Shown here: piece after piece, positions 1 through 64,000 of the stretch | Position numbering within the stretch: position 1 is the first letter of the stretch | Layout: every line of letters starts with the position of its first letter | NCBI GenBank assembly: GCA_019694395.1 | Contig: JAIBCC010000008.1 | Location: forward strand, 52,501 to 116,500 | Source: Pyrinomonadaceae bacterium | GTDB taxonomy: Bacteria > Acidobacteriota > Blastocatellia > Pyrinomonadales > Pyrinomonadaceae | Direction: 5' to 3' | Length of the DNA stretch: 64,000 nucleotides | Position numbers and translations under genes: made by a program | Notes under the pieces: model-generated | Databases searched by the model: none | What the model was told of the DNA's origin: nothing | The model's input: the letters and a program-made list of their open reading frames with translations, nothing else

Positions 1-1625
<1,625 letters not shown>

Positions 1626-1712
1626 CATAAAATTTGCTTACCAGCAAAATTTGATTATATTTGCGAAATTAAATTTCTAGTTATTCAGTTATCTTTTGAT
1701 ATTTTACAGTTT

Positions 1713-1827
<115 letters not shown>

Positions 1828-1833
1828 TTTATT

Positions 1834-1863
1834 TTTACACAAAGAAGCCTGTTTAGTTATAAT
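1834..1863 (+). promoter_or_regulatory. Sigma-70-type promoter overlapping the rRNA terminator
   Basis: TTTACA (1834-1839) and a perfect TATAAT (1858-1863) are separated by 18 bases. The TATAAT is exactly the loop of the terminator hairpin after the 5S gene. Initiation would fall near 1870, giving the downstream gene a leader of only about 9 nt. Both boxes are seen directly; promoter activity is inferred. Confidence 0.6.
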
Positions 1864-1878
1864 ACTAAACAGGCTTTT
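1845..1878 (+). terminator. Rho-independent terminator of the rRNA operon
   Basis: A perfect 13-bp stem (1845-1857 with 1864-1876), a 6-nt loop and a short T run ending at 1878. It ends directly before the ATG at 1879, so the next gene's start codon touches the terminator. Confidence 0.9.
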
Positions 1879-4080
1879 ATGTTTGAAGCAAAAAATAAAT
1901 CTGAAAAACTTTTCCAGCTAATTTCATACGGGGTTGCTCTAACCGCTTTACTTACTCTTTTAGCATCAGGAAGTATTGGTTTTCTTAACACGTTTTTTTT
2001 TCTAATAATACTTATATTGGCTTGGTTTATAGAAGGCTCGCGTTGGCAAATTTCAGAAAGAATTGGGGTTGCCTTAATTGTTCTGGTAGTCCCCTTTTTT
2101 TATTTGGATTGGAAATATCAACTGAGCGGGTTTAATTCAAGAGATGCTTTCGCCGCTGGGAATCTCTCACGAATAATTTTAATTCTCGGTTCAATAAAAC
2201 TACTACAAAAGAAAGGGGACAGGGATTGGGTATTGATCTACCTGATTTCATTTTTTGAGATTTTGCTGGCTGCGGGAGTTGGGATAAGTCCTTTATTTTT
2301 AGCGTGCTTACTAATTTACCTGCTTTTTTCGTTTAGTGCGATTATTTTATTCGAGATCAGAAAAACATCCAGTTCTATTCTGGAAAAGAAAGAGAAACAA
2401 ACTCTTAAATTAAAATCAAGGAGTTTGCAAAGCTCTCAGCTGCTGCGTCTTCCTCTAACTTCATTTATTCTGTTACTGCTAATTTCATTTATTGCGGTTC
2501 CTCTCTTTTTTGTATTCCCAAGAGTTGGCGGTGCAGGATTTGGAAACAATTTAAATGGGATAACAAGTCTTACCGGATTTTCTGATTCAGTAAGGCTTGG
2601 GGAAATTGGTAGATTACAACAAAGCGACCAGACCGTGATGCGTATCAAGGTTGAAAAATCTGATGGGAAAGAAGTCAGAAACCTTCGTTGGCGCGGAGTT
2701 GCCTTGGACTCCTTTAATAATCAAACTTGGTTTAAATCAAGACCCCAATATTCAGAAGTAATTGGTAAAACTGAACAGGATTATTTTGCCCTTGGCTATA
2801 CACAGGATGTTAATCGTCTGGTAACACAAACAGTTTATTTAGAGCCAATTGAAACGCCGATTTTATTTGCTCTGGCAAATCCGGTTGCTTTGCAGGGAAA
2901 TTTTCAATTAATTAACAAAGATTTGGAAAGCTCATTGAGTGCACCCCGGGCAAATGCCGGACGAATCAGCTACAAAGTGATTTCAGATAATGTTTTACCG
3001 AGCGAATCGGAATTACGAAAGGACGATTCATCTTACACACCGCAATTTAATCGTTATCTACAATTACCGGAAAATTTGGATGAAAGAATTAAGCAATTAA
3101 CGGGAGAAATTATCCAAAAAGCGGGGGCAAAAGGGAAATTTGAGCAGGCAAAAGCCGTAGAGAATTATTTAAAAAATAACTACGGATATTCATTGGAAAT
3201 GAAAGCTGGGGGAAAAGATCCATTGGCAGATTTTATATTCAATGTGCGTGAGGGACATTGTGAATATTTTGCCTCAGCTTTGGCTATTATGTTGAGAACT
3301 CAAGGTATTGCCACCCGCGTTGTAAATGGATTTCAATCAGGTGAATATAACGATACGGCAGATGTTTTTGTGGTTAAACAAAAAGATGCACATTCCTGGG
3401 TTGAAGTTTATTTCCCAAAAGAAAAAGTTTGGATTCCTTTTGATGCAACTCCGGCAGGAGGGCAATTTGCACAAGGCACTTCAAGCGGTATTACTTCAAG
3501 TCTCAGTAAAGTGCTCGAAACGCTTGAAACGTATTGGATTCAATATGTTGTTAGCTATGATAACCTGGGACAACGTTCCCTTCTTATCACCTTGCGAAAT
3601 GCCTTGCTGGGATTAAAGGCTACAGTTTCGGTTTGGGCGGAATCCGCTCAAAGAAGTTTTGGTAAATGGTGGGAGCAAGTTCGGGGAGAAGACGGAGTTA
3701 ACGGAAGCATAGTAGCTATTTTATGGGGAATTGGTTATCTTTTGGTATTTATTTGCGGAATTTTTTCATTAATTTGGAGCCTGAGAAAATTAATTCGCTT
3801 AAAACTTTGGGAGAAAATTCGTGCAATTTTCAAACGAAAAAAAGAAACTTCAGTAGTTGAATTTTATCAAAGAATGCAAAAAGTCCTTGCTAAACGTGGA
3901 TTAATGCGCGAACCGCATCAAACTCCGCTTGAATTTGCCTTTGCTCTGAATATGCCGCAAGCCCTTTCCATTACCGAAAAATATCACGATGTCAGATTCG
4001 GCGAAAAGAAATTGTCAAAAGATGAAGCTCAGGAGATCGAAGATTGGTTAAAAGATTTGGAAAAAAATGAAAAAACATAA
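1879..4080 (+). CDS. TgpA-like transglutaminase-domain membrane protein
   Basis: Member of the DUF3488/TgpA plus transglutaminase-like family (733 aa), inner-membrane proteins with a papain-like domain facing the periplasm. Several hydrophobic segments fill the first 220 residues. The transglutaminase core carries the full Cys-His-Asp triad: C461 in GHCEYFASAL, H505 in DAHSWVEVYF and D522 in PFDATP. A further membrane helix lies near residue 620, followed by a cytoplasmic C-terminal tail of DUF4129 type. The start is unusual: the ATG follows a terminator hairpin with no spacer, and the only Shine-Dalgarno-like bases (AGG, 1871-1873) are in the 3' arm of that hairpin. The stop overlaps the next gene by 14 bases, so the two are co-transcribed. 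The substrate is unknown. Confidence 0.9.
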   Translation: MFEAKNKSEKLFQLISYGVALTALLTLLASGSIGFLNTFFFLIILILAWFIEGSRWQISERIGVALIVLVVPFFYLDWKYQLSGFNSRDAFAAGNLSRIILILGSIKLLQKKGDRDWVLIYLISFFEILLAAGVGISPLFLACLLIYLLFSFSAIILFEIRKTSSSILEKKEKQTLKLKSRSLQSSQLLRLPLTSFILLLLISFIAVPLFFVFPRVGGAGFGNNLNGITSLTGFSDSVRLGEIGRLQQSDQTVMRIKVEKSDGKEVRNLRWRGVALDSFNNQTWFKSRPQYSEVIGKTEQDYFALGYTQDVNRLVTQTVYLEPIETPILFALANPVALQGNFQLINKDLESSLSAPRANAGRISYKVISDNVLPSESELRKDDSSYTPQFNRYLQLPENLDERIKQLTGEIIQKAGAKGKFEQAKAVENYLKNNYGYSLEMKAGGKDPLADFIFNVREGHCEYFASALAIMLRTQGIATRVVNGFQSGEYNDTADVFVVKQKDAHSWVEVYFPKEKVWIPFDATPAGGQFAQGTSSGITSSLSKVLETLETYWIQYVVSYDNLGQRSLLITLRNALLGLKATVSVWAESAQRSFGKWWEQVRGEDGVNGSIVAILWGIGYLLVFICGIFSLIWSLRKLIRLKLWEKIRAIFKRKKETSVVEFYQRMQKVLAKRGLMREPHQTPLEFAFALNMPQALSITEKYHDVRFGEKKLSKDEAQEIEDWLKDLEKNEKT

Positions 4081-4876
4081 AGCTATCGTTAATTTTTTGA
4101 TTGTAATTTGCGTAATAATTATTTTTCAGTTAGGTTGCGACTGGAAGAAATTTACTCCTAATTCAGGCAGTCAATCCAATACCAACACCGAAAGCAAAAA
4201 GGATGTTTCTGATAACTCAAAATCCACAGTTTCAGGGAATTGCAGTAATGCTTACCATCCGGTGGGAGAAAATATTCAGCGAAAATATCACATTGATTAC
4301 GCCAGTGGTCCGGTTCCTGACCAGGACTATACTGAAAAATATTCGGATTTTACCAATGACGGTTTTGTTGCCAAAAGCGAATTTGAAAAAGTTACGTCAA
4401 CTATTAATTGGCGTTGCACTAGTGATGGACTATTAGCAACTCAATACGGTAATTCGATTGATATGAAAAGTGGTGGCAGTGCAAAAATCGAAACTATTAA
4501 AAGCAGCGGCGTGACTTTTCTGGTTGAATCGCGTTGGAAACAAGGCGAAAAATGGACAAGTGAATATCAAATTACCGAAACCATAACCGATGCAAAAGGT
4601 AAGCAAGTTGGCGGAGGTGAAGGCACAGTTACTCAAGCCTCAGAAATAGTTGGGACAGAGGAAGTTAAAGTTCCGGCGGGAACATTTCAGACTTTCAAAG
4701 TCAAAAATCAAACTACACTAAATTTGACCATCAAAGTTGGCGGAATGTCAGTTCCAAGTAAAACTACAATTGAAACGACAGTTTGGTTTGCTAAAGATGT
4801 TGGAGTAGTTAAATCTCAGAATAATATAGGCAGCATAATGAGTGCCACAACCGAGCTTTTATCTATCAGCAAATAA
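4067..4876 (+). CDS. Predicted lipoprotein, DUF3108/TapB-like
   Basis: 269 aa. It has a lipoprotein signal peptide with the lipobox LGC near residue 24, then a Ser/Asn/Thr-rich linker. The rest resembles the periplasmic DUF3108/TapB-like fold: a segment reading VPAGTFQTFKV followed by a strand with WFAKDVGVVKS is typical of these beta-rich proteins. It overlaps the transglutaminase gene by 14 bases and is presumably translationally coupled to it, so the pair may act together at the cell envelope. Function unknown; the family assignment is from motif resemblance only. Confidence 0.75.
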   Translation: MKKHKAIVNFLIVICVIIIFQLGCDWKKFTPNSGSQSNTNTESKKDVSDNSKSTVSGNCSNAYHPVGENIQRKYHIDYASGPVPDQDYTEKYSDFTNDGFVAKSEFEKVTSTINWRCTSDGLLATQYGNSIDMKSGGSAKIETIKSSGVTFLVESRWKQGEKWTSEYQITETITDAKGKQVGGGEGTVTQASEIVGTEEVKVPAGTFQTFKVKNQTTLNLTIKVGGMSVPSKTTIETTVWFAKDVGVVKSQNNIGSIMSATTELLSISK

Positions 4877-4880
4877 AATA

Positions 4881-4918
4881 AAAAAAGTCAGATTGCATGA
4901 AAACAGTCTGACTTTTTT
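4881..4918. terminator. Bidirectional terminator between convergent genes
   Basis: A 12-bp perfect stem (4881-4892 with 4907-4918) flanked by A6 on one side and T6 on the other, so it can serve both the plus-strand lipoprotein gene and the minus-strand gene ending at 4939. Confidence 0.9.
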
Positions 4919-4938
4919 ATTTTATTTACACCCACAAA

Positions 4939-5406
4939 TTAGTGGTCTTTGTCATCGTCTTTGTCTTTATCATCGGCAGCAGGTTTGGTGGTGGTTGCCG
5001 GAGCAGCATCACCTTTAACCGTTGCGGTTGCAGATTTCTTGTCGATTTCTTTGCCGTCTTCACCAACTAAAGTTGCGTCAATTTTATAATCTCCGCCGAC
5101 AGGTGCAGGGAAGAACAAATAAACAGGGCGGCTTCCTTCAAAGTCAATATCTTTTTCCAAAGGCGTAACGCTGCTATTGGCAGGTGTAACTTTGAATTTC
5201 ATTTTATATTTGCCCATTGCGCCTGTTACATTGGTAACTGCATAAATCTTATCGCCTACGTTAAAAGTAGTGATCGGCGGATTTGCCTTTTCATCTTTTC
5301 CAAGATTGAAACTATCAATTTTGGCGGTTGTAAAACTCGCATTACAAGCCATTGCAATAAATACAAAAGCACAAAGCGCAATCAGCGCATTAATTTTATT
5401 TTTCAT
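4939..5406 (-). CDS. Small lipoprotein with acidic tail
   Basis: 155 aa. The signal peptide ends in a lipobox-like AMAC, so the mature protein would start at the Cys near residue 21. The mature part looks all-beta and is followed by an Ala/Thr/Pro linker and a charged tail of Asp and Lys. No known domain is recognised. The ATG is preceded by GGAGA at good distance. It is a single gene, convergent with the lipoprotein to its left and divergent from rimO. Function unknown; surface or periplasmic location is inferred from the signal. Confidence 0.8.
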   Translation of the reverse strand: MKNKINALIALCAFVFIAMACNASFTTAKIDSFNLGKDEKANPPITTFNVGDKIYAVTNVTGAMGKYKMKFKVTPANSSVTPLEKDIDFEGSRPVYLFFPAPVGGDYKIDATLVGEDGKEIDKKSATATVKGDAAPATTTKPAADDKDKDDDKDH

Positions 5407-5521
5407 GATCTTCTCCAGTTAATCAAATTTTCTTTGAATGCGAAAAGTGTAATCAATTAGTTTTTCATTAGCAAGCCCAAAGCGTTAAAATTATGATATT
5501 CTATTAGTTTGCTTTAATTTT

Positions 5522-6871
5522 ATGAAAAAAGTAGGATTTGTCAGTTTAGGGTGTCCAAAAAATTTGGTTGATTCCGAAGTAATGATGGGACAGCTCAAAC
5601 AATCAGGATACGAAATTGTGACAGACGCGCAGGAAGCCGAAACTGTGGTTGTCAACACTTGCGGATTTATCGAAGCCGCAAAGCAGGAATCCATTGATGC
5701 GATTCTGGAAGCGACCGGATTAAAGGACGAAGGGAAAGCCAAACGGGTAGTTGTTGCCGGTTGTCTGGTCGAAAGATACCGCGATGATTTAATGAAAGAA
5801 TTGCCCGAAGTTGACGCATTCATCGGCACCAACGAAATTAATCGAATCTTGGAAGTAGCGGACGAAAAGAACGATCCGCGCGAGCTTCCGATTTACAAGA
5901 TCGGTAATAAAACCGCAACTTATCTTTACGATGAAAACTCTCCGCGCCTGTTAGCCACCGCACAACACACCGCTTTTATCAAAATTGCCGAGGGCTGTGA
6001 TCGCCCATGTGCTTTTTGCTCGATCCCAAATATGCGCGGCTCATTTCGTTCGCGCCGTTTCGGTTCGATTATGAAAGAAGCGCAGGATCTAGCCGATCAA
6101 GGCGTTAAGGAATTGGTCTTGATTGCACAGGATTCATCGCGTTACGGCGAAGATTTAGGCGATATTGACGGTCTGGCGGTTTTGATAAATGAACTTTGCA
6201 AACTGGAAAAAATCGAATGGGTGCGCGTGATGTATGCGTATCCGACGCATATTTCCGATGCTTTTTTAGAAGCGATTGCCAACAACCCGAAAGCCGTCAA
6301 ATATCTGGATATGCCTTTGCAGCACGCCTCGCGCAAAATTTTGAAATCAATGAAACGCGGTGGAACTCGTGAAAGTTTGGAAAAACTCATCAAACGAGTG
6401 CGCGAAAAAGTTCCGGGAATTGCAATTCGGACAACTTTTATCGTTGGTTTTCCGGGCGAAACCGAAGAGGATTTTGCGGAACTAATGTCTTTTGTCCAAA
6501 ACTGCGAATTTGATAATGTTGGCGTTTTCACTTATTCAGACGAAGAAGGAACTCCCGCTTTTGAAATTGAACCGAAAGTTGATGCCAAAACAATGAAATC
6601 GCGCCGCACCCGCCTGATGAAAGAACAAGCTAAAATCAGCAAGCGCAAGAATAAAGCCAAAATCGGCAAAACTTTTCCGGTAATGTTTGAGGGAGTTTCG
6701 CAGGAATCCGATTTGCTTTTCCAGGGACGTTTAGAAAGTCAGGCACAAGAAATTGACGGCTATATTTTAATCAACGATATGCCCGATGATTTTGAACCGA
6801 AAGTCGGTGAAATTTACAATGTCCAAATTACCGAAGCGCACGAATACGATTTGATTGGGGCGATAATTTGA
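5522..6871 (+). CDS. rimO: Ribosomal protein S12 methylthiotransferase RimO
   Basis: Radical-SAM enzyme that methylthiolates an aspartate of ribosomal protein S12. 449 aa, the usual length. The N-terminal UPF0004 domain has its three iron-sulfur cysteines at about C10 (LGCPKN), C49 (NTCGFI) and C83 (AGCLVE). The radical-SAM CxxxCxxC is C159, C163, C166 (CDRPCAFC). A TRAM domain closes the protein. LGCPKNLVDSE distinguishes RimO from MiaB. The ATG at 5522 has no clear Shine-Dalgarno sequence. Monocistronic as far as can be seen. Confidence 0.97.
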   Translation: MKKVGFVSLGCPKNLVDSEVMMGQLKQSGYEIVTDAQEAETVVVNTCGFIEAAKQESIDAILEATGLKDEGKAKRVVVAGCLVERYRDDLMKELPEVDAFIGTNEINRILEVADEKNDPRELPIYKIGNKTATYLYDENSPRLLATAQHTAFIKIAEGCDRPCAFCSIPNMRGSFRSRRFGSIMKEAQDLADQGVKELVLIAQDSSRYGEDLGDIDGLAVLINELCKLEKIEWVRVMYAYPTHISDAFLEAIANNPKAVKYLDMPLQHASRKILKSMKRGGTRESLEKLIKRVREKVPGIAIRTTFIVGFPGETEEDFAELMSFVQNCEFDNVGVFTYSDEEGTPAFEIEPKVDAKTMKSRRTRLMKEQAKISKRKNKAKIGKTFPVMFEGVSQESDLLFQGRLESQAQEIDGYILINDMPDDFEPKVGEIYNVQITEAHEYDLIGAII

Positions 6872-6952
6872 AAAAGGATTCGCTGATTAAGCAACCATCT
6901 ATTATTTTGATTCACCTAAAAGTTATTAGATTTCAACAGAATTCAAAATAAT

Positions 6953-7444
6953 ATGTCGCGTTTAGTAGGGTTATCAGAACAGATTTTACTTCGTTTATTG
7001 AGTTTTTCGCTTGCTTTTTGCGTTAGCTTGATTGCTTTTTTGCCTGCTTTGAATTTTCAGGAAGAGCAGAAATTGCGGCGATTAAATGTGGAAATTTATA
7101 AACGTCCATTGAATGAAAGATGCCTTCCAAAGCCATTCCCTTTACCGCTTTTAGTTCATATTAAAAATGACCGTAGCATTGAAATAAATCGCGAGGATTT
7201 TGGAAACTTAGAAAATACATCTGATTTAGAAAGTAGATTAACAAATGTTTTTGGGAGTAGGGAACTTGAAGAGGTTTTTAATGAGGAAGGAACTCGAATT
7301 GAAAAGTCTGTAATTATTCGTCCTGATAATTCGATTAATTATAGCGAATTGGCTGGACTGATTGACGCATTAAATAGAACTGGCGCAAATCCTATCATAC
7401 TTGATCCATTGGATGAATATTGTGGTGGCGGTGGAGGTGGTTAA
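6953..7444 (+). CDS. Divergent ExbD/TolR-like protein
   Basis: 163 aa. One hydrophobic segment (residues about 12-32) is followed by a periplasmic domain of ExbD/TolR type: IHIKND-like strand, a helix, then VIIRPDNSINYSELAGLIDAL and GANPIILD, the pattern of the ExbD C-terminal fold. The membrane helix lacks the usual Asp, so proton coupling is doubtful, and no ExbB/TolQ gene is nearby. The C terminus is a run of seven glycines encoded by a GGT/GGC/GGA repeat. The last four bases overlap the end of the convergent flavoprotein gene. Family call is moderate. Confidence 0.65.
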   Translation: MSRLVGLSEQILLRLLSFSLAFCVSLIAFLPALNFQEEQKLRRLNVEIYKRPLNERCLPKPFPLPLLVHIKNDRSIEINREDFGNLENTSDLESRLTNVFGSRELEEVFNEEGTRIEKSVIIRPDNSINYSELAGLIDALNRTGANPIILDPLDEYCGGGGGG

Positions 7445-8589
7445 ACACTCTCCCCGCACGCAAATCCCGAAGACCAAGCCCATTGAAAATTATAGCCGCC
7501 GAGCCAGCCTGTGACATCAACGACTTCACCGATAAAATACAAACCTTTAACTCGTTTGCTTTCCATCGTTTGCGAAGAAAGTTCGTTGGTGTCAATTCCG
7601 CCCAGAGTTACTTCAGCTTTGTGATAGCCTTCGGTTTCGTTGAAAAGAACTTGCCAATTATTTAGACTTTCCGCGATTTTTTCGCGTTCCTTTTTGCTGA
7701 TTTGATTGATTGGTTTATTGTTTTGTGCAAAACTTTCGGCAAAGCGGTTTGGTAAATATTTGCCTAAAAAATTATCTAAATTTTGTTTGCTGTTTGCGTT
7801 CTTTTCCAAAACCTCAAGCGCATCATTTTCGGGCAATAAATCAATCGAAATTGATTTTTCTTTGTGCCAGTAATTTGAAATTTGCAAAATTGCCGGACCT
7901 GATAAGCCTCTGTGGGTGAATAAAATATTTTCCCGAAACTCGCGTTTTCTGGTTTTGACAATCGAATCAATTGAAACTCCGGCGAGCTTACTAAAATTCT
8001 GATTGGTAAAAATCAATGGCACTAACGACGGACGAGTTTCGACGATTCTTAGTCCGAATTGACGAGCAATTTTATAACCAAAATCAGTTGCACCAATTTT
8101 AGGGAAAGAAAGTCCGCCAGTCGCAATTACCAAACTTTCTGATTCAAAAACGCCTTGATTAGTTTGGATTATGAAATTCTCATCCTTTTCAACTTCTTTA
8201 ACTTCACAACTTAGACGGAATTCGACTTTTGCTTTTTGGCATTCGGACAAAAGCATTTCGACAATTTGGCGCGATGATTCTTTACAAAATAATTGTCCGA
8301 GCTTTTTTTCATAAAACTGAATTTTGTAGCTTTTGACGAGTTCAATAAAATCTTGTGGCGTGTAGCGGGCGAGCGCGGATTTACAAAAATGCGGATTCTG
8401 GGAAATAAAATTGTTGGCAGAAACTTCTTTGTTCGTAAAATTGCAGCGTCCGCCGCCGGAAATTAGAATTTTGCGTCCGACTTCAGAATTATGCTCAATG
8501 ACCAGAGTTTTGCGTTCGCGCTTACCTGCCTGAATCGCGCAAAAAAGTCCTGCCGCGCCGCCGCCGATGATGATGACATCAAATCTCAT
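7441..8589 (-). CDS. HI0933/YhiN-family FAD-dependent oxidoreductase
   Basis: 382 aa, the typical length of the HI0933 (BaiN/YhiN-like) flavoproteins. The N terminus holds the dinucleotide-binding GGGAAGLFCA, followed by the family signature GRKILISGGGRCNFTN. A second conserved stretch, VIATGGLSFPKIGATDFG, and the C-terminal GLYFIGEVVDVTGWLGGYN with a final FAD-contact region complete the fold. The physiological substrate of the family is mostly unclear. It is convergent with the ExbD-like gene (4-base overlap). Confidence 0.92.
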   Translation of the reverse strand: MRFDVIIIGGGAAGLFCAIQAGKRERKTLVIEHNSEVGRKILISGGGRCNFTNKEVSANNFISQNPHFCKSALARYTPQDFIELVKSYKIQFYEKKLGQLFCKESSRQIVEMLLSECQKAKVEFRLSCEVKEVEKDENFIIQTNQGVFESESLVIATGGLSFPKIGATDFGYKIARQFGLRIVETRPSLVPLIFTNQNFSKLAGVSIDSIVKTRKREFRENILFTHRGLSGPAILQISNYWHKEKSISIDLLPENDALEVLEKNANSKQNLDNFLGKYLPNRFAESFAQNNKPINQISKKEREKIAESLNNWQVLFNETEGYHKAEVTLGGIDTNELSSQTMESKRVKGLYFIGEVVDVTGWLGGYNFQWAWSSGFACGESV

Positions 8590-8668
8590 TAAAATTTTGC
8601 TCGCGAAAAAAAGCGAAAAGATGCGGAAAAGAAATAAAATTTTTTACTTTTACTGTTGCCTTTTTAAT

Positions 8669-9178
8669 TTATAAATACCTGTCTTTCAATATGTTAAGGT
8701 GATGTGTGATATGTCCGACCATACAGTAAGCCAAGGCACGAACGGTAATCGGGTTGTCGCTGGCAACTCCGACATTATTCCAGGCATTTTCGGACAAATT
8801 CTTGAGAAAATGAAGATTTGATTTTCGCAATAACACCAATTCTTCGAGCAAATCGGCTAGCTTTACCGAATTATAATTGCCGTTTTCGATATACGGGTCT
8901 TGGTCAAAACCGGGCAAAGGAGTTTCATCTGCCCGCGAAAAACGAAAGGCGCGATAAGCAAAAATTCGCTCGCCGTCAATCAAATGTCCGAGTAATTCTT
9001 TGATTGTCCATTTGCCTTCTTGATAAGTGTTAAGTCCTTCTTCTTCTGTAATTTGCGAAAAAGTTGAAGTGAATTCCTCCAACTGTTTTTGCATTGCGGA
9101 AATAATGTCGGTTTCTTCAACTAAAGAAATATATCGGTCGTAATATTCAGCGTATTCTGTCTTTTCTGGGCGTTTCAT
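8669..9178 (-). CDS. DinB-family protein
   Basis: 169 aa from the chosen start. Four-helix-bundle DinB/DinB_2 superfamily, which includes metal-dependent transferases and putative hydrolases. The three metal-ligand histidines fit GHLIDGER in the second helix and GHITHHL near the C terminus. The ATG at 9178 is preferred over a TTG six codons upstream because GGA precedes it at proper distance. Divergent from the small secreted protein gene at 9217, leaving a 38-base shared region. Enzymatic role unknown. Confidence 0.85.
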   Translation of the reverse strand: MKRPEKTEYAEYYDRYISLVEETDIISAMQKQLEEFTSTFSQITEEEGLNTYQEGKWTIKELLGHLIDGERIFAYRAFRFSRADETPLPGFDQDPYIENGNYNSVKLADLLEELVLLRKSNLHFLKNLSENAWNNVGVASDNPITVRALAYCMVGHITHHLNILKDRYL

Positions 9179-9216
9179 AATTTCCAATTTTAACAAAAAT
9201 GATGTAATTTCTCGTT

Positions 9217-9624
9217 ATGAAAACTAAATTTTTGTTGATTGTTGCGATTTTATTTTTATGCGGGCTGAATGTTTTTGCCCAAAATGGCGGAAAGGCTGAA
9301 CCGAACCGCATTTCATTTGCCAAAGGAAAATCTTCGGCAACCGTAACCGGAAGTCTAAAAAGCGATGAGACTTACGAATTTGTTTTTGGCGCGAGAGCTG
9401 GGCAAAAAGTAAGATTGAGCATTGTTTCGACCACTCCAAAAGGCAAATTTCATTTTTTCAGTTTACTTGGTGATGGATTCGATTTCGCCACCGAACTGGA
9501 TAAAAATTACAGTTACGAATTTACTGCACCAAATACGGGCGATTATCTGTTGAATGTCAATTTTAACCCAACGGCTAAAGTGACATCGGGGAAATTTGCG
9601 TTGACTTTAGCAATTACTAAGTAA
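9217..9624 (+). CDS. Small secreted PPC-like protein
   Basis: 135 aa with a clear signal peptide ending in VFAQ near residue 22. The mature part (about 110 aa) looks like a single beta-sandwich of the bacterial pre-peptidase C-terminal type: GSLKSDETYEFVFGARAGQKVRLSI, then YEFTAPNTGDYLLNV is the usual pattern in such domains (first motif spans residues about 45-70). It stands alone rather than attached to a peptidase. Location periplasmic or extracellular by inference. Confidence 0.75.
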   Translation: MKTKFLLIVAILFLCGLNVFAQNGGKAEPNRISFAKGKSSATVTGSLKSDETYEFVFGARAGQKVRLSIVSTTPKGKFHFFSLLGDGFDFATELDKNYSYEFTAPNTGDYLLNVNFNPTAKVTSGKFALTLAITK

Positions 9625-9636
9625 AGTTAAGTGTTA

Positions 9637-10998
9637 TTAAAAGAACGTTTTATGTAGTCTTTTAACCACCTCACTTAAATTTTCTTCTTTTACGACAAAA
9701 GTTACATTGACGCTTGATGCTCCGTGTGAAATCAGCGAAATATTGATGTCTTCGAGGGTCGAAAAGATTTGTGAAGCGACTCCCGAAGTTGTTCGCAAAC
9801 CGCCGCCGACGACACAAACCACGGCGTTTCCGTGTTCAACTTCAATGGTTCCGATTCTTTCTAAATCTTTGACTACTGCATCCAAAGATTCGGTGCTGTC
9901 CAACGTCAGTGAAACCGAAACTTCCGAAGTTGTGACCACATCAACAACCACCCGATGACGTTCAAAAATCTGAAAAATCGCGCTCATAAATCCATACGCA
10001 CCAAGCATTCGTGCAGAACTAATTCGCAAAATAGTGACACCTTTTTTGAAAGCGATGGACTTGACCTTTCGCGGAGTGGTTTCGGATTGCGGCAAAATCA
10101 TCGTGCCGCGTTCCTGCGGTTGATGTGAATTACAAACCCGAACCGGAATCGAAAAATCTACGGCAGGCTGAATTGTTTTTGGATGCAATACTTTAGCCCC
10201 AAAATAAGCAAGCTCGGCGGCTTCCTCGTAAGAAAGTGTTTTCAAAGAGCGGGCTTCGGGGCAAATGCGCGGATCGGTAGTCAAAACTCCGGTTACATCC
10301 GTCCAAATTTGAATCTCCCGCGCCCGCAAAGCTGCACCAACTAAAGCGGCTGAGTAATCGCTTCCGCCGCGTCCGAGCGTAGTTGTTTCACCGCTTCGAC
10401 TTGCCGCAATAAATCCGCCCATCACAGGAATTTCGCCGTTGTTAATTTGCGGATGGAGCTCTAATTGAATAATTCGTTCGGTTTCATTCCAGATCGGATT
10501 TGCCGCACCGTGTTCGTCATCGGTAACAATCAAACGGCGTGAATCTGCGTGTCGTGCGTTTAATCCGGCAGCTTTGCAAACTTCTGTCAATAAACGGCTT
10601 GAAAGTTGTTCGCCGTAGGCTACAATCACATCTTTGAGCAACTGCAAGGGAAGTGAGCGGCGCGAAACTCTCTGTAAAATTTCGGTCAATTCGGTCTTCG
10701 ATTTTTGCAATTCATCAAAAAATCTTTTTTGCGCTTCTTCGCCGGTCAAATCTTTGGCAACAGTAAGGTGTCGTTCAAAATGCGGTTCTAAACTTTCAAT
10801 TGCTTTTTCCGGCTCGTCTTTTTTGGCTAAATCAAAGGCAAACAATAAAGCATCCGTAACTTTACTCATTGCAGAGGTTACAACTACGGGAGAATTTTCT
10901 TTTTCTCCGGTGACGATGGATGCGACTCGTTCAAAAGCGGAAGTATCCTGCACCGAAGTTCCGCCAAATTTCATTACAGTTGGTTTCAAATTGCTCAT
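9637..10998 (-). CDS. lysC: Aspartate kinase, riboswitch-controlled
   Basis: Phosphorylates aspartate, the first step toward lysine, methionine, threonine and diaminopimelate. 453 aa from the ATG at 10998 (start MSNLKPTVMKFGGTSV). The kinase signature KFGGTS lies at residues 10-15, the substrate/ATP block TTLGRGGSDYSA near the middle, and two ACT regulatory domains occupy the last 150 residues. A longer open frame reaches upstream through a terminator hairpin and is rejected as a start. The 5' leader carries a lysine riboswitch and terminator, so lysine is the likely repressing signal; length and domain order match lysine-sensitive single-function aspartokinases. Confidence 0.95.
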   Translation of the reverse strand: MSNLKPTVMKFGGTSVQDTSAFERVASIVTGEKENSPVVVTSAMSKVTDALLFAFDLAKKDEPEKAIESLEPHFERHLTVAKDLTGEEAQKRFFDELQKSKTELTEILQRVSRRSLPLQLLKDVIVAYGEQLSSRLLTEVCKAAGLNARHADSRRLIVTDDEHGAANPIWNETERIIQLELHPQINNGEIPVMGGFIAASRSGETTTLGRGGSDYSAALVGAALRAREIQIWTDVTGVLTTDPRICPEARSLKTLSYEEAAELAYFGAKVLHPKTIQPAVDFSIPVRVCNSHQPQERGTMILPQSETTPRKVKSIAFKKGVTILRISSARMLGAYGFMSAIFQIFERHRVVVDVVTTSEVSVSLTLDSTESLDAVVKDLERIGTIEVEHGNAVVCVVGGGLRTTSGVASQIFSTLEDINISLISHGASSVNVTFVVKEENLSEVVKRLHKTFF

Positions 10999-11008
10999 AA
11001 AACTTTCG

Positions 11009-11130
11009 TTTGGTTTTTGGTCTTTGGCTTTTGGTTTTTGTAAGAAGGACATTTGTTTCTCAAATTTTAACCGAATATTAGTTGGCAAAATTAAGGAAAA
11101 CAAAGACCAAAGCCCCAAAGCCCAAGACCA
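11009..11130. repeat. Heptamer arrays in the lysC leader
   Basis: Period-7 units of the form TTTGGTT/TTTGGTC/TTTGGCT run from 11009 to 11040. A degenerate inverse array (units such as AAAGACC and AAAGCCC) lies at about 11098-11130. Both are in the untranslated leader of lysC, between the riboswitch terminator and the start codon. Confidence 0.8.
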
Positions 11131-11133
11131 CAA

Positions 11134-11170
11134 ATAAAAAAAGCCGATTGTGAAAAAGCACACAACCGAC
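11134..11170 (-). terminator. Rho-independent terminator of the lysine riboswitch
   Basis: On the minus strand, a 10-bp stem (11170-11161 with 11152-11143, two G-T wobbles) is followed by a run of T (11142-11134 read on that strand). It sits about 25 bases downstream of the aptamer, the position of an expression platform that stops transcription when lysine is bound. Confidence 0.88.
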
Positions 11171-11194
11171 CTCAAAAAAATATTTCTTAGAAAA

Positions 11195-11370
11195 TCTGTC
11201 GTAGCTCTTCAACGAATAACGTTGACAGTCTAACGGATTTAGCCGTTATAACCAACTTGCCAAATTGAGAAGTTTTTGGCAAATTTCGGCGGTTTACCCC
11301 TTTCATTTTTCCTCAAAAAGCCCTCTCGCTCTCCGAAAAATTACTCTTGAAAACCGCACCTCTACTTAAA
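11195..11370 (-). promoter_or_regulatory. Lysine riboswitch (L box)
   Basis: Read on the minus strand, the stretch follows the L-box consensus in order. AGAGGTGCG is followed by the AAGAGTA of the P2 internal loop, then GAAAGGGG and CCGCCGAA before P3. P3 is a long stem around TTTGCCAAA and TTTGGCAAG. The P4 region and GACTGTCA follow, then P5 (CAACG with CGTTG) and the closing GAGCTAC, whose CTAC pairs with the opening GTAG. Order and spacing agree with the Bacillus lysC riboswitch. A TTGACA box at 11424-11419 may be its promoter -35. It precedes a terminator and the aspartate kinase gene. Confidence 0.93.
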
Positions 11371-11566
11371 AAATTATCAAAACACGAAATTGATAAGCTA
11401 AACTTTGCAGTTGATTTTGTCAAGTTTGGAAAACCTCATCATTAAAATTGATTTTTAATTTAACTCTGCCACATATTTCAAAATAAAAGGAAAGTAAGAT
11501 AAACTGGCAGAAGTTTATTAATGATTTTGAACAAAATCCTATAATTTATCGTAAGGATATACGGCT

Positions 11567-12178
11567 ATGCCTAAAAAATTCGATACAAATCCGCTCGATC
11601 CTGAGTTTCCGAAAAAAGTTGCGGAAGCGCAACAAGATGAAACTGCGTATAAATTAACTGCCGACACTCAGCTTTTTCAAGGTGATGCTGCAACGGATGA
11701 GCAAACGCGGCGTTTTCAGGAAGCGCAATTTCAGTCCTACGCTAACGTGCCAAATTATCAACCGCCTGCGGTGTATAATACGGCAAGATTTATGGAGACG
11801 GATCAACCTATCAATCGTAAAGTTGATAAAATCGGACTGCCGGAAAATATTCTGGTTGCATTGCCGTATTTGCCTTGGGGACTTGGTTTGATTGCAGGGC
11901 TGATTGAATTATTGTTAGTTCCACGAAGCGAACCGAAAGTTCGTTTTCATGCGGCGCAAGGACTAGCATTACATATAGGAGTTTTGCTAATTAGCACAAT
12001 TCTTGGGGTAGTTGGGAGATTTTCTGATTGGGCTGGAAGCGGAAGCTGGATATTTTCTTTAGCGATGCTTATATTTTTTATAATCTGGACAATTAAAGCC
12101 TATCAAGGCAAACCCATTCATGTTGAGGCTGTTGATGAATTAACTAATTGGTTAGAAGAAAAAGTAAGAATCAAATAA
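11567..12178 (+). CDS. DUF4870-like membrane protein
   Basis: 203 aa. About 85 polar, Gln/Pro-rich N-terminal residues precede three hydrophobic segments (roughly 95-120, 130-155, 165-185). VRFHAAQGL between the first two is the hallmark of the DUF4870/Tic20-like small membrane family. A short amphipathic tail follows. AAGGA lies 9 bases before the ATG and a TATAAT box at 11540-11545 may be its -10. The next gene starts 5 bases after the stop, so the two form an operon. Function unknown. Confidence 0.75.
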   Translation: MPKKFDTNPLDPEFPKKVAEAQQDETAYKLTADTQLFQGDAATDEQTRRFQEAQFQSYANVPNYQPPAVYNTARFMETDQPINRKVDKIGLPENILVALPYLPWGLGLIAGLIELLLVPRSEPKVRFHAAQGLALHIGVLLISTILGVVGRFSDWAGSGSWIFSLAMLIFFIIWTIKAYQGKPIHVEAVDELTNWLEEKVRIK

Positions 12179-12182
12179 AATT

Positions 12183-12638
12183 ATGTATTGTTCAAAATGC
12201 GGTAGTCAGATCAGTGACAAGTTAAATTATTGCAATATTTGCGGCGGGAAATTGACAAATGTTTCAGATGATTTACGCAAGCCAGCCTTGATAAGTTTGA
12301 TTGTTTCACTAGGCGTAATTTCTGTTATTGCGTTAGGCGGTGTGATCGGGTTGATTGCCCTTCTGCTTGAAAGAGGGGTTAAAGATGAATCCATCTTTAT
12401 GCTGGCTGGTATTTACCTGACGACATTTTTTTGTGTTGCTTTTCTTATTGCCCGCCAAATTTCAAAAATTATTTCGCCGAAAACAGAAAAAGCAGAAAGT
12501 TCTTCACAGGCTTATCAACCGCCTGCGCAGCTTTCTGCTCCAAATACTGCTCAACTTGAAGAACCTCGTCAACAACCGTTTAGCGTTACTGATAACACCA
12601 CCCGAACTTTTGACGAGGCTTTTGTTAAAAGAAATTAA
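12183..12638 (+). CDS. Zinc-ribbon membrane protein
   Basis: 151 aa. The N terminus is a classical zinc ribbon, CSKCGSQI then CNICGGKL, with two CxxC pairs. Two hydrophobic segments (about 40-65 and 75-95) and a Gln/Pro-rich cytoplasmic-looking tail follow. Such zinc_ribbon_2 membrane proteins are common next to DUF4870 proteins, as here (5-base gap). The last four bases overlap the end of the convergent phosphate transporter gene. Function unknown. Confidence 0.8.
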   Translation: MYCSKCGSQISDKLNYCNICGGKLTNVSDDLRKPALISLIVSLGVISVIALGGVIGLIALLLERGVKDESIFMLAGIYLTTFFCVAFLIARQISKIISPKTEKAESSSQAYQPPAQLSAPNTAQLEEPRQQPFSVTDNTTRTFDEAFVKRN

Positions 12639-13678
12639 AATCCGGTGCTTTTGTGGATCAGTAAAATCAAATAATAAGTTATTGCAGCAATTATTCCTGA
12701 CATCGGAATAGTCAGAACCCAAGCCCAAACAATTCTTCCGGCGACCCCCCATTTAACAGCGGACAGTCTCTTGGTCGAGCCGACCCCAACAATTGCTCCG
12801 GTGATTGTGTGAGTGGTTGAAACCGGAATTCCAAAATGTGTAGCAATGGCAAGAGTAATTGCGCCTGCCGTTTCAGCACAAAAACCGCCCACCGGCTGAA
12901 GTTTAGTGATTTTAGAACCCATTGTTTTAACAATTCTCCAACCGCCCGTTAAAGTTCCCAAACCAATTGCTGAGTGCGCCGCTAAAACTACCCAAAGCGG
13001 AATTTCAGGTAATTTTCCGCCTTCTGCCGAAGATAAAAAACCTCCTGCCACTAAAACCGCAGTAATAATCCCCATTGTTTTTTGGGCATCATTACCGCCA
13101 TGTCCAAGCGAATAAGCCGCTGCCGAAAATAATTGTCCGACCCTAAAATAACGATCAACTTTGGAAACAGCGGTTTTTCTAAAAATCCAATAAACCGATA
13201 ACATTAAAATGAAACCAAGGGTCATTCCAATTAACGGTGCGCCAATAATAAAACTCAGGGTTAAATACCATCCTGAAGGAATAATGACGCTAAAACTGCT
13301 TGCTGCCGCAACTGCTGCGCCTGCATACCCGCCAATCAATGCGTGCGAACTTGAGGTCGGCAATCCCAAATACCAGGTGATCAAATTCCAGGTAATTACT
13401 CCGACTAATCCCGCCAACAGAACATATAGATGTAATTCTTTGGCAATAGGTTTAAGGTCAACTAATCCGCCGCCAATCATTTTGGCAACTGCCGTTCCAA
13501 AGATGGCAAAGGCGATAAAGTTGAAAAAAGCTGCCCACGCAACTGCCACACCAGGTGATAAAACTCGCGTTGAAACAACTGTCGCAATTGAGTTTGCCGC
13601 GTCGTGCATTCCGTTTGTGTAGTCGAAAATAAGCGCGACGATAATGATAAAAACAACAAGTGCTGTAGCTGGTTCCAT
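12635..13678 (-). CDS. pit: Inorganic phosphate transporter, PiT family
   Basis: 347 aa from the ATG at 13678. Low-affinity phosphate permease of the inner membrane, with about ten hydrophobic segments. The N-terminal PiT signature GMHDAANSIATVVSTRVLSP and the second-half copy, around GGNDAQKTMGIIT, are both present, as expected from the internal duplication of the family. It starts 4 bases after the stop of the upstream DUF47 gene, the usual partner of Pit transporters. A longer frame begins upstream at 13723 but lies within the DUF47 gene and is not needed. Confidence 0.95.
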   Translation of the reverse strand: MEPATALVVFIIIVALIFDYTNGMHDAANSIATVVSTRVLSPGVAVAWAAFFNFIAFAIFGTAVAKMIGGGLVDLKPIAKELHLYVLLAGLVGVITWNLITWYLGLPTSSSHALIGGYAGAAVAAASSFSVIIPSGWYLTLSFIIGAPLIGMTLGFILMLSVYWIFRKTAVSKVDRYFRVGQLFSAAAYSLGHGGNDAQKTMGIITAVLVAGGFLSSAEGGKLPEIPLWVVLAAHSAIGLGTLTGGWRIVKTMGSKITKLQPVGGFCAETAGAITLAIATHFGIPVSTTHTITGAIVGVGSTKRLSAVKWGVAGRIVWAWVLTIPMSGIIAAITYYLILLIHKSTGF

Positions 13679-13682
13679 AGTT

Positions 13683-14303
13683 TTAATTGTGTTTGAGCAT
13701 AATGCTCTCAATAATATTGGCAACGCTCTCGCATCTGTCGGTGGCGTTTTCTAAGATTTCGTAAAGTTCTTTCATTTTGATGACAGTCAAAGCATCGGTT
13801 GAGTTATGAAAAAGCTCTCCGATTGCCCGAAAGTAAACATCGTCAGCTTCATTTTCGAGCCGATGAATTTCGACAATATGCTGATTCATATTGTTTGGTT
13901 TACTGAGCATCGAAACGGCTGAATTGATTTCAATTGACTGACCTTGAATTACTTTGGCAAGGTGTCTGGCGTGGTCGCCGAGTTCCTTGATATCATACAT
14001 TCTGATCGCACGAGCCGCCGCATCAATATAATCAAGGACATCATCCAATGCTACTGACAAAGCAAAAATATCTTCACGGTCAAAAGGTGTAATAAAGGAT
14101 TTGTTTAATTTGGTGCTGATTTCGTGTGTTAAAGCATCGCATCCGTGTTCAGCTTCTTTGATCTTCTTGGTGATAGCTTCAAAACTTGCTGCATCTGCTT
14201 GCGTCATTTCGACCAGATGATTTGAAGCCTCCTGCATTTTGGCAGTCATTTGCGAAAACAGAGTAAAATATTCATCTTCGCGCGGTAATAAGCTAAAGCC
14301 CAT
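13683..14303 (-). CDS. DUF47/PhoU-like Pit accessory protein
   Basis: 206 aa from the ATG at 14303, which has GGAG nine bases upstream; a TTG five codons earlier is less likely. All-helical PhoU-like protein of the DUF47 (TIGR00153) family: LLPREDEYFTLF at the N terminus, EHGCDALTHEI with acidic metal-binding positions, and TPFDREDIFALS in the middle, all typical. These proteins are coded beside Pit transporters and are thought to modulate them. The transporter gene follows after 4 bases. Confidence 0.93.
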   Translation of the reverse strand: MGFSLLPREDEYFTLFSQMTAKMQEASNHLVEMTQADAASFEAITKKIKEAEHGCDALTHEISTKLNKSFITPFDREDIFALSVALDDVLDYIDAAARAIRMYDIKELGDHARHLAKVIQGQSIEINSAVSMLSKPNNMNQHIVEIHRLENEADDVYFRAIGELFHNSTDALTVIKMKELYEILENATDRCESVANIIESIMLKHN

Positions 14304-14407
14304 TTTTTCAATCTCCAAATATAATTTTAGAATTCAAACTCCAAAATATATCGGATGAAAAAGGGCTTGTCTATTGAATGAAACTTTTTTGTAACAAAGA
14401 TGTAACA

Positions 14408-15496
14408 TCAAGTCTGAACAACAGGAATTGCTTGAGTTTTATTTTTGAAGAGTTTATTTTCCAGACTTTGCCGAAGAAGCAGAGATTTCTTCTCAATCAG
14501 ATAGTAGGAAAGAATCGAAGCTAAAATCAGTGCTCCCAAATTGTATGGAAAAGTTGCAAACATTGCCTTGTTGTCAGGGTTAAAAAAAGGCTGCTGCCAT
14601 AAATAAATGGAGTAGCTCATCATTCCGATCAGAATCATCGGGCGCGAGTTTAAAACCTTTCCAACCAAACTTTCGTGGTTGACAACTACCCAATCTAAAA
14701 ATAATACAATCAATAAATTAACTGCGGAAATTCCGGCTGAAACCGCAAATTTCGGATGATCGTCTTGATTATTCAAAATAACGATCAAAATTGGCAGCAG
14801 CAGAGCAAAGTTTTTCCTGAGAAAATATTGATAAATTTGATTTTTATGAAGTTCCTCCCGAAAAAGAGAAAGTAATCCGCCAATCGCTAACGCATCCATA
14901 TTGTGATGAAACGCCGTTGTAAACCAAAAGAAATCGGTTTCTCCGTAGTGAAAAAAATACCAAAGGCGGCTTGCAGGGGCAATCAGAAGCGCGGCTAACA
15001 AGAATTTTTTTGTTTTGGCAACACCTAAAAAAGCTAGGATTCCCGGAAATAACAGATAAAATTGTTCTTCAACAGATAATGACCACGAATGCGTAATATC
15101 CCAATTGCTATTGGAAATATAGTTGCTGTTATAAGTGATAGCCGTGAGAAAAGTTTTAAATGGAATCGGCGGAGTCAATCCGCTATTAGAAGTAAAAAAA
15201 ATAATTATAAGAAAGAAATAAAACGGCACAAAAATCCGCATTGTGCGCCGAAAGTAAAATTTCAAAAGATTAATATTATCTGTTTGCGCTAATTCTTTGA
15301 GTAATAATCCTGTAATCAAAAAGCCTGAGATAACGAAAAAAATCCGAACGCCCAAAGCCCCAAAATTAAGGTAAAAAGTTATATTACTGAAATGTATCTG
15401 GTCGGAAATCTTAGTTACTGTATGACTGAAAATGACCAGAATAATTGATATGGCACGAAGTCCGTCCAAAGAAGGAATACGCAAATCGCTTTTCAT
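14408..15496 (-). CDS. OafA-type membrane acyltransferase
   Basis: 362 aa, family acyltransferase 3. The N terminus SLDGLRAISIILVIFSHT contains the conserved Arg and His, followed by FFVISGFLITGLL and SWSLSVEEQFYLLFP, all three hallmarks of O-acyltransferases that modify cell-surface glycans or lipids. Around ten membrane segments are visible. It stands alone with no polysaccharide genes next to it, so the acceptor cannot be guessed. Confidence 0.92.
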   Translation of the reverse strand: MKSDLRIPSLDGLRAISIILVIFSHTVTKISDQIHFSNITFYLNFGALGVRIFFVISGFLITGLLLKELAQTDNINLLKFYFRRTMRIFVPFYFFLIIIFFTSNSGLTPPIPFKTFLTAITYNSNYISNSNWDITHSWSLSVEEQFYLLFPGILAFLGVAKTKKFLLAALLIAPASRLWYFFHYGETDFFWFTTAFHHNMDALAIGGLLSLFREELHKNQIYQYFLRKNFALLLPILIVILNNQDDHPKFAVSAGISAVNLLIVLFLDWVVVNHESLVGKVLNSRPMILIGMMSYSIYLWQQPFFNPDNKAMFATFPYNLGALILASILSYYLIEKKSLLLRQSLENKLFKNKTQAIPVVQT

Positions 15497-15700
15497 AAAT
15501 TAAGATACAGATTGAATCTGATCTTTTTCCCACAAAAAACAAGATTTGAAGATTTAGCCAACTTCTAGCGGTTAAATGTCATCTGAATTCAGCCTTTGTT
15601 ATTTAATTTTATATTATCGCATTGATTGAAAGACAAGTTTTGCAATAGACTGTTAAGTTAAGAATAATCAACCAAAAACTTATTTTTGAAGGAGGGAAAA

Positions 15701-17062
15701 ATGAAGAAATATTTAACTATTTGGACGTTGTTTTCATTGGTTTTGATTTTGCCTTTGGTCGGCATCGCACAAACCAAGGTTTCAATGCCGAAAAACAAGA
15801 ACAATATCAATAAAGACATTGAAGTTGGAGGGAAAGCGGCATCAGAGGTTGACCGGACTTTTCCGATGGTCAATGACCGCGTTTCTGAGGCATATATCAA
15901 CGAAGTTGGAATGCGTTTGGCAAATGCTGTTCCGCCTGAATTTCAACACCCTGAGTTCAATTGTAAATTCAAGATTGTAAATGCGAGCGACATTAACGCG
16001 TTTGCTTTGCCCGGCTGTTGGCTTTATGTTAATCGCGGAATGATCGAAGCCGCTCATAACGAGGGCGAAATGGCAGGCGTAATGGCACACGAGATCAGCC
16101 ATGCAATGCTTCGCCACGGAACGGCGCAAGGTCCGGGATTAGGAACCCAACTTGGCGCACTCGGAGTTTTGATTGGCGGTGCAATGATTGGCGCACCTGA
16201 ACTTGGCGCGGCAGGATATGCCGGATTAATGACTCCTTATAGTCGTGCTTTTGAAAAACAAGCTGATATTCTCGGGGCAAATATTATGGCTCGCGCCGGA
16301 TATGATCCGCGTGATTTAGCCAATATGTTCAAAACCATTGCCGGAGAAGGAGGCGGACGCACTCCCGAATGGATCAGCACTCACCCCGATCCGGGCAATC
16401 GCTACAATTACATAAACCAAGAGGCTTCGATGCTTCGTGTTTCGCCAAATCCGATCAAAATTACACCCGGATTCCAACGTGCTCAAAACTTTATGCGTTC
16501 ATTGCCGAAAGCCAAGACAATGGAGCAAATCGAGAAAGAATCGCAAGGTCAGCAAGGCGGACAAAATCCGACTGCCGGCGGCAGATACGGCAATGTCGGA
16601 TTACCGAGTGCAAGTTACAGAACTTACAACAACGGCGGATTATCAGTTAATGTTCCGAGCAACTGGCGCGAGTTTCCAAGTCAAAGCGAGGTTATTTTCT
16701 CGCCGGAAGGTGCCTATGGTGATGATGGCATTACGCACGGAGTTATGATCGGAGTAACTCAGGCAAACGGAAGTAATTTCCAACAGTCATTTGATAATTA
16801 TGTCAAAGGAATTGCCCAAAGCAACAATTATCAAATGAAGAGTAACTATTCAAATACAACGCTTAACGGACGTAACGGATTAGCGGTTGTCGTTGGCGGA
16901 CGCTCAAATGTGACTAATCGCAATGAATTGGTAACAATTTACGGATCCCAATTAAACAACGGCAGCATCTTTTATGTGATTACCGTTTCGCCGGAAGATC
17001 AGGCAACTTCCTATCAACCGGCATTCCGAAATATTATTCGCTCAGTTCGTTTGAATGGATAA
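15701..17062 (+). CDS. Secreted M48-family zinc metallopeptidase
   Basis: 453 aa from the ATG at 15701, which has a strong GGAGG seven bases upstream. The signal peptide ends near residue 24 (GIAQ). The catalytic HEISH gives H130, E131 and H134; the third ligand is probably E185 in FEKQADILG, the ExxAD form of Oma1/BepA-like enzymes. Residues after about 315 form a second domain of PsbP/DUF1795 appearance, seen behind M48 domains in related proteins. Likely periplasmic quality-control protease. A hairpin lies after the stop. Confidence 0.92.
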   Translation: MKKYLTIWTLFSLVLILPLVGIAQTKVSMPKNKNNINKDIEVGGKAASEVDRTFPMVNDRVSEAYINEVGMRLANAVPPEFQHPEFNCKFKIVNASDINAFALPGCWLYVNRGMIEAAHNEGEMAGVMAHEISHAMLRHGTAQGPGLGTQLGALGVLIGGAMIGAPELGAAGYAGLMTPYSRAFEKQADILGANIMARAGYDPRDLANMFKTIAGEGGGRTPEWISTHPDPGNRYNYINQEASMLRVSPNPIKITPGFQRAQNFMRSLPKAKTMEQIEKESQGQQGGQNPTAGGRYGNVGLPSASYRTYNNGGLSVNVPSNWREFPSQSEVIFSPEGAYGDDGITHGVMIGVTQANGSNFQQSFDNYVKGIAQSNNYQMKSNYSNTTLNGRNGLAVVVGGRSNVTNRNELVTIYGSQLNNGSIFYVITVSPEDQATSYQPAFRNIIRSVRLNG

Positions 17063-17081
17063 TTAATAATTTTCTAGTAAT

Positions 17082-17120
17082 AAGAGGCTAAGTGTCACGC
17101 CCTCCAATACTTAGCCTCTT
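17082..17120 (+). terminator. Hairpin after the M48 gene
   Basis: A perfect 12-bp stem (17082-17093 with 17109-17120) around a 15-nt loop. Only two T follow, so it may be a weak terminator or an attenuator for the next gene 23 bases later. Confidence 0.6.
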
Positions 17121-17142
17121 AAATTTCTAAACGGAGAAAAAA

Positions 17143-18300
17143 ATGAAGAAAATATTATTTTCCGTTTTGCTGTGTGCAATAGCAGGATTTTCTATTTCTG
17201 CCCAGACAGTTCAGCAATACGGTCAATGCAGTCAAAGTAATTTTACGCCTATTCAATGCGGCTATTATCAGGAAGGCTATCAGGATGGCGTGGGTGATGC
17301 TCAAACAAATCGAAATAGTGATTACCGACGTTATAGAAACAAATTAGACGGAAGCAAATACGAAAGTTATTACCAGCAAGGTTATGAGGCAGGCTATTCA
17401 AGTCTCAGGACTAACCAAAGATGGAGTAATGACCAAAGAAATGCCTACGATGATGGTTATCAAGATGGTGAAAGCGATAAACGCCGCAACATCAGCCGTT
17501 TACCTGCCCGTTACGAGGGGCAATACAATAAAACCTACGAGGCTTTTTATAAACAAGGTTATTTTGACGGTTACGATGGCAGAAGCCGCCAATATGACAC
17601 ACAAATCGGCGGAAATCAGCCAAATTTTCCGAACAACCCTAATTTCCCGAATAATCCCGATTTTCCAAGAGGCGGAACTGCTACCGGAACGGTAGATTGG
17701 GTTGGCAGAGTGGATGACAGAGTAAATATCATTATTAGAGGCAACGAAGTTAGAACCGAAATCGTAGCAGGAACCGGCGGACAACCGACTCAACAAACAA
17801 TGAACGGAGTTTTGCCGCGTCGTTCTGCCACAGTTTCGGTCAATAAAATCGAAGGACGCGGAACTGTTTCCGTAATTCAGCAGCCAAGCCGTGAAAATAG
17901 ATTCACTGCAATTGTTCAAGTTGTTGATTCTAAACGCGGCGATGAAAACTACCGATTACAAATTTCCTGGCAATCATCTGTTTTGCAACAAATTGATGAG
18001 CCTTATCAATCAGGTAGAGTCATCTGGAAAGGACGGGTTGACCAAACCGCCAACATTGTTATTTCGGGCAATGATATTGATTCCCAAGATGCTTCAGGCA
18101 CAGGGTTATCGAATGTCAGCAATAACTTTAGCGGTTATTTGGCGCGTCGTCCCGGAAGCGTTTCGGTCAAGAAAAACAAAGGACGCGGAACGGTCAATGT
18201 TTTGCAGCAGCCAAGTGCTGAGAATGATTACGTTGCAATTGTTCAGGTTTTTGATACTGACAAAGGCGCAGGTGATTATGAAATTGAAATAAGTTGGTAA
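17143..18300 (+). CDS. Secreted YxxGY-repeat protein with duplicated C-terminal domain
   Basis: 385 aa. Signal peptide to about residue 20 (SISAQ). Residues about 35-145 hold repeated GYQDG/GYEAGY/GYFDGY motifs spaced 30-40 residues apart. A short Asn/Pro repeat (NFPNNP) links these to two homologous domains of about 90 residues, each with a WxGRVD start, a GRGTV strand with QQPS, and an EISW or QISW end. The internal duplication is visible by eye. The gene at 44482-44997 codes for another protein with GYxxGF motifs. No known family is recognised; extracellular or periplasmic role inferred. Confidence 0.8.
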   Translation: MKKILFSVLLCAIAGFSISAQTVQQYGQCSQSNFTPIQCGYYQEGYQDGVGDAQTNRNSDYRRYRNKLDGSKYESYYQQGYEAGYSSLRTNQRWSNDQRNAYDDGYQDGESDKRRNISRLPARYEGQYNKTYEAFYKQGYFDGYDGRSRQYDTQIGGNQPNFPNNPNFPNNPDFPRGGTATGTVDWVGRVDDRVNIIIRGNEVRTEIVAGTGGQPTQQTMNGVLPRRSATVSVNKIEGRGTVSVIQQPSRENRFTAIVQVVDSKRGDENYRLQISWQSSVLQQIDEPYQSGRVIWKGRVDQTANIVISGNDIDSQDASGTGLSNVSNNFSGYLARRPGSVSVKKNKGRGTVNVLQQPSAENDYVAIVQVFDTDKGAGDYEIEISW

Positions 18301-18338
18301 TTGGCAGAACCCCGCGCGTGAGCAAGGGGGTAATTCTC

Positions 18339-18384
18339 AAAAAAGTCGAAAGTCGAAAGTCAAAATTGGCTTTCGACTTTTTTT
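18339..18384. terminator. Bidirectional terminator made from heptamer units
   Basis: AAAAAAGTCGAAAG around 18339-18352 pairs with CTTTCGACTTTTTT at 18370-18383. A second GTCGAAA copy offers an alternative stem. The A and T runs suit termination of both the plus-strand gene ending at 18300 and the minus-strand trmB side. Just upstream, 18310-18329 is a G/C-rich hairpin-like stretch. Confidence 0.7.
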
Positions 18385-18435
18385 GTTTAAGTAGGATTCA
18401 TTTGACTTTTGACCTTTGACCTTTCGACTTTTGAT
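18345..18435. repeat. Heptamer arrays at the trmB 3' end
   Basis: Three direct units (GTCGAAA, GTCGAAA, GTCAAAA) at 18345-18365 and five units of the inverse type (TTTGACT, TTTGACC, TTTGACC, TTTCGAC, TTTTGAT) at 18401-18435. The second array lies wholly inside the trmB reading frame. Confidence 0.88.
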
Positions 18436-19051
18436 ATTCAAATATTCTTCGATAAACAGGTAAATCCTTATCTTCAACCGCTTTTTCGCGTTCGGTTTTA
18501 ACCGGAAACGGATTTTCGCTGACTTCAATTTCCTGCAAATCTTCGTTTTCCCGAAATAATTCAAACATTTCTTCTGCCAGAAATTCGATGTCGGTTTGGA
18601 CAAAGATTCTTCCGTTTTCGGCTAAATGCTCGACTACGGTTTCAACTAATTGGCGATTGACCATCCGGCGTTTGGCGTGTTTTTTCTTAAACCACGGATC
18701 AGGAAATTGAATCGTGACGGTTTGCAAAAGCCCTTTGGGAAAATTCGCTATTGATTTATCCAAATTGACCATTGCGTTAGAAAATTCGTAATGCAAATTG
18801 GTTAAATTTGCCTCTTGTGCCAGACGATTTCCTTCGTTGACCAAGGCTTCACGGATTTCTATTCCGATGTAATTCTGTGTTTTGTCCAAATCCGCCATTT
18901 GGAGCAAAAAACGTCCCCGCGCACAACCAATATCGAGCAAGATCGGCATTTCCGGGTTAGCAAAAATCTTTTCAATTTCAATTGGGTTAGGGGTGAAACG
19001 AAAATAAGGTGCAAGCGGATTAACGTGTTGGTGAACTCTGACTCTACCCAT
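18398..19051 (-). CDS. trmB: tRNA (guanine-N7)-methyltransferase TrmB
   Basis: 217 aa. Methylates G46 in the variable loop of tRNAs using S-adenosylmethionine. The SAM-binding LLDIGCARGRFLLQMA, the family motif QFPDPWFKKKHAKRR and NRQLVE follow in the expected order. The last eleven residues (QKSKGQRSKVK) are entirely encoded by a heptamer array and are probably not part of the original protein; the natural end would be near RRIFEY. Its start is three bases downstream of the rhomboid gene's stop, so the two are co-transcribed. Confidence 0.95.
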   Translation of the reverse strand: MGRVRVHQHVNPLAPYFRFTPNPIEIEKIFANPEMPILLDIGCARGRFLLQMADLDKTQNYIGIEIREALVNEGNRLAQEANLTNLHYEFSNAMVNLDKSIANFPKGLLQTVTIQFPDPWFKKKHAKRRMVNRQLVETVVEHLAENGRIFVQTDIEFLAEEMFELFRENEDLQEIEVSENPFPVKTEREKAVEDKDLPVYRRIFEYQKSKGQRSKVK

Positions 19052-19053
19052 TC

Positions 19054-20121
19054 TTAAAATTTAATTTTCTCCAAAATCAACAAAATACTCAAAATACAGG
19101 TGAAAACGAAAACTCCCATCGCAATCATTCCAAAGAAATCAGCAACGAATCCGGTTTGGCGCGGGTCTTTTTCCGGCTTTCTCGGGATTTGCAAAAAGCC
19201 GTAAACAATTCCAACCAATAGACCGCCCAAATGCCCGAAATTATCAACGATTTGATATGCAACCAGCCCAAATACCGCGATAAAACCAATATTTATCAGC
19301 ATATTTTTCAAAAAATCAGGCGGCATTTGCCATTTGCGGCGATAACCTAGAACTGCGGCATAACCGATAATTCCCATAATTCCGCCCGATGCTCCAACCG
19401 AGGGCGTATCGGGCAAAAAATAGAGACTAAACAATGCGCCGGAAATAATTGCCAAAACAAAAACAATGGCTAAATGAGCGCGATTGGATAAATATTCAAC
19501 GGTTGTTCCGAGTCCGTAAAGTGCCTGACCGTTAAAATAAATGTGCAAAAGTCCGCCGTGCACAGTTCCGCAAGTCAGCAATCGCCAAAATTCGCCTTTC
19601 CAAACCAAAGGTTTGATCAATCCGGCTAACTGAATCGAAAGCGGAAACGCATCAGAATCATCGCTTACATTGCTGTCAACTATTACTTGGAAAATGTAAA
19701 CGACAACTATTGAAACGACCAGAATCTGAGTGTAATAAGGAGTTATTTCTCTTATTCGCTCTAAATATTTAATCGCCTCTGGGGTTGGAATAATATCCGC
19801 CAGACTCATTTTTCTTGCTTCAAACAATCCCCAAATGCCGCCGAGAAATCCAAATAAACCGAGAATAAAAAAGATGTTGCGAAAAAGAATCGAGAAATCC
19901 GGCTTAAATCCGATAATATTAAAAATAAAATTCAGCCATTCAAATTGTTTGGCTAAGATAAAGAGCAACATCCATCCAAGAGGAACAAAAACCAGAAAAC
20001 CACCGATTCCAACCGCCCACCACGATTTTTTGCGAATAGAGGCTTTTCTTTGCGCCAAATATTCTTCCGGCGTTAATTGCTTATTCTCGCTCTCGGAAAT
20101 TTTGTTTTGAATAGACATCAT
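19054..20121 (-). CDS. Rhomboid-family intramembrane serine protease
   Basis: 355 aa. Cleaves membrane proteins within the bilayer. The catalytic dyad is S245 in GASGGIMG and H297 in GHLGGLLVG; the oxyanion motif HIYFNGQALYGLG precedes them. Two additional hydrophobic segments in the first 110 residues lie before the six-helix core. Two consecutive ATG codons begin the frame (20121 and 20118). trmB follows after two bases. The substrate is unknown. Confidence 0.93.
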   Translation of the reverse strand: MMSIQNKISESENKQLTPEEYLAQRKASIRKKSWWAVGIGGFLVFVPLGWMLLFILAKQFEWLNFIFNIIGFKPDFSILFRNIFFILGLFGFLGGIWGLFEARKMSLADIIPTPEAIKYLERIREITPYYTQILVVSIVVVYIFQVIVDSNVSDDSDAFPLSIQLAGLIKPLVWKGEFWRLLTCGTVHGGLLHIYFNGQALYGLGTTVEYLSNRAHLAIVFVLAIISGALFSLYFLPDTPSVGASGGIMGIIGYAAVLGYRRKWQMPPDFLKNMLINIGFIAVFGLVAYQIVDNFGHLGGLLVGIVYGFLQIPRKPEKDPRQTGFVADFFGMIAMGVFVFTCILSILLILEKIKF

Positions 20122-20160
20122 TCAATTTTGGATGCTGGACGTTGGATTACTTTAATTATT

Positions 20161-20188
20161 CATCCCTCATCCCTCAAAATTCATCCCT
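20161..20188. repeat. Heptamer array at the fabG stop
   Basis: Four period-7 units: CATCCCT, CATCCCT, CAAAATT, CATCCCT. The array ends at the first base of the fabG stop codon (20188-20190). Confidence 0.75.
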
Positions 20189-20943
20189 TACATCGCCAGT
20201 CCGCCGTCAGGTTGAATGACTTGTCCGGTAAAATATCGGGCTGACTCCGAACATAAAAAGCAGGCAATTTCAGCAACTTCCTGCACATTTCCGAGCCGTC
20301 CAAGCGGAATTTGCGACAAGATCTTTTCGCGGTATTCGGCGTTCATTTCTGATGCCATTTCGGTTTCGATCAGTCCAAGCGCAAGCGCATTAACATTGAT
20401 TTTTCTGCTCGCAACTTCCTTGGCTAAAGATTTGGTTAAACCAATCATTCCCGCTTTAGAAGCCGAATAATTTGATTGTCCGAGCATACCGACGACGCCA
20501 GAAATCGAAGAAACATTGATAATTACGCCGCCGTTTTCGTTTTTCATCATTGGACGCAAAACTGCTTTGCAGAAATTCCAAGCACCTTTCAAATTGGTAT
20601 CAACAACCGCATCCCAATCTTCTTCTTTCATCCGCAAAATCAAAGTGTCGCGGGTAATTCCGGCGTTATTGATCAAAAAATTGATAGTGCCGAACTCTGC
20701 GACTGCCTCTTTGACAAATTCCGCTGAGCTTTCCGTGCTGGCAACATCGCACTGTTTAGCAAAAGCTTTGATACCCAATGCTTCGATTTCAGCTTTTAAT
20801 TTTTCGGCTTCTTCTGCACTTTTTGCATAATTAAATGCTACATTGCAGCCGCGTTTCGCTAATTCTAATGCAATCGCTTTTCCGATTCCGCGAGTTCCGC
20901 CCGTGACGATTGCTGATTTTCCACTAAATTGTTTTTCACTCAT
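20188..20943 (-). CDS. fabG: 3-oxoacyl-[ACP] reductase (SDR family)
   Basis: 251 aa from the ATG at 20943; a TTG six codons upstream is possible. NADPH-dependent reduction of 3-oxoacyl-ACP in fatty-acid elongation. The cofactor motif TGGTRGIG, the NNAG block (INNAGITRD), the catalytic Ser in SSISG and YSASKAG are all present, and the C terminus ends in the usual FTGQVIQPDGGLAM pattern. No other fatty-acid gene is adjacent, so a role in another SDR pathway is possible. Confidence 0.9.
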   Translation of the reverse strand: MSEKQFSGKSAIVTGGTRGIGKAIALELAKRGCNVAFNYAKSAEEAEKLKAEIEALGIKAFAKQCDVASTESSAEFVKEAVAEFGTINFLINNAGITRDTLILRMKEEDWDAVVDTNLKGAWNFCKAVLRPMMKNENGGVIINVSSISGVVGMLGQSNYSASKAGMIGLTKSLAKEVASRKINVNALALGLIETEMASEMNAEYREKILSQIPLGRLGNVQEVAEIACFLCSESARYFTGQVIQPDGGLAM

Positions 20944-21020
20944 AAAAAAAGATTTTGCCAAATAAAAGATGAATCTTGCAAAGCAAGTTATCGAATAAAT
21001 TTAAATCCTGACAGTTTATA

Positions 21021-21554
21021 TTATGGCTCGCCAACACTTTCCGCTCCATAAATTACTGATAACGGAATGGTGCAGTCTTGTCCGGGAGCGGTAGAACAAA
21101 CCCGGCTTGGCGGCGGAGTTAAGGCTTGTAGACGACTGGCAAAAGAGTTCATTCCGTAGGCTAGATCAATACAGCCAATACTGCCGAAAGAGTCCCCGCC
21201 GTGAATAAAAAAACCGCCTCTGGAGTAAGTATTGGTGTTTGTTCGCGGATGAATTGTAATCCGAAAATCTCCCCATGCACTTCTTCTGTGAAAAACGCTT
21301 TTAGTTCTCAATTGAACAGGTTGAATCCAATATTCTCCGGCGGGAATTGGTCCCAGATTAGCCATTTGCTGTCTGGCAGCACTGTAATTGAACATTCCGT
21401 TTTCTTTAGTGCCTGAACGGGCGTGCCATGCCTGAATAACTGCTCCGTCTGCACTTGCAGACCTGAGTTTAAGATAAAATCCATCAAATAATAGATTAAT
21501 GTTTCCGCAATTAAGTGCAGGCGGTTCTCCGCGTTCGCCTGAATAATCTCCCAT
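21021..21554 (-). CDS. Tlde1/DUF2778-like L,D-transpeptidase-fold protein
   Basis: 177 aa without a signal peptide. The order GPIPAGEYWI, WGDFRITIHP, RGGFFIHGGD and GSIGCIDL matches the DUF2778 (Tlde1) domain, whose His and Cys form the catalytic pair of L,D-transpeptidase-like enzymes acting on peptidoglycan stem peptides. Known members include type VI secretion effectors, but many are of unknown role. The ATG has GGAG at good distance. No secretion genes or obvious immunity gene are next to it; a divergent secreted D-aminoacylase gene starts 104 bases away. Confidence 0.75.
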   Translation of the reverse strand: MGDYSGERGEPPALNCGNINLLFDGFYLKLRSASADGAVIQAWHARSGTKENGMFNYSAARQQMANLGPIPAGEYWIQPVQLRTKSVFHRRSAWGDFRITIHPRTNTNTYSRGGFFIHGGDSFGSIGCIDLAYGMNSFASRLQALTPPPSRVCSTAPGQDCTIPLSVIYGAESVGEP

Positions 21555-21658
21555 TTTTTCTGCTCCGTAATAAAAATTATTTTAATATTAACTATTTAAT
21601 TCTAAAAGTTTAACTCTGGTCTTCGTAAAAATGAATTTTTTGTTTATTATTTTGAACT

Positions 21659-23128
21659 ATGAAAATCCTAATTCAATTCGTTCTGTTTCTTATTTTTGCG
21701 TCAACTTCGTTTGCTCAATCGGTCATTATCAAAAATGCAATGATAATTGACGGCAGCGGCAAAACCGCTTTCAAAGGCGATGTGCAAATCAAAGGCGATA
21801 AAATCACCAAAATCGGCAGTATCAAACCGAAAAAAGATGATGTCGTGATTGATGCAATGGGCAAAATTCTTGCGCCCGGATTTATTGATATTCATAATCA
21901 TTCGGAAAGCGGTTTGCTGACAGAAGGAACAGCGACAAATCAGGTTTCGCAGGGAATTACGACGATTTTGGTCGGACCTGACGGAGATTCACCGTTTCCG
22001 ATTATTGATTATTTGAACAAACTGAATGGCAAAGTTGCGCCGAATGTCGGAGCCTTCGTCGGACACGCTACCTTGCGTGAGCAAGTAATGAACAACAGTT
22101 ACGCCCGTCAAACAACTCCTGAAGAACTGGCAAAAATGGTTGTTTTGATGGAACAGGCAATGAAAGACGGAGCATTCGGTTTGTCGTCGGGACTGGAATA
22201 CGACCGAGGCTATTCCGCTTCAACCGAAGAACTGATTGCACTTGCCAAAGTCGCCGCCAAATATCACGGAATTTATATGACGCATATGCGTGATGAAGAA
22301 GAAGGAATGCTAGATGCGGTGCGCGAATCAATCCGCATCAGCAAAGAAGCAAAATTACCGCTTCAAATTTCGCATATCAAAATGGGCAATCGCAACGTCT
22401 GGGGAAAATCGGTTGATGCAATTGCACTAGTCGAATCGGAAAAGAAAAACGGTTTGGATATTACGGCGGACGCTTATCCTTACACAGCTTGGGGTTCGAC
22501 GATTACGGTTTTAGTTCCTTCGCGTAAACACGATGATAAAAAAGAAGTCGAAACAGGACTTTACAACGTCGGCGGCGGCGATAAAGTTTTGGTCACGAGC
22601 TGTTCGTCTCATCGCAATTATGAGGGAAAAAATCTGGACGAAATCGCCAAAATGACAGGAATGTCAGCAGTTGACGTTTACATTCAAATCGTTAAAGACG
22701 GCGGAGCAAGTGTCGTCTGCAATTCGATGAACGAAAATGATGTTAAAAATTTCTATCAACAGTCTTGGGTAATGGTTTCGAGCGATGGCGGAATCGGCGG
22801 CAGACATCCGCGCGGAACGGGAACTTTTCCGAGAGTTTTAGGCAGATTCGTCCGCGAAAATAAATGGTTTTCGCTAGAAGAAGCAGTGCGTAAAATGACT
22901 TCGATGCCGGCTAACAGATTAGGTTTGAAAGATCGCGGAATCATCAAAAAAGGAAACAAAGCTGACCTCGTTTTATTCGATAAAGACAAAGTTATTGATA
23001 AGAATACTTTTACCGTTCCACAAACTTTATCCGAAGGCATCGAAACAGTTTGGGTAAACGGCAAAACCGTTTGGAATGATGGAAAAGTAACGGGAACAAT
23101 GGCGGGTGAGATTTTGCGAAGAAAATGA
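21659..23128 (+). CDS. Secreted N-acyl-D-amino-acid deacylase family amidohydrolase
   Basis: 489 aa with a signal peptide ending near residue 19 (SFAQ). Amidohydrolase superfamily, D-aminoacylase branch: metal-binding HNHS, the lid-region SSGLEY, THMRDEEEGMLDAV, and QISHIK with the next metal His appear in order, and a C-terminal GIIKKGNKADLVLFD strand closes the composite beta-sandwich. Members release D-amino acids or hydrolyse dipeptide-like amides. Export suggests scavenging of peptidoglycan- or peptide-derived substrates. The exact substrate is not predictable. Confidence 0.88.
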   Translation: MKILIQFVLFLIFASTSFAQSVIIKNAMIIDGSGKTAFKGDVQIKGDKITKIGSIKPKKDDVVIDAMGKILAPGFIDIHNHSESGLLTEGTATNQVSQGITTILVGPDGDSPFPIIDYLNKLNGKVAPNVGAFVGHATLREQVMNNSYARQTTPEELAKMVVLMEQAMKDGAFGLSSGLEYDRGYSASTEELIALAKVAAKYHGIYMTHMRDEEEGMLDAVRESIRISKEAKLPLQISHIKMGNRNVWGKSVDAIALVESEKKNGLDITADAYPYTAWGSTITVLVPSRKHDDKKEVETGLYNVGGGDKVLVTSCSSHRNYEGKNLDEIAKMTGMSAVDVYIQIVKDGGASVVCNSMNENDVKNFYQQSWVMVSSDGGIGGRHPRGTGTFPRVLGRFVRENKWFSLEEAVRKMTSMPANRLGLKDRGIIKKGNKADLVLFDKDKVIDKNTFTVPQTLSEGIETVWVNGKTVWNDGKVTGTMAGEILRRK

Positions 23129-23139
23129 CCTCCATCAAA

Positions 23140-24663
23140 TCAATTTTCATTTGAGCCTTTTTGCAAAACCTGTTGGAGATTATCTTTGGTGACTTCAAAT
23201 CTACTCGTATAACCTCCCAACGGCGGAGTTTTCGAGAGTTTTATAATTTTGCCGTTGATAGTTAGTTGGAATTTGTCCACCTGATAAACGCTATATTCAA
23301 TCGTGAAATTCCTTTGCGCTGTGAAATTACTAAGGTGTTGGTAAGTTCCTACATCGGTTTCATCTTTTCCGTCAACCGTTACTTTCAATTCCACCTTATC
23401 AAAAGGGTTTATCTCAATATTCATCATCGCAGTTGAAGATGAATTAGAAGCATTTTTTGACTGGAAGGTGCTTTGCGGTGTTAAAGCAATGCCTGCAATA
23501 ATTACAACTAATAAAAGTCCGGCAATACTAATCAAGATCGCAGTTCCAAATTTGGCAATATTGATTTGTCCGCCTTTTGGGTGAACGACATTAACATACT
23601 TTTGTGCTTCGGTTGGTAACGGTTTATTTTCGGTAACAGGAGTTTGTTTAAATTGAGTGGCGACAGGCTCTTTTTTCGGTTCTTCGGTTTTGAAGGCTTC
23701 TTCGATTATTCTTTTTGCTTCGGGGCTAAGACGTTGGTAATCATCTACAGTTTCTTTTTTCGGCTCTTGAGTTGGGAATAGTTGTCCGATATTCGTGACA
23801 TCCGTGATTGTCTGATTTGAAATCGGGATGTGTAAAACTTCGGTCTTTGCCATTGTTGGATGTTCAATTTCCAATAAAACCCGCTGCAATTTTTCGCGCA
23901 TTTGATTTGCAGTTTGAAAGCGATTTTCGGGCGATTTAGCAAGTGCTTTCGCCACACTCTGCCGCAAACTATTTGGAATCTCATTTGGCAGAGGCGGAAA
24001 TTCTTTGGTCAAAATTGCAAAAATTCTTTCGGACGGATGCTCCTGCGGAAAAGGCAGATTTCCGGCTAGAAGCTGATACAACACGACTCCGACAGACCAG
24101 ATATCGGTTTGCACTGAGCGTTTGCCGTCAAAGGCTTCGGGCGACATATAGGCATCCGTTCCAACCAGTTTTGAACTAATAGAAGTCGTTTGCATCGCCC
24201 GCGAAATGCCGAAATCCGCCAAACGCGGCGTTTCACCCTGCAGCAGAATATTTTGCGGTTTGATGTCGCGGTGAATGATTTTGCGATGGTGCAGAAACTC
24301 CAAGCCGTTCAAAATTCCAATTGTCATTTCAACTGCTTGTTTGATTGATAATTTGCCCTGTAATTTGAGTTTATCGTGAAGCGAACCTCCATCGGCATAT
24401 TCGCTGACAATTACAACTTGTCCGTCAACCACATCAGCATCAATGATCGGCAAAACATTAGCGTGTCCGCTGGCTTGTTCCCACAATTCGGCTTCCTGAC
24501 GAATCGCGTCAAAATTTACTTGCTCATCCAAAGGCAATTTGACCGCAACTTTTTTGGTGACAAACTGCGAGCGTTTTTCCGCCAGCCAGACCTCGCCGAA
24601 TCCTCCGCGCCCAAGTTTGCGAATGAGTGTATAACTGCCGATTTGCTGTCCTTGCTGAAACAT
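23140..24663 (-). CDS. Membrane-anchored serine/threonine protein kinase
   Basis: 507 aa from the ATG at 24663 (AGGA upstream). Hanks-type kinase: glycine loop RKLGRGGFGEVWLA, HRDIKPQNILL catalytic loop, DFGISR, and SPEAF in place of the usual APE, all in the first 270 residues. A Pro/Lys-rich linker is followed by one membrane segment near residues 390-415 and an external domain of about 90 residues rich in Asn, Thr and Val without PASTA repeats. A closely related kinase gene lies upstream in tandem. The longer frame to 24720 has no good start. Confidence 0.95.
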   Translation of the reverse strand: MFQQGQQIGSYTLIRKLGRGGFGEVWLAEKRSQFVTKKVAVKLPLDEQVNFDAIRQEAELWEQASGHANVLPIIDADVVDGQVVIVSEYADGGSLHDKLKLQGKLSIKQAVEMTIGILNGLEFLHHRKIIHRDIKPQNILLQGETPRLADFGISRAMQTTSISSKLVGTDAYMSPEAFDGKRSVQTDIWSVGVVLYQLLAGNLPFPQEHPSERIFAILTKEFPPLPNEIPNSLRQSVAKALAKSPENRFQTANQMREKLQRVLLEIEHPTMAKTEVLHIPISNQTITDVTNIGQLFPTQEPKKETVDDYQRLSPEAKRIIEEAFKTEEPKKEPVATQFKQTPVTENKPLPTEAQKYVNVVHPKGGQINIAKFGTAILISIAGLLLVVIIAGIALTPQSTFQSKNASNSSSTAMMNIEINPFDKVELKVTVDGKDETDVGTYQHLSNFTAQRNFTIEYSVYQVDKFQLTINGKIIKLSKTPPLGGYTSRFEVTKDNLQQVLQKGSNEN

Positions 24664-24822
24664 AAGGATTCCTAAACTTTTTTGCTCCGAACTTTTTATA
24701 AACAGGCACAAAATGCCCATTCAGTTAGCTAATGTCGAAAATCCTGAACTATTTCAAGTTTTTATTGGTTGTTGACAAATTTACGCCTTAGTTTTTAATT
24801 TCGCAAGAAAATTTTTGTTGGA

Positions 24823-25929
24823 TTACTTTTTGTTTTTCAGTTTTGCGTCGTTGTTCGAATTTGATGTTTTATTGGTATTTGCAGCAGCTAAAGAAGATTT
24901 CGTTTGTGCAGTATCTAAAATTGACGGAATAAAAGGAATCGCGGCAACTCCGAGTAAAAGCAAAATTGCAGCGACAATTGCTAAATTCCTTATTTTGTAA
25001 AATCCCGGTGAAGGCTCAATTTGAGCAAAAGACGGAATTGTGACGGGTTTTTCGATTTTGGGTTGAGACAATTCAGCTTTAGGCGGAATCGGAATGCCAA
25101 TTTCGGTTATGGTCTGTTCGGATTGTTTCTCGCTCCACAAAATTTTGACCAGATCATCACGCATCTGTTTGGCTGTTTGATAGCGATTTTGCGGAGATTT
25201 TTCCAAAGCTTTTCTGATGATTTGCTCCAATGATTGAGGAATTCCTTCCCGGAATGGCGCAAAGTCTTTATTCATTATGGCATACATTCTTTCCGAAGGA
25301 CTTTCCTGCGAAAACGGCAAAACTCCGTTTACCAACTGATATAAGACCACGCCGACTGCCCAAATATCGGTTTGCTCGTCCCGTTTTCCTTCAAAAGATT
25401 CGGGCGACATATAAGATGGCGTGCCAACGATGTGAGTAGAATAAAGATTGTCCGTTTGGATCGTGCGCGAGATCCCAAAATCCGCCAAACGCGGAAACTC
25501 GCCTTGCAAAAGAATATTTTGCGGTTTGATGTCGCGGTGAATTATCTTTCGTTCGTGCAAAAACTCTAAACCTTTCAAAATTCCAATCGTCATTTGAATC
25601 GCTTTTCTGACCGGGAATCTACCTTCTGCTTTGAGCTGATCGTGTAAAGAACCGTCTTTGGCGTATTCGCTGACGATAAATACTTGTTCATTGTAAATAT
25701 CAGCATCAATGAGGTTTAACACGTTCGGATGTCCGCTGGCGTGTTCCCAAAGCTGCACTTCTTTGCGAATCGTTTCCAGACTTACATTTTCCTGATTGGT
25801 GAGTTTAAGGGCAACTTTTTTGGTGACTAATTGTGAGCGTTTAACGGCTAACCAAACTTCACCGAAACCACCGCGTCCGAGTTTACGAATGAGTTGATAG
25901 TCACCGATTTTTTGGTCTTTGAAAAACAT
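24823..25929 (-). CDS. Membrane-anchored serine/threonine protein kinase, paralogue
   Basis: 368 aa. Its kinase domain is very similar to that of the downstream neighbour: RKLGRGGFGEVWLA, HRDIKPQNILLQGE, DFGISR and SYMSPESFEGKRDEQTDIWA-type residues recur. The linker is shorter and a single membrane helix near residues 315-338 is followed by only about 30 Asn/Lys/Thr-rich residues. The pair looks like a tandem duplication in which the sensory part diverged. The 159-base gap between them suggests separate promoters. Confidence 0.94.
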   Translation of the reverse strand: MFFKDQKIGDYQLIRKLGRGGFGEVWLAVKRSQLVTKKVALKLTNQENVSLETIRKEVQLWEHASGHPNVLNLIDADIYNEQVFIVSEYAKDGSLHDQLKAEGRFPVRKAIQMTIGILKGLEFLHERKIIHRDIKPQNILLQGEFPRLADFGISRTIQTDNLYSTHIVGTPSYMSPESFEGKRDEQTDIWAVGVVLYQLVNGVLPFSQESPSERMYAIMNKDFAPFREGIPQSLEQIIRKALEKSPQNRYQTAKQMRDDLVKILWSEKQSEQTITEIGIPIPPKAELSQPKIEKPVTIPSFAQIEPSPGFYKIRNLAIVAAILLLLGVAAIPFIPSILDTAQTKSSLAAANTNKTSNSNNDAKLKNKK

Positions 25930-26061
25930 ATTGACGGATTAAACCTTTGGGGGAGACAGTTTTTATGAAGAATTTGTGAAACGATTGAAATAAACCGCAA
26001 ATCTATTTTGGCAATAAGTGCGAAAGAATTCAAGGTTTTATTGATTGGAAACAAAAAATAT

Positions 26062-26604
26062 TTATTCGTAACTCTGTCCGCACCGGAGAAATTCGGCGAA
26101 ATCGTCCCATGAAAATTGACTAATTTCAAATAATTCTGAATCTGCCGATTCACCTTCGGGCGGTTGAATTAAAACTATAACTTCACCTTCTTCATAACCG
26201 TCATACATTCCTCTGACAGCGCATTCAAGGTAGGTTAAAACATCAAAGTTATACCAACGATAACCTCTTGGCGAATCAATGCCGAAATAACGCATTTCGT
26301 TTTTTAAGTGTCCCGATTCATTCATTACACGCAAATCTACGATTTGAGAAATTATTCTATTTTCCCAGGATTCAAAGCTATTTTTAGAAAAATCAAGCTT
26401 AGTTTTTAGCCATTCGGAATCAAATTCGGGCGGGGAATAATTCAACGCGGCTTCAAGCCAGCTTACTAAATCTTCGATAGTTGGTTCGGCAAAAGAAAAG
26501 GGCGAAGCAATCGCCCACAGAGATTTTAGATAATTTTCTAAAGATGGAATGTTTGGTTTTGATTTTAGGTTTGTAACAAACAAATACAATTCCCGATTGG
26601 TCAT
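26062..26604 (-). CDS. Hypothetical acidic protein
   Basis: 180 aa, soluble, rich in Glu, Asp, Trp and Tyr, with no signal peptide or membrane segment. No domain is recognised. The composition and length are like proteins of the SMI1/KNR4 or immunity-protein classes, but no motif supports that. It begins three bases after the stop of the DUF962 gene, so the two are probably one transcript. Confidence 0.75.
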   Translation of the reverse strand: MTNRELYLFVTNLKSKPNIPSLENYLKSLWAIASPFSFAEPTIEDLVSWLEAALNYSPPEFDSEWLKTKLDFSKNSFESWENRIISQIVDLRVMNESGHLKNEMRYFGIDSPRGYRWYNFDVLTYLECAVRGMYDGYEEGEVIVLIQPPEGESADSELFEISQFSWDDFAEFLRCGQSYE

Positions 26605-26607
26605 AAA

Positions 26608-26907
26608 TTACGCTTTGCCTTGAATTTTTTTGAACCACCAACGCAACCCGACAAAAAGAAATCGCCAATCTTTCAAAAATTCGGGCGGTTTTCCTTCGTA
26701 ATAATGTCCGATGAATTGCAGAATCCAACCGACAATGAAAAGCCACATTGCGATTTTCCACAATCCGCCGATAAAAAAGCCCGGAATTATCAGAAAAACT
26801 GAAAGCGCAATCATCGGAATCCCGAATTTATGCGTTAGTTGATTAATTTTGTTTTGATGGCTTTGTGAATATTCTTCGATCCATTCTTCCCAGGTTTTTC
26901 CGCCCAT
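26608..26907 (-). CDS. DUF962/Mpo1-like membrane protein
   Basis: 99 aa. The pattern WIEEYSQSHQNKINQLTHKFGIP, two hydrophobic helices, and GHYYEGKPPEFLKDWRFL is that of the YGL010w/DUF962 family (the first motif covers residues about 9-31). The yeast member Mpo1 is an iron-dependent dioxygenase of fatty-acid alpha-oxidation, with the conserved His residues visible here. Enzymatic role in bacteria is inferred from homology only. Confidence 0.88.
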   Translation of the reverse strand: MGGKTWEEWIEEYSQSHQNKINQLTHKFGIPMIALSVFLIIPGFFIGGLWKIAMWLFIVGWILQFIGHYYEGKPPEFLKDWRFLFVGLRWWFKKIQGKA

Positions 26908-26937
26908 AATTTAGCCTCCAAAAGAATTAGCCGCGAA

Positions 26938-26970
26938 CAAACACGAATTTACACGAAAAATCTTTTTCTG
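26938..26970. repeat. Decamer-like repeat upstream of the DUF962 gene
   Basis: Period-10 units CGCGAACAAA, CACGAATTTA, CACGAAAAAT. Same type as the CTTCGTG repeat at 43048. Short and possibly decayed. Confidence 0.5.
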
Positions 26971-26999
26971 TGAATACAAATCTTCAAATAAATGATTTT

Positions 27000-27875
27000 T
27001 TAACTCAAATCCAACGATTTCAAATATTTTTTGAATTCTCCGCCTAAATCTTCGCGTTTCAAAGCAAATTCAACCGTAGCAATTAAAAATCCGAGCTTAT
27101 CGCCCGCGTCGTGACGGTTTCCTTGTAATTTGACGGCATAAAAAGGTTTGCCTTCGTTGAGCATTAAACGCATTGCGTCGGTGATTTGGATTTCGCCGCC
27201 CGCGCCTTTCGGAGTTCTTTCAATTGCGTCAAAAACATCCGGCGTGAGAATATAACGCCCGATAATTGCCAAATCGGACGGAGCATCTGCAAATTTCGGC
27301 TTTTCGACCATATCTTTGATTTTGAAAATGTTCGGTTCAACTTCTTCGGCATCAATTACGCCGAACCGCGAAATTGCTTCGCCTTCGACCTGCATTGTCG
27401 CAATGACGGGAGCATTGTATTTTTCAAAAACCTCAACCATTTGCAGCAAAGCGGGTTTTTCCGCATCAACCACATCGTCCGCCAGCAGAACGGCAAACGG
27501 CTCGTTTTCGGCAAAATCTTTGGCTTGATAAATGGCGTGTCCTAACCCAAGTGCTTGGCGTTGGCGCGTGTAGGAAATGCGGCAAAGTTCGGAAATTGCC
27601 CGAACTTGCGAGAAAAATTCGGTTTTGCCTTTTTCCTGCAAAAGCTGCTCAAGCTCGTAGGAAATATCAAAATGATTTTCGATTGCGCCTTTTTCGCGTC
27701 CCGTCACGATTAGGACAGATTCAATACCGGAAGCAACAGCTTCTTCGACTGAATATTGAATTAAAGGTTTATCTACCAGCGGAAGCATTTCTTTAGGAGA
27801 CGCTTTGGTGGCGGGTAAAAATCTGGTTCCCAAACCGGCGGCGGGAAAAACTGCTTTGCGGATTTTTTGTTTCAT
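27000..27875 (-). CDS. galU: UTP-glucose-1-phosphate uridylyltransferase
   Basis: 291 aa, the standard length. Makes UDP-glucose for glycan and lipid synthesis. The nucleotide-binding start PAAGLGTRFLPATKASPKEM, the LLADDVVD metal region, and GNRHDAGDKLGF near the end are all family signatures. Single gene with no sugar genes next to it. About 170 bases follow upstream before the divergent secreted-protein gene, holding both promoters. Confidence 0.97.
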   Translation of the reverse strand: MKQKIRKAVFPAAGLGTRFLPATKASPKEMLPLVDKPLIQYSVEEAVASGIESVLIVTGREKGAIENHFDISYELEQLLQEKGKTEFFSQVRAISELCRISYTRQRQALGLGHAIYQAKDFAENEPFAVLLADDVVDAEKPALLQMVEVFEKYNAPVIATMQVEGEAISRFGVIDAEEVEPNIFKIKDMVEKPKFADAPSDLAIIGRYILTPDVFDAIERTPKGAGGEIQITDAMRLMLNEGKPFYAVKLQGNRHDAGDKLGFLIATVEFALKREDLGGEFKKYLKSLDLS

Positions 27876-28045
27876 AACTCAGATTTTAAGTTTATACAAT
27901 TCGATAATGACAAGCAATTTTACAAAGGAAAACCATTATTTTACACAAAATTAAATGTGAGAATCTTGCAAGGCAACTTTCTTACAATTATTCGAGGTTT
28001 CGGGCGTGATATTTTTAGTTAAAAAATCTCGGAGGCAATTATTTT

Positions 28046-28564
28046 ATGAAGAATTTTGTATTTTTTTTATTCGTGATCGGCTTTTCGGCATTAAACCTAT
28101 TTGCTCAAACTCCAAATTTTTCAGGCGAATGGACACTCGAAAAAGGGAAAAGCAAAATGGATGAAAGGCAAGCCGCAATGATCGAAAGTCAAAGTCTGAA
28201 AGTGGAGCAAACTGAAAGGGAAGTTAAAGTTACGGTGACGACCAAACAGGCTGGAAATCAAGGTGGACAGAGAGCGGATATTGGCGGCGGAGGAAATACT
28301 TATTTACTTAACGGGCAAGAGTTTAATAACGAAAGTCAATCTCAGATCGGAACGGTTCTTACTAAAACCAAAGGCGAGATTAAAGACGGAAAATTAAATT
28401 TGCAGTCTGTTCGCACGGTTGATGCTCCAATGGGACAAATAACCATAACGACCAAAGAAACCTGGGAATTATCGGCAGACGGAAAAACTTTAACTGTCAA
28501 ACGCGAATTTGATTCACAACGGGGAAAAATTAATTCTGAATTGGTTTTTACTAAAAAGAGTTAG
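28046..28564 (+). CDS. Secreted protein of unknown function
   Basis: 172 aa with a signal peptide ending in LFAQ near residue 21. The mature part begins NFSGEWTLEKGKSKMD, as in many small secreted Acidobacteriota proteins with a lipocalin-like beta-barrel look; Gly/Gln-rich stretch in the middle. GGAGG lies 13 bases before the ATG. A terminator hairpin follows. No enzyme motif is visible. Confidence 0.78.
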   Translation: MKNFVFFLFVIGFSALNLFAQTPNFSGEWTLEKGKSKMDERQAAMIESQSLKVEQTEREVKVTVTTKQAGNQGGQRADIGGGGNTYLLNGQEFNNESQSQIGTVLTKTKGEIKDGKLNLQSVRTVDAPMGQITITTKETWELSADGKTLTVKREFDSQRGKINSELVFTKKS

Positions 28565-28586
28565 TGGATTTGATTTTATAGAAAAA

Positions 28587-28618
28587 AAAGGAGCAGTTTG
28601 GATAAACTTCGCTCCTTT
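28587..28618. terminator. Bidirectional terminator
   Basis: AAAGGAGC (28587-28594) pairs with GCTCCTTT (28611-28618), with an inner GTTT/AAAC pairing. A run of A precedes and TTT follows. It separates the convergent genes ending at 28564 and 28617; the last two bases overlap the minus-strand stop codon. Confidence 0.75.
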
Positions 28619-29222
28619 AATTTTTGATTTTCCTCTTTGCGTTTTGCGAGTTATATTCTATCGGAATCTCAAATTTTTCCTCTAAGAATTTATAATTCAA
28701 ATCTTCATTTTTTCTTGCCAAGAAATCGGTAACGGTTTTAACTGCTTCGACACTTTCGCCGCCATCAATCAATGTGGTTGCCACAATCGGTTTTGCCGAA
28801 ATTGTAATTTCCGTGGCATTTTCGGTTATTGATTTGAGACTGAAATTAATATTAGTGCCAAATGAATTCCAAGTCATTCCCGTTTTAGCCGTTATAATTC
28901 CATTTTCCTGATCGGCAAGTGTCACATTTCCTTTTTTCAAAAAAGTTACTGATTCAAGGCATAAATTAAAGGCTTCTTGATAACTGCAAAGTAAAAAAGT
29001 TTGTTTTGTTTGTTGTATATCAAAATCTTTTTCTCCTGCGTCAGGTTTGATTTTCCGGGTTCGGTAATCACTGTAAATCTGCATTCCGATACCGAAAACC
29101 GCACCGTAAATAAACCAAAAAAGAAAATGATTTAATGTCAGAGCGGAATTTAGAACTATTGTCGGAACTGTCATTAGCAATCCGAAAATAAGCGGGAATT
29201 TGATATAGCGGCTGATTTTCAT
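28617..29222 (-). CDS. Hypothetical protein with N-terminal membrane helices
   Basis: 201 aa. Two hydrophobic helices (about 10-28 and 32-50) anchor a soluble domain of about 140 residues with alternating beta strands; TLADQENGIITAKTGMTW resembles domains in small bacterial membrane proteins that bind lipids, but no family is certain. It starts 7 bases downstream of the stop of the beta-propeller gene, so both are in one operon. Confidence 0.75.
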   Translation of the reverse strand: MKISRYIKFPLIFGLLMTVPTIVLNSALTLNHFLFWFIYGAVFGIGMQIYSDYRTRKIKPDAGEKDFDIQQTKQTFLLCSYQEAFNLCLESVTFLKKGNVTLADQENGIITAKTGMTWNSFGTNINFSLKSITENATEITISAKPIVATTLIDGGESVEAVKTVTDFLARKNEDLNYKFLEEKFEIPIEYNSQNAKRKIKN

Positions 29223-29229
29223 AGAATAC

Positions 29230-30213
29230 TTACATTCCTGTTAGAGCTATTCCATCGGAAGCTTTACCAGTTTCAACTTTTCCGATAACTTCGCCTTTTT
29301 CCAAATCAATTTTTAGGACAAAATCGCCCTGTGTAGTTGAAATAAAGGCAAGCTTACCGTCTTTTGAGAAAATCAATCCAAGCGGATAACTTTCCAAAGA
29401 AATTCGTTTTAATTCTTTACGAGAAGCCGCATCAAAAATGGCAATTTCTTTAGTATTGGGAATCGTGGCAACTGATTGCTTGCCGTCGGGCGTGAAGCGA
29501 ATTCGATACGGACGTTCGCCGACGTTGATTTTTTCAACTGCTTTATTTTGTGCCGTATCAATGATTTGAATTGAATTTTCGGTATTGAGACCAACCCAAA
29601 CTTCTTTGCCGTTCGGCGAAATATCTATCGCTTCGGGCTGTTTGCCGACCGGAATATGCGTAATCTTTGAACCGGCGGGCGGAACTGCACCAAATTCGAT
29701 TGCCGTTACCGTATCCGAAGCAACGTTTGCAGTGTAAATCTTTTTCTGGTCAGGCGTGACAACCAGCATATGTGAAGCTGTTTGCCCTGTTCCGATCAGC
29801 CAATCAATCTTTCCGCTCGCTAAATCGTAGCGTCCCACTAAATCATTCACTTCCGCCGTAAAATAGATTTTGCCATTAACCTCTACAAGACCGTGCGGTT
29901 TTAGCAACGGAAAAAGATCAACTCTTTTTGTTTCTTTCTGAGTTTCAAGATCAATTATTGAAAGCGAGCTTCCGGCTTTTTGCGCTCCGTAATTAGATAC
30001 AACGGCAGTTTTTCCATCAGCAGAAATTACGACTTCGTGCGGACCTTCACCCGTCGGAACGGTCGCCAAAACTTTCATCTCAATTGGATCAATGATTTGC
30101 ACAGCGGCAGCATCACGATTGACAACAACCAAAGTTTCTTTAGCAAAAACTGTTGAAACAGTTAGAGCAAGTAAAACAAATACAACGAATTTATTTAGTC
30201 CTAAATTAAACAT
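29230..30213 (-). CDS. Secreted YVTN-type beta-propeller protein
   Basis: 327 aa with a signal peptide ending near residue 24 (VFAK). At least six blades of about 40 residues are visible, each with a pattern like VVVSNYG, IYTANVASDT and VGLNTENSIQIID, matching YncE/YVTN repeat proteins. Such propellers are found at the cell surface or in the periplasm; some bind DNA or nitrous-oxide-reductase-like partners. Function here unknown. Co-transcribed with the next membrane protein gene. Confidence 0.88.
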   Translation of the reverse strand: MFNLGLNKFVVFVLLALTVSTVFAKETLVVVNRDAAAVQIIDPIEMKVLATVPTGEGPHEVVISADGKTAVVSNYGAQKAGSSLSIIDLETQKETKRVDLFPLLKPHGLVEVNGKIYFTAEVNDLVGRYDLASGKIDWLIGTGQTASHMLVVTPDQKKIYTANVASDTVTAIEFGAVPPAGSKITHIPVGKQPEAIDISPNGKEVWVGLNTENSIQIIDTAQNKAVEKINVGERPYRIRFTPDGKQSVATIPNTKEIAIFDAASRKELKRISLESYPLGLIFSKDGKLAFISTTQGDFVLKIDLEKGEVIGKVETGKASDGIALTGM

Positions 30214-30305
30214 ATTATCTTTTATGGAGACTGAACGAAGAATAAAGGGGCAACCGAATTACCCCCATTTTTCCGAACCTAAAATTTATTACATAGAAAC
30301 TGATT

Positions 30306-30674
30306 CTAAAAAATTGAAAAACTATATTGCAGCTTTCCCGAATATTTAACTTTTTTCCCATCCTCAATTCTAGGTTTAAAGATTGAAGCTAAAGCGGCTT
30401 TTTCACACGCCTCTTTGAAGATAGGATTTCCTTCGATCATTTGAGCCTCCGTGACTTTACCTTTTTCATTTACTGTTATTCGCACCAAAACTTTGCCCTG
30501 AATTTTGGCTTCTCTTGCCTCTGCCGGATAAACAACTCTGGCAAGTTTTACGGCGCGATTATTCAGCAAGTCGTTGCCGGTTAAGTTTGAACTATTGAAA
30601 TCAGCCTTAGTTGAAATTGTAGAAAGCGATGATACAACTAATACTGTTAATAAAAAAAATACAATCTTCTTCAT
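30306..30674 (-). CDS. TonB C-terminal-domain protein
   Basis: 122 aa. Signal-like N terminus, then a TonB_C domain: PAEAREAKIQGKVLVRITVNEKGKV (residues about 50-75), followed by FKPRIEDGKKVKY. The usual long Pro-rich spacer and cytoplasmic anchor of TonB are missing, and the signal sequence looks cleavable. It may therefore be a periplasmic TonB-like protein, or a member of the secreted TonB-domain proteins common in this phylum. No ExbB/ExbD gene is adjacent. Confidence 0.82.
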   Translation of the reverse strand: MKKIVFFLLTVLVVSSLSTISTKADFNSSNLTGNDLLNNRAVKLARVVYPAEAREAKIQGKVLVRITVNEKGKVTEAQMIEGNPIFKEACEKAALASIFKPRIEDGKKVKYSGKLQYSFSIF

Positions 30675-30712
30675 TTTGTTACCTCGTTTTATTTATTTGT
30701 CATTATCTCAAA

Positions 30713-32077
30713 CTATTTCATTGCCTTTCTCATCCATTCAACCGTAACTCTGCCAACTTCGGGATTATAGTTTTGCGAAGCATACTGATAAATTTTGTTG
30801 CTTGCATAAAGGTCGAAAGTTTGTTTATAAGAATCTACTTTGGAAAAAACGTGTTCGGTTTTTGGTAAGATCGTATATTCGCCGTTACCGGGATGTGCTT
30901 GATTAACTATTTCGGCAATCGTGATGGCATCGCGGGCATTAAGTGCGGCTGTATCGAATTCCCCATAAATGATATTCACTTTGCTTGTTACCTTACTCCA
31001 CTGTTCCGCCAGATTTTGTTTGCTCATCGTGTAGAAATAATGCGAATTCCGGGTGTTAAAAAGTTCACCATCAAAAACACTGTCAACCGCAGGTTTCAAT
31101 GCCGGATTTTTCCGCATTTCTGCCGGACTTTTGTCTTCTTCGAGCCATTGGTAAAGCATCGGAATCATCATTCGGGTTTGTTGTTCAGTTTGAACGTGGG
31201 TTGCTCCGCCGTAAGTTCCTTGAATCCGGTAAAGATCGATCAGATACTCAAACCACGAACGAAAACCGGTTCCATACGCCATAATTCCTTTCGGTTGTTT
31301 CTGTTCGGCAATAAACGGAGCCGTCCAGCCGCCCATCGAATGACCGAAAAAGAAGATATTGTCGGTATCAATAAAATCGTAGCTGAGTAGTTTGCGATAG
31401 CCGGCTTTGTTGGTTTCAACTTCTTCGTTGAAATCCATATCTTTACAGTCTTTGGTGGCGCGGCTGTCACCTAAATTCGGACGTTCGACACGGAAAACTG
31501 CAAATCCTGCTTTGACCCAATCATCAAAAGCCTGACGAAGAACAAATTTTGGATCAACATATTCGTTTGATTGACACGGAAGTCCTTGGATATAAAAAAC
31601 GGCAGGAACTTTACCGGTGCGGTTTTTGGGGATGTGAGTGATGGTCCGCAAAGTGCCGAGAGACATAGTTACTGAATCATAATTGACATCAGCAATATCG
31701 GAAGTTTCTTTCGGTTTGCCTTTTACAATTCCTTTTTTAGTAATTTTTTCGCCGTTGGAAAGAATTGTAAATTCAATCTGATCGCCTTCGATTTTACTTT
31801 GTGCGTGGGCGACGAAAGAGGCGGTATCGTTCATCGGTTTACCGTCAATTGCCAAAATAACATCGCCGACTTTGATGCCGAGAGTTTCGCCCGTGGAATT
31901 CGGCGCAACTAATGTAACTGCTAAACCTTCCTGATTTGCACTGCTATTTTTCGCAGGAGCCGCCCCGATTCCAAACCAGCCCTTGCGCGGAAGCGTTTGA
32001 CCGAAAGTGCGAATGCACGTTGAAAGACCGATTAAAATTAAACCTGTAATAAAAAAGCCAATTAAAAATTTCTTCAT
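30713..32077 (-). CDS. PDZ-domain alpha/beta hydrolase
   Basis: 454 aa from the ATG at 32077. An N-terminal signal-anchor is followed by a PDZ domain (residues about 40-125; LGIKVGDVILAIDGKPMND) and then an alpha/beta-hydrolase fold: GLPCQSNEYV loop, nucleophile elbow GHSMGGWTAP, and the final His near PKTEHVFSK. The combination suggests an exported peptidase or esterase whose PDZ binds substrate termini, like S9/S15-type enzymes. Substrate unknown. Confidence 0.85.
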   Translation of the reverse strand: MKKFLIGFFITGLILIGLSTCIRTFGQTLPRKGWFGIGAAPAKNSSANQEGLAVTLVAPNSTGETLGIKVGDVILAIDGKPMNDTASFVAHAQSKIEGDQIEFTILSNGEKITKKGIVKGKPKETSDIADVNYDSVTMSLGTLRTITHIPKNRTGKVPAVFYIQGLPCQSNEYVDPKFVLRQAFDDWVKAGFAVFRVERPNLGDSRATKDCKDMDFNEEVETNKAGYRKLLSYDFIDTDNIFFFGHSMGGWTAPFIAEQKQPKGIMAYGTGFRSWFEYLIDLYRIQGTYGGATHVQTEQQTRMMIPMLYQWLEEDKSPAEMRKNPALKPAVDSVFDGELFNTRNSHYFYTMSKQNLAEQWSKVTSKVNIIYGEFDTAALNARDAITIAEIVNQAHPGNGEYTILPKTEHVFSKVDSYKQTFDLYASNKIYQYASQNYNPEVGRVTVEWMRKAMK

Positions 32078-32151
32078 AATTGGCAAATTTATCAATTTTA
32101 ACTTATGAAAAATAGGAAGAAAGTTGCCTATAACTTCTATTCATTTGTGAA

Positions 32152-32841
32152 TTAAGCACACATTGTATTTGGGAAAAATCCGGTGCAAATTGTGCCGGGA
32201 GCACATTCACAAGTGAACACACAAGGCGAACCTGCGGGTTTTGAATTAGGAGAAATACAAACGAAACCAACTCCGTCACAGCAGCCGCTGGTGCAATAAC
32301 ACGCCATTGCACAAGGAGATCCGTTACTGCTAACGGACATTTGAACACAAACCCCGGAGCCTCCGATGGGAAAGTTGCAGCAACCACTGGTGCAAAGAGA
32401 GGAATTTGTGCAGGTGCAGCCAAGCGGGAAAGGTGATGTTCCGCAAGCAGAACCTGATTGTGCTTGCAAAGCCGCTGGTGCAATTAGCGAAGAAATCATC
32501 GGCAGGGCGACCATTGACGTTAAACCGATTCTTTTTATCACTTCACGGCGGTTTGCGCCTTCAAAAAAATCAGGTATTTCGGTTTCGATCAGCTTTTCTT
32601 TTTCCAATCTGCCGAGAGCTAGCCAGACGAATTCTTCGCCAACGGTGTAGTTCAATTTTTGACCGACGATCCGGGCAATTTCGGAAATATTTCGCTTGCC
32701 GTCCGCAAATTGCCAGACCAGAGCGGCAGTTTCGTTTAAACCGAAAACTTTATTCGTTTTCAAATCATAAATCAGGATTTCGTTATCTAATTCCTGAATC
32801 ACCAGATCATTTTTTCGTGCTAAAGGGGCAGTTTTTTGCAT
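32152..32841 (-). CDS. PqqD-domain protein with Tat-like segment and Cys-rich tail
   Basis: 229 aa in three parts. Residues 1-90 are a PqqD-like winged-helix domain (TAALVWQFADGKRNISEIA) of the type that presents peptides to radical-SAM enzymes. Residues about 93-128 carry RREVIKRIG and a hydrophobic stretch ending PAALQAQ, a possible twin-arginine signal. The remaining roughly 100 residues contain 18 cysteines in three repeats of the form C-x-C-x5-C-x3-CC or similar. No radical-SAM gene is adjacent. The minus-strand gene upstream codes for a thioredoxin-like TlpA protein, which could form or reshuffle its disulfides. Function unknown; parallels with RiPP leaders are inference. Confidence 0.8.
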   Translation of the reverse strand: MQKTAPLARKNDLVIQELDNEILIYDLKTNKVFGLNETAALVWQFADGKRNISEIARIVGQKLNYTVGEEFVWLALGRLEKEKLIETEIPDFFEGANRREVIKRIGLTSMVALPMISSLIAPAALQAQSGSACGTSPFPLGCTCTNSSLCTSGCCNFPIGGSGVCVQMSVSSNGSPCAMACYCTSGCCDGVGFVCISPNSKPAGSPCVFTCECAPGTICTGFFPNTMCA

Positions 32842-32900
32842 AGTTTTCTCCTGTCGCTTTTATTACAAGCGGTCTGGAATAAATTGATTTTAGTTGAAAC

Positions 32901-34208
32901 TTAACCTAGGGCTGAGTCAATGATTTTACTGAGTTGCTCAATAATTTTGCTGTTGTTGCCCAATTGACTCAAGAGGATTTTGCCCTCCTTATCAATCACT
33001 AAATGAGTTGGAAAAGCAGTTGCTTTATATAAATCAATGATATTTTGGGCATTGGCGATTTGTTTGTAGCTGAACGGATGATTTTTGAAAGATTCGGTAA
33101 CTAAATCTTGTTTATCGTAAGTAACTGCAATAAATTCAACATCTTTACCCTGATATTTTTTGACCAGTTCATTAAGGTCAGGCATTTCTTTGATGCACGG
33201 ACCGCAGGCGAGAAACCAAAAATTCATCACTACGACCTTGCCTTTTAACTCACTGAGCTGAATTTGAGAATTATCCAAAGTTGTCGCGGTAAAATCAGGC
33301 GGAATTGCGCCGATGGCAGTTTCGGGATTTCCTTTTTTGAGTTTTAGCCCGGTCATTTTTCCTTCGGAAATTTCAACTTCGGTCAAATAATTTGCTCCCA
33401 GTTGTTTAGCTCTAAACTCTTCTTGGGGAATGACTTTGCCGTCTTCATCTTTGTAAGTTACATTTTTAGTAGCATTAAAAACAATAGGCTGAGTAGTCAC
33501 GCCCGAAGGCTTTTGAACCGGAATTTCTTTCGGAATTTCCAAACCTTTTCCGCCAAGCTCAAAGATTTTCGGATCAACTTCGATGTTATAGCGAATACTT
33601 AAAATCTTTTTAGTGCTTTTGCCGGTTAAACTGTTATCGGTATTTTCTAAGAATGGAATGAGAAAATCATCAACTTTGCGGTAATCGGAATAGGTTGTAA
33701 TTATTTTAAAGGTTTGACCGCCTGCACCTGCCATTCTTTCACGACGCCCTAAGAGAAAAGTGTCGGAATCATAATAAGTTTTGGCATTTGCACGCGAATC
33801 CGGTTTTACTTCTTCGACAACTAAATATTCTTTGCCGTCAATTTTTTCATTAGGCAGTTTGATGTATTTAGAAGGTTCTTCTGCCGGAGTAAAATTTATA
33901 TAATCAGCCCGTCCGCCGCGCCGCATCCAATGGCGGCTGCCGTCCGATCCCATCTCCAATTTTCCCGTATCACCATCGGAACAAACGTAAGTCCTTTTAT
34001 TTACTTTATCTTCAATTTCAATTGTTTTTTTCTTTCCGTTTACAGATTCGCTTTCTGAAAAGATTTCAATCGTTTTGATTTTGGCAAAATTTTCCTTGCC
34101 GCCGATTGCTGTTTGATACTTCTCAAAAATTTCTCTGCCTTGTTTTTCTGCTTCCGATTGAGCAAAAACTGCCAAGCTGCAAACTAGAATAATTAAAAAT
34201 GATTTCAT
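32901..34208 (-). CDS. TlpA-like thioredoxin fused to a LolA-like domain
   Basis: 435 aa with signal peptide (FAQ near residue 17). An N-terminal domain of about 200 residues looks like the lipoprotein-sorting/outer-membrane beta-half-barrel (KTIEIFSESE start, GRRERMAG). The C-terminal third is a redoxin of the AhpC/TlpA type with the redox motif CGPC in NFWFLACGPCIKEMPD. Exported, so it is likely a periplasmic disulfide reductase or oxidase. It sits directly upstream of the Cys-rich PqqD protein and may serve it. Confidence 0.88.
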   Translation of the reverse strand: MKSFLIILVCSLAVFAQSEAEKQGREIFEKYQTAIGGKENFAKIKTIEIFSESESVNGKKKTIEIEDKVNKRTYVCSDGDTGKLEMGSDGSRHWMRRGGRADYINFTPAEEPSKYIKLPNEKIDGKEYLVVEEVKPDSRANAKTYYDSDTFLLGRRERMAGAGGQTFKIITTYSDYRKVDDFLIPFLENTDNSLTGKSTKKILSIRYNIEVDPKIFELGGKGLEIPKEIPVQKPSGVTTQPIVFNATKNVTYKDEDGKVIPQEEFRAKQLGANYLTEVEISEGKMTGLKLKKGNPETAIGAIPPDFTATTLDNSQIQLSELKGKVVVMNFWFLACGPCIKEMPDLNELVKKYQGKDVEFIAVTYDKQDLVTESFKNHPFSYKQIANAQNIIDLYKATAFPTHLVIDKEGKILLSQLGNNSKIIEQLSKIIDSALG

Positions 34209-34285
34209 ACTTTTACCTTCAAAAAATTGCTTGAAGGTAAAAGTAACAGGTTTGATTTTTAGAAAAATAGGAAGAAAGTAGCCGA

Positions 34286-35557
34286 TTATTTTGAGGTTTG
34301 ATAATTCGGTTTCGGCTCAATTTCAGTTGGCGGAATCAGGTAAAAGTCCCGATTTTTAAAGATTTCCAGAACGATTGGGTCAAGATTGAATTTACGCGAA
34401 TAAAAAACTGACGAACGCATTGGACGCAAATCAATTAGTGTCCATTTATCTTTTTTCGACATTTGCAGTAACGCCTGATAACGGTAATCGAAACTTTTCG
34501 TATCAGCCAGTGCGTCAACTTCTTTGCCGTCTTCGATGTAAAATCTTGCGCCGAATTCGATATGCAGCGATTGATTTCCATTGAACGAAGCGAGTTCGGT
34601 CAAAGTATTACCAATTTCAAAAAGGCTCAGATCGCTGAAACCTCTGCCCGTGTGAACCGCGCCCATTTTCAAAAGCATTTTGTCTTTGGCGTTATCGAAT
34701 TTTAGTTTTTCAAAACCTTCCGCTAAATTCTTTTTCATATAATTTACCCGACCACTGTTTGCTGCATAATATTTGCGAATTTGGTTGTCGTTCATATAGT
34801 AAATGTCGGTCGTGAATCTGATCGCATCGGCAATTCGTTTATTTTTCGGATTATTTTTGGCGGCAGATTCCAGAAAATTATTGACCTCTTTTGAATCCAG
34901 CATCGCTTTGTATTGACTTTTTTCTTCTTCGATTGCGGCTTTGTAAAAAGACTTGATTGAACTGACAACTTGCTCGTAAAGCGGTTTCAATTCGGCTTCT
35001 TTTTTCGCGTTCAGATTTTCAAACATTCTTTGAAATAACGGCAAATAACCGAAAGAAAATTCCTGATCGAGTCCGATCAGATTCCAATTTCTTTTTCTCG
35101 CTTCGGCTAGAAATTCAGCGTCTTCAACGTTGCTGAAAAACGGGATCGGCGTAAAAGTGCGGCGTTTGGTTTGAACGTAAAATTTGCTGTTAAAAGCGTT
35201 TAGATTCTCGACTGTCTTGGCTGAATCTTTCGACATTTCGCCTAAAATTTCCGAAGAAACGGGACCGATTTCCAGAGCGAAAGTCCGACAGCCTGCGTCG
35301 TGTAAAATTGGAATAATTGCCTTTGTAAAAACCGAAATCTGATGCGAACCGTGATATTCGCCGAGCAAAACGAACTGATGTTTTGCCAATTCATCGGTTA
35401 AGAATCTTGCTCCGTCGCCGTTCAATTTATTGTCCGAAATCTCGAAATAATAAGTATTTTTCTCTAAATCTTTTTCAGTCAGAGGCGGTTTTTCCTGTGC
35501 AAAAGTAAGAATGCAAAAGATGAAAACAATTATTGCCGAAAATATTTTCTGTTCCAT
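34286..35557 (-). CDS. Secreted EreA/ChaN-like protein
   Basis: 423 aa from the ATG at 35557. Signal peptide ends FAQ near residue 20. GEYHGSHQ and FALEIGP early on, and KMGAVHTGRG later, fit the erythromycin-esterase/ChaN superfamily, whose His and Glu residues form the active site. The family is often exported in this phylum and its substrates are mostly unknown. Esterase activity is possible but not shown. Confidence 0.72.
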   Translation of the reverse strand: MEQKIFSAIIVFIFCILTFAQEKPPLTEKDLEKNTYYFEISDNKLNGDGARFLTDELAKHQFVLLGEYHGSHQISVFTKAIIPILHDAGCRTFALEIGPVSSEILGEMSKDSAKTVENLNAFNSKFYVQTKRRTFTPIPFFSNVEDAEFLAEARKRNWNLIGLDQEFSFGYLPLFQRMFENLNAKKEAELKPLYEQVVSSIKSFYKAAIEEEKSQYKAMLDSKEVNNFLESAAKNNPKNKRIADAIRFTTDIYYMNDNQIRKYYAANSGRVNYMKKNLAEGFEKLKFDNAKDKMLLKMGAVHTGRGFSDLSLFEIGNTLTELASFNGNQSLHIEFGARFYIEDGKEVDALADTKSFDYRYQALLQMSKKDKWTLIDLRPMRSSVFYSRKFNLDPIVLEIFKNRDFYLIPPTEIEPKPNYQTSK

Positions 35558-35629
35558 AATTATTGATTTGTTCAAAAAATCTTAAAACAAAAATTATTCT
35601 GAAAATTGTAAAAATGGAAAAATTGGATT

Positions 35630-36466
35630 TTATTGCCAGATGACGATCACTTGATTGTCTTTTGAGAAATTAACTTTTCTAAAAAAATCGTTAGGTTTAA
35701 GGAAAGCATATTTTCTGAACTCTTTGATGAGATGCGATTGATCGAAAAAGCCGAAATCATAAACAAAATCTGTTAATTTCGAGTTATTTTCGTCTATCAA
35801 TTTGGCTTGAATAAATTTTCTGAATCGGGAGATTTGTCTGAATTCCGAAGCAGATAAATTCAAATATTTTTTGCACTGATTATTTAAAGTTTGTCTCGTA
35901 ATGCTGAATTTTCGGGCTAATTCATCAAGGCACAGATAATTTTCCGAGTCAGTATTCGACAATTCATTTGTTGCCTGATGTAAATAGGCATGTGAAAAAG
36001 GTTTGTATTTTTTCAGCAAATATTGTTCAATTTCTTCAATGATTTGGTCGTTATTGGCAATATTCAAAATTCTGACAATATTCGTTTCAAAATCACGGTC
36101 GGGAATAAATGATTGATTATTTGCCACAGATTTTAACAAAAGTTCTTCATCAAAAAAATCAAAAACGGCGAGCGGGTTAAAGACCAGACAAATTTCTTTC
36201 ACCTTTCCGCGATATTCATAACTTACAGAACTTTTTAAGCCGAATTGAATACTCGAATCAAGCGGATTTTTCGTCGTATTTTCAACGATAATATTTTCGT
36301 TTTCCGAATAGCTGATAGTATTTAGAGAAACTGAAATGTAAGTGCTGACGCTCGGCAAGATAAGAAAACGCGCAGATTTATGAGCTTCTTCCTGTTCGAT
36401 AATGAAGACACAGCGAACCAAATTTTGGATTACCGGATTTTGCGGAATAAACGATTGAATTCTCAT
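35630..36466 (-). CDS. AraC-family transcriptional regulator
   Basis: 278 aa. The C-terminal double helix-turn-helix of AraC/XylS type is clear: DELARKFSITRQTLNNQCKKYL, then FVYDFGFFDQSHLIKEFRKYAF. The N-terminal part is a DUF6597-like sensor of about 150 residues. It is followed downstream (minus strand) by the EreA/ChaN-like gene, a possible target. A second AraC gene lies 26 bases upstream. Confidence 0.92.
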   Translation of the reverse strand: MRIQSFIPQNPVIQNLVRCVFIIEQEEAHKSARFLILPSVSTYISVSLNTISYSENENIIVENTTKNPLDSSIQFGLKSSVSYEYRGKVKEICLVFNPLAVFDFFDEELLLKSVANNQSFIPDRDFETNIVRILNIANNDQIIEEIEQYLLKKYKPFSHAYLHQATNELSNTDSENYLCLDELARKFSITRQTLNNQCKKYLNLSASEFRQISRFRKFIQAKLIDENNSKLTDFVYDFGFFDQSHLIKEFRKYAFLKPNDFFRKVNFSKDNQVIVIWQ

Positions 36467-36492
36467 TTGCCGGATAAAGCATAACGTTTATT

Positions 36493-37305
36493 TTAGATCT
36501 TTTGAAATTCTTTCGGGCGAAATCCGGTTAGTTGCTTAAACGCACCTGTAAAGTGGCTTTGGTCGTAAAAGCCGCATTCGTAGGCAATTTCGGTAAGCGA
36601 AAGTTTAGAAGATTTGATAAGCGAGAGCGATTTTTCAATTTTGATTTTGCGGCGGTATTCGCCCAAAGTGCAGTTAAAATAACGCGGAAAATATTTGGAA
36701 ATTGTTTTCGGATGAACTTGAGTAACATTAGCCAAATCGTTCAAAGAAATTTCTTCGTCCCATCTGTCGTTGAGGATTTCGATAATTTTGCTGATCCAAT
36801 GCGGACGATTTTTATTTGCCGTTTTTTCGTTTATCAAATTTAACAGGAGCATCTCAATCGAATTTGCCGAAAATTCATCGTTGACGGCTAATTCCTTATA
36901 AATTTTGAGAACTGAAAATTTTGCCTCCAAAGTCTTTTCAACTGAAATTTTCAACGCGGCTTCAAGGTTCGGATTTTGTCTGAAAAAGTCTTTGTGAAAC
37001 TGAAGGCTGACATATTTGGTGGGAAAAATTTTGGAAATAGTCCGATGCGGTTCGCCCGCGTGAAAAAACATCAATTCGCCCGAAACCCTTTCTGCCTCAA
37101 CGCTTTTCCGTTTATCAATCATTCCGCCGTTCAACACAAAAGACAGATGCGGTTCATCGTGAAAATGCGGCAAATCGCTGTCTCCGAGTTCAAGATGAGT
37201 CGAAACATAAATCGTTGCCTCGTTTTTGGGCAGACTAAATGTTTCGCTCAAGTGTTTGCCGCGATTCAAACTGTAAAACGAATTATTTGGTAAAACAGAG
37301 TTCAT
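36493..37305 (-). CDS. AraC-family transcriptional regulator (cupin type)
   Basis: 270 aa. N-terminal cupin-like sensor with HFHDEPHLSFVLNG and HAGEPHRTI, then the AraC DNA-binding domain: LNDLANVTQVHPKTISKYFPRYF and IAYECGFYDQSHFTGAFKQLTG. The S41 peptidase gene starts upstream on the same strand, and the regulator may control it. Similar in layout to the AraC at 62100 but with a different sensor half. Confidence 0.93.
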   Translation of the reverse strand: MNSVLPNNSFYSLNRGKHLSETFSLPKNEATIYVSTHLELGDSDLPHFHDEPHLSFVLNGGMIDKRKSVEAERVSGELMFFHAGEPHRTISKIFPTKYVSLQFHKDFFRQNPNLEAALKISVEKTLEAKFSVLKIYKELAVNDEFSANSIEMLLLNLINEKTANKNRPHWISKIIEILNDRWDEEISLNDLANVTQVHPKTISKYFPRYFNCTLGEYRRKIKIEKSLSLIKSSKLSLTEIAYECGFYDQSHFTGAFKQLTGFRPKEFQKI

Positions 37306-37358
37306 AACAAAAGGCGGAGTTTATTACGCAAAATCTCAACCTTTTGTTTTCGCTCAAA

Positions 37359-39284
37359 TTATTTCAGCAATTTTTTTATCGTTTCAAGCTCTCTATCAAA
37401 ATTATTTCCAACATCGCTAATATCTTTTTTCACAATAACATCAGGCACGATGCTGATGTCTTTTTGTGATTTTAAAGGTGCTTGAAAATAAACCGGAATA
37501 TCAATTTCAACCTTTGAATTCGGCAGGTTCAAGAAGAAATAATTGCCGCCGTTGATGCCTTGTTTGTTGCCGCCGGTCGTTTGTCCGACGATGGTCGCCA
37601 ACTTGTTTGCCTGCACATATTCGAGAAACTGAAAGGTCGCCGAAGCGTTGCTTCCATCGCTGATGATAAAAGTTTTGCCTTTGAAATTATTTTCGTCAGG
37701 TGTAACTGCGGGAAAGTTTTCGAGCTTTTCATTCGGTAAAATCTCAAAATAGTTGTTTTCAGATTTTTTGTAACTATTTGCGGACAAACCATTTTTCAGT
37801 CCGTTAATCAACTCGTCGCTGTAAGTTTCAAGATTTTTCAGCAAATCGGGGTTTGCCGAAACATTTCGCACCAACCTTTTACTTTCGGCATAGACCGGCA
37901 AAGTTTTTTGCGCCAGATAACGCGAAATTTCAAAACCCGGCTCCATATCGCCGCCGCCGTTTCCACGCAGATCAATGATGAGATTTTTGATGTTTTGCGT
38001 GCGAAGTTCAGCAAATGCGTTTGCCAGAAACTCTTTGAATTTAATATTTTTCAACCGCCAAGTTATTGAATTCTCGATTTTTAAATAACCAATCGAGTTG
38101 TTCAAAATCTCAAATTTCCAGCCGTCATCATAAGTTGGAGCTTTACCGTAACGCCTTGCCATTTCTGTCGTTCTTTCACTTTTCAACATCGCCGGAGTTT
38201 GAAAATTGACTTTCTTTTTAGTTGAAAACTCAACCGCTTCAATCGTAAAATTTTCATCTTTGAGTGGAAACAAAAGCGGAAAATACATATCAAAAAGCGC
38301 GTATCTTTCGGCTTCGAGGCGAGTAAGCTGGATTGAATTGATTCGATGTTCCAATGTTGAATTTCCATCACCCTTCGTTATGGGAATAAGTTTTTCGATA
38401 ATTTCTTTGACCGAGATTCCGTTGATTTTAACGATTTCGCTGCCTTTGGAAAGCGGATTGGTCGAAGCACTTTCGGTGATAATCATTCTGCCGTTGATGA
38501 GGCGAAAATAGAACGGAAAATAAGTTTTGTTGTTGAAAATTCGTTCGCGCAAAAGCGAGTTTTGATTGAGCGGATTGGAAAAAGTGTGACCGCATTCGAG
38601 TTTGTTTAGGAATTGCGAAATGAGCAAGAAAAATTCGCTTTCGGACATTGAACGGTTAAGTTTATTTTCGTATTCGGCAAAATCTTTTTCCAGACCTTCG
38701 GGCGTATTGTAGCGATAAATTCCCGGATGAATTGTAGTTAAAGTTTTTTTGAAAACGGCAAAATCCTCTTTCAACTGATTCGGTAAAAAAGTCTTTTTCG
38801 CCAAAACATTTTCATTGGTTCGTTTGAGCGATAATTGATTGCGAAATTGCCACGGATTGCGCGTTTCTTTCAAAAAAACGAGCGTGTTTTCATCAAAAGT
38901 TATCGTTTTGCGAAACGGCTCAACTTTTTCGCCATCCTGACCGCTGCCGAACATAATTATTTTTCCGTTTTCAAACGAGTCAACCTGAAAAACCTCATCA
39001 CCACTAAAAAATTTCTTAGCGTTTAAATCTAATTTTTCGGTTTCCGTATCTTTGATAATTCTGCTGACATCATCATAAATCGTTGTGACTTCTGCCGAAT
39101 TTCCGTCAGCCGAAGGCGTGATGGTCAAATAAGTTTTGAGTTTAACGCGCTTATCCGCCGAATAATCCTGATATTCCAAAACGCCAGCCCAGTTTCCTGC
39201 CACAGTTTGGAAAAAAGTTTTGTTTTGCGAAAAAGCGTTGGTAGTTAAAATCGCTAAAATTGCTGCTAAAAATAATTTTTTCAT
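37359..39284 (-). CDS. Secreted S41-family peptidase
   Basis: 641 aa from the ATG at 39284 (AGGAAAG upstream); a longer frame to 39338 is less likely. Signal peptide ends near residue 18 (AFSQ). A central PDZ-like region (NPLSKGSEIVKINGISVKE) precedes the tail-specific protease core with DLRGNGGGDMEP and SDGSNASATFQFLE, the latter holding the nucleophile Ser. Carboxyl-terminal processing proteases of this kind cleave periplasmic or extracellular proteins. The extra N-terminal 180 residues include a beta-rich domain of unknown type. Confidence 0.9.
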   Translation of the reverse strand: MKKLFLAAILAILTTNAFSQNKTFFQTVAGNWAGVLEYQDYSADKRVKLKTYLTITPSADGNSAEVTTIYDDVSRIIKDTETEKLDLNAKKFFSGDEVFQVDSFENGKIIMFGSGQDGEKVEPFRKTITFDENTLVFLKETRNPWQFRNQLSLKRTNENVLAKKTFLPNQLKEDFAVFKKTLTTIHPGIYRYNTPEGLEKDFAEYENKLNRSMSESEFFLLISQFLNKLECGHTFSNPLNQNSLLRERIFNNKTYFPFYFRLINGRMIITESASTNPLSKGSEIVKINGISVKEIIEKLIPITKGDGNSTLEHRINSIQLTRLEAERYALFDMYFPLLFPLKDENFTIEAVEFSTKKKVNFQTPAMLKSERTTEMARRYGKAPTYDDGWKFEILNNSIGYLKIENSITWRLKNIKFKEFLANAFAELRTQNIKNLIIDLRGNGGGDMEPGFEISRYLAQKTLPVYAESKRLVRNVSANPDLLKNLETYSDELINGLKNGLSANSYKKSENNYFEILPNEKLENFPAVTPDENNFKGKTFIISDGSNASATFQFLEYVQANKLATIVGQTTGGNKQGINGGNYFFLNLPNSKVEIDIPVYFQAPLKSQKDISIVPDVIVKKDISDVGNNFDRELETIKKLLK

Positions 39285-39410
39285 TTTCTTTCCTCGAAAT
39301 AATTTTTGTAAAACTGTTTCGAGATTAGTTTTGAACAAAAAAATAATCGCCTCAGATTATGATTTGAAGCGATTTTGTGATGATTTGAGACTAATTTCAG
39401 GATTTTTTAA

Positions 39411-39548
39411 CGCAAAGCCGCCAAGTCCGCAAAGGTGCAAAGGCGCAGAGGCAGTTAAGTAAAAAGTAAAAAGGCAAAATTCAAGAACAAATTTTTAATT
39501 CAAATTATCTAAAAAACTTTGCGTCTTTGCCTCTTTGCGTCCTTGCGT
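39411..39548. repeat. Inverted pair of 8-9-base repeats
   Basis: Left arm CGCAAAGCCGCC AAGTCCGCAAAGGTGCAAAGG (39411-39454) and right arm of CTTTGCGTC/TTTGCCTC units (39517-39548) are inverse to each other. The gap between the two minus-strand genes from 39285 to 39561 holds this pair and otherwise only AT-rich sequence. Confidence 0.75.
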
Positions 39549-39561
39549 TAAATTCTTTTGT

Positions 39562-40035
39562 TTAATGAATACTGATTACTCTGGTGATTTTCCACTCATT
39601 ATTCGTATTTTGCCAAACGATTACGAATCTTCCGGCTTTGGATGGGGTGCCTTTTTTCTGAGTATTATTGTGGAATTTGTGAAAGCCGATTTCGATTGCA
39701 CCGTAATTTTTGATCGGATAAACTTCGATGCTTCCTTTGACCAAGTCTCTGGTCACTTTTCCGCAAATATTCTTTTTTGTTCCTTCAACAATGTCTGTTT
39801 TTGAAGTCGTCAAGCCGCCTTGATCATGATAAAACTCAATATTTTCCGAATAAAATGAGCCGTATTTTTCGAGATTTACATCGCAAGTGTTATATGCTCC
39901 AAAAAATTCGCTATCAAGTTTAATGATTGTATCGTATAGCTTTTGGTCAGGGGCTTTAGTTTGGGCAAAACTAAAACTCGAAAGTGTCAAAAACATAATT
40001 AAAATGGCAGTAAGATTTATGGAATAGGTTTTCAT
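39562..40035 (-). CDS. Secreted SnoaL/DUF4440-like protein
   Basis: 157 aa with a signal peptide ending in FAQ near residue 25. NTF2-like fold: a helix with LDSEFFGAYNTCDV, then YSENIEFYHDQGGLT, and a C-terminal VIVWQNTNNEWKITRVISIH strand pair is the DUF4440 pattern. These proteins serve as small-molecule binding or enzyme domains; no catalytic residues can be named. Single gene between the repeat region and the beta-lactamase-like gene. Confidence 0.85.
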   Translation of the reverse strand: MKTYSINLTAILIMFLTLSSFSFAQTKAPDQKLYDTIIKLDSEFFGAYNTCDVNLEKYGSFYSENIEFYHDQGGLTTSKTDIVEGTKKNICGKVTRDLVKGSIEVYPIKNYGAIEIGFHKFHNNTQKKGTPSKAGRFVIVWQNTNNEWKITRVISIH

Positions 40036-40080
40036 AAATTGCCTTACGAGAGAGCTGAAATTAAGTTCAAAGAAAATAAC

Positions 40081-41265
40081 TCATTTCATATTGTAAGGCG
40101 TGTAGCGTTCCCATTTCCAGGGCGTGAAAGTATCGCCAATTATCTTTTCCAAAAGCTCTTTGAAGATGCTTTCGCCGTTATCGCTGTTGGTCATTATGAT
40201 GATGGAAATACCTTTGTCCTTAAAATTTATGTTGTAATTTTGCCAACCGTCATCGTGTCCTGCTTTGAAAAATGCTCGACCATATTTTGTTTTCAAAACC
40301 ACCCAACCGAGTCCGTGGGATAATTGAATCGTTTTGTTTTCGTCAGTTGTTTCGTCTGAAATAGTCGGAAATTGATATTTTGAGGCGATTTCAATTTGGG
40401 GGGCAATCATCATCATCCTCATTTTTTTGTTCAAAACTTTATTCTGCATGACAAACTCAATAAACTTTGAATAATCCGCGATAGTCGTTTGTAGAGAACC
40501 TGCTCCATCAGCTTTTTTCTTCTTCTTTTTGCCTTGAGTTTCTTCATTTGAATTGTGCGGATAGGCAAAATTATTTTCAAAACTTTCTTGCCAAACAAAA
40601 CTTGTCCGATTCATTCCCGCAGGTTTGAAAAGTATTTCCGCCGCTAGTTCTTCCAGATTTTTTCCAGTTACTTTTTCAACTGCTAACTGAAGCAATTTAA
40701 TTCCTTCACCTGAATATCCGTATTTTGTTCCCGGCTGAAAATAAATAGCGAGCTTACCATTTGCGTCAAAATTTCCGGTTCGGGCATTGAGAAAACGCCA
40801 ATTCGGGAAACCTGTCGTGTGGCTCAAACACATTCTTGCCGTAATTAATTTCCATCGCTCATCGCCCGCTAAATCAGCATAATCTTCGTAATCGGTCAAA
40901 GGCTTATCGAGATATTGAAAAAGCGGTTTATCTAAATCCAACAATCCTTCTTCGACAACTTTTAAGGTAAGAAAAGCAAAAACCGCTTTGCTGAACGAGG
41001 CACCATACAAAACGGTTGAATTATCCAATAACTCGTTCTTTTGCTTATTTTTATAGCCATAAGATTTGGTATAAACCGTTCGATTTTCGTTGAGAATTGA
41101 TAAAGCTAATCCGGTAACTTTGGCTTTAGCCATCAAATCCGTAACGATTCGGTCAACCTCCGCCGTAGAAATTTTATTGCCGTTTATTTGTTTAATTTGC
41201 TGGGCTTGTCCAAAAGCTAAAGCGAAGCAAAATAAAATGATTCCCGCTGAAATTGCAATTTTCAT
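40081..41265 (-). CDS. Secreted class-C beta-lactamase-like serine hydrolase
   Basis: 394 aa from the ATG at 41265. Signal peptide (AFGQ near residue 18). Family of penicillin-binding-protein/beta-lactamase class C hydrolases: SxxK is S90-F-S-K93, the YSG motif is in KYGYSGEG, and a later HDDGW segment corresponds to the KTG-like box, replaced here by GHDDGWQ. This replacement is typical of esterase/peptidase members rather than true beta-lactamases. It is preceded by a membrane AraC regulator gene on the same strand. Confidence 0.88.
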   Translation of the reverse strand: MKIAISAGIILFCFALAFGQAQQIKQINGNKISTAEVDRIVTDLMAKAKVTGLALSILNENRTVYTKSYGYKNKQKNELLDNSTVLYGASFSKAVFAFLTLKVVEEGLLDLDKPLFQYLDKPLTDYEDYADLAGDERWKLITARMCLSHTTGFPNWRFLNARTGNFDANGKLAIYFQPGTKYGYSGEGIKLLQLAVEKVTGKNLEELAAEILFKPAGMNRTSFVWQESFENNFAYPHNSNEETQGKKKKKKADGAGSLQTTIADYSKFIEFVMQNKVLNKKMRMMMIAPQIEIASKYQFPTISDETTDENKTIQLSHGLGWVVLKTKYGRAFFKAGHDDGWQNYNINFKDKGISIIIMTNSDNGESIFKELLEKIIGDTFTPWKWERYTPYNMK

Positions 41266-41339
41266 AATGTGTTTTCTCCCAACACTAACACACTGCCAAA
41301 CGAGATTTTGTGACAAAAAAATGGAATAAATCCAACTAT

Positions 41340-42470
41340 TTATTGAGTTGAAACTAAATTTTCCTGAAATTCTTTCGGCGAAACGCCCGTAAATTTTTTG
41401 AAAGCACGATTGAAAGTCGCTTTGGAATTAAAACCACAGTCAAACGCAACATTGAGCAAAGAATCGTCAGAGCTTTTGAGTTTTTCTTTAACCTCGCTGA
41501 TTCGAAATTCATTGACGAAATCGTTAAAATTTTTCCCAAACCCGTTGTTAATGGCGTAAGACAAAACGGATGAATTTACGCCAAGTTGTTTGGATAAATC
41601 ATTTAAGGTTAAATTTGGCTCAAGATAAATTTTTCTATCCGTCATCAAAGATTGCAGTTTGTTTTTCAATTTTTCCAACTCTTTTTCCGGCAAAAGCGTT
41701 TTGCGTTCTTCGATCTCTTCGGCTTCTTCTTCGGTGAAATTCAGTTCAATCGTTTTTGAGCGTAGATAGCCAGCCACGGCTAAATAATAGGTAACAAAAC
41801 ACAAAACGAGTTCAAAATAGAAATATTGAATATAAGAAAGATGAAAAATAAACGAGTTGGTAAAATCGAACAAAGCTCCGAGAATCAAAACCGTTGTGAA
41901 AATGTAAAGAAAATTCCGCAGCCAATCGAATTTCAGTTTTTCGGTATCGGAAAAATTTTCATTGAGCCACGTCCGATATTTTTGATAATGGCGGATGGAA
42001 AAAAAGAGAAACGTGAGATTCCAGATAAATTCAGCAATGAAAACCGTCGCTTCAAAATATTTCCCGTAATTGTCGTCAAACCAATTTTTCCACTCAACCG
42101 AATGCGCGAAAAGGTAAAAACGGATGGTCAAATAAATCGCGGTCGGAATAAAAAAATATAAATCTTTTGTTTGAAAATCGCGCTTTGAATCGGTCAAATT
42201 CAGCGTATAAAACCAAACACAAACTCCGCTGCTGAAAAAAATCGCAAAGGGAAAATACGTCAGCCATTGATTGAGATCATAAACATTGGCAAATCCGATA
42301 AACGGCGTGATTAGCAACGAACAAAGCAAAATCAGCAGTAATGCCAGCCAAAAATCGGCTTTATTTTTTTCTCGAAACCCACGCATTATCAGCAAACTCG
42401 CAAAGATCAAACCTTGCAAAATGGCGATAAAGCAAATAATGCTGCGCGGATTAAAGAAATCAAATTGCAT
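41340..42470 (-). CDS. Membrane-bound AraC-type regulator
   Basis: 376 aa. The first 230 residues contain about seven hydrophobic helices; the last 100 hold an AraC helix-turn-helix domain (LTLNDLSKQLGVNSSVLSYAIN, then VAFDCGFNSKATFNRAFKKFTG). Such fusions sense membrane or periplasmic cues and act directly on DNA. The beta-lactamase-like gene follows downstream after 74 bases and is a plausible target. Confidence 0.92.
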   Translation of the reverse strand: MQFDFFNPRSIICFIAILQGLIFASLLIMRGFREKNKADFWLALLLILLCSLLITPFIGFANVYDLNQWLTYFPFAIFFSSGVCVWFYTLNLTDSKRDFQTKDLYFFIPTAIYLTIRFYLFAHSVEWKNWFDDNYGKYFEATVFIAEFIWNLTFLFFSIRHYQKYRTWLNENFSDTEKLKFDWLRNFLYIFTTVLILGALFDFTNSFIFHLSYIQYFYFELVLCFVTYYLAVAGYLRSKTIELNFTEEEAEEIEERKTLLPEKELEKLKNKLQSLMTDRKIYLEPNLTLNDLSKQLGVNSSVLSYAINNGFGKNFNDFVNEFRISEVKEKLKSSDDSLLNVAFDCGFNSKATFNRAFKKFTGVSPKEFQENLVSTQ

Positions 42471-42553
42471 ACTAATTGGATTAAGTTTTGATAGTAATAT
42501 TTTGTTCTAAAACTCGCAATTTTGGATAGATATGCTAATCTGTTTTTTTTATT

Positions 42554-43006
42554 ATGAGCCAAAAATTAGAGTTTGAAGTTTTGGTCGAAAAAGACACAGA
42601 CAGCGAAGCCTGCGGGATTTATTTTCCTTTTGATACCAAAGAAGTTTTCGGCACAAAGGCACGAGTTCCGGTGCGCGGAACGATCAACGGCACGGAATTT
42701 CGCAGTTCGCTTGCACCGATGGACGGCTGTCACATTATGCCCGTCAACACCAAATTGCGCGAAGCCGCCGGAATTAAAGCAGGTGATATGGTCAAAATCA
42801 CGATGGAACGCGATGACGCGCCAAGAACAGTTGAAGTTCCCGCTGATTTAGCCGAAGCTCTGAAAAATGCGGATTTGACCGAAGCATTTGAAAAAATGAG
42901 TTTTACCCATCGCAAAGAATACGTCAACGCTGTAATTGAAGCAAAGAAACCGGAAACGCGGCTGAGAAGAATTGAAAAAACGATTGAAAAATTATCCACG
43001 AAGTAA
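42554..43006 (+). CDS. DUF1905/YdeI (OmdA)-like protein
   Basis: 150 aa. An N-terminal DUF1905 domain (FEVLVEKDTDSEACGIYFPFDTKE to VKITMERDD) is followed by a YdeI/OmpD-associated OmdA-type helical segment (FTHRKEYVNAVIEAKKPETRLRRIEKTIEKL). Residue strings here are abbreviated. The E. coli YdeI relative affects bacteriocin and stress resistance; the exact role is unknown. Its C-terminal STK and stop lie in the first bases of a repeat array. Confidence 0.88.
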   Translation: MSQKLEFEVLVEKDTDSEACGIYFPFDTKEVFGTKARVPVRGTINGTEFRSSLAPMDGCHIMPVNTKLREAAGIKAGDMVKITMERDDAPRTVEVPADLAEALKNADLTEAFEKMSFTHRKEYVNAVIEAKKPETRLRRIEKTIEKLSTK

Positions 43007-43077
43007 CACGCAGAACACACGAAGTAGATAAAAAATAACAAAAAACTTCGTGAAAGCTTCGTGAATCTTCGTGGATT
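42998..43077. repeat. Inverted decamer-like repeats upstream of serS
   Basis: CACGAAGTA units at about 42998-43026 and the inverse CTTCGTGAAAG, CTTCGTGAAT, CTTCGTGGAT at 43048-43077, period 10-11. The pair sits between the YdeI-like stop and the serS start. Confidence 0.8.
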
Positions 43078-43127
43078 AATGATTTGGTTTGAGCAATTAA
43101 CCATTAACGATTTACAATTATCAACTT

Positions 43128-44417
43128 ATGTTAGATTTACAATTTGTCAGAGAAAATTTAGAAATAGTCAGAACCGCTCTTAACAACCGCAATTTTTCAA
43201 CTGAGTTGTTGGATAAATTTGCTGAACTGGATGTTGAACGCCGCCGGATCATTGGCGAATCGGATGGAATCAACCAGCTTCGCAATTCCGCCAGCAAAGA
43301 AATCGGCGCTTTGATGCAGGCAGGTAAACGCGACGAAGCCGAAGCCAAAAAAGCGGAAGTTGCCGGATTAAAAGACAAACAAGCCAATCTTGATAAACAG
43401 CGTGATGATGCCGAAAGCCAAATGCGCGAACTTCTGGCAAATCTACCGAACATCCCCGCCGAAGGAGTTCCGGTTGGCAAAGATGAAACTGCCAATGTCG
43501 AAATCCGCAAATGGGGCGAGCCGAAAGAGTTTGATTTTGAAATTAAAGACCACGTTGATTTGGGTGAAAACTTGGGAATTTTGGATCAGGAACGCGCTAC
43601 CAAAATTGCGGGTTCGCGCTTTGCGATTTTGAATGGAGCAGGCGCACGGCTAGAACGCGCTTTGGTCAATTTTATGCTGGATGTTCACACGATTGAACAC
43701 GGTTACACCGAGACTCTGCCGCCGTTTCTGGTCAATCGCAAGGCTCTTTTCGGAACAAATCAACTGCCGAAATTTGAAGCGGATCTATTTCACACTACCG
43801 ACGAACGCCAATTGGCTTTGATTCCGACCGCCGAAGTTCCTGTGACCAACTATCATTCGGACGAGATTTTGGACGCGAAAGATTTGCCGAAACATTTTAC
43901 TGCTTACACGCCTTGTTTTCGCTCAGAAGCGGGCAGTTACGGGCGTGACACACGCGGATTGATTCGTCAGCATCAGTTTGAAAAAGTTGAATTAGTCAAA
44001 ATCTGTATGCCAGAAAACTCGGAAGAAGAACACGAAAAACTGACAGCCAATGCCGAAAGAATTCTGCAATTATTAGGTTTGCCGTATCGAACCGTGGTGC
44101 TGTCGACCGGCGATATGGGATTTGGCGCAAAGAAAACATATGACATTGAGGTCTGGGTTCCGTCGCAAAATACCTACCGTGAAATTTCAAGCTGTTCAAA
44201 CTGCGGCGATTTTCAGGCGCGGCGAATGGGCTTACGTTTCAAGCGCGCCGGAAATGCTAAAACCGAATTTGCACATACTTTGAACGGTTCGGGTTTAGCG
44301 GTTGGTCGAACCTGGATTGCTGTATTGGAAAATTATCAACAAGCCGACGGCAGCATTTTGATTCCTGAAGTTTTACAACCGTATATGCACGGTTTACAAA
44401 AAATTGAAGCAAAATAA
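43128..44417 (+). CDS. serS: Seryl-tRNA synthetase
   Basis: 429 aa, standard length. Charges tRNA-Ser (and supplies the first step for selenocysteine). N-terminal coiled coil of about 100 residues; class II motif 2 [20 protein letters not shown] with QFEKVE, and motif 3 [18 protein letters not shown] near the C terminus. The ATG has no strong Shine-Dalgarno sequence. A strong terminator follows directly. Confidence 0.98.
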
Positions 44418-44453
44418 AAATGTTCGGTTTCTGTATTGAAACCGAACATTTTA
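44418..44453 (+). terminator. Rho-independent terminator after serS
   Basis: A perfect 15-bp stem (44418-44432 with 44439-44453) with a 6-nt loop and T run, also able to act for the minus-strand gene ending at 44482. Confidence 0.92.
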
Positions 44454-44481
44454 TGTTTTATTGCTGATCAGCCATTAAATT

Positions 44482-44997
44482 TTAGTATTGTCTCAGGTTC
44501 AAAATATTTGCTAAAACATTACCTAAAATATTAGCTACACCATTTCTGTATGTTCCATATCGGTAACGGCTGTTAAATCCGTCTTCATAACCGCGTTGGA
44601 AACCTTGTTGAAAATAGTAGCGGTATTGGGCTGAATCTACATAACGTTGATAACCGTAATTTCCGCTTCGATAGATGGAATTGCCGTAGTAGTTACCTGG
44701 GCGGCGATTCGACCGGTCAAATTGTCCTTCACGGAAACCTTGCTGATAACCTTGTCTGACGGCTTCTCTTAGTAATTCAGCTCCACGGTTGTCGGTGTCG
44801 TAATAACGACCGTTTCGATAAACTCTCCATCTATCATTTCTGTTTTGATCCCAACGACGATCATCATCGCGCCTTTCACGTCTTTGATCATCCCTATCCC
44901 TTCTGTTTTGTGCGTTAGTAACTTCACTTGTTCCTAGCAACGCTACTAAACCAAGTGCTGATGCTACGATTGTTTTCTTTAAGTTTATGAATCTCAT
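44482..44997 (-). CDS. Secreted GYxxGF-repeat protein
   Basis: 171 aa from the ATG at 44997, which has AAGGAG eight bases upstream. Signal peptide to about residue 28 (VTNAQ). An Arg/Asp-rich stretch is followed by GYQQGFREGQFDR and FQQGFQRGYEDGF repeats and Tyr/Arg/Asn-rich sequence. The motif family is shared with the secreted protein at 17143, though the C-terminal domains there are missing. Function unknown. Confidence 0.8.
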   Translation of the reverse strand: MRFINLKKTIVASALGLVALLGTSEVTNAQNRRDRDDQRRERRDDDRRWDQNRNDRWRVYRNGRYYDTDNRGAELLREAVRQGYQQGFREGQFDRSNRRPGNYYGNSIYRSGNYGYQRYVDSAQYRYYFQQGFQRGYEDGFNSRYRYGTYRNGVANILGNVLANILNLRQY

Positions 44998-45362
44998 GAT
45001 GTTTCTCCTTATAATTTCCTTTTTTTTCTTGAAATTCTTTTGAATGTCAAGAAGCGTAAATAAACGCAAAGTTATTGTAAATAACTGTAAAATAATTACT
45101 TACAGTCTTTACCTGTAATAGAAGCAAGAGCCGTGCCAGAGGGGTAAATGTAAGGTTTTAATAAGAAGTTAGAGATAAAAATATATAAATGGGCACTATA
45201 AGGTATGAAAATATTCCTTATGGGTTAATAGTTAGAAATAGATTTATCAAGTTAAATTTATCCAAAAATTTGTTTTTATTTTAATTTTCAAAACCTTTTC
45301 TGCTTGATTTGCGTTTAATTCTTTTAAGTTTTTCCTAAATCAATCAACCTTCAACTTTTTCA
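44998..45362. promoter_or_regulatory. AT-rich divergent regulatory region with TGTAA cluster
   Basis: 365 bases without a gene, separating divergent genes. TGTAA or its complement occurs at 45076, 45086, 45100 and 45114, with TTACAG (45100-45105) and CTGTAA (45113-45118) as a 6-base inverted repeat. The copies are spaced roughly one to one and a half helical turns. Possible operator for a regulator; otherwise no conserved element is seen. Confidence 0.35.
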
Positions 45363-47696
45363 GTGAAACATTTAATTTGCTTTTTTGCTTTTTTGGCGTT
45401 TTTCAATTCAATTATCGCTCAGGATACTCCGAATAAAATCGTTGTGCCGCCTGAAAAGCGTGTGCCGATTACTATTCCAAAATTTGATTCAGAACCTGTA
45501 ATTGACGGAAAACTTGATGATGAGATTTGGAAAAAGGCGGCGGTTTTTAAGGATTTTATCCAAATCCAGCCGGGCGACAATATTGCTCCCTCCAAACAAA
45601 CCATCGGTTATGTTGGCTACGATGAAAAAAATCTTTATGTCGGGATTCACGCTTTTGACGATCCGAATCTGATTCGCGCAACGGTGGCGGAACGTGATGA
45701 TATTTTTTCGGATGACCGAGTGCGGTTTACGCTTGATACTTTTAATGACCAACGGCGGGCTTATGTGCTTTATTTTAACCCTTTAGGTATTCAGGCAGAC
45801 TCGATTTTAGTTGACGGAGCGCAAAACGGACCTGATTTCAGTGTGGATATAGTAATGGAATCAAAAGGCGTGATTCTGGAAGACGGTTATTCGGTTGAAG
45901 TCAAAGTTCCATTCAAATCTTTGCGTTATACCGCCGGAAAGGGAAAACTCTGGGGATTCAATATCGGGCGGAATATTCCCCGTCTCAATGATGAAAATGA
46001 TTCGTGGATGCCGATTGCCCGTGACGTTTCTTCTTTGCGCCAAATCGGAAAAATTACCGGATTAAATGAGATCAAAACCGAACGAACGTTGGAAATTGTT
46101 CCGAGTCTGACTCTGAGTGAAACAGGCGAAAGAGTCGAGGATACAACGCAGCCTCTCGGCTCACGAATTTTAAATCATCCGATCAAACAAGACCTTGGCG
46201 TTTCATTGAAATTTCAAATCACGCCGAATGTGACACTGGATGCGGCAATTAATCCTGATTTTGCCGAAGTCGAAGCCGATGCGCCGGTGGTGCAGGCAAA
46301 CGAACGTTTCCCGATCTTCTTCCCCGAAAAACGCCCGTTTTTTCTCGAAGGAATTGATTATTTCCGCACGCCTTTGCAGGTCGTCAATACGCGCAATATT
46401 GCCGATCCTGACGCGGCGGTCAAATTAACCGGAAAAACGGGACGCAATACGTTTGGATTTTTTTCGGCAATTGACCGTTTTCCTGATACTAAAACCAAAG
46501 CCTATGTCGGTGTTTTGCGGCTTAAACGTGATTTTGGCGTGCAATCTAATATTGGTTTGATCGCTACGACCTATCATTTCGGCGCACAAAAGCACAATAA
46601 TTTATTCGGCGTTGATGCAAAATTTCAGATCAATCCGCAAACTGTTTATGATTTTCAGGTTGTGATGACAAATTCGCATCGAAATTTTTACAATCCGAAC
46701 ATTGATAACACTGAATATCGGGCAGGAAACGGGATTGCATATCAAACAAACTGGGATTATACCGGAAGAAATCGCGGCTATCGCATCGGCATCAGCGGCA
46801 GAAGTAAAGATTACCGGGCGGATGTCGGTTTTACACGGCGGGTAAACACACACGGTGTTGCCGGTGGTTTTCGTTTGGGGACTGAGCCGGATTCAAAAAA
46901 GACTTTGATTGGTTTAACCACCCGCACCGGATTTGCATATAACGTTGACGGAGACGGCAAGTTGCAAAGTGCCAATGCAAATTTTAATACCGATTGGAGA
47001 TTCCAACGCGAATTGCATCTAAGTTCCAATACGGTTTATAGCGTCGAAAAAGTTTATGAATACGAGTTTGGAGCGAGGCGAAATGCGAATCAGCAGGGAA
47101 TCTTTTACGGACAGGATTTTCGCCGTGCAAAGCAGTTCTTTTTTAAATCAGACCTCGAAAAAACTTTCAATAAAAAAATCAGTTTTGATACAGGATTCGG
47201 TTTCAAAGTCAATGATTTCGATTTGGATTTTGGAGCCAGCGAACGTTATCCGCGCGTCTCGCCTGCCGCTCTTTTAGGCAGTGACAAACTTGATCCCGGT
47301 CACGCCCTTAATTTCTTTTACGATTTTGGGTTGGGATTACAGCCCACTGACCCGTGGAGCATTGAATTAAGTTATGAGCGTGACCGTTTACGCCGTAATG
47401 ACACAAAGCTAACCGCTTTTGATTCAAATATTTATTCGCTTCGCTCAACTTATCAATTCACCCGTTTTACTTTTGCACGGGTGCGAATGGATTACGAAAC
47501 AGTTGACGGCACGATCAATTCGCAAATCCTTTTCGGTTGGAGTCCGAATCCGGGAACGGCATTTTATATCGGCTACAACGATAATTCAAATTATCGAGCT
47601 TTTAACGAATTCCGTAATCGGTTTGATGAAGGCTTTCGGCGGGATGGGCGCAGGTTTTTTATCCGATTTTCTTATCTTTTCCGCAAAAGCGTCTGA
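45363..47696 (+). CDS. CBM9-domain/DUF5916 outer-membrane protein
   Basis: 777 aa starting at GTG 45363. Signal peptide ends near residue 20 (IIAQ). A carbohydrate-binding family-9-like domain (VIDGKLDDEIWKKA, YDEKNLYVGIHAFD, VEVKVPFKSLRY) precedes a DUF5916 beta-barrel with a C-terminal aromatic ending (FSYLFRKSV). Widespread in Acidobacteriota and Bacteroidetes, probably in glycan or peptide handling at the outer membrane. No TonB plug is seen in this protein. Confidence 0.9.
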   Translation: MKHLICFFAFLAFFNSIIAQDTPNKIVVPPEKRVPITIPKFDSEPVIDGKLDDEIWKKAAVFKDFIQIQPGDNIAPSKQTIGYVGYDEKNLYVGIHAFDDPNLIRATVAERDDIFSDDRVRFTLDTFNDQRRAYVLYFNPLGIQADSILVDGAQNGPDFSVDIVMESKGVILEDGYSVEVKVPFKSLRYTAGKGKLWGFNIGRNIPRLNDENDSWMPIARDVSSLRQIGKITGLNEIKTERTLEIVPSLTLSETGERVEDTTQPLGSRILNHPIKQDLGVSLKFQITPNVTLDAAINPDFAEVEADAPVVQANERFPIFFPEKRPFFLEGIDYFRTPLQVVNTRNIADPDAAVKLTGKTGRNTFGFFSAIDRFPDTKTKAYVGVLRLKRDFGVQSNIGLIATTYHFGAQKHNNLFGVDAKFQINPQTVYDFQVVMTNSHRNFYNPNIDNTEYRAGNGIAYQTNWDYTGRNRGYRIGISGRSKDYRADVGFTRRVNTHGVAGGFRLGTEPDSKKTLIGLTTRTGFAYNVDGDGKLQSANANFNTDWRFQRELHLSSNTVYSVEKVYEYEFGARRNANQQGIFYGQDFRRAKQFFFKSDLEKTFNKKISFDTGFGFKVNDFDLDFGASERYPRVSPAALLGSDKLDPGHALNFFYDFGLGLQPTDPWSIELSYERDRLRRNDTKLTAFDSNIYSLRSTYQFTRFTFARVRMDYETVDGTINSQILFGWSPNPGTAFYIGYNDNSNYRAFNEFRNRFDEGFRRDGRRFFIRFSYLFRKSV

Positions 47697-47784
47697 TTTT
47701 TGTCACTTTTTTATTTGTGCAAATCCCATTTTGATTTAGAATTTTCTTAACAAAAAACTTCAATTATAGAGTGAGTTAAAAACT

Positions 47785-48159
47785 ATGAGCGAAGCTAAGC
47801 CATACTATATCAAGTTAGAGAATCAAGAGGAATATCTGTATGTTTTGGTCGGCGGAGAAGAATTATCTGCCGAAATTGCCCAAAATTATTGGAACGAGAT
47901 CGCTGAAAAATGTGCTGAAACCGGAACTCTGAAAATTCTGATCGAAAAAGATTTTAAGGAAAGCGTTGAACCACCTGAAATGCTCCAAATGGCGAATTAC
48001 CTTGGCAAAATCCTCCCCAACAGCAAAATCGCCTTTCTGGATCGTTATAAAAATGAATACATCAACGAACTCGGCAAAGTTCTCGCCCGCAATCAGGGCG
48101 TTATGATGCGAATCTTTGAAAATGTGGAAGAAGCCGAAAAATGGCTGATCGGCGGCTAA
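47785..48159 (+). CDS. STAS/SpoIIAA-like small protein
   Basis: 124 aa, cytoplasmic by composition. Alternating strands and helices (LYVLVGGEELS, TLKILIEKDF, NSKIAFLDRY, MMRIFENVEEAEKWL) look like the SpoIIAA/STAS-type fold, with the final EEAEKWL typical of that class. It may be an anti-anti-sigma-type or lipid-binding protein; no phosphorylatable Ser motif is certain. The stop overlaps the end of the convergent minus-strand gene by four bases. Confidence 0.65.
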   Translation: MSEAKPYYIKLENQEEYLYVLVGGEELSAEIAQNYWNEIAEKCAETGTLKILIEKDFKESVEPPEMLQMANYLGKILPNSKIAFLDRYKNEYINELGKVLARNQGVMMRIFENVEEAEKWLIGG

Positions 48160-48806
48160 TTATATTTTCTTTTTACGAACCATCCGCTAATCAAAGCAAA
48201 TCCGGCGAAAAGTAATCCTAATCCGATACAGTTTGATGCCTTGCCGGAAACGCTTGAAACTTTTCCTTCTTCAACTGTTAAAATCATATCTTTTTCATCC
48301 AGTGACACTTTATTAACGACGACTTTTGCGCCTTTTCCTTCGTCGCTTCTAATTTCGAGTGAAGTTTCGAGCCTGACGAAGCGAATTGAGTAATCGCCGG
48401 ATTTGTTATTATCTATCGCTTCTTTGATCTTTGGCTCAAGCTCATCCACTCTTGATTTTTTTATCGCTACTAAATACAGAGACTTATCATAATAGCTGCC
48501 GCGATATTGAATTCTTCCGCTGCCGAGAGTTTCGCTATAAGGATTGCTGCCACTCAGTTCGATTTTTTTCATTTGAAAAGAATCAGGCACAGTCACGATC
48601 ATATTCGGACGTGATGGATGCGGCGGATTTGGGTTGGGAACAACATTGAGTTTGTATGAACAAAGATAAAATTGGTAATCATCGCGGCTGACCAAATTTA
48701 ATTCGATTCTAATTGAGTCAGCAACGGGCGGCGGCGGAATGTCGGCACGCACAATATTTGCCAAAATTAATACCGTTAAAAAGCTGAAAATAATCACTTT
48801 ACTCAT
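48156..48806 (-). CDS. Membrane-anchored surface protein
   Basis: 216 aa. Signal peptide ending ADIPPPP near residue 22, a beta-rich ectodomain of about 150 residues, then one C-terminal helix (CIGLGLLFAGFALISGWFVKRK). Its start overlaps the upstream 64-aa gene by eight bases, so both are one unit. The small neighbour has the same architecture without the ectodomain. Function unknown. Confidence 0.75.
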   Translation of the reverse strand: MSKVIIFSFLTVLILANIVRADIPPPPVADSIRIELNLVSRDDYQFYLCSYKLNVVPNPNPPHPSRPNMIVTVPDSFQMKKIELSGSNPYSETLGSGRIQYRGSYYDKSLYLVAIKKSRVDELEPKIKEAIDNNKSGDYSIRFVRLETSLEIRSDEGKGAKVVVNKVSLDEKDMILTVEEGKVSSVSGKASNCIGLGLLFAGFALISGWFVKRKYN

Positions 48807-48993
48807 TTATTTTGGTGCTCCTTCTTTTCAAAATCCAACTTGCCAAAATTGTAATTGCAAAAAACAGTAACACAAATCCAAGACAAGTTGCTTCGTTGTT
48901 CGGTTTATTTTCTTTCGGACTGATCGGCGGAATATCGGCTAAAACTATGCTGATCGAACTTAAAAGAAATAATAAAGTGAACAAAATTTTCAT
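48799..48993 (-). CDS. Miniature paralogue of the adjacent membrane protein
   Basis: 64 aa. Signal peptide to ADIPP (residue about 20), a 15-residue linker, and a helix CLGFVLLFFAITILASWILKRR that mirrors the C terminus of the next gene's product. It overlaps that gene by eight bases. The two may form a co-translated pair, possibly sharing or competing for a partner. Confidence 0.7.
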   Translation of the reverse strand: MKILFTLLFLLSSISIVLADIPPISPKENKPNNEATCLGFVLLFFAITILASWILKRRSTKINE

Positions 48994-49048
48994 ATCATTT
49001 GAACGGAGCAGACAAATTATTTTGCAAGAATGAGGCTTAGAAAGCTAA

Positions 49049-49528
49049 TTAATTTTCGTAGCAGTTCAAAAAGTCCTGATAAAACGGGAAGTAATCTTCG
49101 CTTCCGGCAGCTTCGGCGCATTGTTTGGCAACGGCTTCGCATTCATCCAGCCAATTATCCGTTAATTCTTCGTCTAATTGTTTGGAAAAATACTTAACGG
49201 CAATCCAGAGAGCGTCAATAAATTTTTCGCTCGATTCGGCGCAACTGAAAATAATCGTGCCTTCATCATCATCGTCTTCGATCCGAACTTCGCCTGTTTT
49301 GCGGTCAATAATGATATATTTTTCCTCAAACATTCCGACTTCGTAAGATTCTTCGTCGCCTAAAACTTCATTGGCAAAACCAATGTCGCCGAAATCAACT
49401 TCGGAGATGTCATAATTCATTACTAAATTAACCAGCTCATTGTTAAAATTTTCGGCATCATCAAATTTTTCTACATTGATCGGGGGAGTTAAAGTTTTAA
49501 GATTCGCAATAAATTCCGGTGCTTTCAT
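49049..49528 (-). CDS. Hypothetical acidic protein
   Basis: 159 aa from the ATG at 49528 (MKAPEF); longer frames upstream run through repeat sequence. Very acidic, with an EDDDDEG stretch, KYIIIDRKTGEVRI and a C-terminal half rich in Cys, Glu and aromatic residues. No domain is certain. It may belong to the SUKH/SMI1 or similar immunity-like classes, but the resemblance is weak. Heptamer arrays lie just upstream. Confidence 0.68.
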   Translation of the reverse strand: MKAPEFIANLKTLTPPINVEKFDDAENFNNELVNLVMNYDISEVDFGDIGFANEVLGDEESYEVGMFEEKYIIIDRKTGEVRIEDDDDEGTIIFSCAESSEKFIDALWIAVKYFSKQLDEELTDNWLDECEAVAKQCAEAAGSEDYFPFYQDFLNCYEN

Positions 49529-49537
49529 AGGTTTATG

Positions 49538-49689
49538 ATTTTTGAGCTTTGATTTTTGAAGTTCGAAAAGTTGATTTTTGACTGAGTTCGTAATTTTTTC
49601 TTTAGAAGATAATAACAACGCAAAGCAAATAATTGATTTCACGGAAACTTCAAGAAATCAAAGTTCAAAGGTCTAAGTTCAAATTCTAG
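49538..49689. repeat. Inverted heptamer arrays upstream of the acidic protein
   Basis: GATTTTT, GAGCTTT, GATTTTT at 49538-49558 and AAATCAA, AGTTCAA, AGGTCTA, AGTTCAA, ATTCTAG at 49655-49689, roughly inverse. The last unit contains the TAG stop codon of the GNAT gene (49686-49688). Confidence 0.83.
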
Positions 49690-50408
49690 TATAACAAATA
49701 TTCAGCAGTTTCGCGGTCAAAACCTTTGATAACCAATCCTTCGGCAAAAGCTTTTTGGCACTCATTTTTAATTCGTGTTTGTTCTTTAACGGCTTGTCGA
49801 AAATCGGTTTTGACCAATTGATTCCAATCTTTCGGAATTGCAATTCTTTGTTTAATTTCGTTCGTTTCAACAAATTTTTCGCCTTTGGCAAGTGCTGCAA
49901 CTTTTTCGCTTTCCAAATCCCATTCGGCAAATAACCGGTCACTATCCAACCCTAAATTGATGTTCGGATCAGGGTAATCCGTTCCGTAAAAGTTAGGCTC
50001 GTAATGTCTGATGATTGCACCCAGTTTTTCCAAATTAAAAAAAGCATTGCGGGCTAGAACCGGCTGATAAGTCCATTTGATGAATCTCACTCCTTTTGCC
50101 AAGGCTCGTTCGCGCTGCGCCCATTTTAGTTTTGCGCCGATGCCGTAGCTTTGAAAATCTTTTCTGACGGCGGTCATATGTGAATAAAATGCTCGTTCAC
50201 CGTGCAAAAAAGCCGGAACACTCAGCACAAAACCGATCAATTCATTTTCAACAAATGCACCAAGTGAAAAGCCGCCGGCGTGTTTAGTCACGATCAAATG
50301 GCGGACAGGCGAAATTTCAATATCAGGCAAAGCGAAAACATCGCGCTGGAGCTGAACGCAAGCTGATAAATCTTCAAAAGTTACACATTCGCGGATTTCA
50401 ATGTTCAT
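49686..50408 (-). CDS. GNAT-family N-acetyltransferase
   Basis: 240 aa. GNAT fold of the COG3375 type: VENELIGFVLSVPAF, SHMTAVRKDFQSYGIGAKLKWAQRERA (acetyl-CoA loop QxYGIG), and WTYQPVLARNAFFNLEKLGA (second motif across residues about 115-135). Acceptor unknown. Its stop codon is formed by a heptamer unit, and another array lies just upstream of the start. Confidence 0.9.
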   Translation of the reverse strand: MNIEIRECVTFEDLSACVQLQRDVFALPDIEISPVRHLIVTKHAGGFSLGAFVENELIGFVLSVPAFLHGERAFYSHMTAVRKDFQSYGIGAKLKWAQRERALAKGVRFIKWTYQPVLARNAFFNLEKLGAIIRHYEPNFYGTDYPDPNINLGLDSDRLFAEWDLESEKVAALAKGEKFVETNEIKQRIAIPKDWNQLVKTDFRQAVKEQTRIKNECQKAFAEGLVIKGFDRETAEYLLY

Positions 50409-50430
50409 TCTTAAATGGTTTTTGAACTTA

Positions 50431-50550
50431 GACCTTTGATCTTTGATTTTTGAATGTTGATAATCTACCGGAGTTAATTCATTTCGAGCTGAATAGGAAA
50501 CAATAATTGAATATTGACTGATTCAAAGGTCAAAGGTCAAAAATCAAATC
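50431..50550. repeat. Inverted heptamer arrays around 50.5 kb
   Basis: GACCTTT, GATCTTT, GATTTTT at 50431-50451, and TCAAAGG, TCAAAGG, TCAAAAA, TCAAATC at 50523-50550. The last unit gives the TGA stop of the gene at 50544. Confidence 0.86.
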
Positions 50551-51002
50551 TCCGTTTCTGAATACCAATCTTTTGAAACTTTCTCAATTTGTTTGTTTGC
50601 TGTCAAATCCATAATCTCACTTACAAAATTTATTAATCGAACTCTTCCTGCCGGACGATATTTGGCTTCAATTTCTTCGCGCAACTGTTTGATCAGAGAC
50701 TCGGTATTTTGCCCGATCTTGAAAAGCACGAGCTTTTCGGTGCGGGTGTGTTTGAGCAGCCAAACTGTTTTGCGAATCGAATTTTGTCCGCATTCGCCCC
50801 AAAATTTAAAGTCGCGGGTTTCGCTAAAGACAACTAAATCAGGCTTATAGCGCAAATTTACTTTGGTTTCGATCTCAAGGTCAGGATATTCGTCAACGAA
50901 CATTGCATAACCGAGTGCTTTCATCAAAACGTGTTGATAAGATTCGCCGACCCGCTGCCAAAGTTTTACTTTATTGCCCGCTAAAACAAATTCGTGAAGC
51001 AT
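50544..51002 (-). CDS. YaeQ-like protein with PD-(D/E)XK-type fold
   Basis: 152 aa. HVLMKALGYAMFVDEYPDLEIET, KPDLVVF and FWGECGQNSIRKTVWLLKHT echo the YaeQ family (KPDLW, WIEVG, then basic helix), a nuclease-like fold without proven activity. It is somewhat shorter than the usual 180 aa. It starts at 51002 and its stop is part of a repeat array. A divergent DUF4388-DnaJ gene follows. Confidence 0.62.
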   Translation of the reverse strand: MLHEFVLAGNKVKLWQRVGESYQHVLMKALGYAMFVDEYPDLEIETKVNLRYKPDLVVFSETRDFKFWGECGQNSIRKTVWLLKHTRTEKLVLFKIGQNTESLIKQLREEIEAKYRPAGRVRLINFVSEIMDLTANKQIEKVSKDWYSETEI

Positions 51003-51145
51003 AAAAATCTATCCTAACAATTTTTACTTAACTTTTGCGAAAGAAATTTGATATTATAAATTAGGTCAATTGTTTGACCGCGCCCCTGCTTAATCCCAAA
51101 ACGAATTGCAAATTTTATAATTCATTCCGCCAATATTCCTGTTTT

Positions 51146-52711
51146 ATGACTGTTCAGAATTCCGAAGAAATCAAAGGAACCTTTCAAGAAAATCCATTTG
51201 CGGAACTTTTAACCGAAATTTCCCAAGCCCGTTTAAGCGGCTCAATTCGTCTTGCCCACGTCGAAGAAAAAGTAATTTTTTATTTTAAAAACGGCGAGGT
51301 GATTTTTGCTGTTTCAAATCTTCGTCAACATCGTCTTTTTGATTTACTTTTACAGACCGGAAAAATCAGCAAAGAATCTTTGACGGAAATCCCCAATTTT
51401 ACCAATGATTTAGAGCTTGGACAAACTTTGGTTGAAAGAGAGATTTTAACCAAAGCAGAAGTTGATTGGCTATTTTCCCGGCAGATTGAAGGGATTCTAA
51501 CCAAGGTTTTGGAGTGGAAAACAGGCGCGTGGAGTTTCAGTCATTTAGCGAGAGCCAAAGAGGGAATTGAATTCAAAATTGAAACAGCCAGAAAACTTTC
51601 GGAATATGCGCGAAACCTTTCGGATGAAAGTATCATTAAGCGATTTAGGAGTTTTGAAGAAAGATTTTCTCTTGCCCAAACATATCCGGTTAACTTTAAT
51701 TTGCTTCCGCAAGAGGCTTTTCTTATGTCACGGATTGACGGATTGGTTCGGATTACTGATATAAGGCTTTCAAGCGGATTGCCGGAAAAGGAAATTCTCA
51801 GAAGTTTGTATATTTTGTGGCTGAGCGGTTTTTTGGTTCGTAAAAACTGGAATTCTGCATTTTCAGAAACCAGAATCAGAGAAATGCTGTCGGCGAGACT
51901 AACTTTGAAAAAAGAAGCCCTCGAAGCCTCAGCACAAAAAATCGAAGTCAAACTGCCTGCATCTGAAAAAGAAATTCCGGTTCAAAAGCCGACTTTAGAT
52001 CCAAAACCCGAAGTCAAAAACAATGAAAGCGATCTATTGGAAAAATATCTGAAACAAGTTGAAGAAGCCGAAAGCTATTATGAAATTTTAGGTGTTAAGG
52101 TCAAAGCCAATCTTCCTGAAATTAAAGCTGCCTATTTTAATCTTGCCAAACAATATCATCCCGACAAATATCACCAAACCGGCGATGCGGAAACTCAAAA
52201 GCGGGTGCAAAACGCTTTTACCGAACTTGCCCGTGCATATGACACTTTGAAAGATGATAAAGCCCGCGAAGTTTATGATTTCAAACTGCGTAAATATCTT
52301 GAGTATGTTCAGGATGACAAAGAATCAGGCAGAAAGACCGGTGCATCTCTGGATGAGACTGAAAACGCCCGCTACGAATTTGAAAGAGGCTTTGAATATC
52401 TGATGGACGATGACTATGATGAGGCTTTGCCATATTTGACCAGAGCGGCGCAAATGGCACCGAATAACGCACGTTATCGAGCCTACTACGGTAAAGTTTT
52501 ATCAGGTTACGAATCGGAAAGACACAAAGCTGAAGCTGAACTGCAAGCTGCCATTAAACTTGATCCTGCTACTCCAACTTATCGCATTATGTTGGTTGAG
52601 TTCTTCATTGATTATAAACTTATGAAACGGGCTGAAGGCGAACTTCAACGTATTCTTAATGCTTTTCCTGGTAACAAAGAAGCCGAAGCTCTGCTAGCAA
52701 GTTTGCGTTAA
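51146..52711 (+). CDS. DUF4388-DnaJ-TPR protein
   Basis: 521 aa from the ATG at 51146 (MTVQNSEE). An earlier TTG at 51074 would add 24 residues. Residues about 10-70 form DUF4388 (GTFQENPFAELLTEISQARLSG), a domain common in two-component and gliding proteins of Acidobacteriota and Myxococcota. A second such region follows to about 280. The J domain is near residues 320-390: YYEILGV, HPDKYH, and DKAREVYDFKL. TPR-like helices end the protein. It may recruit Hsp70 to a signalling or motility complex. Confidence 0.9.
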   Translation: MTVQNSEEIKGTFQENPFAELLTEISQARLSGSIRLAHVEEKVIFYFKNGEVIFAVSNLRQHRLFDLLLQTGKISKESLTEIPNFTNDLELGQTLVEREILTKAEVDWLFSRQIEGILTKVLEWKTGAWSFSHLARAKEGIEFKIETARKLSEYARNLSDESIIKRFRSFEERFSLAQTYPVNFNLLPQEAFLMSRIDGLVRITDIRLSSGLPEKEILRSLYILWLSGFLVRKNWNSAFSETRIREMLSARLTLKKEALEASAQKIEVKLPASEKEIPVQKPTLDPKPEVKNNESDLLEKYLKQVEEAESYYEILGVKVKANLPEIKAAYFNLAKQYHPDKYHQTGDAETQKRVQNAFTELARAYDTLKDDKAREVYDFKLRKYLEYVQDDKESGRKTGASLDETENARYEFERGFEYLMDDDYDEALPYLTRAAQMAPNNARYRAYYGKVLSGYESERHKAEAELQAAIKLDPATPTYRIMLVEFFIDYKLMKRAEGELQRILNAFPGNKEAEALLASLR

Positions 52712-52780
52712 ATTCTTACAGGCATTAAACTTCATTAGCATTTTATTAACCGAGAACATTCTGTTAATCTTTTAGTGTTT

Positions 52781-53386
52781 ATGGAAAGCTTTTCCGCACA
52801 GGAAGAAAATTTAGAAGATAGTTTGCTGAAAATTGCAGAATTAACCGATGAATTTGAAGGTTATTCGCACCCACACGCGACCCGAATTGCGGCTTTGGCA
52901 GACGCGGTTGCCCAAAAATTCAATCTCGCAACCCATGACAGATTTTCTTTGCGGCAGGCTTCTTTAGTTCACGACATCGGCGAGGTGGTGATGGATCGTG
53001 ATTATATTAAGAGCAATCGGATTTTGCGCGATGATGAGCGGATTGATATGCAGAGGCATCCTGTTATAGGTGAACAGGAGTCGGCTAAACGAGGATTGAG
53101 CCGCGCGGTTCAACTGCTTGTGCGTTGGCATCACGAATGGTGGAACGGAATGGGCTATCCCGATGGGTTGGAAGGAGAACAAATCCCGTTTGCTGCCCGA
53201 ATTTTGCGATTGGTTGATACTTATTGCGCTTTGACTGATACCAGACCGTTCAATACACCGCTTTCCGAAGCCGAAGCCAGACAATATATTACCGAATGGG
53301 CAGGCGTGGAATTTGATCCAAAAGTTGTCAAAGCCTTTTTAGAGTTAGAAAGATTAAGGGAATTGGAATCGTTTTTAGAACGTTAG
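52781..53386 (+). CDS. HD-GYP phosphodiesterase-like protein
   Basis: 201 aa from ATG 52781; a GTG two codons upstream (52775) is also possible. Metal-dependent HD hydrolase: YSHPHATRIA, LVHDIGEVVM (HD pair), HHEWWNGMGYPDGLEGE (GYP motif) and ARILRLVDTYCALTDTRPF. In full-length HD-GYP proteins this core degrades cyclic di-GMP. No sensor domain is attached, and the preceding DnaJ-DUF4388 gene may provide the context. The TAG stop begins a heptamer array. Confidence 0.9.
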   Translation: MESFSAQEENLEDSLLKIAELTDEFEGYSHPHATRIAALADAVAQKFNLATHDRFSLRQASLVHDIGEVVMDRDYIKSNRILRDDERIDMQRHPVIGEQESAKRGLSRAVQLLVRWHHEWWNGMGYPDGLEGEQIPFAARILRLVDTYCALTDTRPFNTPLSEAEARQYITEWAGVEFDPKVVKAFLELERLRELESFLER

Positions 53387-53465
53387 GTTTTTGGGCTTTG
53401 GCTTTTGGTTTTTGCAAGAAATAATCAGCAATCCAAAATTCAAAATTCAAAACTCAAAATCGAAG
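53384..53465. repeat. Heptamer arrays between HD-GYP gene and the next
   Basis: TAGGTTT, TTGGGCT, TTGGCTT, TTGGTTT at 53384-53414 (starting with the TAG stop) and ATCCAAA, ATTCAAA, ATTCAAA, ACTCAAA, ATCGAAG at 53431-53465. The next ATG is at 53467, one base later. Confidence 0.86.
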
Positions 53466-53466
53466 T

Positions 53467-54399
53467 ATGTTGAACAAATCAACAGTTATACCAACAGGTT
53501 GGTTAGCCTTTGAACTCAATGTTTTACGCCGTTTGCAGTTTGAAAAGGCTGCTTTGCCGTTTACCGGCGAAACAAATGTCGGCTCTTATCTAAAACGTTG
53601 GGGCGTTCAGGTATTTGCCAATGATGTCCTGAAATGGTCTTGGATCAAATCCATCGCTGATATTCAAAATAACAGCGAAATGCTGACCGAAGAAGACCTG
53701 GCGACTATTTTGGAAGATGCCTACGTTCCGCGCTATCGTTTGCAAAATGCTGCGCTTCGTAACTGGTTTAATGAAACCGATTCGTGGTGGTTTGATAATG
53801 TCCGGCAAAATATTGAAAAGATTCAATCTCCGATTGCTAAATCTATTGCATTATCTGTTGGAATGGGCGTTGGCGATTACGTTTTGTCTTTTACCGAAGA
53901 TACACTCGAATTGCGTCAGCCGCTTTCAAATATTTACAAAAGACTTTGCTCAATAAAATCAAAACCTGTCAATAACGGTAAAAATAATACTTGCTCAAAT
54001 CGAACGATAAAAGAATTTGTGGCAGAAACTTATCCCGATCTGATGTTTTTGCGGCTTCCGCGAGCGCACAATTTGCCGTTGCGAAAATCTCAGGGAACTA
54101 AGGCTTGGCGTGAAGAATGGGTAAGATTTGGTGATGATTTTTGGGATCAGATCGAAACCGAACAAACCGGCAAACTCGGAACGCACGTTGAAACCAAATT
54201 CCAATATCTGCGTCTGGTCGAAGACATTTTGCAAACTGCTACGCACGTCGAAAATTGGGCAATCGCTCACGTCGAAGACGGTTTTATTTCTACGCAGGAT
54301 ATTGTCGAAACGATCAGTCATGTTCGCCGGGTTGATACCATCTTTACCAAAGATTTTTCCGAACTGACAGGCACTAAAGCCGTTATCATCACTGCTTAA
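53467..54399 (+). CDS. Hypothetical protein with degenerate methyltransferase-like N terminus
   Basis: 310 aa. The first 60 residues contain PFTGETNVGSYLKRWGVQVFANDVL, which reads like the SAM-binding motif I of D12-class adenine methylases (P-F-x-G-x-x-x-V-x-x-Y-L, then ND), but no DPPY catalytic motif was seen later. The rest is helical with many Trp and Arg residues and a GMGVGDY segment. It could be a methyltransferase relative that lost activity, or share only the fold. Its start codon touches a heptamer array, so the leader is repeat sequence. Confidence 0.6.
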   Translation: MLNKSTVIPTGWLAFELNVLRRLQFEKAALPFTGETNVGSYLKRWGVQVFANDVLKWSWIKSIADIQNNSEMLTEEDLATILEDAYVPRYRLQNAALRNWFNETDSWWFDNVRQNIEKIQSPIAKSIALSVGMGVGDYVLSFTEDTLELRQPLSNIYKRLCSIKSKPVNNGKNNTCSNRTIKEFVAETYPDLMFLRLPRAHNLPLRKSQGTKAWREEWVRFGDDFWDQIETEQTGKLGTHVETKFQYLRLVEDILQTATHVENWAIAHVEDGFISTQDIVETISHVRRVDTIFTKDFSELTGTKAVIITA

Positions 54400-54527
54400 T
54401 TCAAATCTTTCTCCCAACTTCTTTTCCGCCAAAAAAATATTGCTATCTTATAAGTTTAAGAGTATTTTACTTGCTGATAGCACTTATCACTTTTCCAAAT
54501 ACTTTATCCAAAGGAGATTTCCAATCA

Positions 54528-57500
54528 ATGTTCCCCCGAATTTTAACCATTTGCTTTTTAGTTTTTATTTCAGCCATTTTTATTTCTGCCCAGACTTATC
54601 GCGGAAAAATTTTAGGAACTGTTACCGATTCCAACGGCGGAGCAGTTGTTGGATTGACGGTTAAGGTAAAAAATACAGAAACTGGATTAGAACGCACAAC
54701 TGTAACTGATGGAGAAGGAAATTATTCTTTTGCCGAATTAGCAATCGGTGAATATGAAGTAACTGCGGATGGAGCAGGAAAAGGATTACAAACTTTTAAA
54801 GCAACAAAAGTTATGGTTGGAGTTGCGAGCGAAACCCGAACAGATTTTACACTTAACGCCCGAACTTTAGATGAAATCGTAACGGTTGAGATAAATGCCA
54901 TTCAACCTGATACTACCAGCACCACGCTTGGCGGAGCGATTCAGGCGCGGGCGGTCGAAGATTTACCGATCAACGGTCGCGATTTTACCAAGTTTTTAAC
55001 GCTGGTGCCGGGGGCGGCGGGCGATCCTTCGGGGGCAACGGATTCTCCGGGTTCGTTTGGTTTATTCAGTTCAAACGGGAATCGCGGACGTTCAAACAAT
55101 TATTTGCTTGACGGAACGGATATGAACGACGGTTATCGAAATCTTCCGGCGATCAATGAAGCAGGCGTTTTCGGAACGCCGGCGACAATTTTGCCTTTGG
55201 AAGCGGTTGAAGAGGTGGCAGTTCTTTCAAATTTTGAAGCGCAATACGGACGCAATTCGGGTTCAGTGGTCAATATCGTGACTAAATCGGGAAAGAATGA
55301 ATTTCACGGCTCGGTTTTTGAATTTTTCCGTAACAATGCGCTTGATGCACGAAATTTTTTCAATTTCAAACCCGATGCGGAAACGGCTTTTCGCAATAAT
55401 CAATTCGGCGGATCATTCGGTGGACGCATTGTGCCGAACAAAACATTTTTCTTTGCGGCTTACGAAGGGCAGCGCGAAAGAGTCGGCTTGAATTCAACGG
55501 CACGGATTCCTGACCCGCGCGAAATCGCTGCTCTTGGCGGGGCGACAAATCCTGTCATTCAAAGACTTTTAGCTAAAAATCCGTGGGGAACACCGAATCG
55601 TCCGCTTCCGTTGTTTGACAGCACCGGTCGCCCGAATCTTTTTGTGACCACCCGCGCCTCGAATGATGTGGACAGCTTTATTGGAAAAATTGACCATTCT
55701 ATCAACGAAAATAATCAATTGACGGGGCGTTATTTTTACGGCACGAGCGACCAATCTTTTCCATTGGCAATTTTAGGCGGAAATGTCTTGCCGGGTTATA
55801 ACACCGTTACGCCGACCACGGTTCATCTGATTTCGGCTTCGTATTTGAAGATTTTTTCCGGCACGAAAGTTAATGAAGCGCGTTTCGGTTACAACAATTT
55901 TGACGAAGGATTTTTTCCTGAAGATCAAGCGTTTGATCCGCGCAGTATCGGGTTGAATACAGGTGTGTCCAATTCACAAGACTTTGGTTTGCCTTTCATA
56001 CGCATTCGTAATGATGCCATCGGCAATATTGCTTCGATTGGTGCAACCTTGTCCGTGCCTCGGGCGCGCACGGATGTTAACTGGCATTTTATTGATAATT
56101 TTTCGTGGAAAATCGGAAGCCACGATTTGAAAATGGGTTACGAATATCGCCGGACAAGCGTGGATGCTTTCTTTGACGCAGGCTATCGCGGACGGCTTGA
56201 TTTCGACAGTTTAGCTGATTTTCTGCAAGGAATTTTGAGCGGCGGACGTGCTGCGCGTGGTGATTCAAACCGTTTTACGGTGCAAAATTCACATACTTTT
56301 TATTTGCAGGACAATTGGCGTTTTAACAAAAATTTGACGTTTAATGCCGGAGTTCGCTGGGATTATTTCGGCGTAATTCGTGAGAAAAATAATCTGCTGA
56401 GTAATTTTGATTTCAAGAAAGGCTTGGTAATGGTCGGCACGAGCGGTTTAGATAAACTTTACAATTCCGATTGGAATAATTTCAGTCCGCGCCTCGGATT
56501 TGCGTGGGACATCACCGGCAAAAGCAAAACGGTTCTGCGTGGCGGTTGGGGGTTGTTCTACGATGCCTATTCACAAGATTTTTTCACCGGACAATTGCCT
56601 TTCAACACTTTTAATCCAGGCGCGGCGTATAATCCGGTGGGCTCAAAACCGATTTTCTTTTCATTTTCGACAGTTGCTCAAATTCAAAACAATGTTCCGA
56701 TTTTTACCGATTATCTTGATTCGGATGTGTTTGCGGTTGACCGCAATCTGAGAACGCCGTATATCCAAAATTTCAATCTGAATTTACAACAGGAATTGGC
56801 AAAAAATCTGGTCTGGCAAATCGGTTATGTTGGGTCGGTCGGAACAAAACTTTTCCGTTACCGCGACATCAATCAGCCGGTTAATCCAAGAGTTTCGACT
56901 GCCAGACCGTTTGACAACGGACCGTTTGCGCCGTCAGGAGGAACATTTTTCTATATCAATTATTTGGAAACGAGTGCAAATTCAAATTATCACGCTCTGC
57001 AAACGAGCTTGAATCTGAAAAATGTCAAAGGCTGGACAGCGCAGATAAATTATAATTGGTCGCATTCGATTGATAATGCTTCGGACGGGCAGGATTATGT
57101 AGCAAACGCAACCCAACCCGACAATAGTTACCGCACTGATTTTGAACGCGGTAATTCAAACTTTGACATTCGTCAACGCTTTACGGCAACGGTTAGCTAT
57201 GAGGTTCCGAATTTGTTTGAAAAACACAAATGGATCGGCGATGGATGGCAGCTTAATGCAATTGTAACGCTTCGGACAGGCAGCCCGTTTCATGTTAATT
57301 TCTTTGATGATTACAACGGAACAGGAGAATTTTTCCCGCGTCCTGATTTAGTTGGTAATCCATATTCAGGGACAAAAACGCCCGATAGCTTTTTGAATTT
57401 GACTGCTTTCAAAGTTCCTTGCACTCTGGATGCGGGAGGTTCATGCCTGCCGGGAACCTATCATTTCGGTAGTTTAGGCAGAAATGCGCTGATCGGTCCG

Positions 57501-57785
57501 GGCTACAAAAATCTTGATTTTTCAGTTTTCAAAACGACTAGGATTACCGAAAAAGTAAAACTGCAGATGCGGGCAGAAATTTTTAATATTCTCAATCATC
57601 CGAATTTTTCATCACCGTTGCTACCGGGATTTTCGGTAGATGCCAGCTACAACGGAATAGATTCGACCGGACGCGGCATTGGATTTTTACCCATTACCGT
57701 CACGCCTGATGTCGGTATCGGAAATCCGTTTTTAGGCGGCGGCGGTTCGAGAAATATTCAATTTTCAGCCAGATTATCGTTCTAA
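54528..57785 (+). CDS. Oar-type TonB-dependent outer-membrane receptor
   Basis: 1085 aa from the ATG at 54528 with AAGGAGA at 54511-54517. Signal peptide ending FISAQ, then a carboxypeptidase-regulatory-like domain (residues about 25-110), a TonB plug (VEDLPINGRDFTKF, NNYLLDGTDMND, VVNIVTKSGKNEFHG) and a beta barrel ending SARLSF. Length, order and motifs are those of the large Oar/CarboxypepD_reg receptors abundant in Acidobacteriota. Substrate unknown; peptides or glycans are plausible. A terminator follows. Confidence 0.93.
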   Translation: MFPRILTICFLVFISAIFISAQTYRGKILGTVTDSNGGAVVGLTVKVKNTETGLERTTVTDGEGNYSFAELAIGEYEVTADGAGKGLQTFKATKVMVGVASETRTDFTLNARTLDEIVTVEINAIQPDTTSTTLGGAIQARAVEDLPINGRDFTKFLTLVPGAAGDPSGATDSPGSFGLFSSNGNRGRSNNYLLDGTDMNDGYRNLPAINEAGVFGTPATILPLEAVEEVAVLSNFEAQYGRNSGSVVNIVTKSGKNEFHGSVFEFFRNNALDARNFFNFKPDAETAFRNNQFGGSFGGRIVPNKTFFFAAYEGQRERVGLNSTARIPDPREIAALGGATNPVIQRLLAKNPWGTPNRPLPLFDSTGRPNLFVTTRASNDVDSFIGKIDHSINENNQLTGRYFYGTSDQSFPLAILGGNVLPGYNTVTPTTVHLISASYLKIFSGTKVNEARFGYNNFDEGFFPEDQAFDPRSIGLNTGVSNSQDFGLPFIRIRNDAIGNIASIGATLSVPRARTDVNWHFIDNFSWKIGSHDLKMGYEYRRTSVDAFFDAGYRGRLDFDSLADFLQGILSGGRAARGDSNRFTVQNSHTFYLQDNWRFNKNLTFNAGVRWDYFGVIREKNNLLSNFDFKKGLVMVGTSGLDKLYNSDWNNFSPRLGFAWDITGKSKTVLRGGWGLFYDAYSQDFFTGQLPFNTFNPGAAYNPVGSKPIFFSFSTVAQIQNNVPIFTDYLDSDVFAVDRNLRTPYIQNFNLNLQQELAKNLVWQIGYVGSVGTKLFRYRDINQPVNPRVSTARPFDNGPFAPSGGTFFYINYLETSANSNYHALQTSLNLKNVKGWTAQINYNWSHSIDNASDGQDYVANATQPDNSYRTDFERGNSNFDIRQRFTATVSYEVPNLFEKHKWIGDGWQLNAIVTLRTGSPFHVNFFDDYNGTGEFFPRPDLVGNPYSGTKTPDSFLNLTAFKVPCTLDAGGSCLPGTYHFGSLGRNALIGPGYKNLDFSVFKTTRITEKVKLQMRAEIFNILNHPNFSSPLLPGFSVDASYNGIDSTGRGIGFLPITVTPDVGIGNPFLGGGGSRNIQFSARLSF

Positions 57786-57793
57786 ATTAACGA

Positions 57794-57836
57794 AGAAGGA
57801 TTAAATTATTGCTTATTTTAATCCTTCTCTTTTTTA
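57794..57836 (+). terminator. Rho-independent terminator after the TonB receptor
   Basis: A 12-bp perfect stem (57794-57805 with 57817-57828) and C, T6 after it. Also able to help the minus-strand MFS gene that ends at 57848. Confidence 0.9.
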
Positions 57837-57847
57837 TTAGGGATCAG

Positions 57848-59152
57848 TCAATTCGCTTCGGCTTCTTCTGCGATTTGGCTGTTTTTCTGAGTTTTTAGGT
57901 CAATTCCTTTCGCTCGTAAAAACCAGATAATTCCCGAAGTTCCTGCCAATAAACCCGAAATAACCGTCAGCATTTGCGGAGAAATTCCATAAATTGCAAG
58001 ACTGGAAAAATAGCTGGAAACTCCGAAAATAGTCATTTCCGCGCCTCTGTCCAGAGTTGAAATTCTGCCGCGAATATAATCCGGCAAACTTCGTTGAAAC
58101 ATCGTTTCCTGAACTGCATATTCAACGCCGATGATTGCCCGCGAAACAAAACAGAAAATTCCCAACAGCAACAAGCTCGGCATCAGTCCGCCGATAGAAA
58201 ACAGAATTCCGTGAATTATCAAAGTCCAGCCGATAAAAGGAATATGAGCTTTTTTATAGTCGAGATACGCCTCTGCGCGATGGGCAACAATCATTCCTAA
58301 ACACAGTCCAAGACCGCTGGAAAACCACAACAATCCATTCGCTAAATCAGGATTCCAACCTTCTTTTTCGGCAAAATAAACGCCGCCCATCCGCTCAAAA
58401 ATAACGTTGATCGCGCCGCCACCGGTTGCCCAAAGAACGTTCATTATCAAAATTGTCAAAGCAAAATGATTTTGGACGGTGTATTGAAAGCCTTCTTTTA
58501 ACTCGCTGAAAAATGATTCGCGTTCGGTTTTATCGCTCATCCTTTTTGCGGTTTCGTCATCGCGCGTAGCTTCTTCGGGAATCAGCCAGACGGAAAATGC
58601 CGAAACTGCAAACGATGCCGCATTGATGATAAAAGCAACTTTATAACCGAAAAATGCCGCCGCAAAACCTCCGAGTGCAGAACCGATTGCCATCAACAAA
58701 AATCGGGTTGAAAACATCAGCGCAGTTCCCGCCAACAAGCCGTTTTTGCCCGTCATATTAGGCGTTGCGGCATTTTTTGCGCCATCAAAAAACGCTCCGA
58801 AAGTAGAGAGCAAAATAGTTGCCAAATACGCAATCCACAAATTTTCTTCGCTTGTTACTGACAAAAATGCTAATGCCACAAGGACGCGAACCAAATCCGA
58901 CCAGATCATTACCTGCCGCCGCGAAAATCGGTCAACCAAAGTTCCCGCAATCGGTGAAAAAACTGCAAACGGAATCAGGCGGGCAATAAATAAAATTCCG
59001 GCGGCTTCCGGCGAGGCGTGCGAAACCATTCGGACCAAACCTAATCCGGCAATGAAGTTGAACCAATTGCCGAGTTCCGAAACTATCTGACCCCACCACA
59101 AATTACGAAAATCGCGGTTGCCGCTTAATAATTGCCAATATGTTAAATTCAT
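57848..59152 (-). CDS. MFS transporter
   Basis: 434 aa with twelve hydrophobic segments. PIAGTLVDRFSRRQVMIWSDL after the second segment is the MFS_3/MDR-type signature, and AGTLVDRFSRR is the loop 2-3 motif. Similar proteins export drugs or enterobactin-like siderophores (EntS type). The start codon lies three bases after a heptamer array. The upstream enoyl-CoA hydratase gene ends 159 bases away, separated by repeats and a hairpin. Confidence 0.87.
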   Translation of the reverse strand: MNLTYWQLLSGNRDFRNLWWGQIVSELGNWFNFIAGLGLVRMVSHASPEAAGILFIARLIPFAVFSPIAGTLVDRFSRRQVMIWSDLVRVLVALAFLSVTSEENLWIAYLATILLSTFGAFFDGAKNAATPNMTGKNGLLAGTALMFSTRFLLMAIGSALGGFAAAFFGYKVAFIINAASFAVSAFSVWLIPEEATRDDETAKRMSDKTERESFFSELKEGFQYTVQNHFALTILIMNVLWATGGGAINVIFERMGGVYFAEKEGWNPDLANGLLWFSSGLGLCLGMIVAHRAEAYLDYKKAHIPFIGWTLIIHGILFSIGGLMPSLLLLGIFCFVSRAIIGVEYAVQETMFQRSLPDYIRGRISTLDRGAEMTIFGVSSYFSSLAIYGISPQMLTVISGLLAGTSGIIWFLRAKGIDLKTQKNSQIAEEAEAN

Positions 59153-59155
59153 AAC

Positions 59156-59250
59156 GATTTTTGATTTTTGATTTTTGATTTTTGATTGGAATTAAAAAGT
59201 TGAGCTAAATTTCTTATCCAATCGCAAATCTAAAATCTAAAATCGTAAAT
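59156..59250. repeat. Heptamer arrays upstream of the MFS gene
   Basis: GATTTTT repeated four times exactly at 59156-59183, then the inverse type ATCGCAA, ATCTAAA, ATCTAAA, ATCGTAA at 59221-59248. Confidence 0.9.
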
Positions 59251-59255
59251 TAAGA

Positions 59256-59286
59256 AAGCCGTCAGGTTTTGAATCCCCAACGGCTT
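59256..59286 (-). terminator. Hairpin after the enoyl-CoA hydratase gene
   Basis: AAGCCGT (59256-59262) pairs with ACGGCTT (59280-59286). On the minus strand it is followed by TTTCTT, so it may stop transcripts of the gene ending at 59312. Confidence 0.6.
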
Positions 59287-59311
59287 CTAACCTTTCAAAA
59301 TATTTAAGTTT

Positions 59312-60094
59312 TCAATCGCCGGTGAAGTTCGGCTTCCGTTTTTCAAAAAATGACTGCACACCTTCGCGGAAATTCGGGGAACTGCCTGATTCGATTTGGC
59401 ACGCTTCTTCTAAATCAAGCTGGGCGTGTAGATTATTCGAGAAAGTTGCGTTCATCATTCTTTTTATACGTCCAATTACCGCCGTTGGTTGCAGTGAAAG
59501 TTTTTTAGCAAATGCGGTTGCTTCAGCTAAAAGGCTTTCGGCGGAAACGACGCGATTTATCATTCCGATTTCAACGGCGCGTTTGGCATCAATTGAATCG
59601 CCCGTCATCATCAATTCCGCCGCGATTTTTTCGCCGACAACACGTGGTAAAAAGAAACTTCCGCCGCAGTCTGGCGACAAACCGATTTTGATAAATGCTT
59701 CGTTAAAAATTGCGTTTTCATCTGCAAAAACCACATCGCAAGCCAGTGCAAAATTTGTTCCTGCGCCCGCACAAACGCCATTGACCGCCGCCACGAACGG
59801 AATTTCCGTTTCACGAATTTTTAGAATCGCACCGTGCATCAATCTCATCGGTTCAATGACCGTTACGCCTTTTTTCTGCATTTCGACCATTCCCATCAAA
59901 TCTCCGCCCGCTGAAAAAGCGCGTCCTGCACCGGTCAAAACTATGGCGCGGGCTTTGTCCGCAACGGCTTGGTCAATCGCCGAAGCTAAATCTTTGGTCA
60001 ACTGCACCGAAAACGCATTGAGCGACTCAGGACGGTTAAGTTTAATAGTCGCAATATTTTCGTTTAATTCGTAAATTACTGTTTCTAAATTCAT
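59312..60094 (-). CDS. Enoyl-CoA hydratase/isomerase family protein
   Basis: 260 aa, the usual length of the crotonase family. Oxyanion-hole motifs AFSAGGDL and NGVCAGAGTNFALACD, and GLSPDCGGSFFLPR, are present. Family members hydrate trans-enoyl-CoA in beta-oxidation or catalyse related reactions. The Glu expected at one catalytic position is replaced by Asp (SPDCG), so a PaaG-like isomerase role is also possible. Repeats of AAGTCTC begin two bases before the start codon. Confidence 0.88.
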   Translation of the reverse strand: MNLETVIYELNENIATIKLNRPESLNAFSVQLTKDLASAIDQAVADKARAIVLTGAGRAFSAGGDLMGMVEMQKKGVTVIEPMRLMHGAILKIRETEIPFVAAVNGVCAGAGTNFALACDVVFADENAIFNEAFIKIGLSPDCGGSFFLPRVVGEKIAAELMMTGDSIDAKRAVEIGMINRVVSAESLLAEATAFAKKLSLQPTAVIGRIKRMMNATFSNNLHAQLDLEEACQIESGSSPNFREGVQSFFEKRKPNFTGD

Positions 60095-60095
60095 A

Positions 60096-60178
60096 AAGTC
60101 TCAAGTCTCAAGTCTCAAGTCTCAAGTCTCAAACCAAATTGACTTGAGACCTGAAACTAAAAGACTTGAGACTCTAAA
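60096..60178. repeat. AAGTCTC heptamer array and inverse copy
   Basis: Five exact copies of AAGTCTC at 60096-60130. The inverse form (ACTTGAG, ACCTGAA, ACTAAAA, GACTTGAG, ACTCTAA) lies at 60142-60178. Together they fill the gap between two minus-strand genes. Confidence 0.93.
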
Positions 60179-60180
60179 TT

Positions 60181-60462
60181 TTAAGCGTGCCGACTCCGTG
60201 AACGGCTGGATTGATAACATTCTTTGCAAAGCACTGAGCGTCCGGCTTTGGGCTGAAAAGGGACAGAATCGTGTTTGCCGCAATGGTCACAGACGATTTC
60301 AAAGCGGCTCGGCGCATTTTCACCTGTTGCCGCCTTTTTGGAACGGCATTTCGGACATCTCTGCGGCTGCGCGAGATTTCGTTGATAATTAAGCATCTGT
60401 TCTTTTTCGTTGTAAAGAAAAATCTCTTTGCATTGAACACACGGAAGTTCAAGGTCTGGCAT
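60181..60462 (-). CDS. Zinc-ribbon protein
   Basis: 93 aa from the ATG at 60462 with GAGGAGA upstream. Four CxxC pairs: CVQCKE, CPKCRSKK, CDHCGKHD and CKECYQSS. The last two and VPFQPKAGRSVLC match a small zinc-ribbon family often found near DNA- or RNA-binding proteins. A basic Ser/Arg tail ends it. Function unknown. Confidence 0.82.
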   Translation of the reverse strand: MPDLELPCVQCKEIFLYNEKEQMLNYQRNLAQPQRCPKCRSKKAATGENAPSRFEIVCDHCGKHDSVPFQPKAGRSVLCKECYQSSRSRSRHA

Positions 60463-60509
60463 TGTTTTTATCTCCTCGCAGATGAGAGTGTAACACAAAG
60501 CGGGTTAAA

Positions 60510-60602
60510 AGAGTAAAGAGTAGAAGAAGTGAGGAGTAAGGAATGAGGAGTGAGGAGTGGTTACGTTTCTCCTTACTCCCAACTCCTCACTTTTTACTTC
60601 CC
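60510..60602. repeat. GGAGTGA/TCCTTAC arrays around the four-helix gene (downstream side)
   Basis: Plus-strand units GAGTAAA, GAGTAGA, GGAGTAA, GGAATGA, GGAGTGA, GGAGTGG (60510-60559) and the inverse TTCTCCT, TACTCCC, AACTCCT, CACTTTT, TACTTCC (60567-60602). The pair can fold into a long hairpin. It overlaps the 3' end of the four-helix-bundle gene. Confidence 0.9.
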
Positions 60603-60976
60603 AACGGTGGTAAAACCCAAGAATCGGCATTAGTTTGCATTGAAACAAGCATAGAAATTATTTCTTCGTATTCTTTGAATAATTCTCTGCCTGTTTCAGT
60701 TTTCATATAGTTGCTGCGGACAGCAAATTCAATCCACGTTTGAGTTTCGGCTGCTTCACCTTCGGCATCATTTAGTTTGCTGATAAAAGCTAAAATATAA
60801 CGGCGTTTGCGCCACGCTTCGGCGAGATTGGCACAAACCGAACGCGATGAACGCCGAACCTGATCGTTTAAGGAATAGGTTTCTTCTTTGGGAAATAGTT
60901 TTGAGAGTTCAAAAATACGCATCGCTGTTTCAAAGGCTTTGCGATAAACTTCCAAATCCTGATGTCTGACAACCAT
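60587..60976 (-). CDS. Four-helix-bundle protein (23S rRNA-intervening-sequence type)
   Basis: 129 aa. LEVYRKAFETAMRIFELSKLFPKEE, SLNDQVRRSSRSVCANLAEAW and ETQTWIEFA (strings abbreviated here) are the hallmarks of the TIGR02436/S23 family, encoded inside rRNA IVS elements and also as free-standing genes in many genomes; related Avd proteins assist diversity-generating retroelements. No reverse transcriptase is nearby. The C-terminal residues (about GSKK) fall in the repeat array. Direct copies of the same array flank the gene on both sides. Confidence 0.92.
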   Translation of the reverse strand: MVVRHQDLEVYRKAFETAMRIFELSKLFPKEETYSLNDQVRRSSRSVCANLAEAWRKRRYILAFISKLNDAEGEAAETQTWIEFAVRSNYMKTETGRELFKEYEEIISMLVSMQTNADSWVLPPLGSKK

Positions 60977-60996
60977 TTTCTTCAGGACAAAAATGC

Positions 60997-61031
60997 TTTA
61001 CTCCTTACTCCCAACTCCTTACTCCTTACTT
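60997..61031. repeat. TTACTCC heptamer array (upstream side of the four-helix gene)
   Basis: Units TTACTCC, TTACTCC, CAACTCC, TTACTCC, TTACTTA from 60997 to 61031, of the same family as the arrays at 60510-60602. It reaches into the 3' end of the histone-deacetylase-like gene and supplies its stop. Confidence 0.9.
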
Positions 61032-61963
61032 AATTCAGAAACGTGATTGCGAACTGTTTCGCCCAAGGTTTGCAAATTATACCCGCCTTCTAAAACTGAA
61101 ATAATACGCCCTTCGCAAACTTCATCAGCCCATTGTTTTATCGTTCGCGTCATCTGAACATAATCGGCATCCTGCAACATCAATTGTCCGAGCGGATCGG
61201 TCAAATGCGCGTCAAATCCGGCGGAAATCATTATCAAATCAGGCTTAAAGTTCTTGGAAATTTCTTCAAGCGCGGCATTGAACATCCGTTTTTGCTCGCC
61301 CGGTTTAGTTTGAGCTTTGACAGGCAAATTTTTTGTGTAACCTAACCCGCGACTAAAGCCGGTTTCGCCTCTTGCACCTGTTCCCGGATACCACGGGTAT
61401 TGATGCATCGAAAAGAAATAGACGCTCGGATCATCGTAAAAAATTCCCTGCGTGCCGTTGCCGTGATGGACATCCCAATCAATAATTGCCACGCGCTCAA
61501 TTTCTTTATAACGATTCTGAGCGTAACGGGCAGCAACCGCCACATTATTGAAAAGACAAAAACCCATCGCAGTTTCAGCCGTTGCGTGATGCCCCGGCGG
61601 ACGCACCGCAACGAAGGCATTATTTGCCTCGCCCGTCATCACCGCATCAACCGCCCGACACGCTCCGCCCGCCGCAAAAAGCGACGCATCAAACGATTGC
61701 ATCGAAATAACCGTATCGGCATCGAGCCTGTCCAAACCGTTTTCAAAAGCGTTTTCGACTCGTTTAAAATGTTCTTTGGTGTGCGCGGCTTGAATCAAAC
61801 CTTTGGAAGCCTTTTCGGGAGTAATTTCTTTCAAATTTTCCCAAAGTTTTTCGTCACCTTTGAGTGCATTCATCACAACTTCATAACGCTTCGGCGTTTC
61901 GGGATGACCAAAACCTGTATCGTGTTTTTGATAAATCGGATGATGGATAAGTGCTGTTTTCAT
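61019..61963 (-). CDS. Histone-deacetylase/acetoin-utilisation family hydrolase
   Basis: 314 aa. Zinc-dependent deacetylase: GHPETPKRY at the start, catalytic HH in RPPGHHATAE, zinc ligands in IIDWDVHHGNG and AGFDAH. Bacterial members deacetylate polyamines or other small substrates (class II/AcuC-like). The final SKE and stop are formed by a repeat array. The divergent AraC gene at 62100 might regulate it, across another heptamer region. Confidence 0.93.
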   Translation of the reverse strand: MKTALIHHPIYQKHDTGFGHPETPKRYEVVMNALKGDEKLWENLKEITPEKASKGLIQAAHTKEHFKRVENAFENGLDRLDADTVISMQSFDASLFAAGGACRAVDAVMTGEANNAFVAVRPPGHHATAETAMGFCLFNNVAVAARYAQNRYKEIERVAIIDWDVHHGNGTQGIFYDDPSVYFFSMHQYPWYPGTGARGETGFSRGLGYTKNLPVKAQTKPGEQKRMFNAALEEISKNFKPDLIMISAGFDAHLTDPLGQLMLQDADYVQMTRTIKQWADEVCEGRIISVLEGGYNLQTLGETVRNHVSELSKE

Positions 61964-61971
61964 AATATTTT

Positions 61972-62066
61972 GGTCTTAGACCTTTGATCTTTGATCTTTG
62001 AAGGGAAAGTTGAGATTCTGCAAATAAATCAATCAAAGGTCAAAAATCCAAAATCAAAGATCAAAT
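61972..62066. repeat. Heptamer arrays between the deacetylase and AraC genes
   Basis: GGTCTTA, GACCTTT, GATCTTT, GATCTTT at 61972-61999 and ATCAAAG, GTCAAAA, ATCCAAA, ATCAAAG, ATCAAAT at 62032-62066. They occupy the shared intergenic region of the two divergent genes. Confidence 0.88.
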
Positions 62067-62099
62067 CAAGATTATCACAGATGCCTTTCGCAATAAAAA

Positions 62100-62930
62100 A
62101 TGCTATATTTTCCCAAAAGAATGAATCGAGCGATTGCCAAAACCAAACTCTTCGGCGAAAGTCTGCAAAAGCAGAAAGTTTCGGCGTTTACCTTGAGCGA
62201 AAGATTCTACTCGCCTTTTTTCCACACGCCCAAACACGCTCACGAAAACGCTCTTTTTTGTTTGGTTGTAAACGGAAGTTATACAGAGACTTACGGCAAT
62301 CGAAGTCTGCTCTGTTCGCCTTCAAACTTTCTTTTTCATGCCGGAGATTTTCCCCACGCTGAGCAGTATCACAAAAACGGCGGACACGCTTTTATCATCG
62401 AAATTGAGAAGGATTGGCTTAAAAAGATTCGTGAGCAGATAGATTTTCCAAAGTTTTCGGTTGATTTTAAAAATGGGAATCTCCCGCAACTCGGGGCAAA
62501 ACTTTATCACGAATTTCGCAGGTTTGATTCGCTCTCGCCAATGATAATTGAAGGCGTGATGCTCGAAATTGCCGGAGAAACTGCCCGCCAAACTTTTGAA
62601 AAGAAAAACGCTTCACCGCTTTGGCTGAAACGGGTGGAAATTCTTTTGAAAGAAAGATTTAACGAACAAATTTCGTTAGCGGAAATTGCTGAATTCGTTC
62701 AAATTCATCCCGTTCATCTCGCCCAAAGTTTCCGCAAATATCGAAACACAACAGTCGGAAATTACCTCCGCGAAATTCGTCTGGAAAACGCCAAAAAAGA
62801 TTTGCTCGCAACCAAAAAATCTCTTTCCGAAATCGCTCTAAACAACGGATTCTCCGACCAAAGCCATTTTTCGAGACTTTTCAAACAAAAATTCGGCGTG
62901 ACACCAAGCCAATTTCGGCAATGTATCTAA
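62100..62930 (+). CDS. AraC-family transcriptional regulator
   Basis: 276 aa. Cupin-like sensor half with HAHENALFCLVVNG and HAGDFPHAEQY, then the AraC DNA-binding region: LAEIAEFVQIHPVHLAQSFRKY and IALNNGFSDQSHFSRLFKQKFG. An internal ATG seven codons in (62121) is an alternative start. It is followed at 63095 by a proline-racemase-family gene, which AraC regulators often control. Confidence 0.93.
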   Translation: MLYFPKRMNRAIAKTKLFGESLQKQKVSAFTLSERFYSPFFHTPKHAHENALFCLVVNGSYTETYGNRSLLCSPSNFLFHAGDFPHAEQYHKNGGHAFIIEIEKDWLKKIREQIDFPKFSVDFKNGNLPQLGAKLYHEFRRFDSLSPMIIEGVMLEIAGETARQTFEKKNASPLWLKRVEILLKERFNEQISLAEIAEFVQIHPVHLAQSFRKYRNTTVGNYLREIRLENAKKDLLATKKSLSEIALNNGFSDQSHFSRLFKQKFGVTPSQFRQCI

Positions 62931-62949
62931 GTTTCCCTGTAGAACATTT

Positions 62950-63020
62950 AGAAATTTTTATCCACAGATGCACACAGATTGATACAGATATTTTGAGATT
63001 TTTTTTCGCGTTTTTTCGCG
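62950..63020. repeat. Period-10 repeat before the racemase gene
   Basis: CCACAGATGC, ACACAGATTG, ATACAGATAT at about 62963-62993, followed by TTTTTTCGCG and TTTTTTCGCGG. This is the decamer class also seen at 26938 and 43048. Confidence 0.65.
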
Positions 63021-63094
63021 GGCAAAATCCTAACCCGATTCAAATTTCCTAATTTCATTCAATAATTTCGTGCAAAATCGAATAGAATCAATCT

Positions 63095-64000
63095 ATGCAA
63101 AGGATTCGCGTCATAGATTCACACACCGCAGGCGAGCCGACTCGCGTTGTCATCGCAGGTTTTCCTGATTTAGGAAACGGCACTGTTGCCGAAAGATTAG
63201 AAATTTTTAAGGCAAATTATGACCATTTGCGAAACGCGATTGTCAACGAACCACGCGGACATTCGGCGATTGTCGGAGCTTTATTGTGCGAATCCTCAGA
63301 CAAGACCTGCGATGCTGGAGTGATTTTTTTCAACAACGTCGGATTTTTAAAGATGTGCGGACACGGAACGATTGGTTTAATTAAAACGCTCGAATTTCTG
63401 GGCAAAATTTCAGTCGGCAAAACTCGTATCGAAACGCCGGTTGGAATCGTTGAAGCCGATTTGGACGCATATGGATTTGTGACAATTACTAATGTTCCGA
63501 GTTATCGCTACGCCAAAAATGTCGAGGTTGAAGTCGAAAATTTCGGCAAAGTTTACGGCGATATTGCTTGGGGTGGGAATTGGTTTTTCTTAATTGAAAA
63601 TCATCCGTTTGAATTAAAACTGAACAATTTACAGCAATTGACAGACTTTACGGCAAGCGTCCGTAACGCATTAGAAGCAAACAAAATTACTGGGAAAAAC
63701 GGACAAGAAATTGACCATATCGAAATTTTTTCCAAGTCCGAAAATGCTAACAGTCGAAACTTCGTTTTGTGTCCCGGCATCGAATACGACCGTTCACCAT
63801 GCGGAACAGGCACAAGTGCCAAGCTCGCTTGTCTTTACGAAGACGGCAAATTAAAGGAAGGCGAAATTTGGAAACAGGAAAGCATCATCGGCAGTCTTTT
63901 TGAAGGAAAAGTTCAAATCGCGGATGGCAAAATCATTCCACAAATTCGCGGAACAGCTTTTATTACAGCGGATAATGAATTGATTTTGGATGAAAACGAT
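63095..64000 (+). CDS. Proline racemase/4-hydroxyproline epimerase family, truncated by window end
   Basis: 302 codons from ATG 63095 run open to the edge, so only the C terminus is missing. The N terminus IDSHTAGEPTRVVI and the two catalytic cysteines, in MCGHGTIG (about residue 88) and SPCGTGTSA (about residue 237), are those of the pyridoxal-independent proline racemase/4-hydroxyproline 2-epimerase family. Two Cys rather than Thr at one site argue for epimerase or racemase activity, not for the trans-3-hydroxyproline dehydratase branch. The AraC gene upstream may regulate it. Confidence 0.93.
   Translation, partial: MQRIRVIDSHTAGEPTRVVIAGFPDLGNGTVAERLEIFKANYDHLRNAIVNEPRGHSAIVGALLCESSDKTCDAGVIFFNNVGFLKMCGHGTIGLIKTLEFLGKISVGKTRIETPVGIVEADLDAYGFVTITNVPSYRYAKNVEVEVENFGKVYGDIAWGGNWFFLIENHPFELKLNNLQQLTDFTASVRNALEANKITGKNGQEIDHIEIFSKSENANSRNFVLCPGIEYDRSPCGTGTSAKLACLYEDGKLKEGEIWKQESIIGSLFEGKVQIADGKIIPQIRGTAFITADNELILDEND

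Follow-up and report, generated by a model that had tools for sequence, protein, structure and literature searches.

Lysine riboswitches (L-boxes, Rfam family RF00168) are found upstream of lysC in Bacillus subtilis and Escherichia coli. In the Acidobacteria, the riboswitch operon asd-lysC of Candidatus Solibacter usitatus was reported by Mukherjee et al. in 2017 (PMC5584792), and the riboswitch-regulated operon table of that survey holds a single Acidobacteria species. We analysed a lysC leader carried by a 64,000-nucleotide stretch of DNA (hereafter the window). Like the B. subtilis lysC L-box, it has a full-length aptamer, a P1-antiterminator-terminator layout and lysC as its target, whereas the host phylum and helix-length details differ, all within the range of RF00168. 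With the Solibacter element (PMC5584792) it shares the phylum, the aptamer class and the regulated step, but here the riboswitch lies directly before lysC alone. The E. coli riboswitch belongs to the same aptamer class and also targets an AKIII-type lysC; however, it works through translation and RNase E cleavage (PMC5584792), whereas here a terminator with a T-run follows the aptamer. The element is thus ordinary: both the class and its presence in this phylum were already known. The first-pass annotation had presented the occurrence here as worth recording if the taxonomy was right, but it is neither unrecorded nor surprising in this phylum: besides the 2017 publication (PMC5584792), RF00168 exceeded the Rfam cut-off in 42 of the 396 genomes that we sampled across the phylum.

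The aptamer and its target gene

The coordinates of the features of the leader are collected in Table 1.

Table 1. Features of the lysC leader (positions in the window).
Feature	Position	Strand	Evidence
Promoter-like TTGACA (11423-11418), 17-nt spacer, TAGCTT (11400-11395)	11423-11395	minus	read from sequence
Lysine riboswitch aptamer (L-box), five helices	11372-11194	minus	RF00168 match
GAAGAGCUACGAC: P1 3' strand (paired bases 11204-11201) and predicted antiterminator 5' half	11210-11198	minus	transcript folding, constrained folds
Predicted antiterminator 3' half (terminator 5' arm and loop)	11170-11152	minus	transcript folding, duplex, constrained folds
Intrinsic terminator: 13-pair stem 11173-11140 and T7 tract 11142-11136	11173-11136	minus	terminator scan and folding
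Two period-7 arrays in inverted orientation (11009-11040; about 11100-11134), lying between terminator and lysC	11009-11134		comparison with L031 and L002
lysC, lysine-sensitive aspartokinase III type by match, 453 aa	10998-9637	minus	NF006570, PDB match

The first-pass annotation had read a lysine riboswitch on the minus strand, with a terminator stem and T run before an aspartate kinase gene, in a probable acidobacterium; each of these points was borne out. When the RF00168 covariance model was run (Rfam cmscan), the aptamer scored 115 bits (gathering score, 30 bits) with an E-value of 5.8e-30 over model positions 1-182 of 182, so that the curated cut-off is exceeded across the whole aptamer. 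This is the second-highest score among all acidobacterial RF00168 matches. The aptamer begins 2 nt upstream of the interval first stated (11134-11370), which otherwise covers aptamer and terminator. Its junction letters are conserved, 46 of the 49 most conserved (upper-case) consensus letters are kept, and of the 52 Rfam base pairs for which neither partner is missing, 46 are standard pairs; under the Rfam alignment P1 has just four standard pairs. The element forms the leader of a lysine biosynthesis gene, lysC lying directly downstream on the same strand, and such a match together with a terminator upstream of lysC is far beyond chance. A search of the same genome (an incomplete assembly of 6.37 Mb, with 101 contigs and a completeness of 88.8%) for other L-boxes found none, leaving this aptamer as the sole copy. 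Apart from it, only 23S and 5S rRNA gave RNA-family matches above cut-off in the window, both at the left end.

The start of lysC is most likely ATG 10998, as judged from the conserved beginning M-S-x-L-K-P-T-V-M-K-F-G-G; further in-frame ATGs occur at 11052 and 10974. The product scored 502.3 bits against NF006570, lysine-sensitive aspartokinase III (cut-off, 455), which makes it a member of this NCBIfam equivalog, and its best PDB match was E. coli AKIII (2j0w/2j0x, E 2.6e-84). By sequence, LysC is thus an AKIII of the lysine-sensitive type. Elsewhere the genome encodes one more full-length aspartate kinase, within an 826-aa frame that we read as a putative bifunctional kinase/homoserine dehydrogenase. 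Since dapB and lysA were found in this genome and no match to LysX exceeded the cut-off, lysine is made via the diaminopimelate (DAP) route; on the same grounds we rejected the LysW pathway as the lysine source, which would make control of lysC odd. An AKIII-type LysC, the DAP route and a second kinase elsewhere make lysC a sensible lysine-dedicated control point. Among named sequences, the nearest relatives of LysC are from Pyrinomonadaceae and Acidobacteria MAGs (77-78% identity); other Acidobacteria (gp4 among them) and Gemmatimonadetes come next. The organism is therefore taken to be a Pyrinomonadaceae-type acidobacterium.

Expression platform and mode of control

Upstream of the aptamer, we infer that the TTGACA/TAGCTT pair is the promoter of the leader; its −10 element agrees with the consensus at only three of six positions and was not listed by the scan that identified the terminator. 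Downstream, the hairpin with its T7 tract is the sole terminator-like site within 10900-11600. At −16.7 kcal/mol (z −6.1), its fold was more stable than that of every one of 200 shuffles. The antiterminator duplex reaches −16.9 kcal/mol, with 2 of 200 shuffles equally good. As the transcript was folded while growing, the closed aptamer appeared first; with 3' ends at 11164-11146, GAAGAGCUACGAC then paired with GUCGGUUGUGUGCUUUUUC, so that the terminator 5' arm and loop were engaged, and the terminator formed only after its 3' arm had emerged. The expression platform is thus of the terminator type and mutually exclusive with a closed P1. In constrained folds the state with aptamer and terminator reached −67.4 kcal/mol, against −60.3 kcal/mol for the antiterminator state. 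Because the former is 7 kcal/mol more stable, the decision of the switch would be a kinetic one, taken co-transcriptionally. As free energy alone favours the terminator, the calculated folds are also compatible with a leader that may be OFF by default.

We then compared 19 related lysC leaders, drawn from the window's own family (f1) and from its class (f6), the counts below ignoring kinship. A terminator hairpin with a T-rich tail stands at the equivalent position in all 19. In 16 of them the leader's own antiterminator partner beats the mean of partners swapped in from other genomes, while in L034, L036 and L021 the own pairing is not better than the swapped ones. One leader (L035) carries a compensatory change on both sides, CGAC to CCAC with GUCG to GUGG. 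Given the terminator in every leader, the antiterminator pairing in most and this compensatory change, the locus is best explained by transcription termination induced by lysine.

The locus thus combines an aptamer and a terminator with an antiterminator that is mutually exclusive with them, the arrangement is conserved in the family, and the identity of lysC is established; we hold with high confidence that lysC is controlled through transcription termination by an RF00168 lysine riboswitch (L-box). Lysine binding and the direction of the response would follow what is established for RF00168. With lysine bound, P1 would be held closed and its 3' strand (GCUAC) would be unavailable; the terminator would then form and transcription would end before lysC. 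Without lysine, GAAGAGCUACGAC would capture the terminator 5' arm and loop once these have emerged, the terminator would be blocked and lysC would be made. Lysine would in this way act at two levels, on the LysC enzyme, which is of the lysine-inhibited type, and on LysC synthesis.

Alternatively, the riboswitch might act chiefly on translation or on the decay of the mRNA, the hairpin lying close to the start codon and masking the ribosome binding site. The E. coli lysC riboswitch sets a precedent for this, and in some relatives (L031, L021) the start codon directly follows the terminator T-run with no Shine-Dalgarno sequence visible, so that terminator folding could affect initiation. We nevertheless regard such control as quite unlikely: all 19 leaders have a strong hairpin with an immediate T-run, and the leader studied here has 137 nt between the T-run and ATG 10998. 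That the L-box is degenerate and has lost its lysine response is highly improbable: although P1 has four pairs, a few other pairs are broken and decay may be common in a family where 16 of 99 genomes carry the element, scattered on the LysC tree, the conserved letters and the near-top score described above speak against decay here, and both terminator and antiterminator are intact.

Period-7 arrays between the terminator and lysC

The segment between the terminator and lysC holds an inverted pair of period-7 arrays, which the closely related L031 and L002 lack in their lysC leaders. The CCAAAGA-type pair is dispersed in the genome, with 175 matches (at most three mismatches) compared with 47 for a reversed control pattern. 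We read the pair as a dispersed repeat that is not needed for the riboswitch; it could still add a further layer of control downstream of the terminator. Between 11134 and 10998, the window reads TTTTTTTAT, the repeat and TTTTATGAGC, where L031 has TTTTTTTATGAGC. The repeat thus looks like an insertion, possibly with a short target duplication in low-complexity sequence.

Other arrays occur in the window at 18342-18434, 39411-39548, 53430-53460, 59156-59187, 60096-60132, 60528-61030 and 61969-62065. These are tandem arrays with differing unit sequences, their period being 7 or, in a few cases, 8, and several form inverted pairs separated by about 30-120 nt. Similar arrays built from other units were also seen upstream of lysC in L035, L039, L042, L057 and L064, and around lysW in L005.

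Lysine riboswitches across the Acidobacteriota

In the window's own family, the genomes with a match above the Rfam cut-off belong to 11 of 29 genera, and in f1 and f6 the element stood upstream of lysC at every locus examined. Many Bryobacterales/Solibacteraceae records have it about 2.1-2.5 kb upstream of lysC, a spacing that fits the published asd-lysC order of Candidatus Solibacter usitatus (PMC5584792). At most f28 loci the element precedes a DapE/ArgE-like M20 hydrolase gene, followed in f28 and f69 by asd or other genes; in one f28 genome (G027), lysC, dapB and a lysA-like gene lie within 8 kb downstream. Another f28 genome (G316) has two L-boxes, one before lysC (L006); the second (L165, C1:2298500-2306500) was seen before a DapE/ArgE-like M20 hydrolase gene, then a glutamate synthase-like large subunit gene. 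A match of 23.8 bits in G074 was taken as chance, being below the cut-off and having no recognised lysine gene in the ~740 nt to the contig end.

Carriers and non-carriers are intermingled on the LysC tree, with 20 changes among 106 rows, and the closest pair of neighbours that differ are L031, with the riboswitch, and L042, without it. By parsimony on this tree, gain and loss are both compatible with the scattered presence. Among 15 carriers, aptamer distances correlate with LysC distances (Mantel r 0.68; 0 of 5000 permutations), which fits a history of joint inheritance with lysC and recurrent loss better than independent arrivals. Aptamer relics were searched for upstream of lysC in ten non-carriers at relaxed thresholds, and none was found. 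Upstream of lysC in L060, which has no aptamer, GTCGTATGCTTTGCGAC (about 2440-2510) resembles by eye the lysC terminator of its relative L020; it is possibly a remnant of a lost riboswitch.

A different arrangement was seen in G131, from another acidobacterial family, where contig C119 (L005 / L164) carries an L-box of 86.7 bits with a terminator (riboswitch 2610-2846, minus strand). Directly downstream lie lysW (TIGR01206, 74.7 bits, cut-off 53.2), lysX (TIGR02144, 329 bits, cut-off 275.6) and an argC/lysY-type reductase gene. In this genome (90% complete) lysA is present and dapB was not found. From this gene order, the L-box apparently controls the LysW (alpha-aminoadipate type) lysine pathway. 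Among the 38 genomes searched in its class, none but G131 itself had an L-box before lysW, and in the literature searched we found no lysine riboswitch described for the LysW pathway; in PMC5584792, lysW and lysX-lysY are names of transporters. Resting on one genome and one contig, the arrangement remains a lead.

The aptamer lies before lysC alone in Pyrinomonadaceae, including the window, and apparently before an upstream gene of the lysC operon in Bryobacterales. On balance, we favour the view that in Acidobacteriota one lysine aptamer has been placed before different lysine routes, namely lysC alone, an upstream gene of a lysC operon, an M20 hydrolase and, in the single genome G131, lysW-lysX-argC/lysY.

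Altogether, this locus brings no new mechanism; it adds a clean, predicted transcription-terminating lysine riboswitch in the Pyrinomonadaceae, carried by a soil-type acidobacterium. The survey around it supplies a phylum-wide count for the Acidobacteriota and shows a scattered presence within one family, and the G131 case, if true, would extend the lysine riboswitch class to a second lysine pathway.
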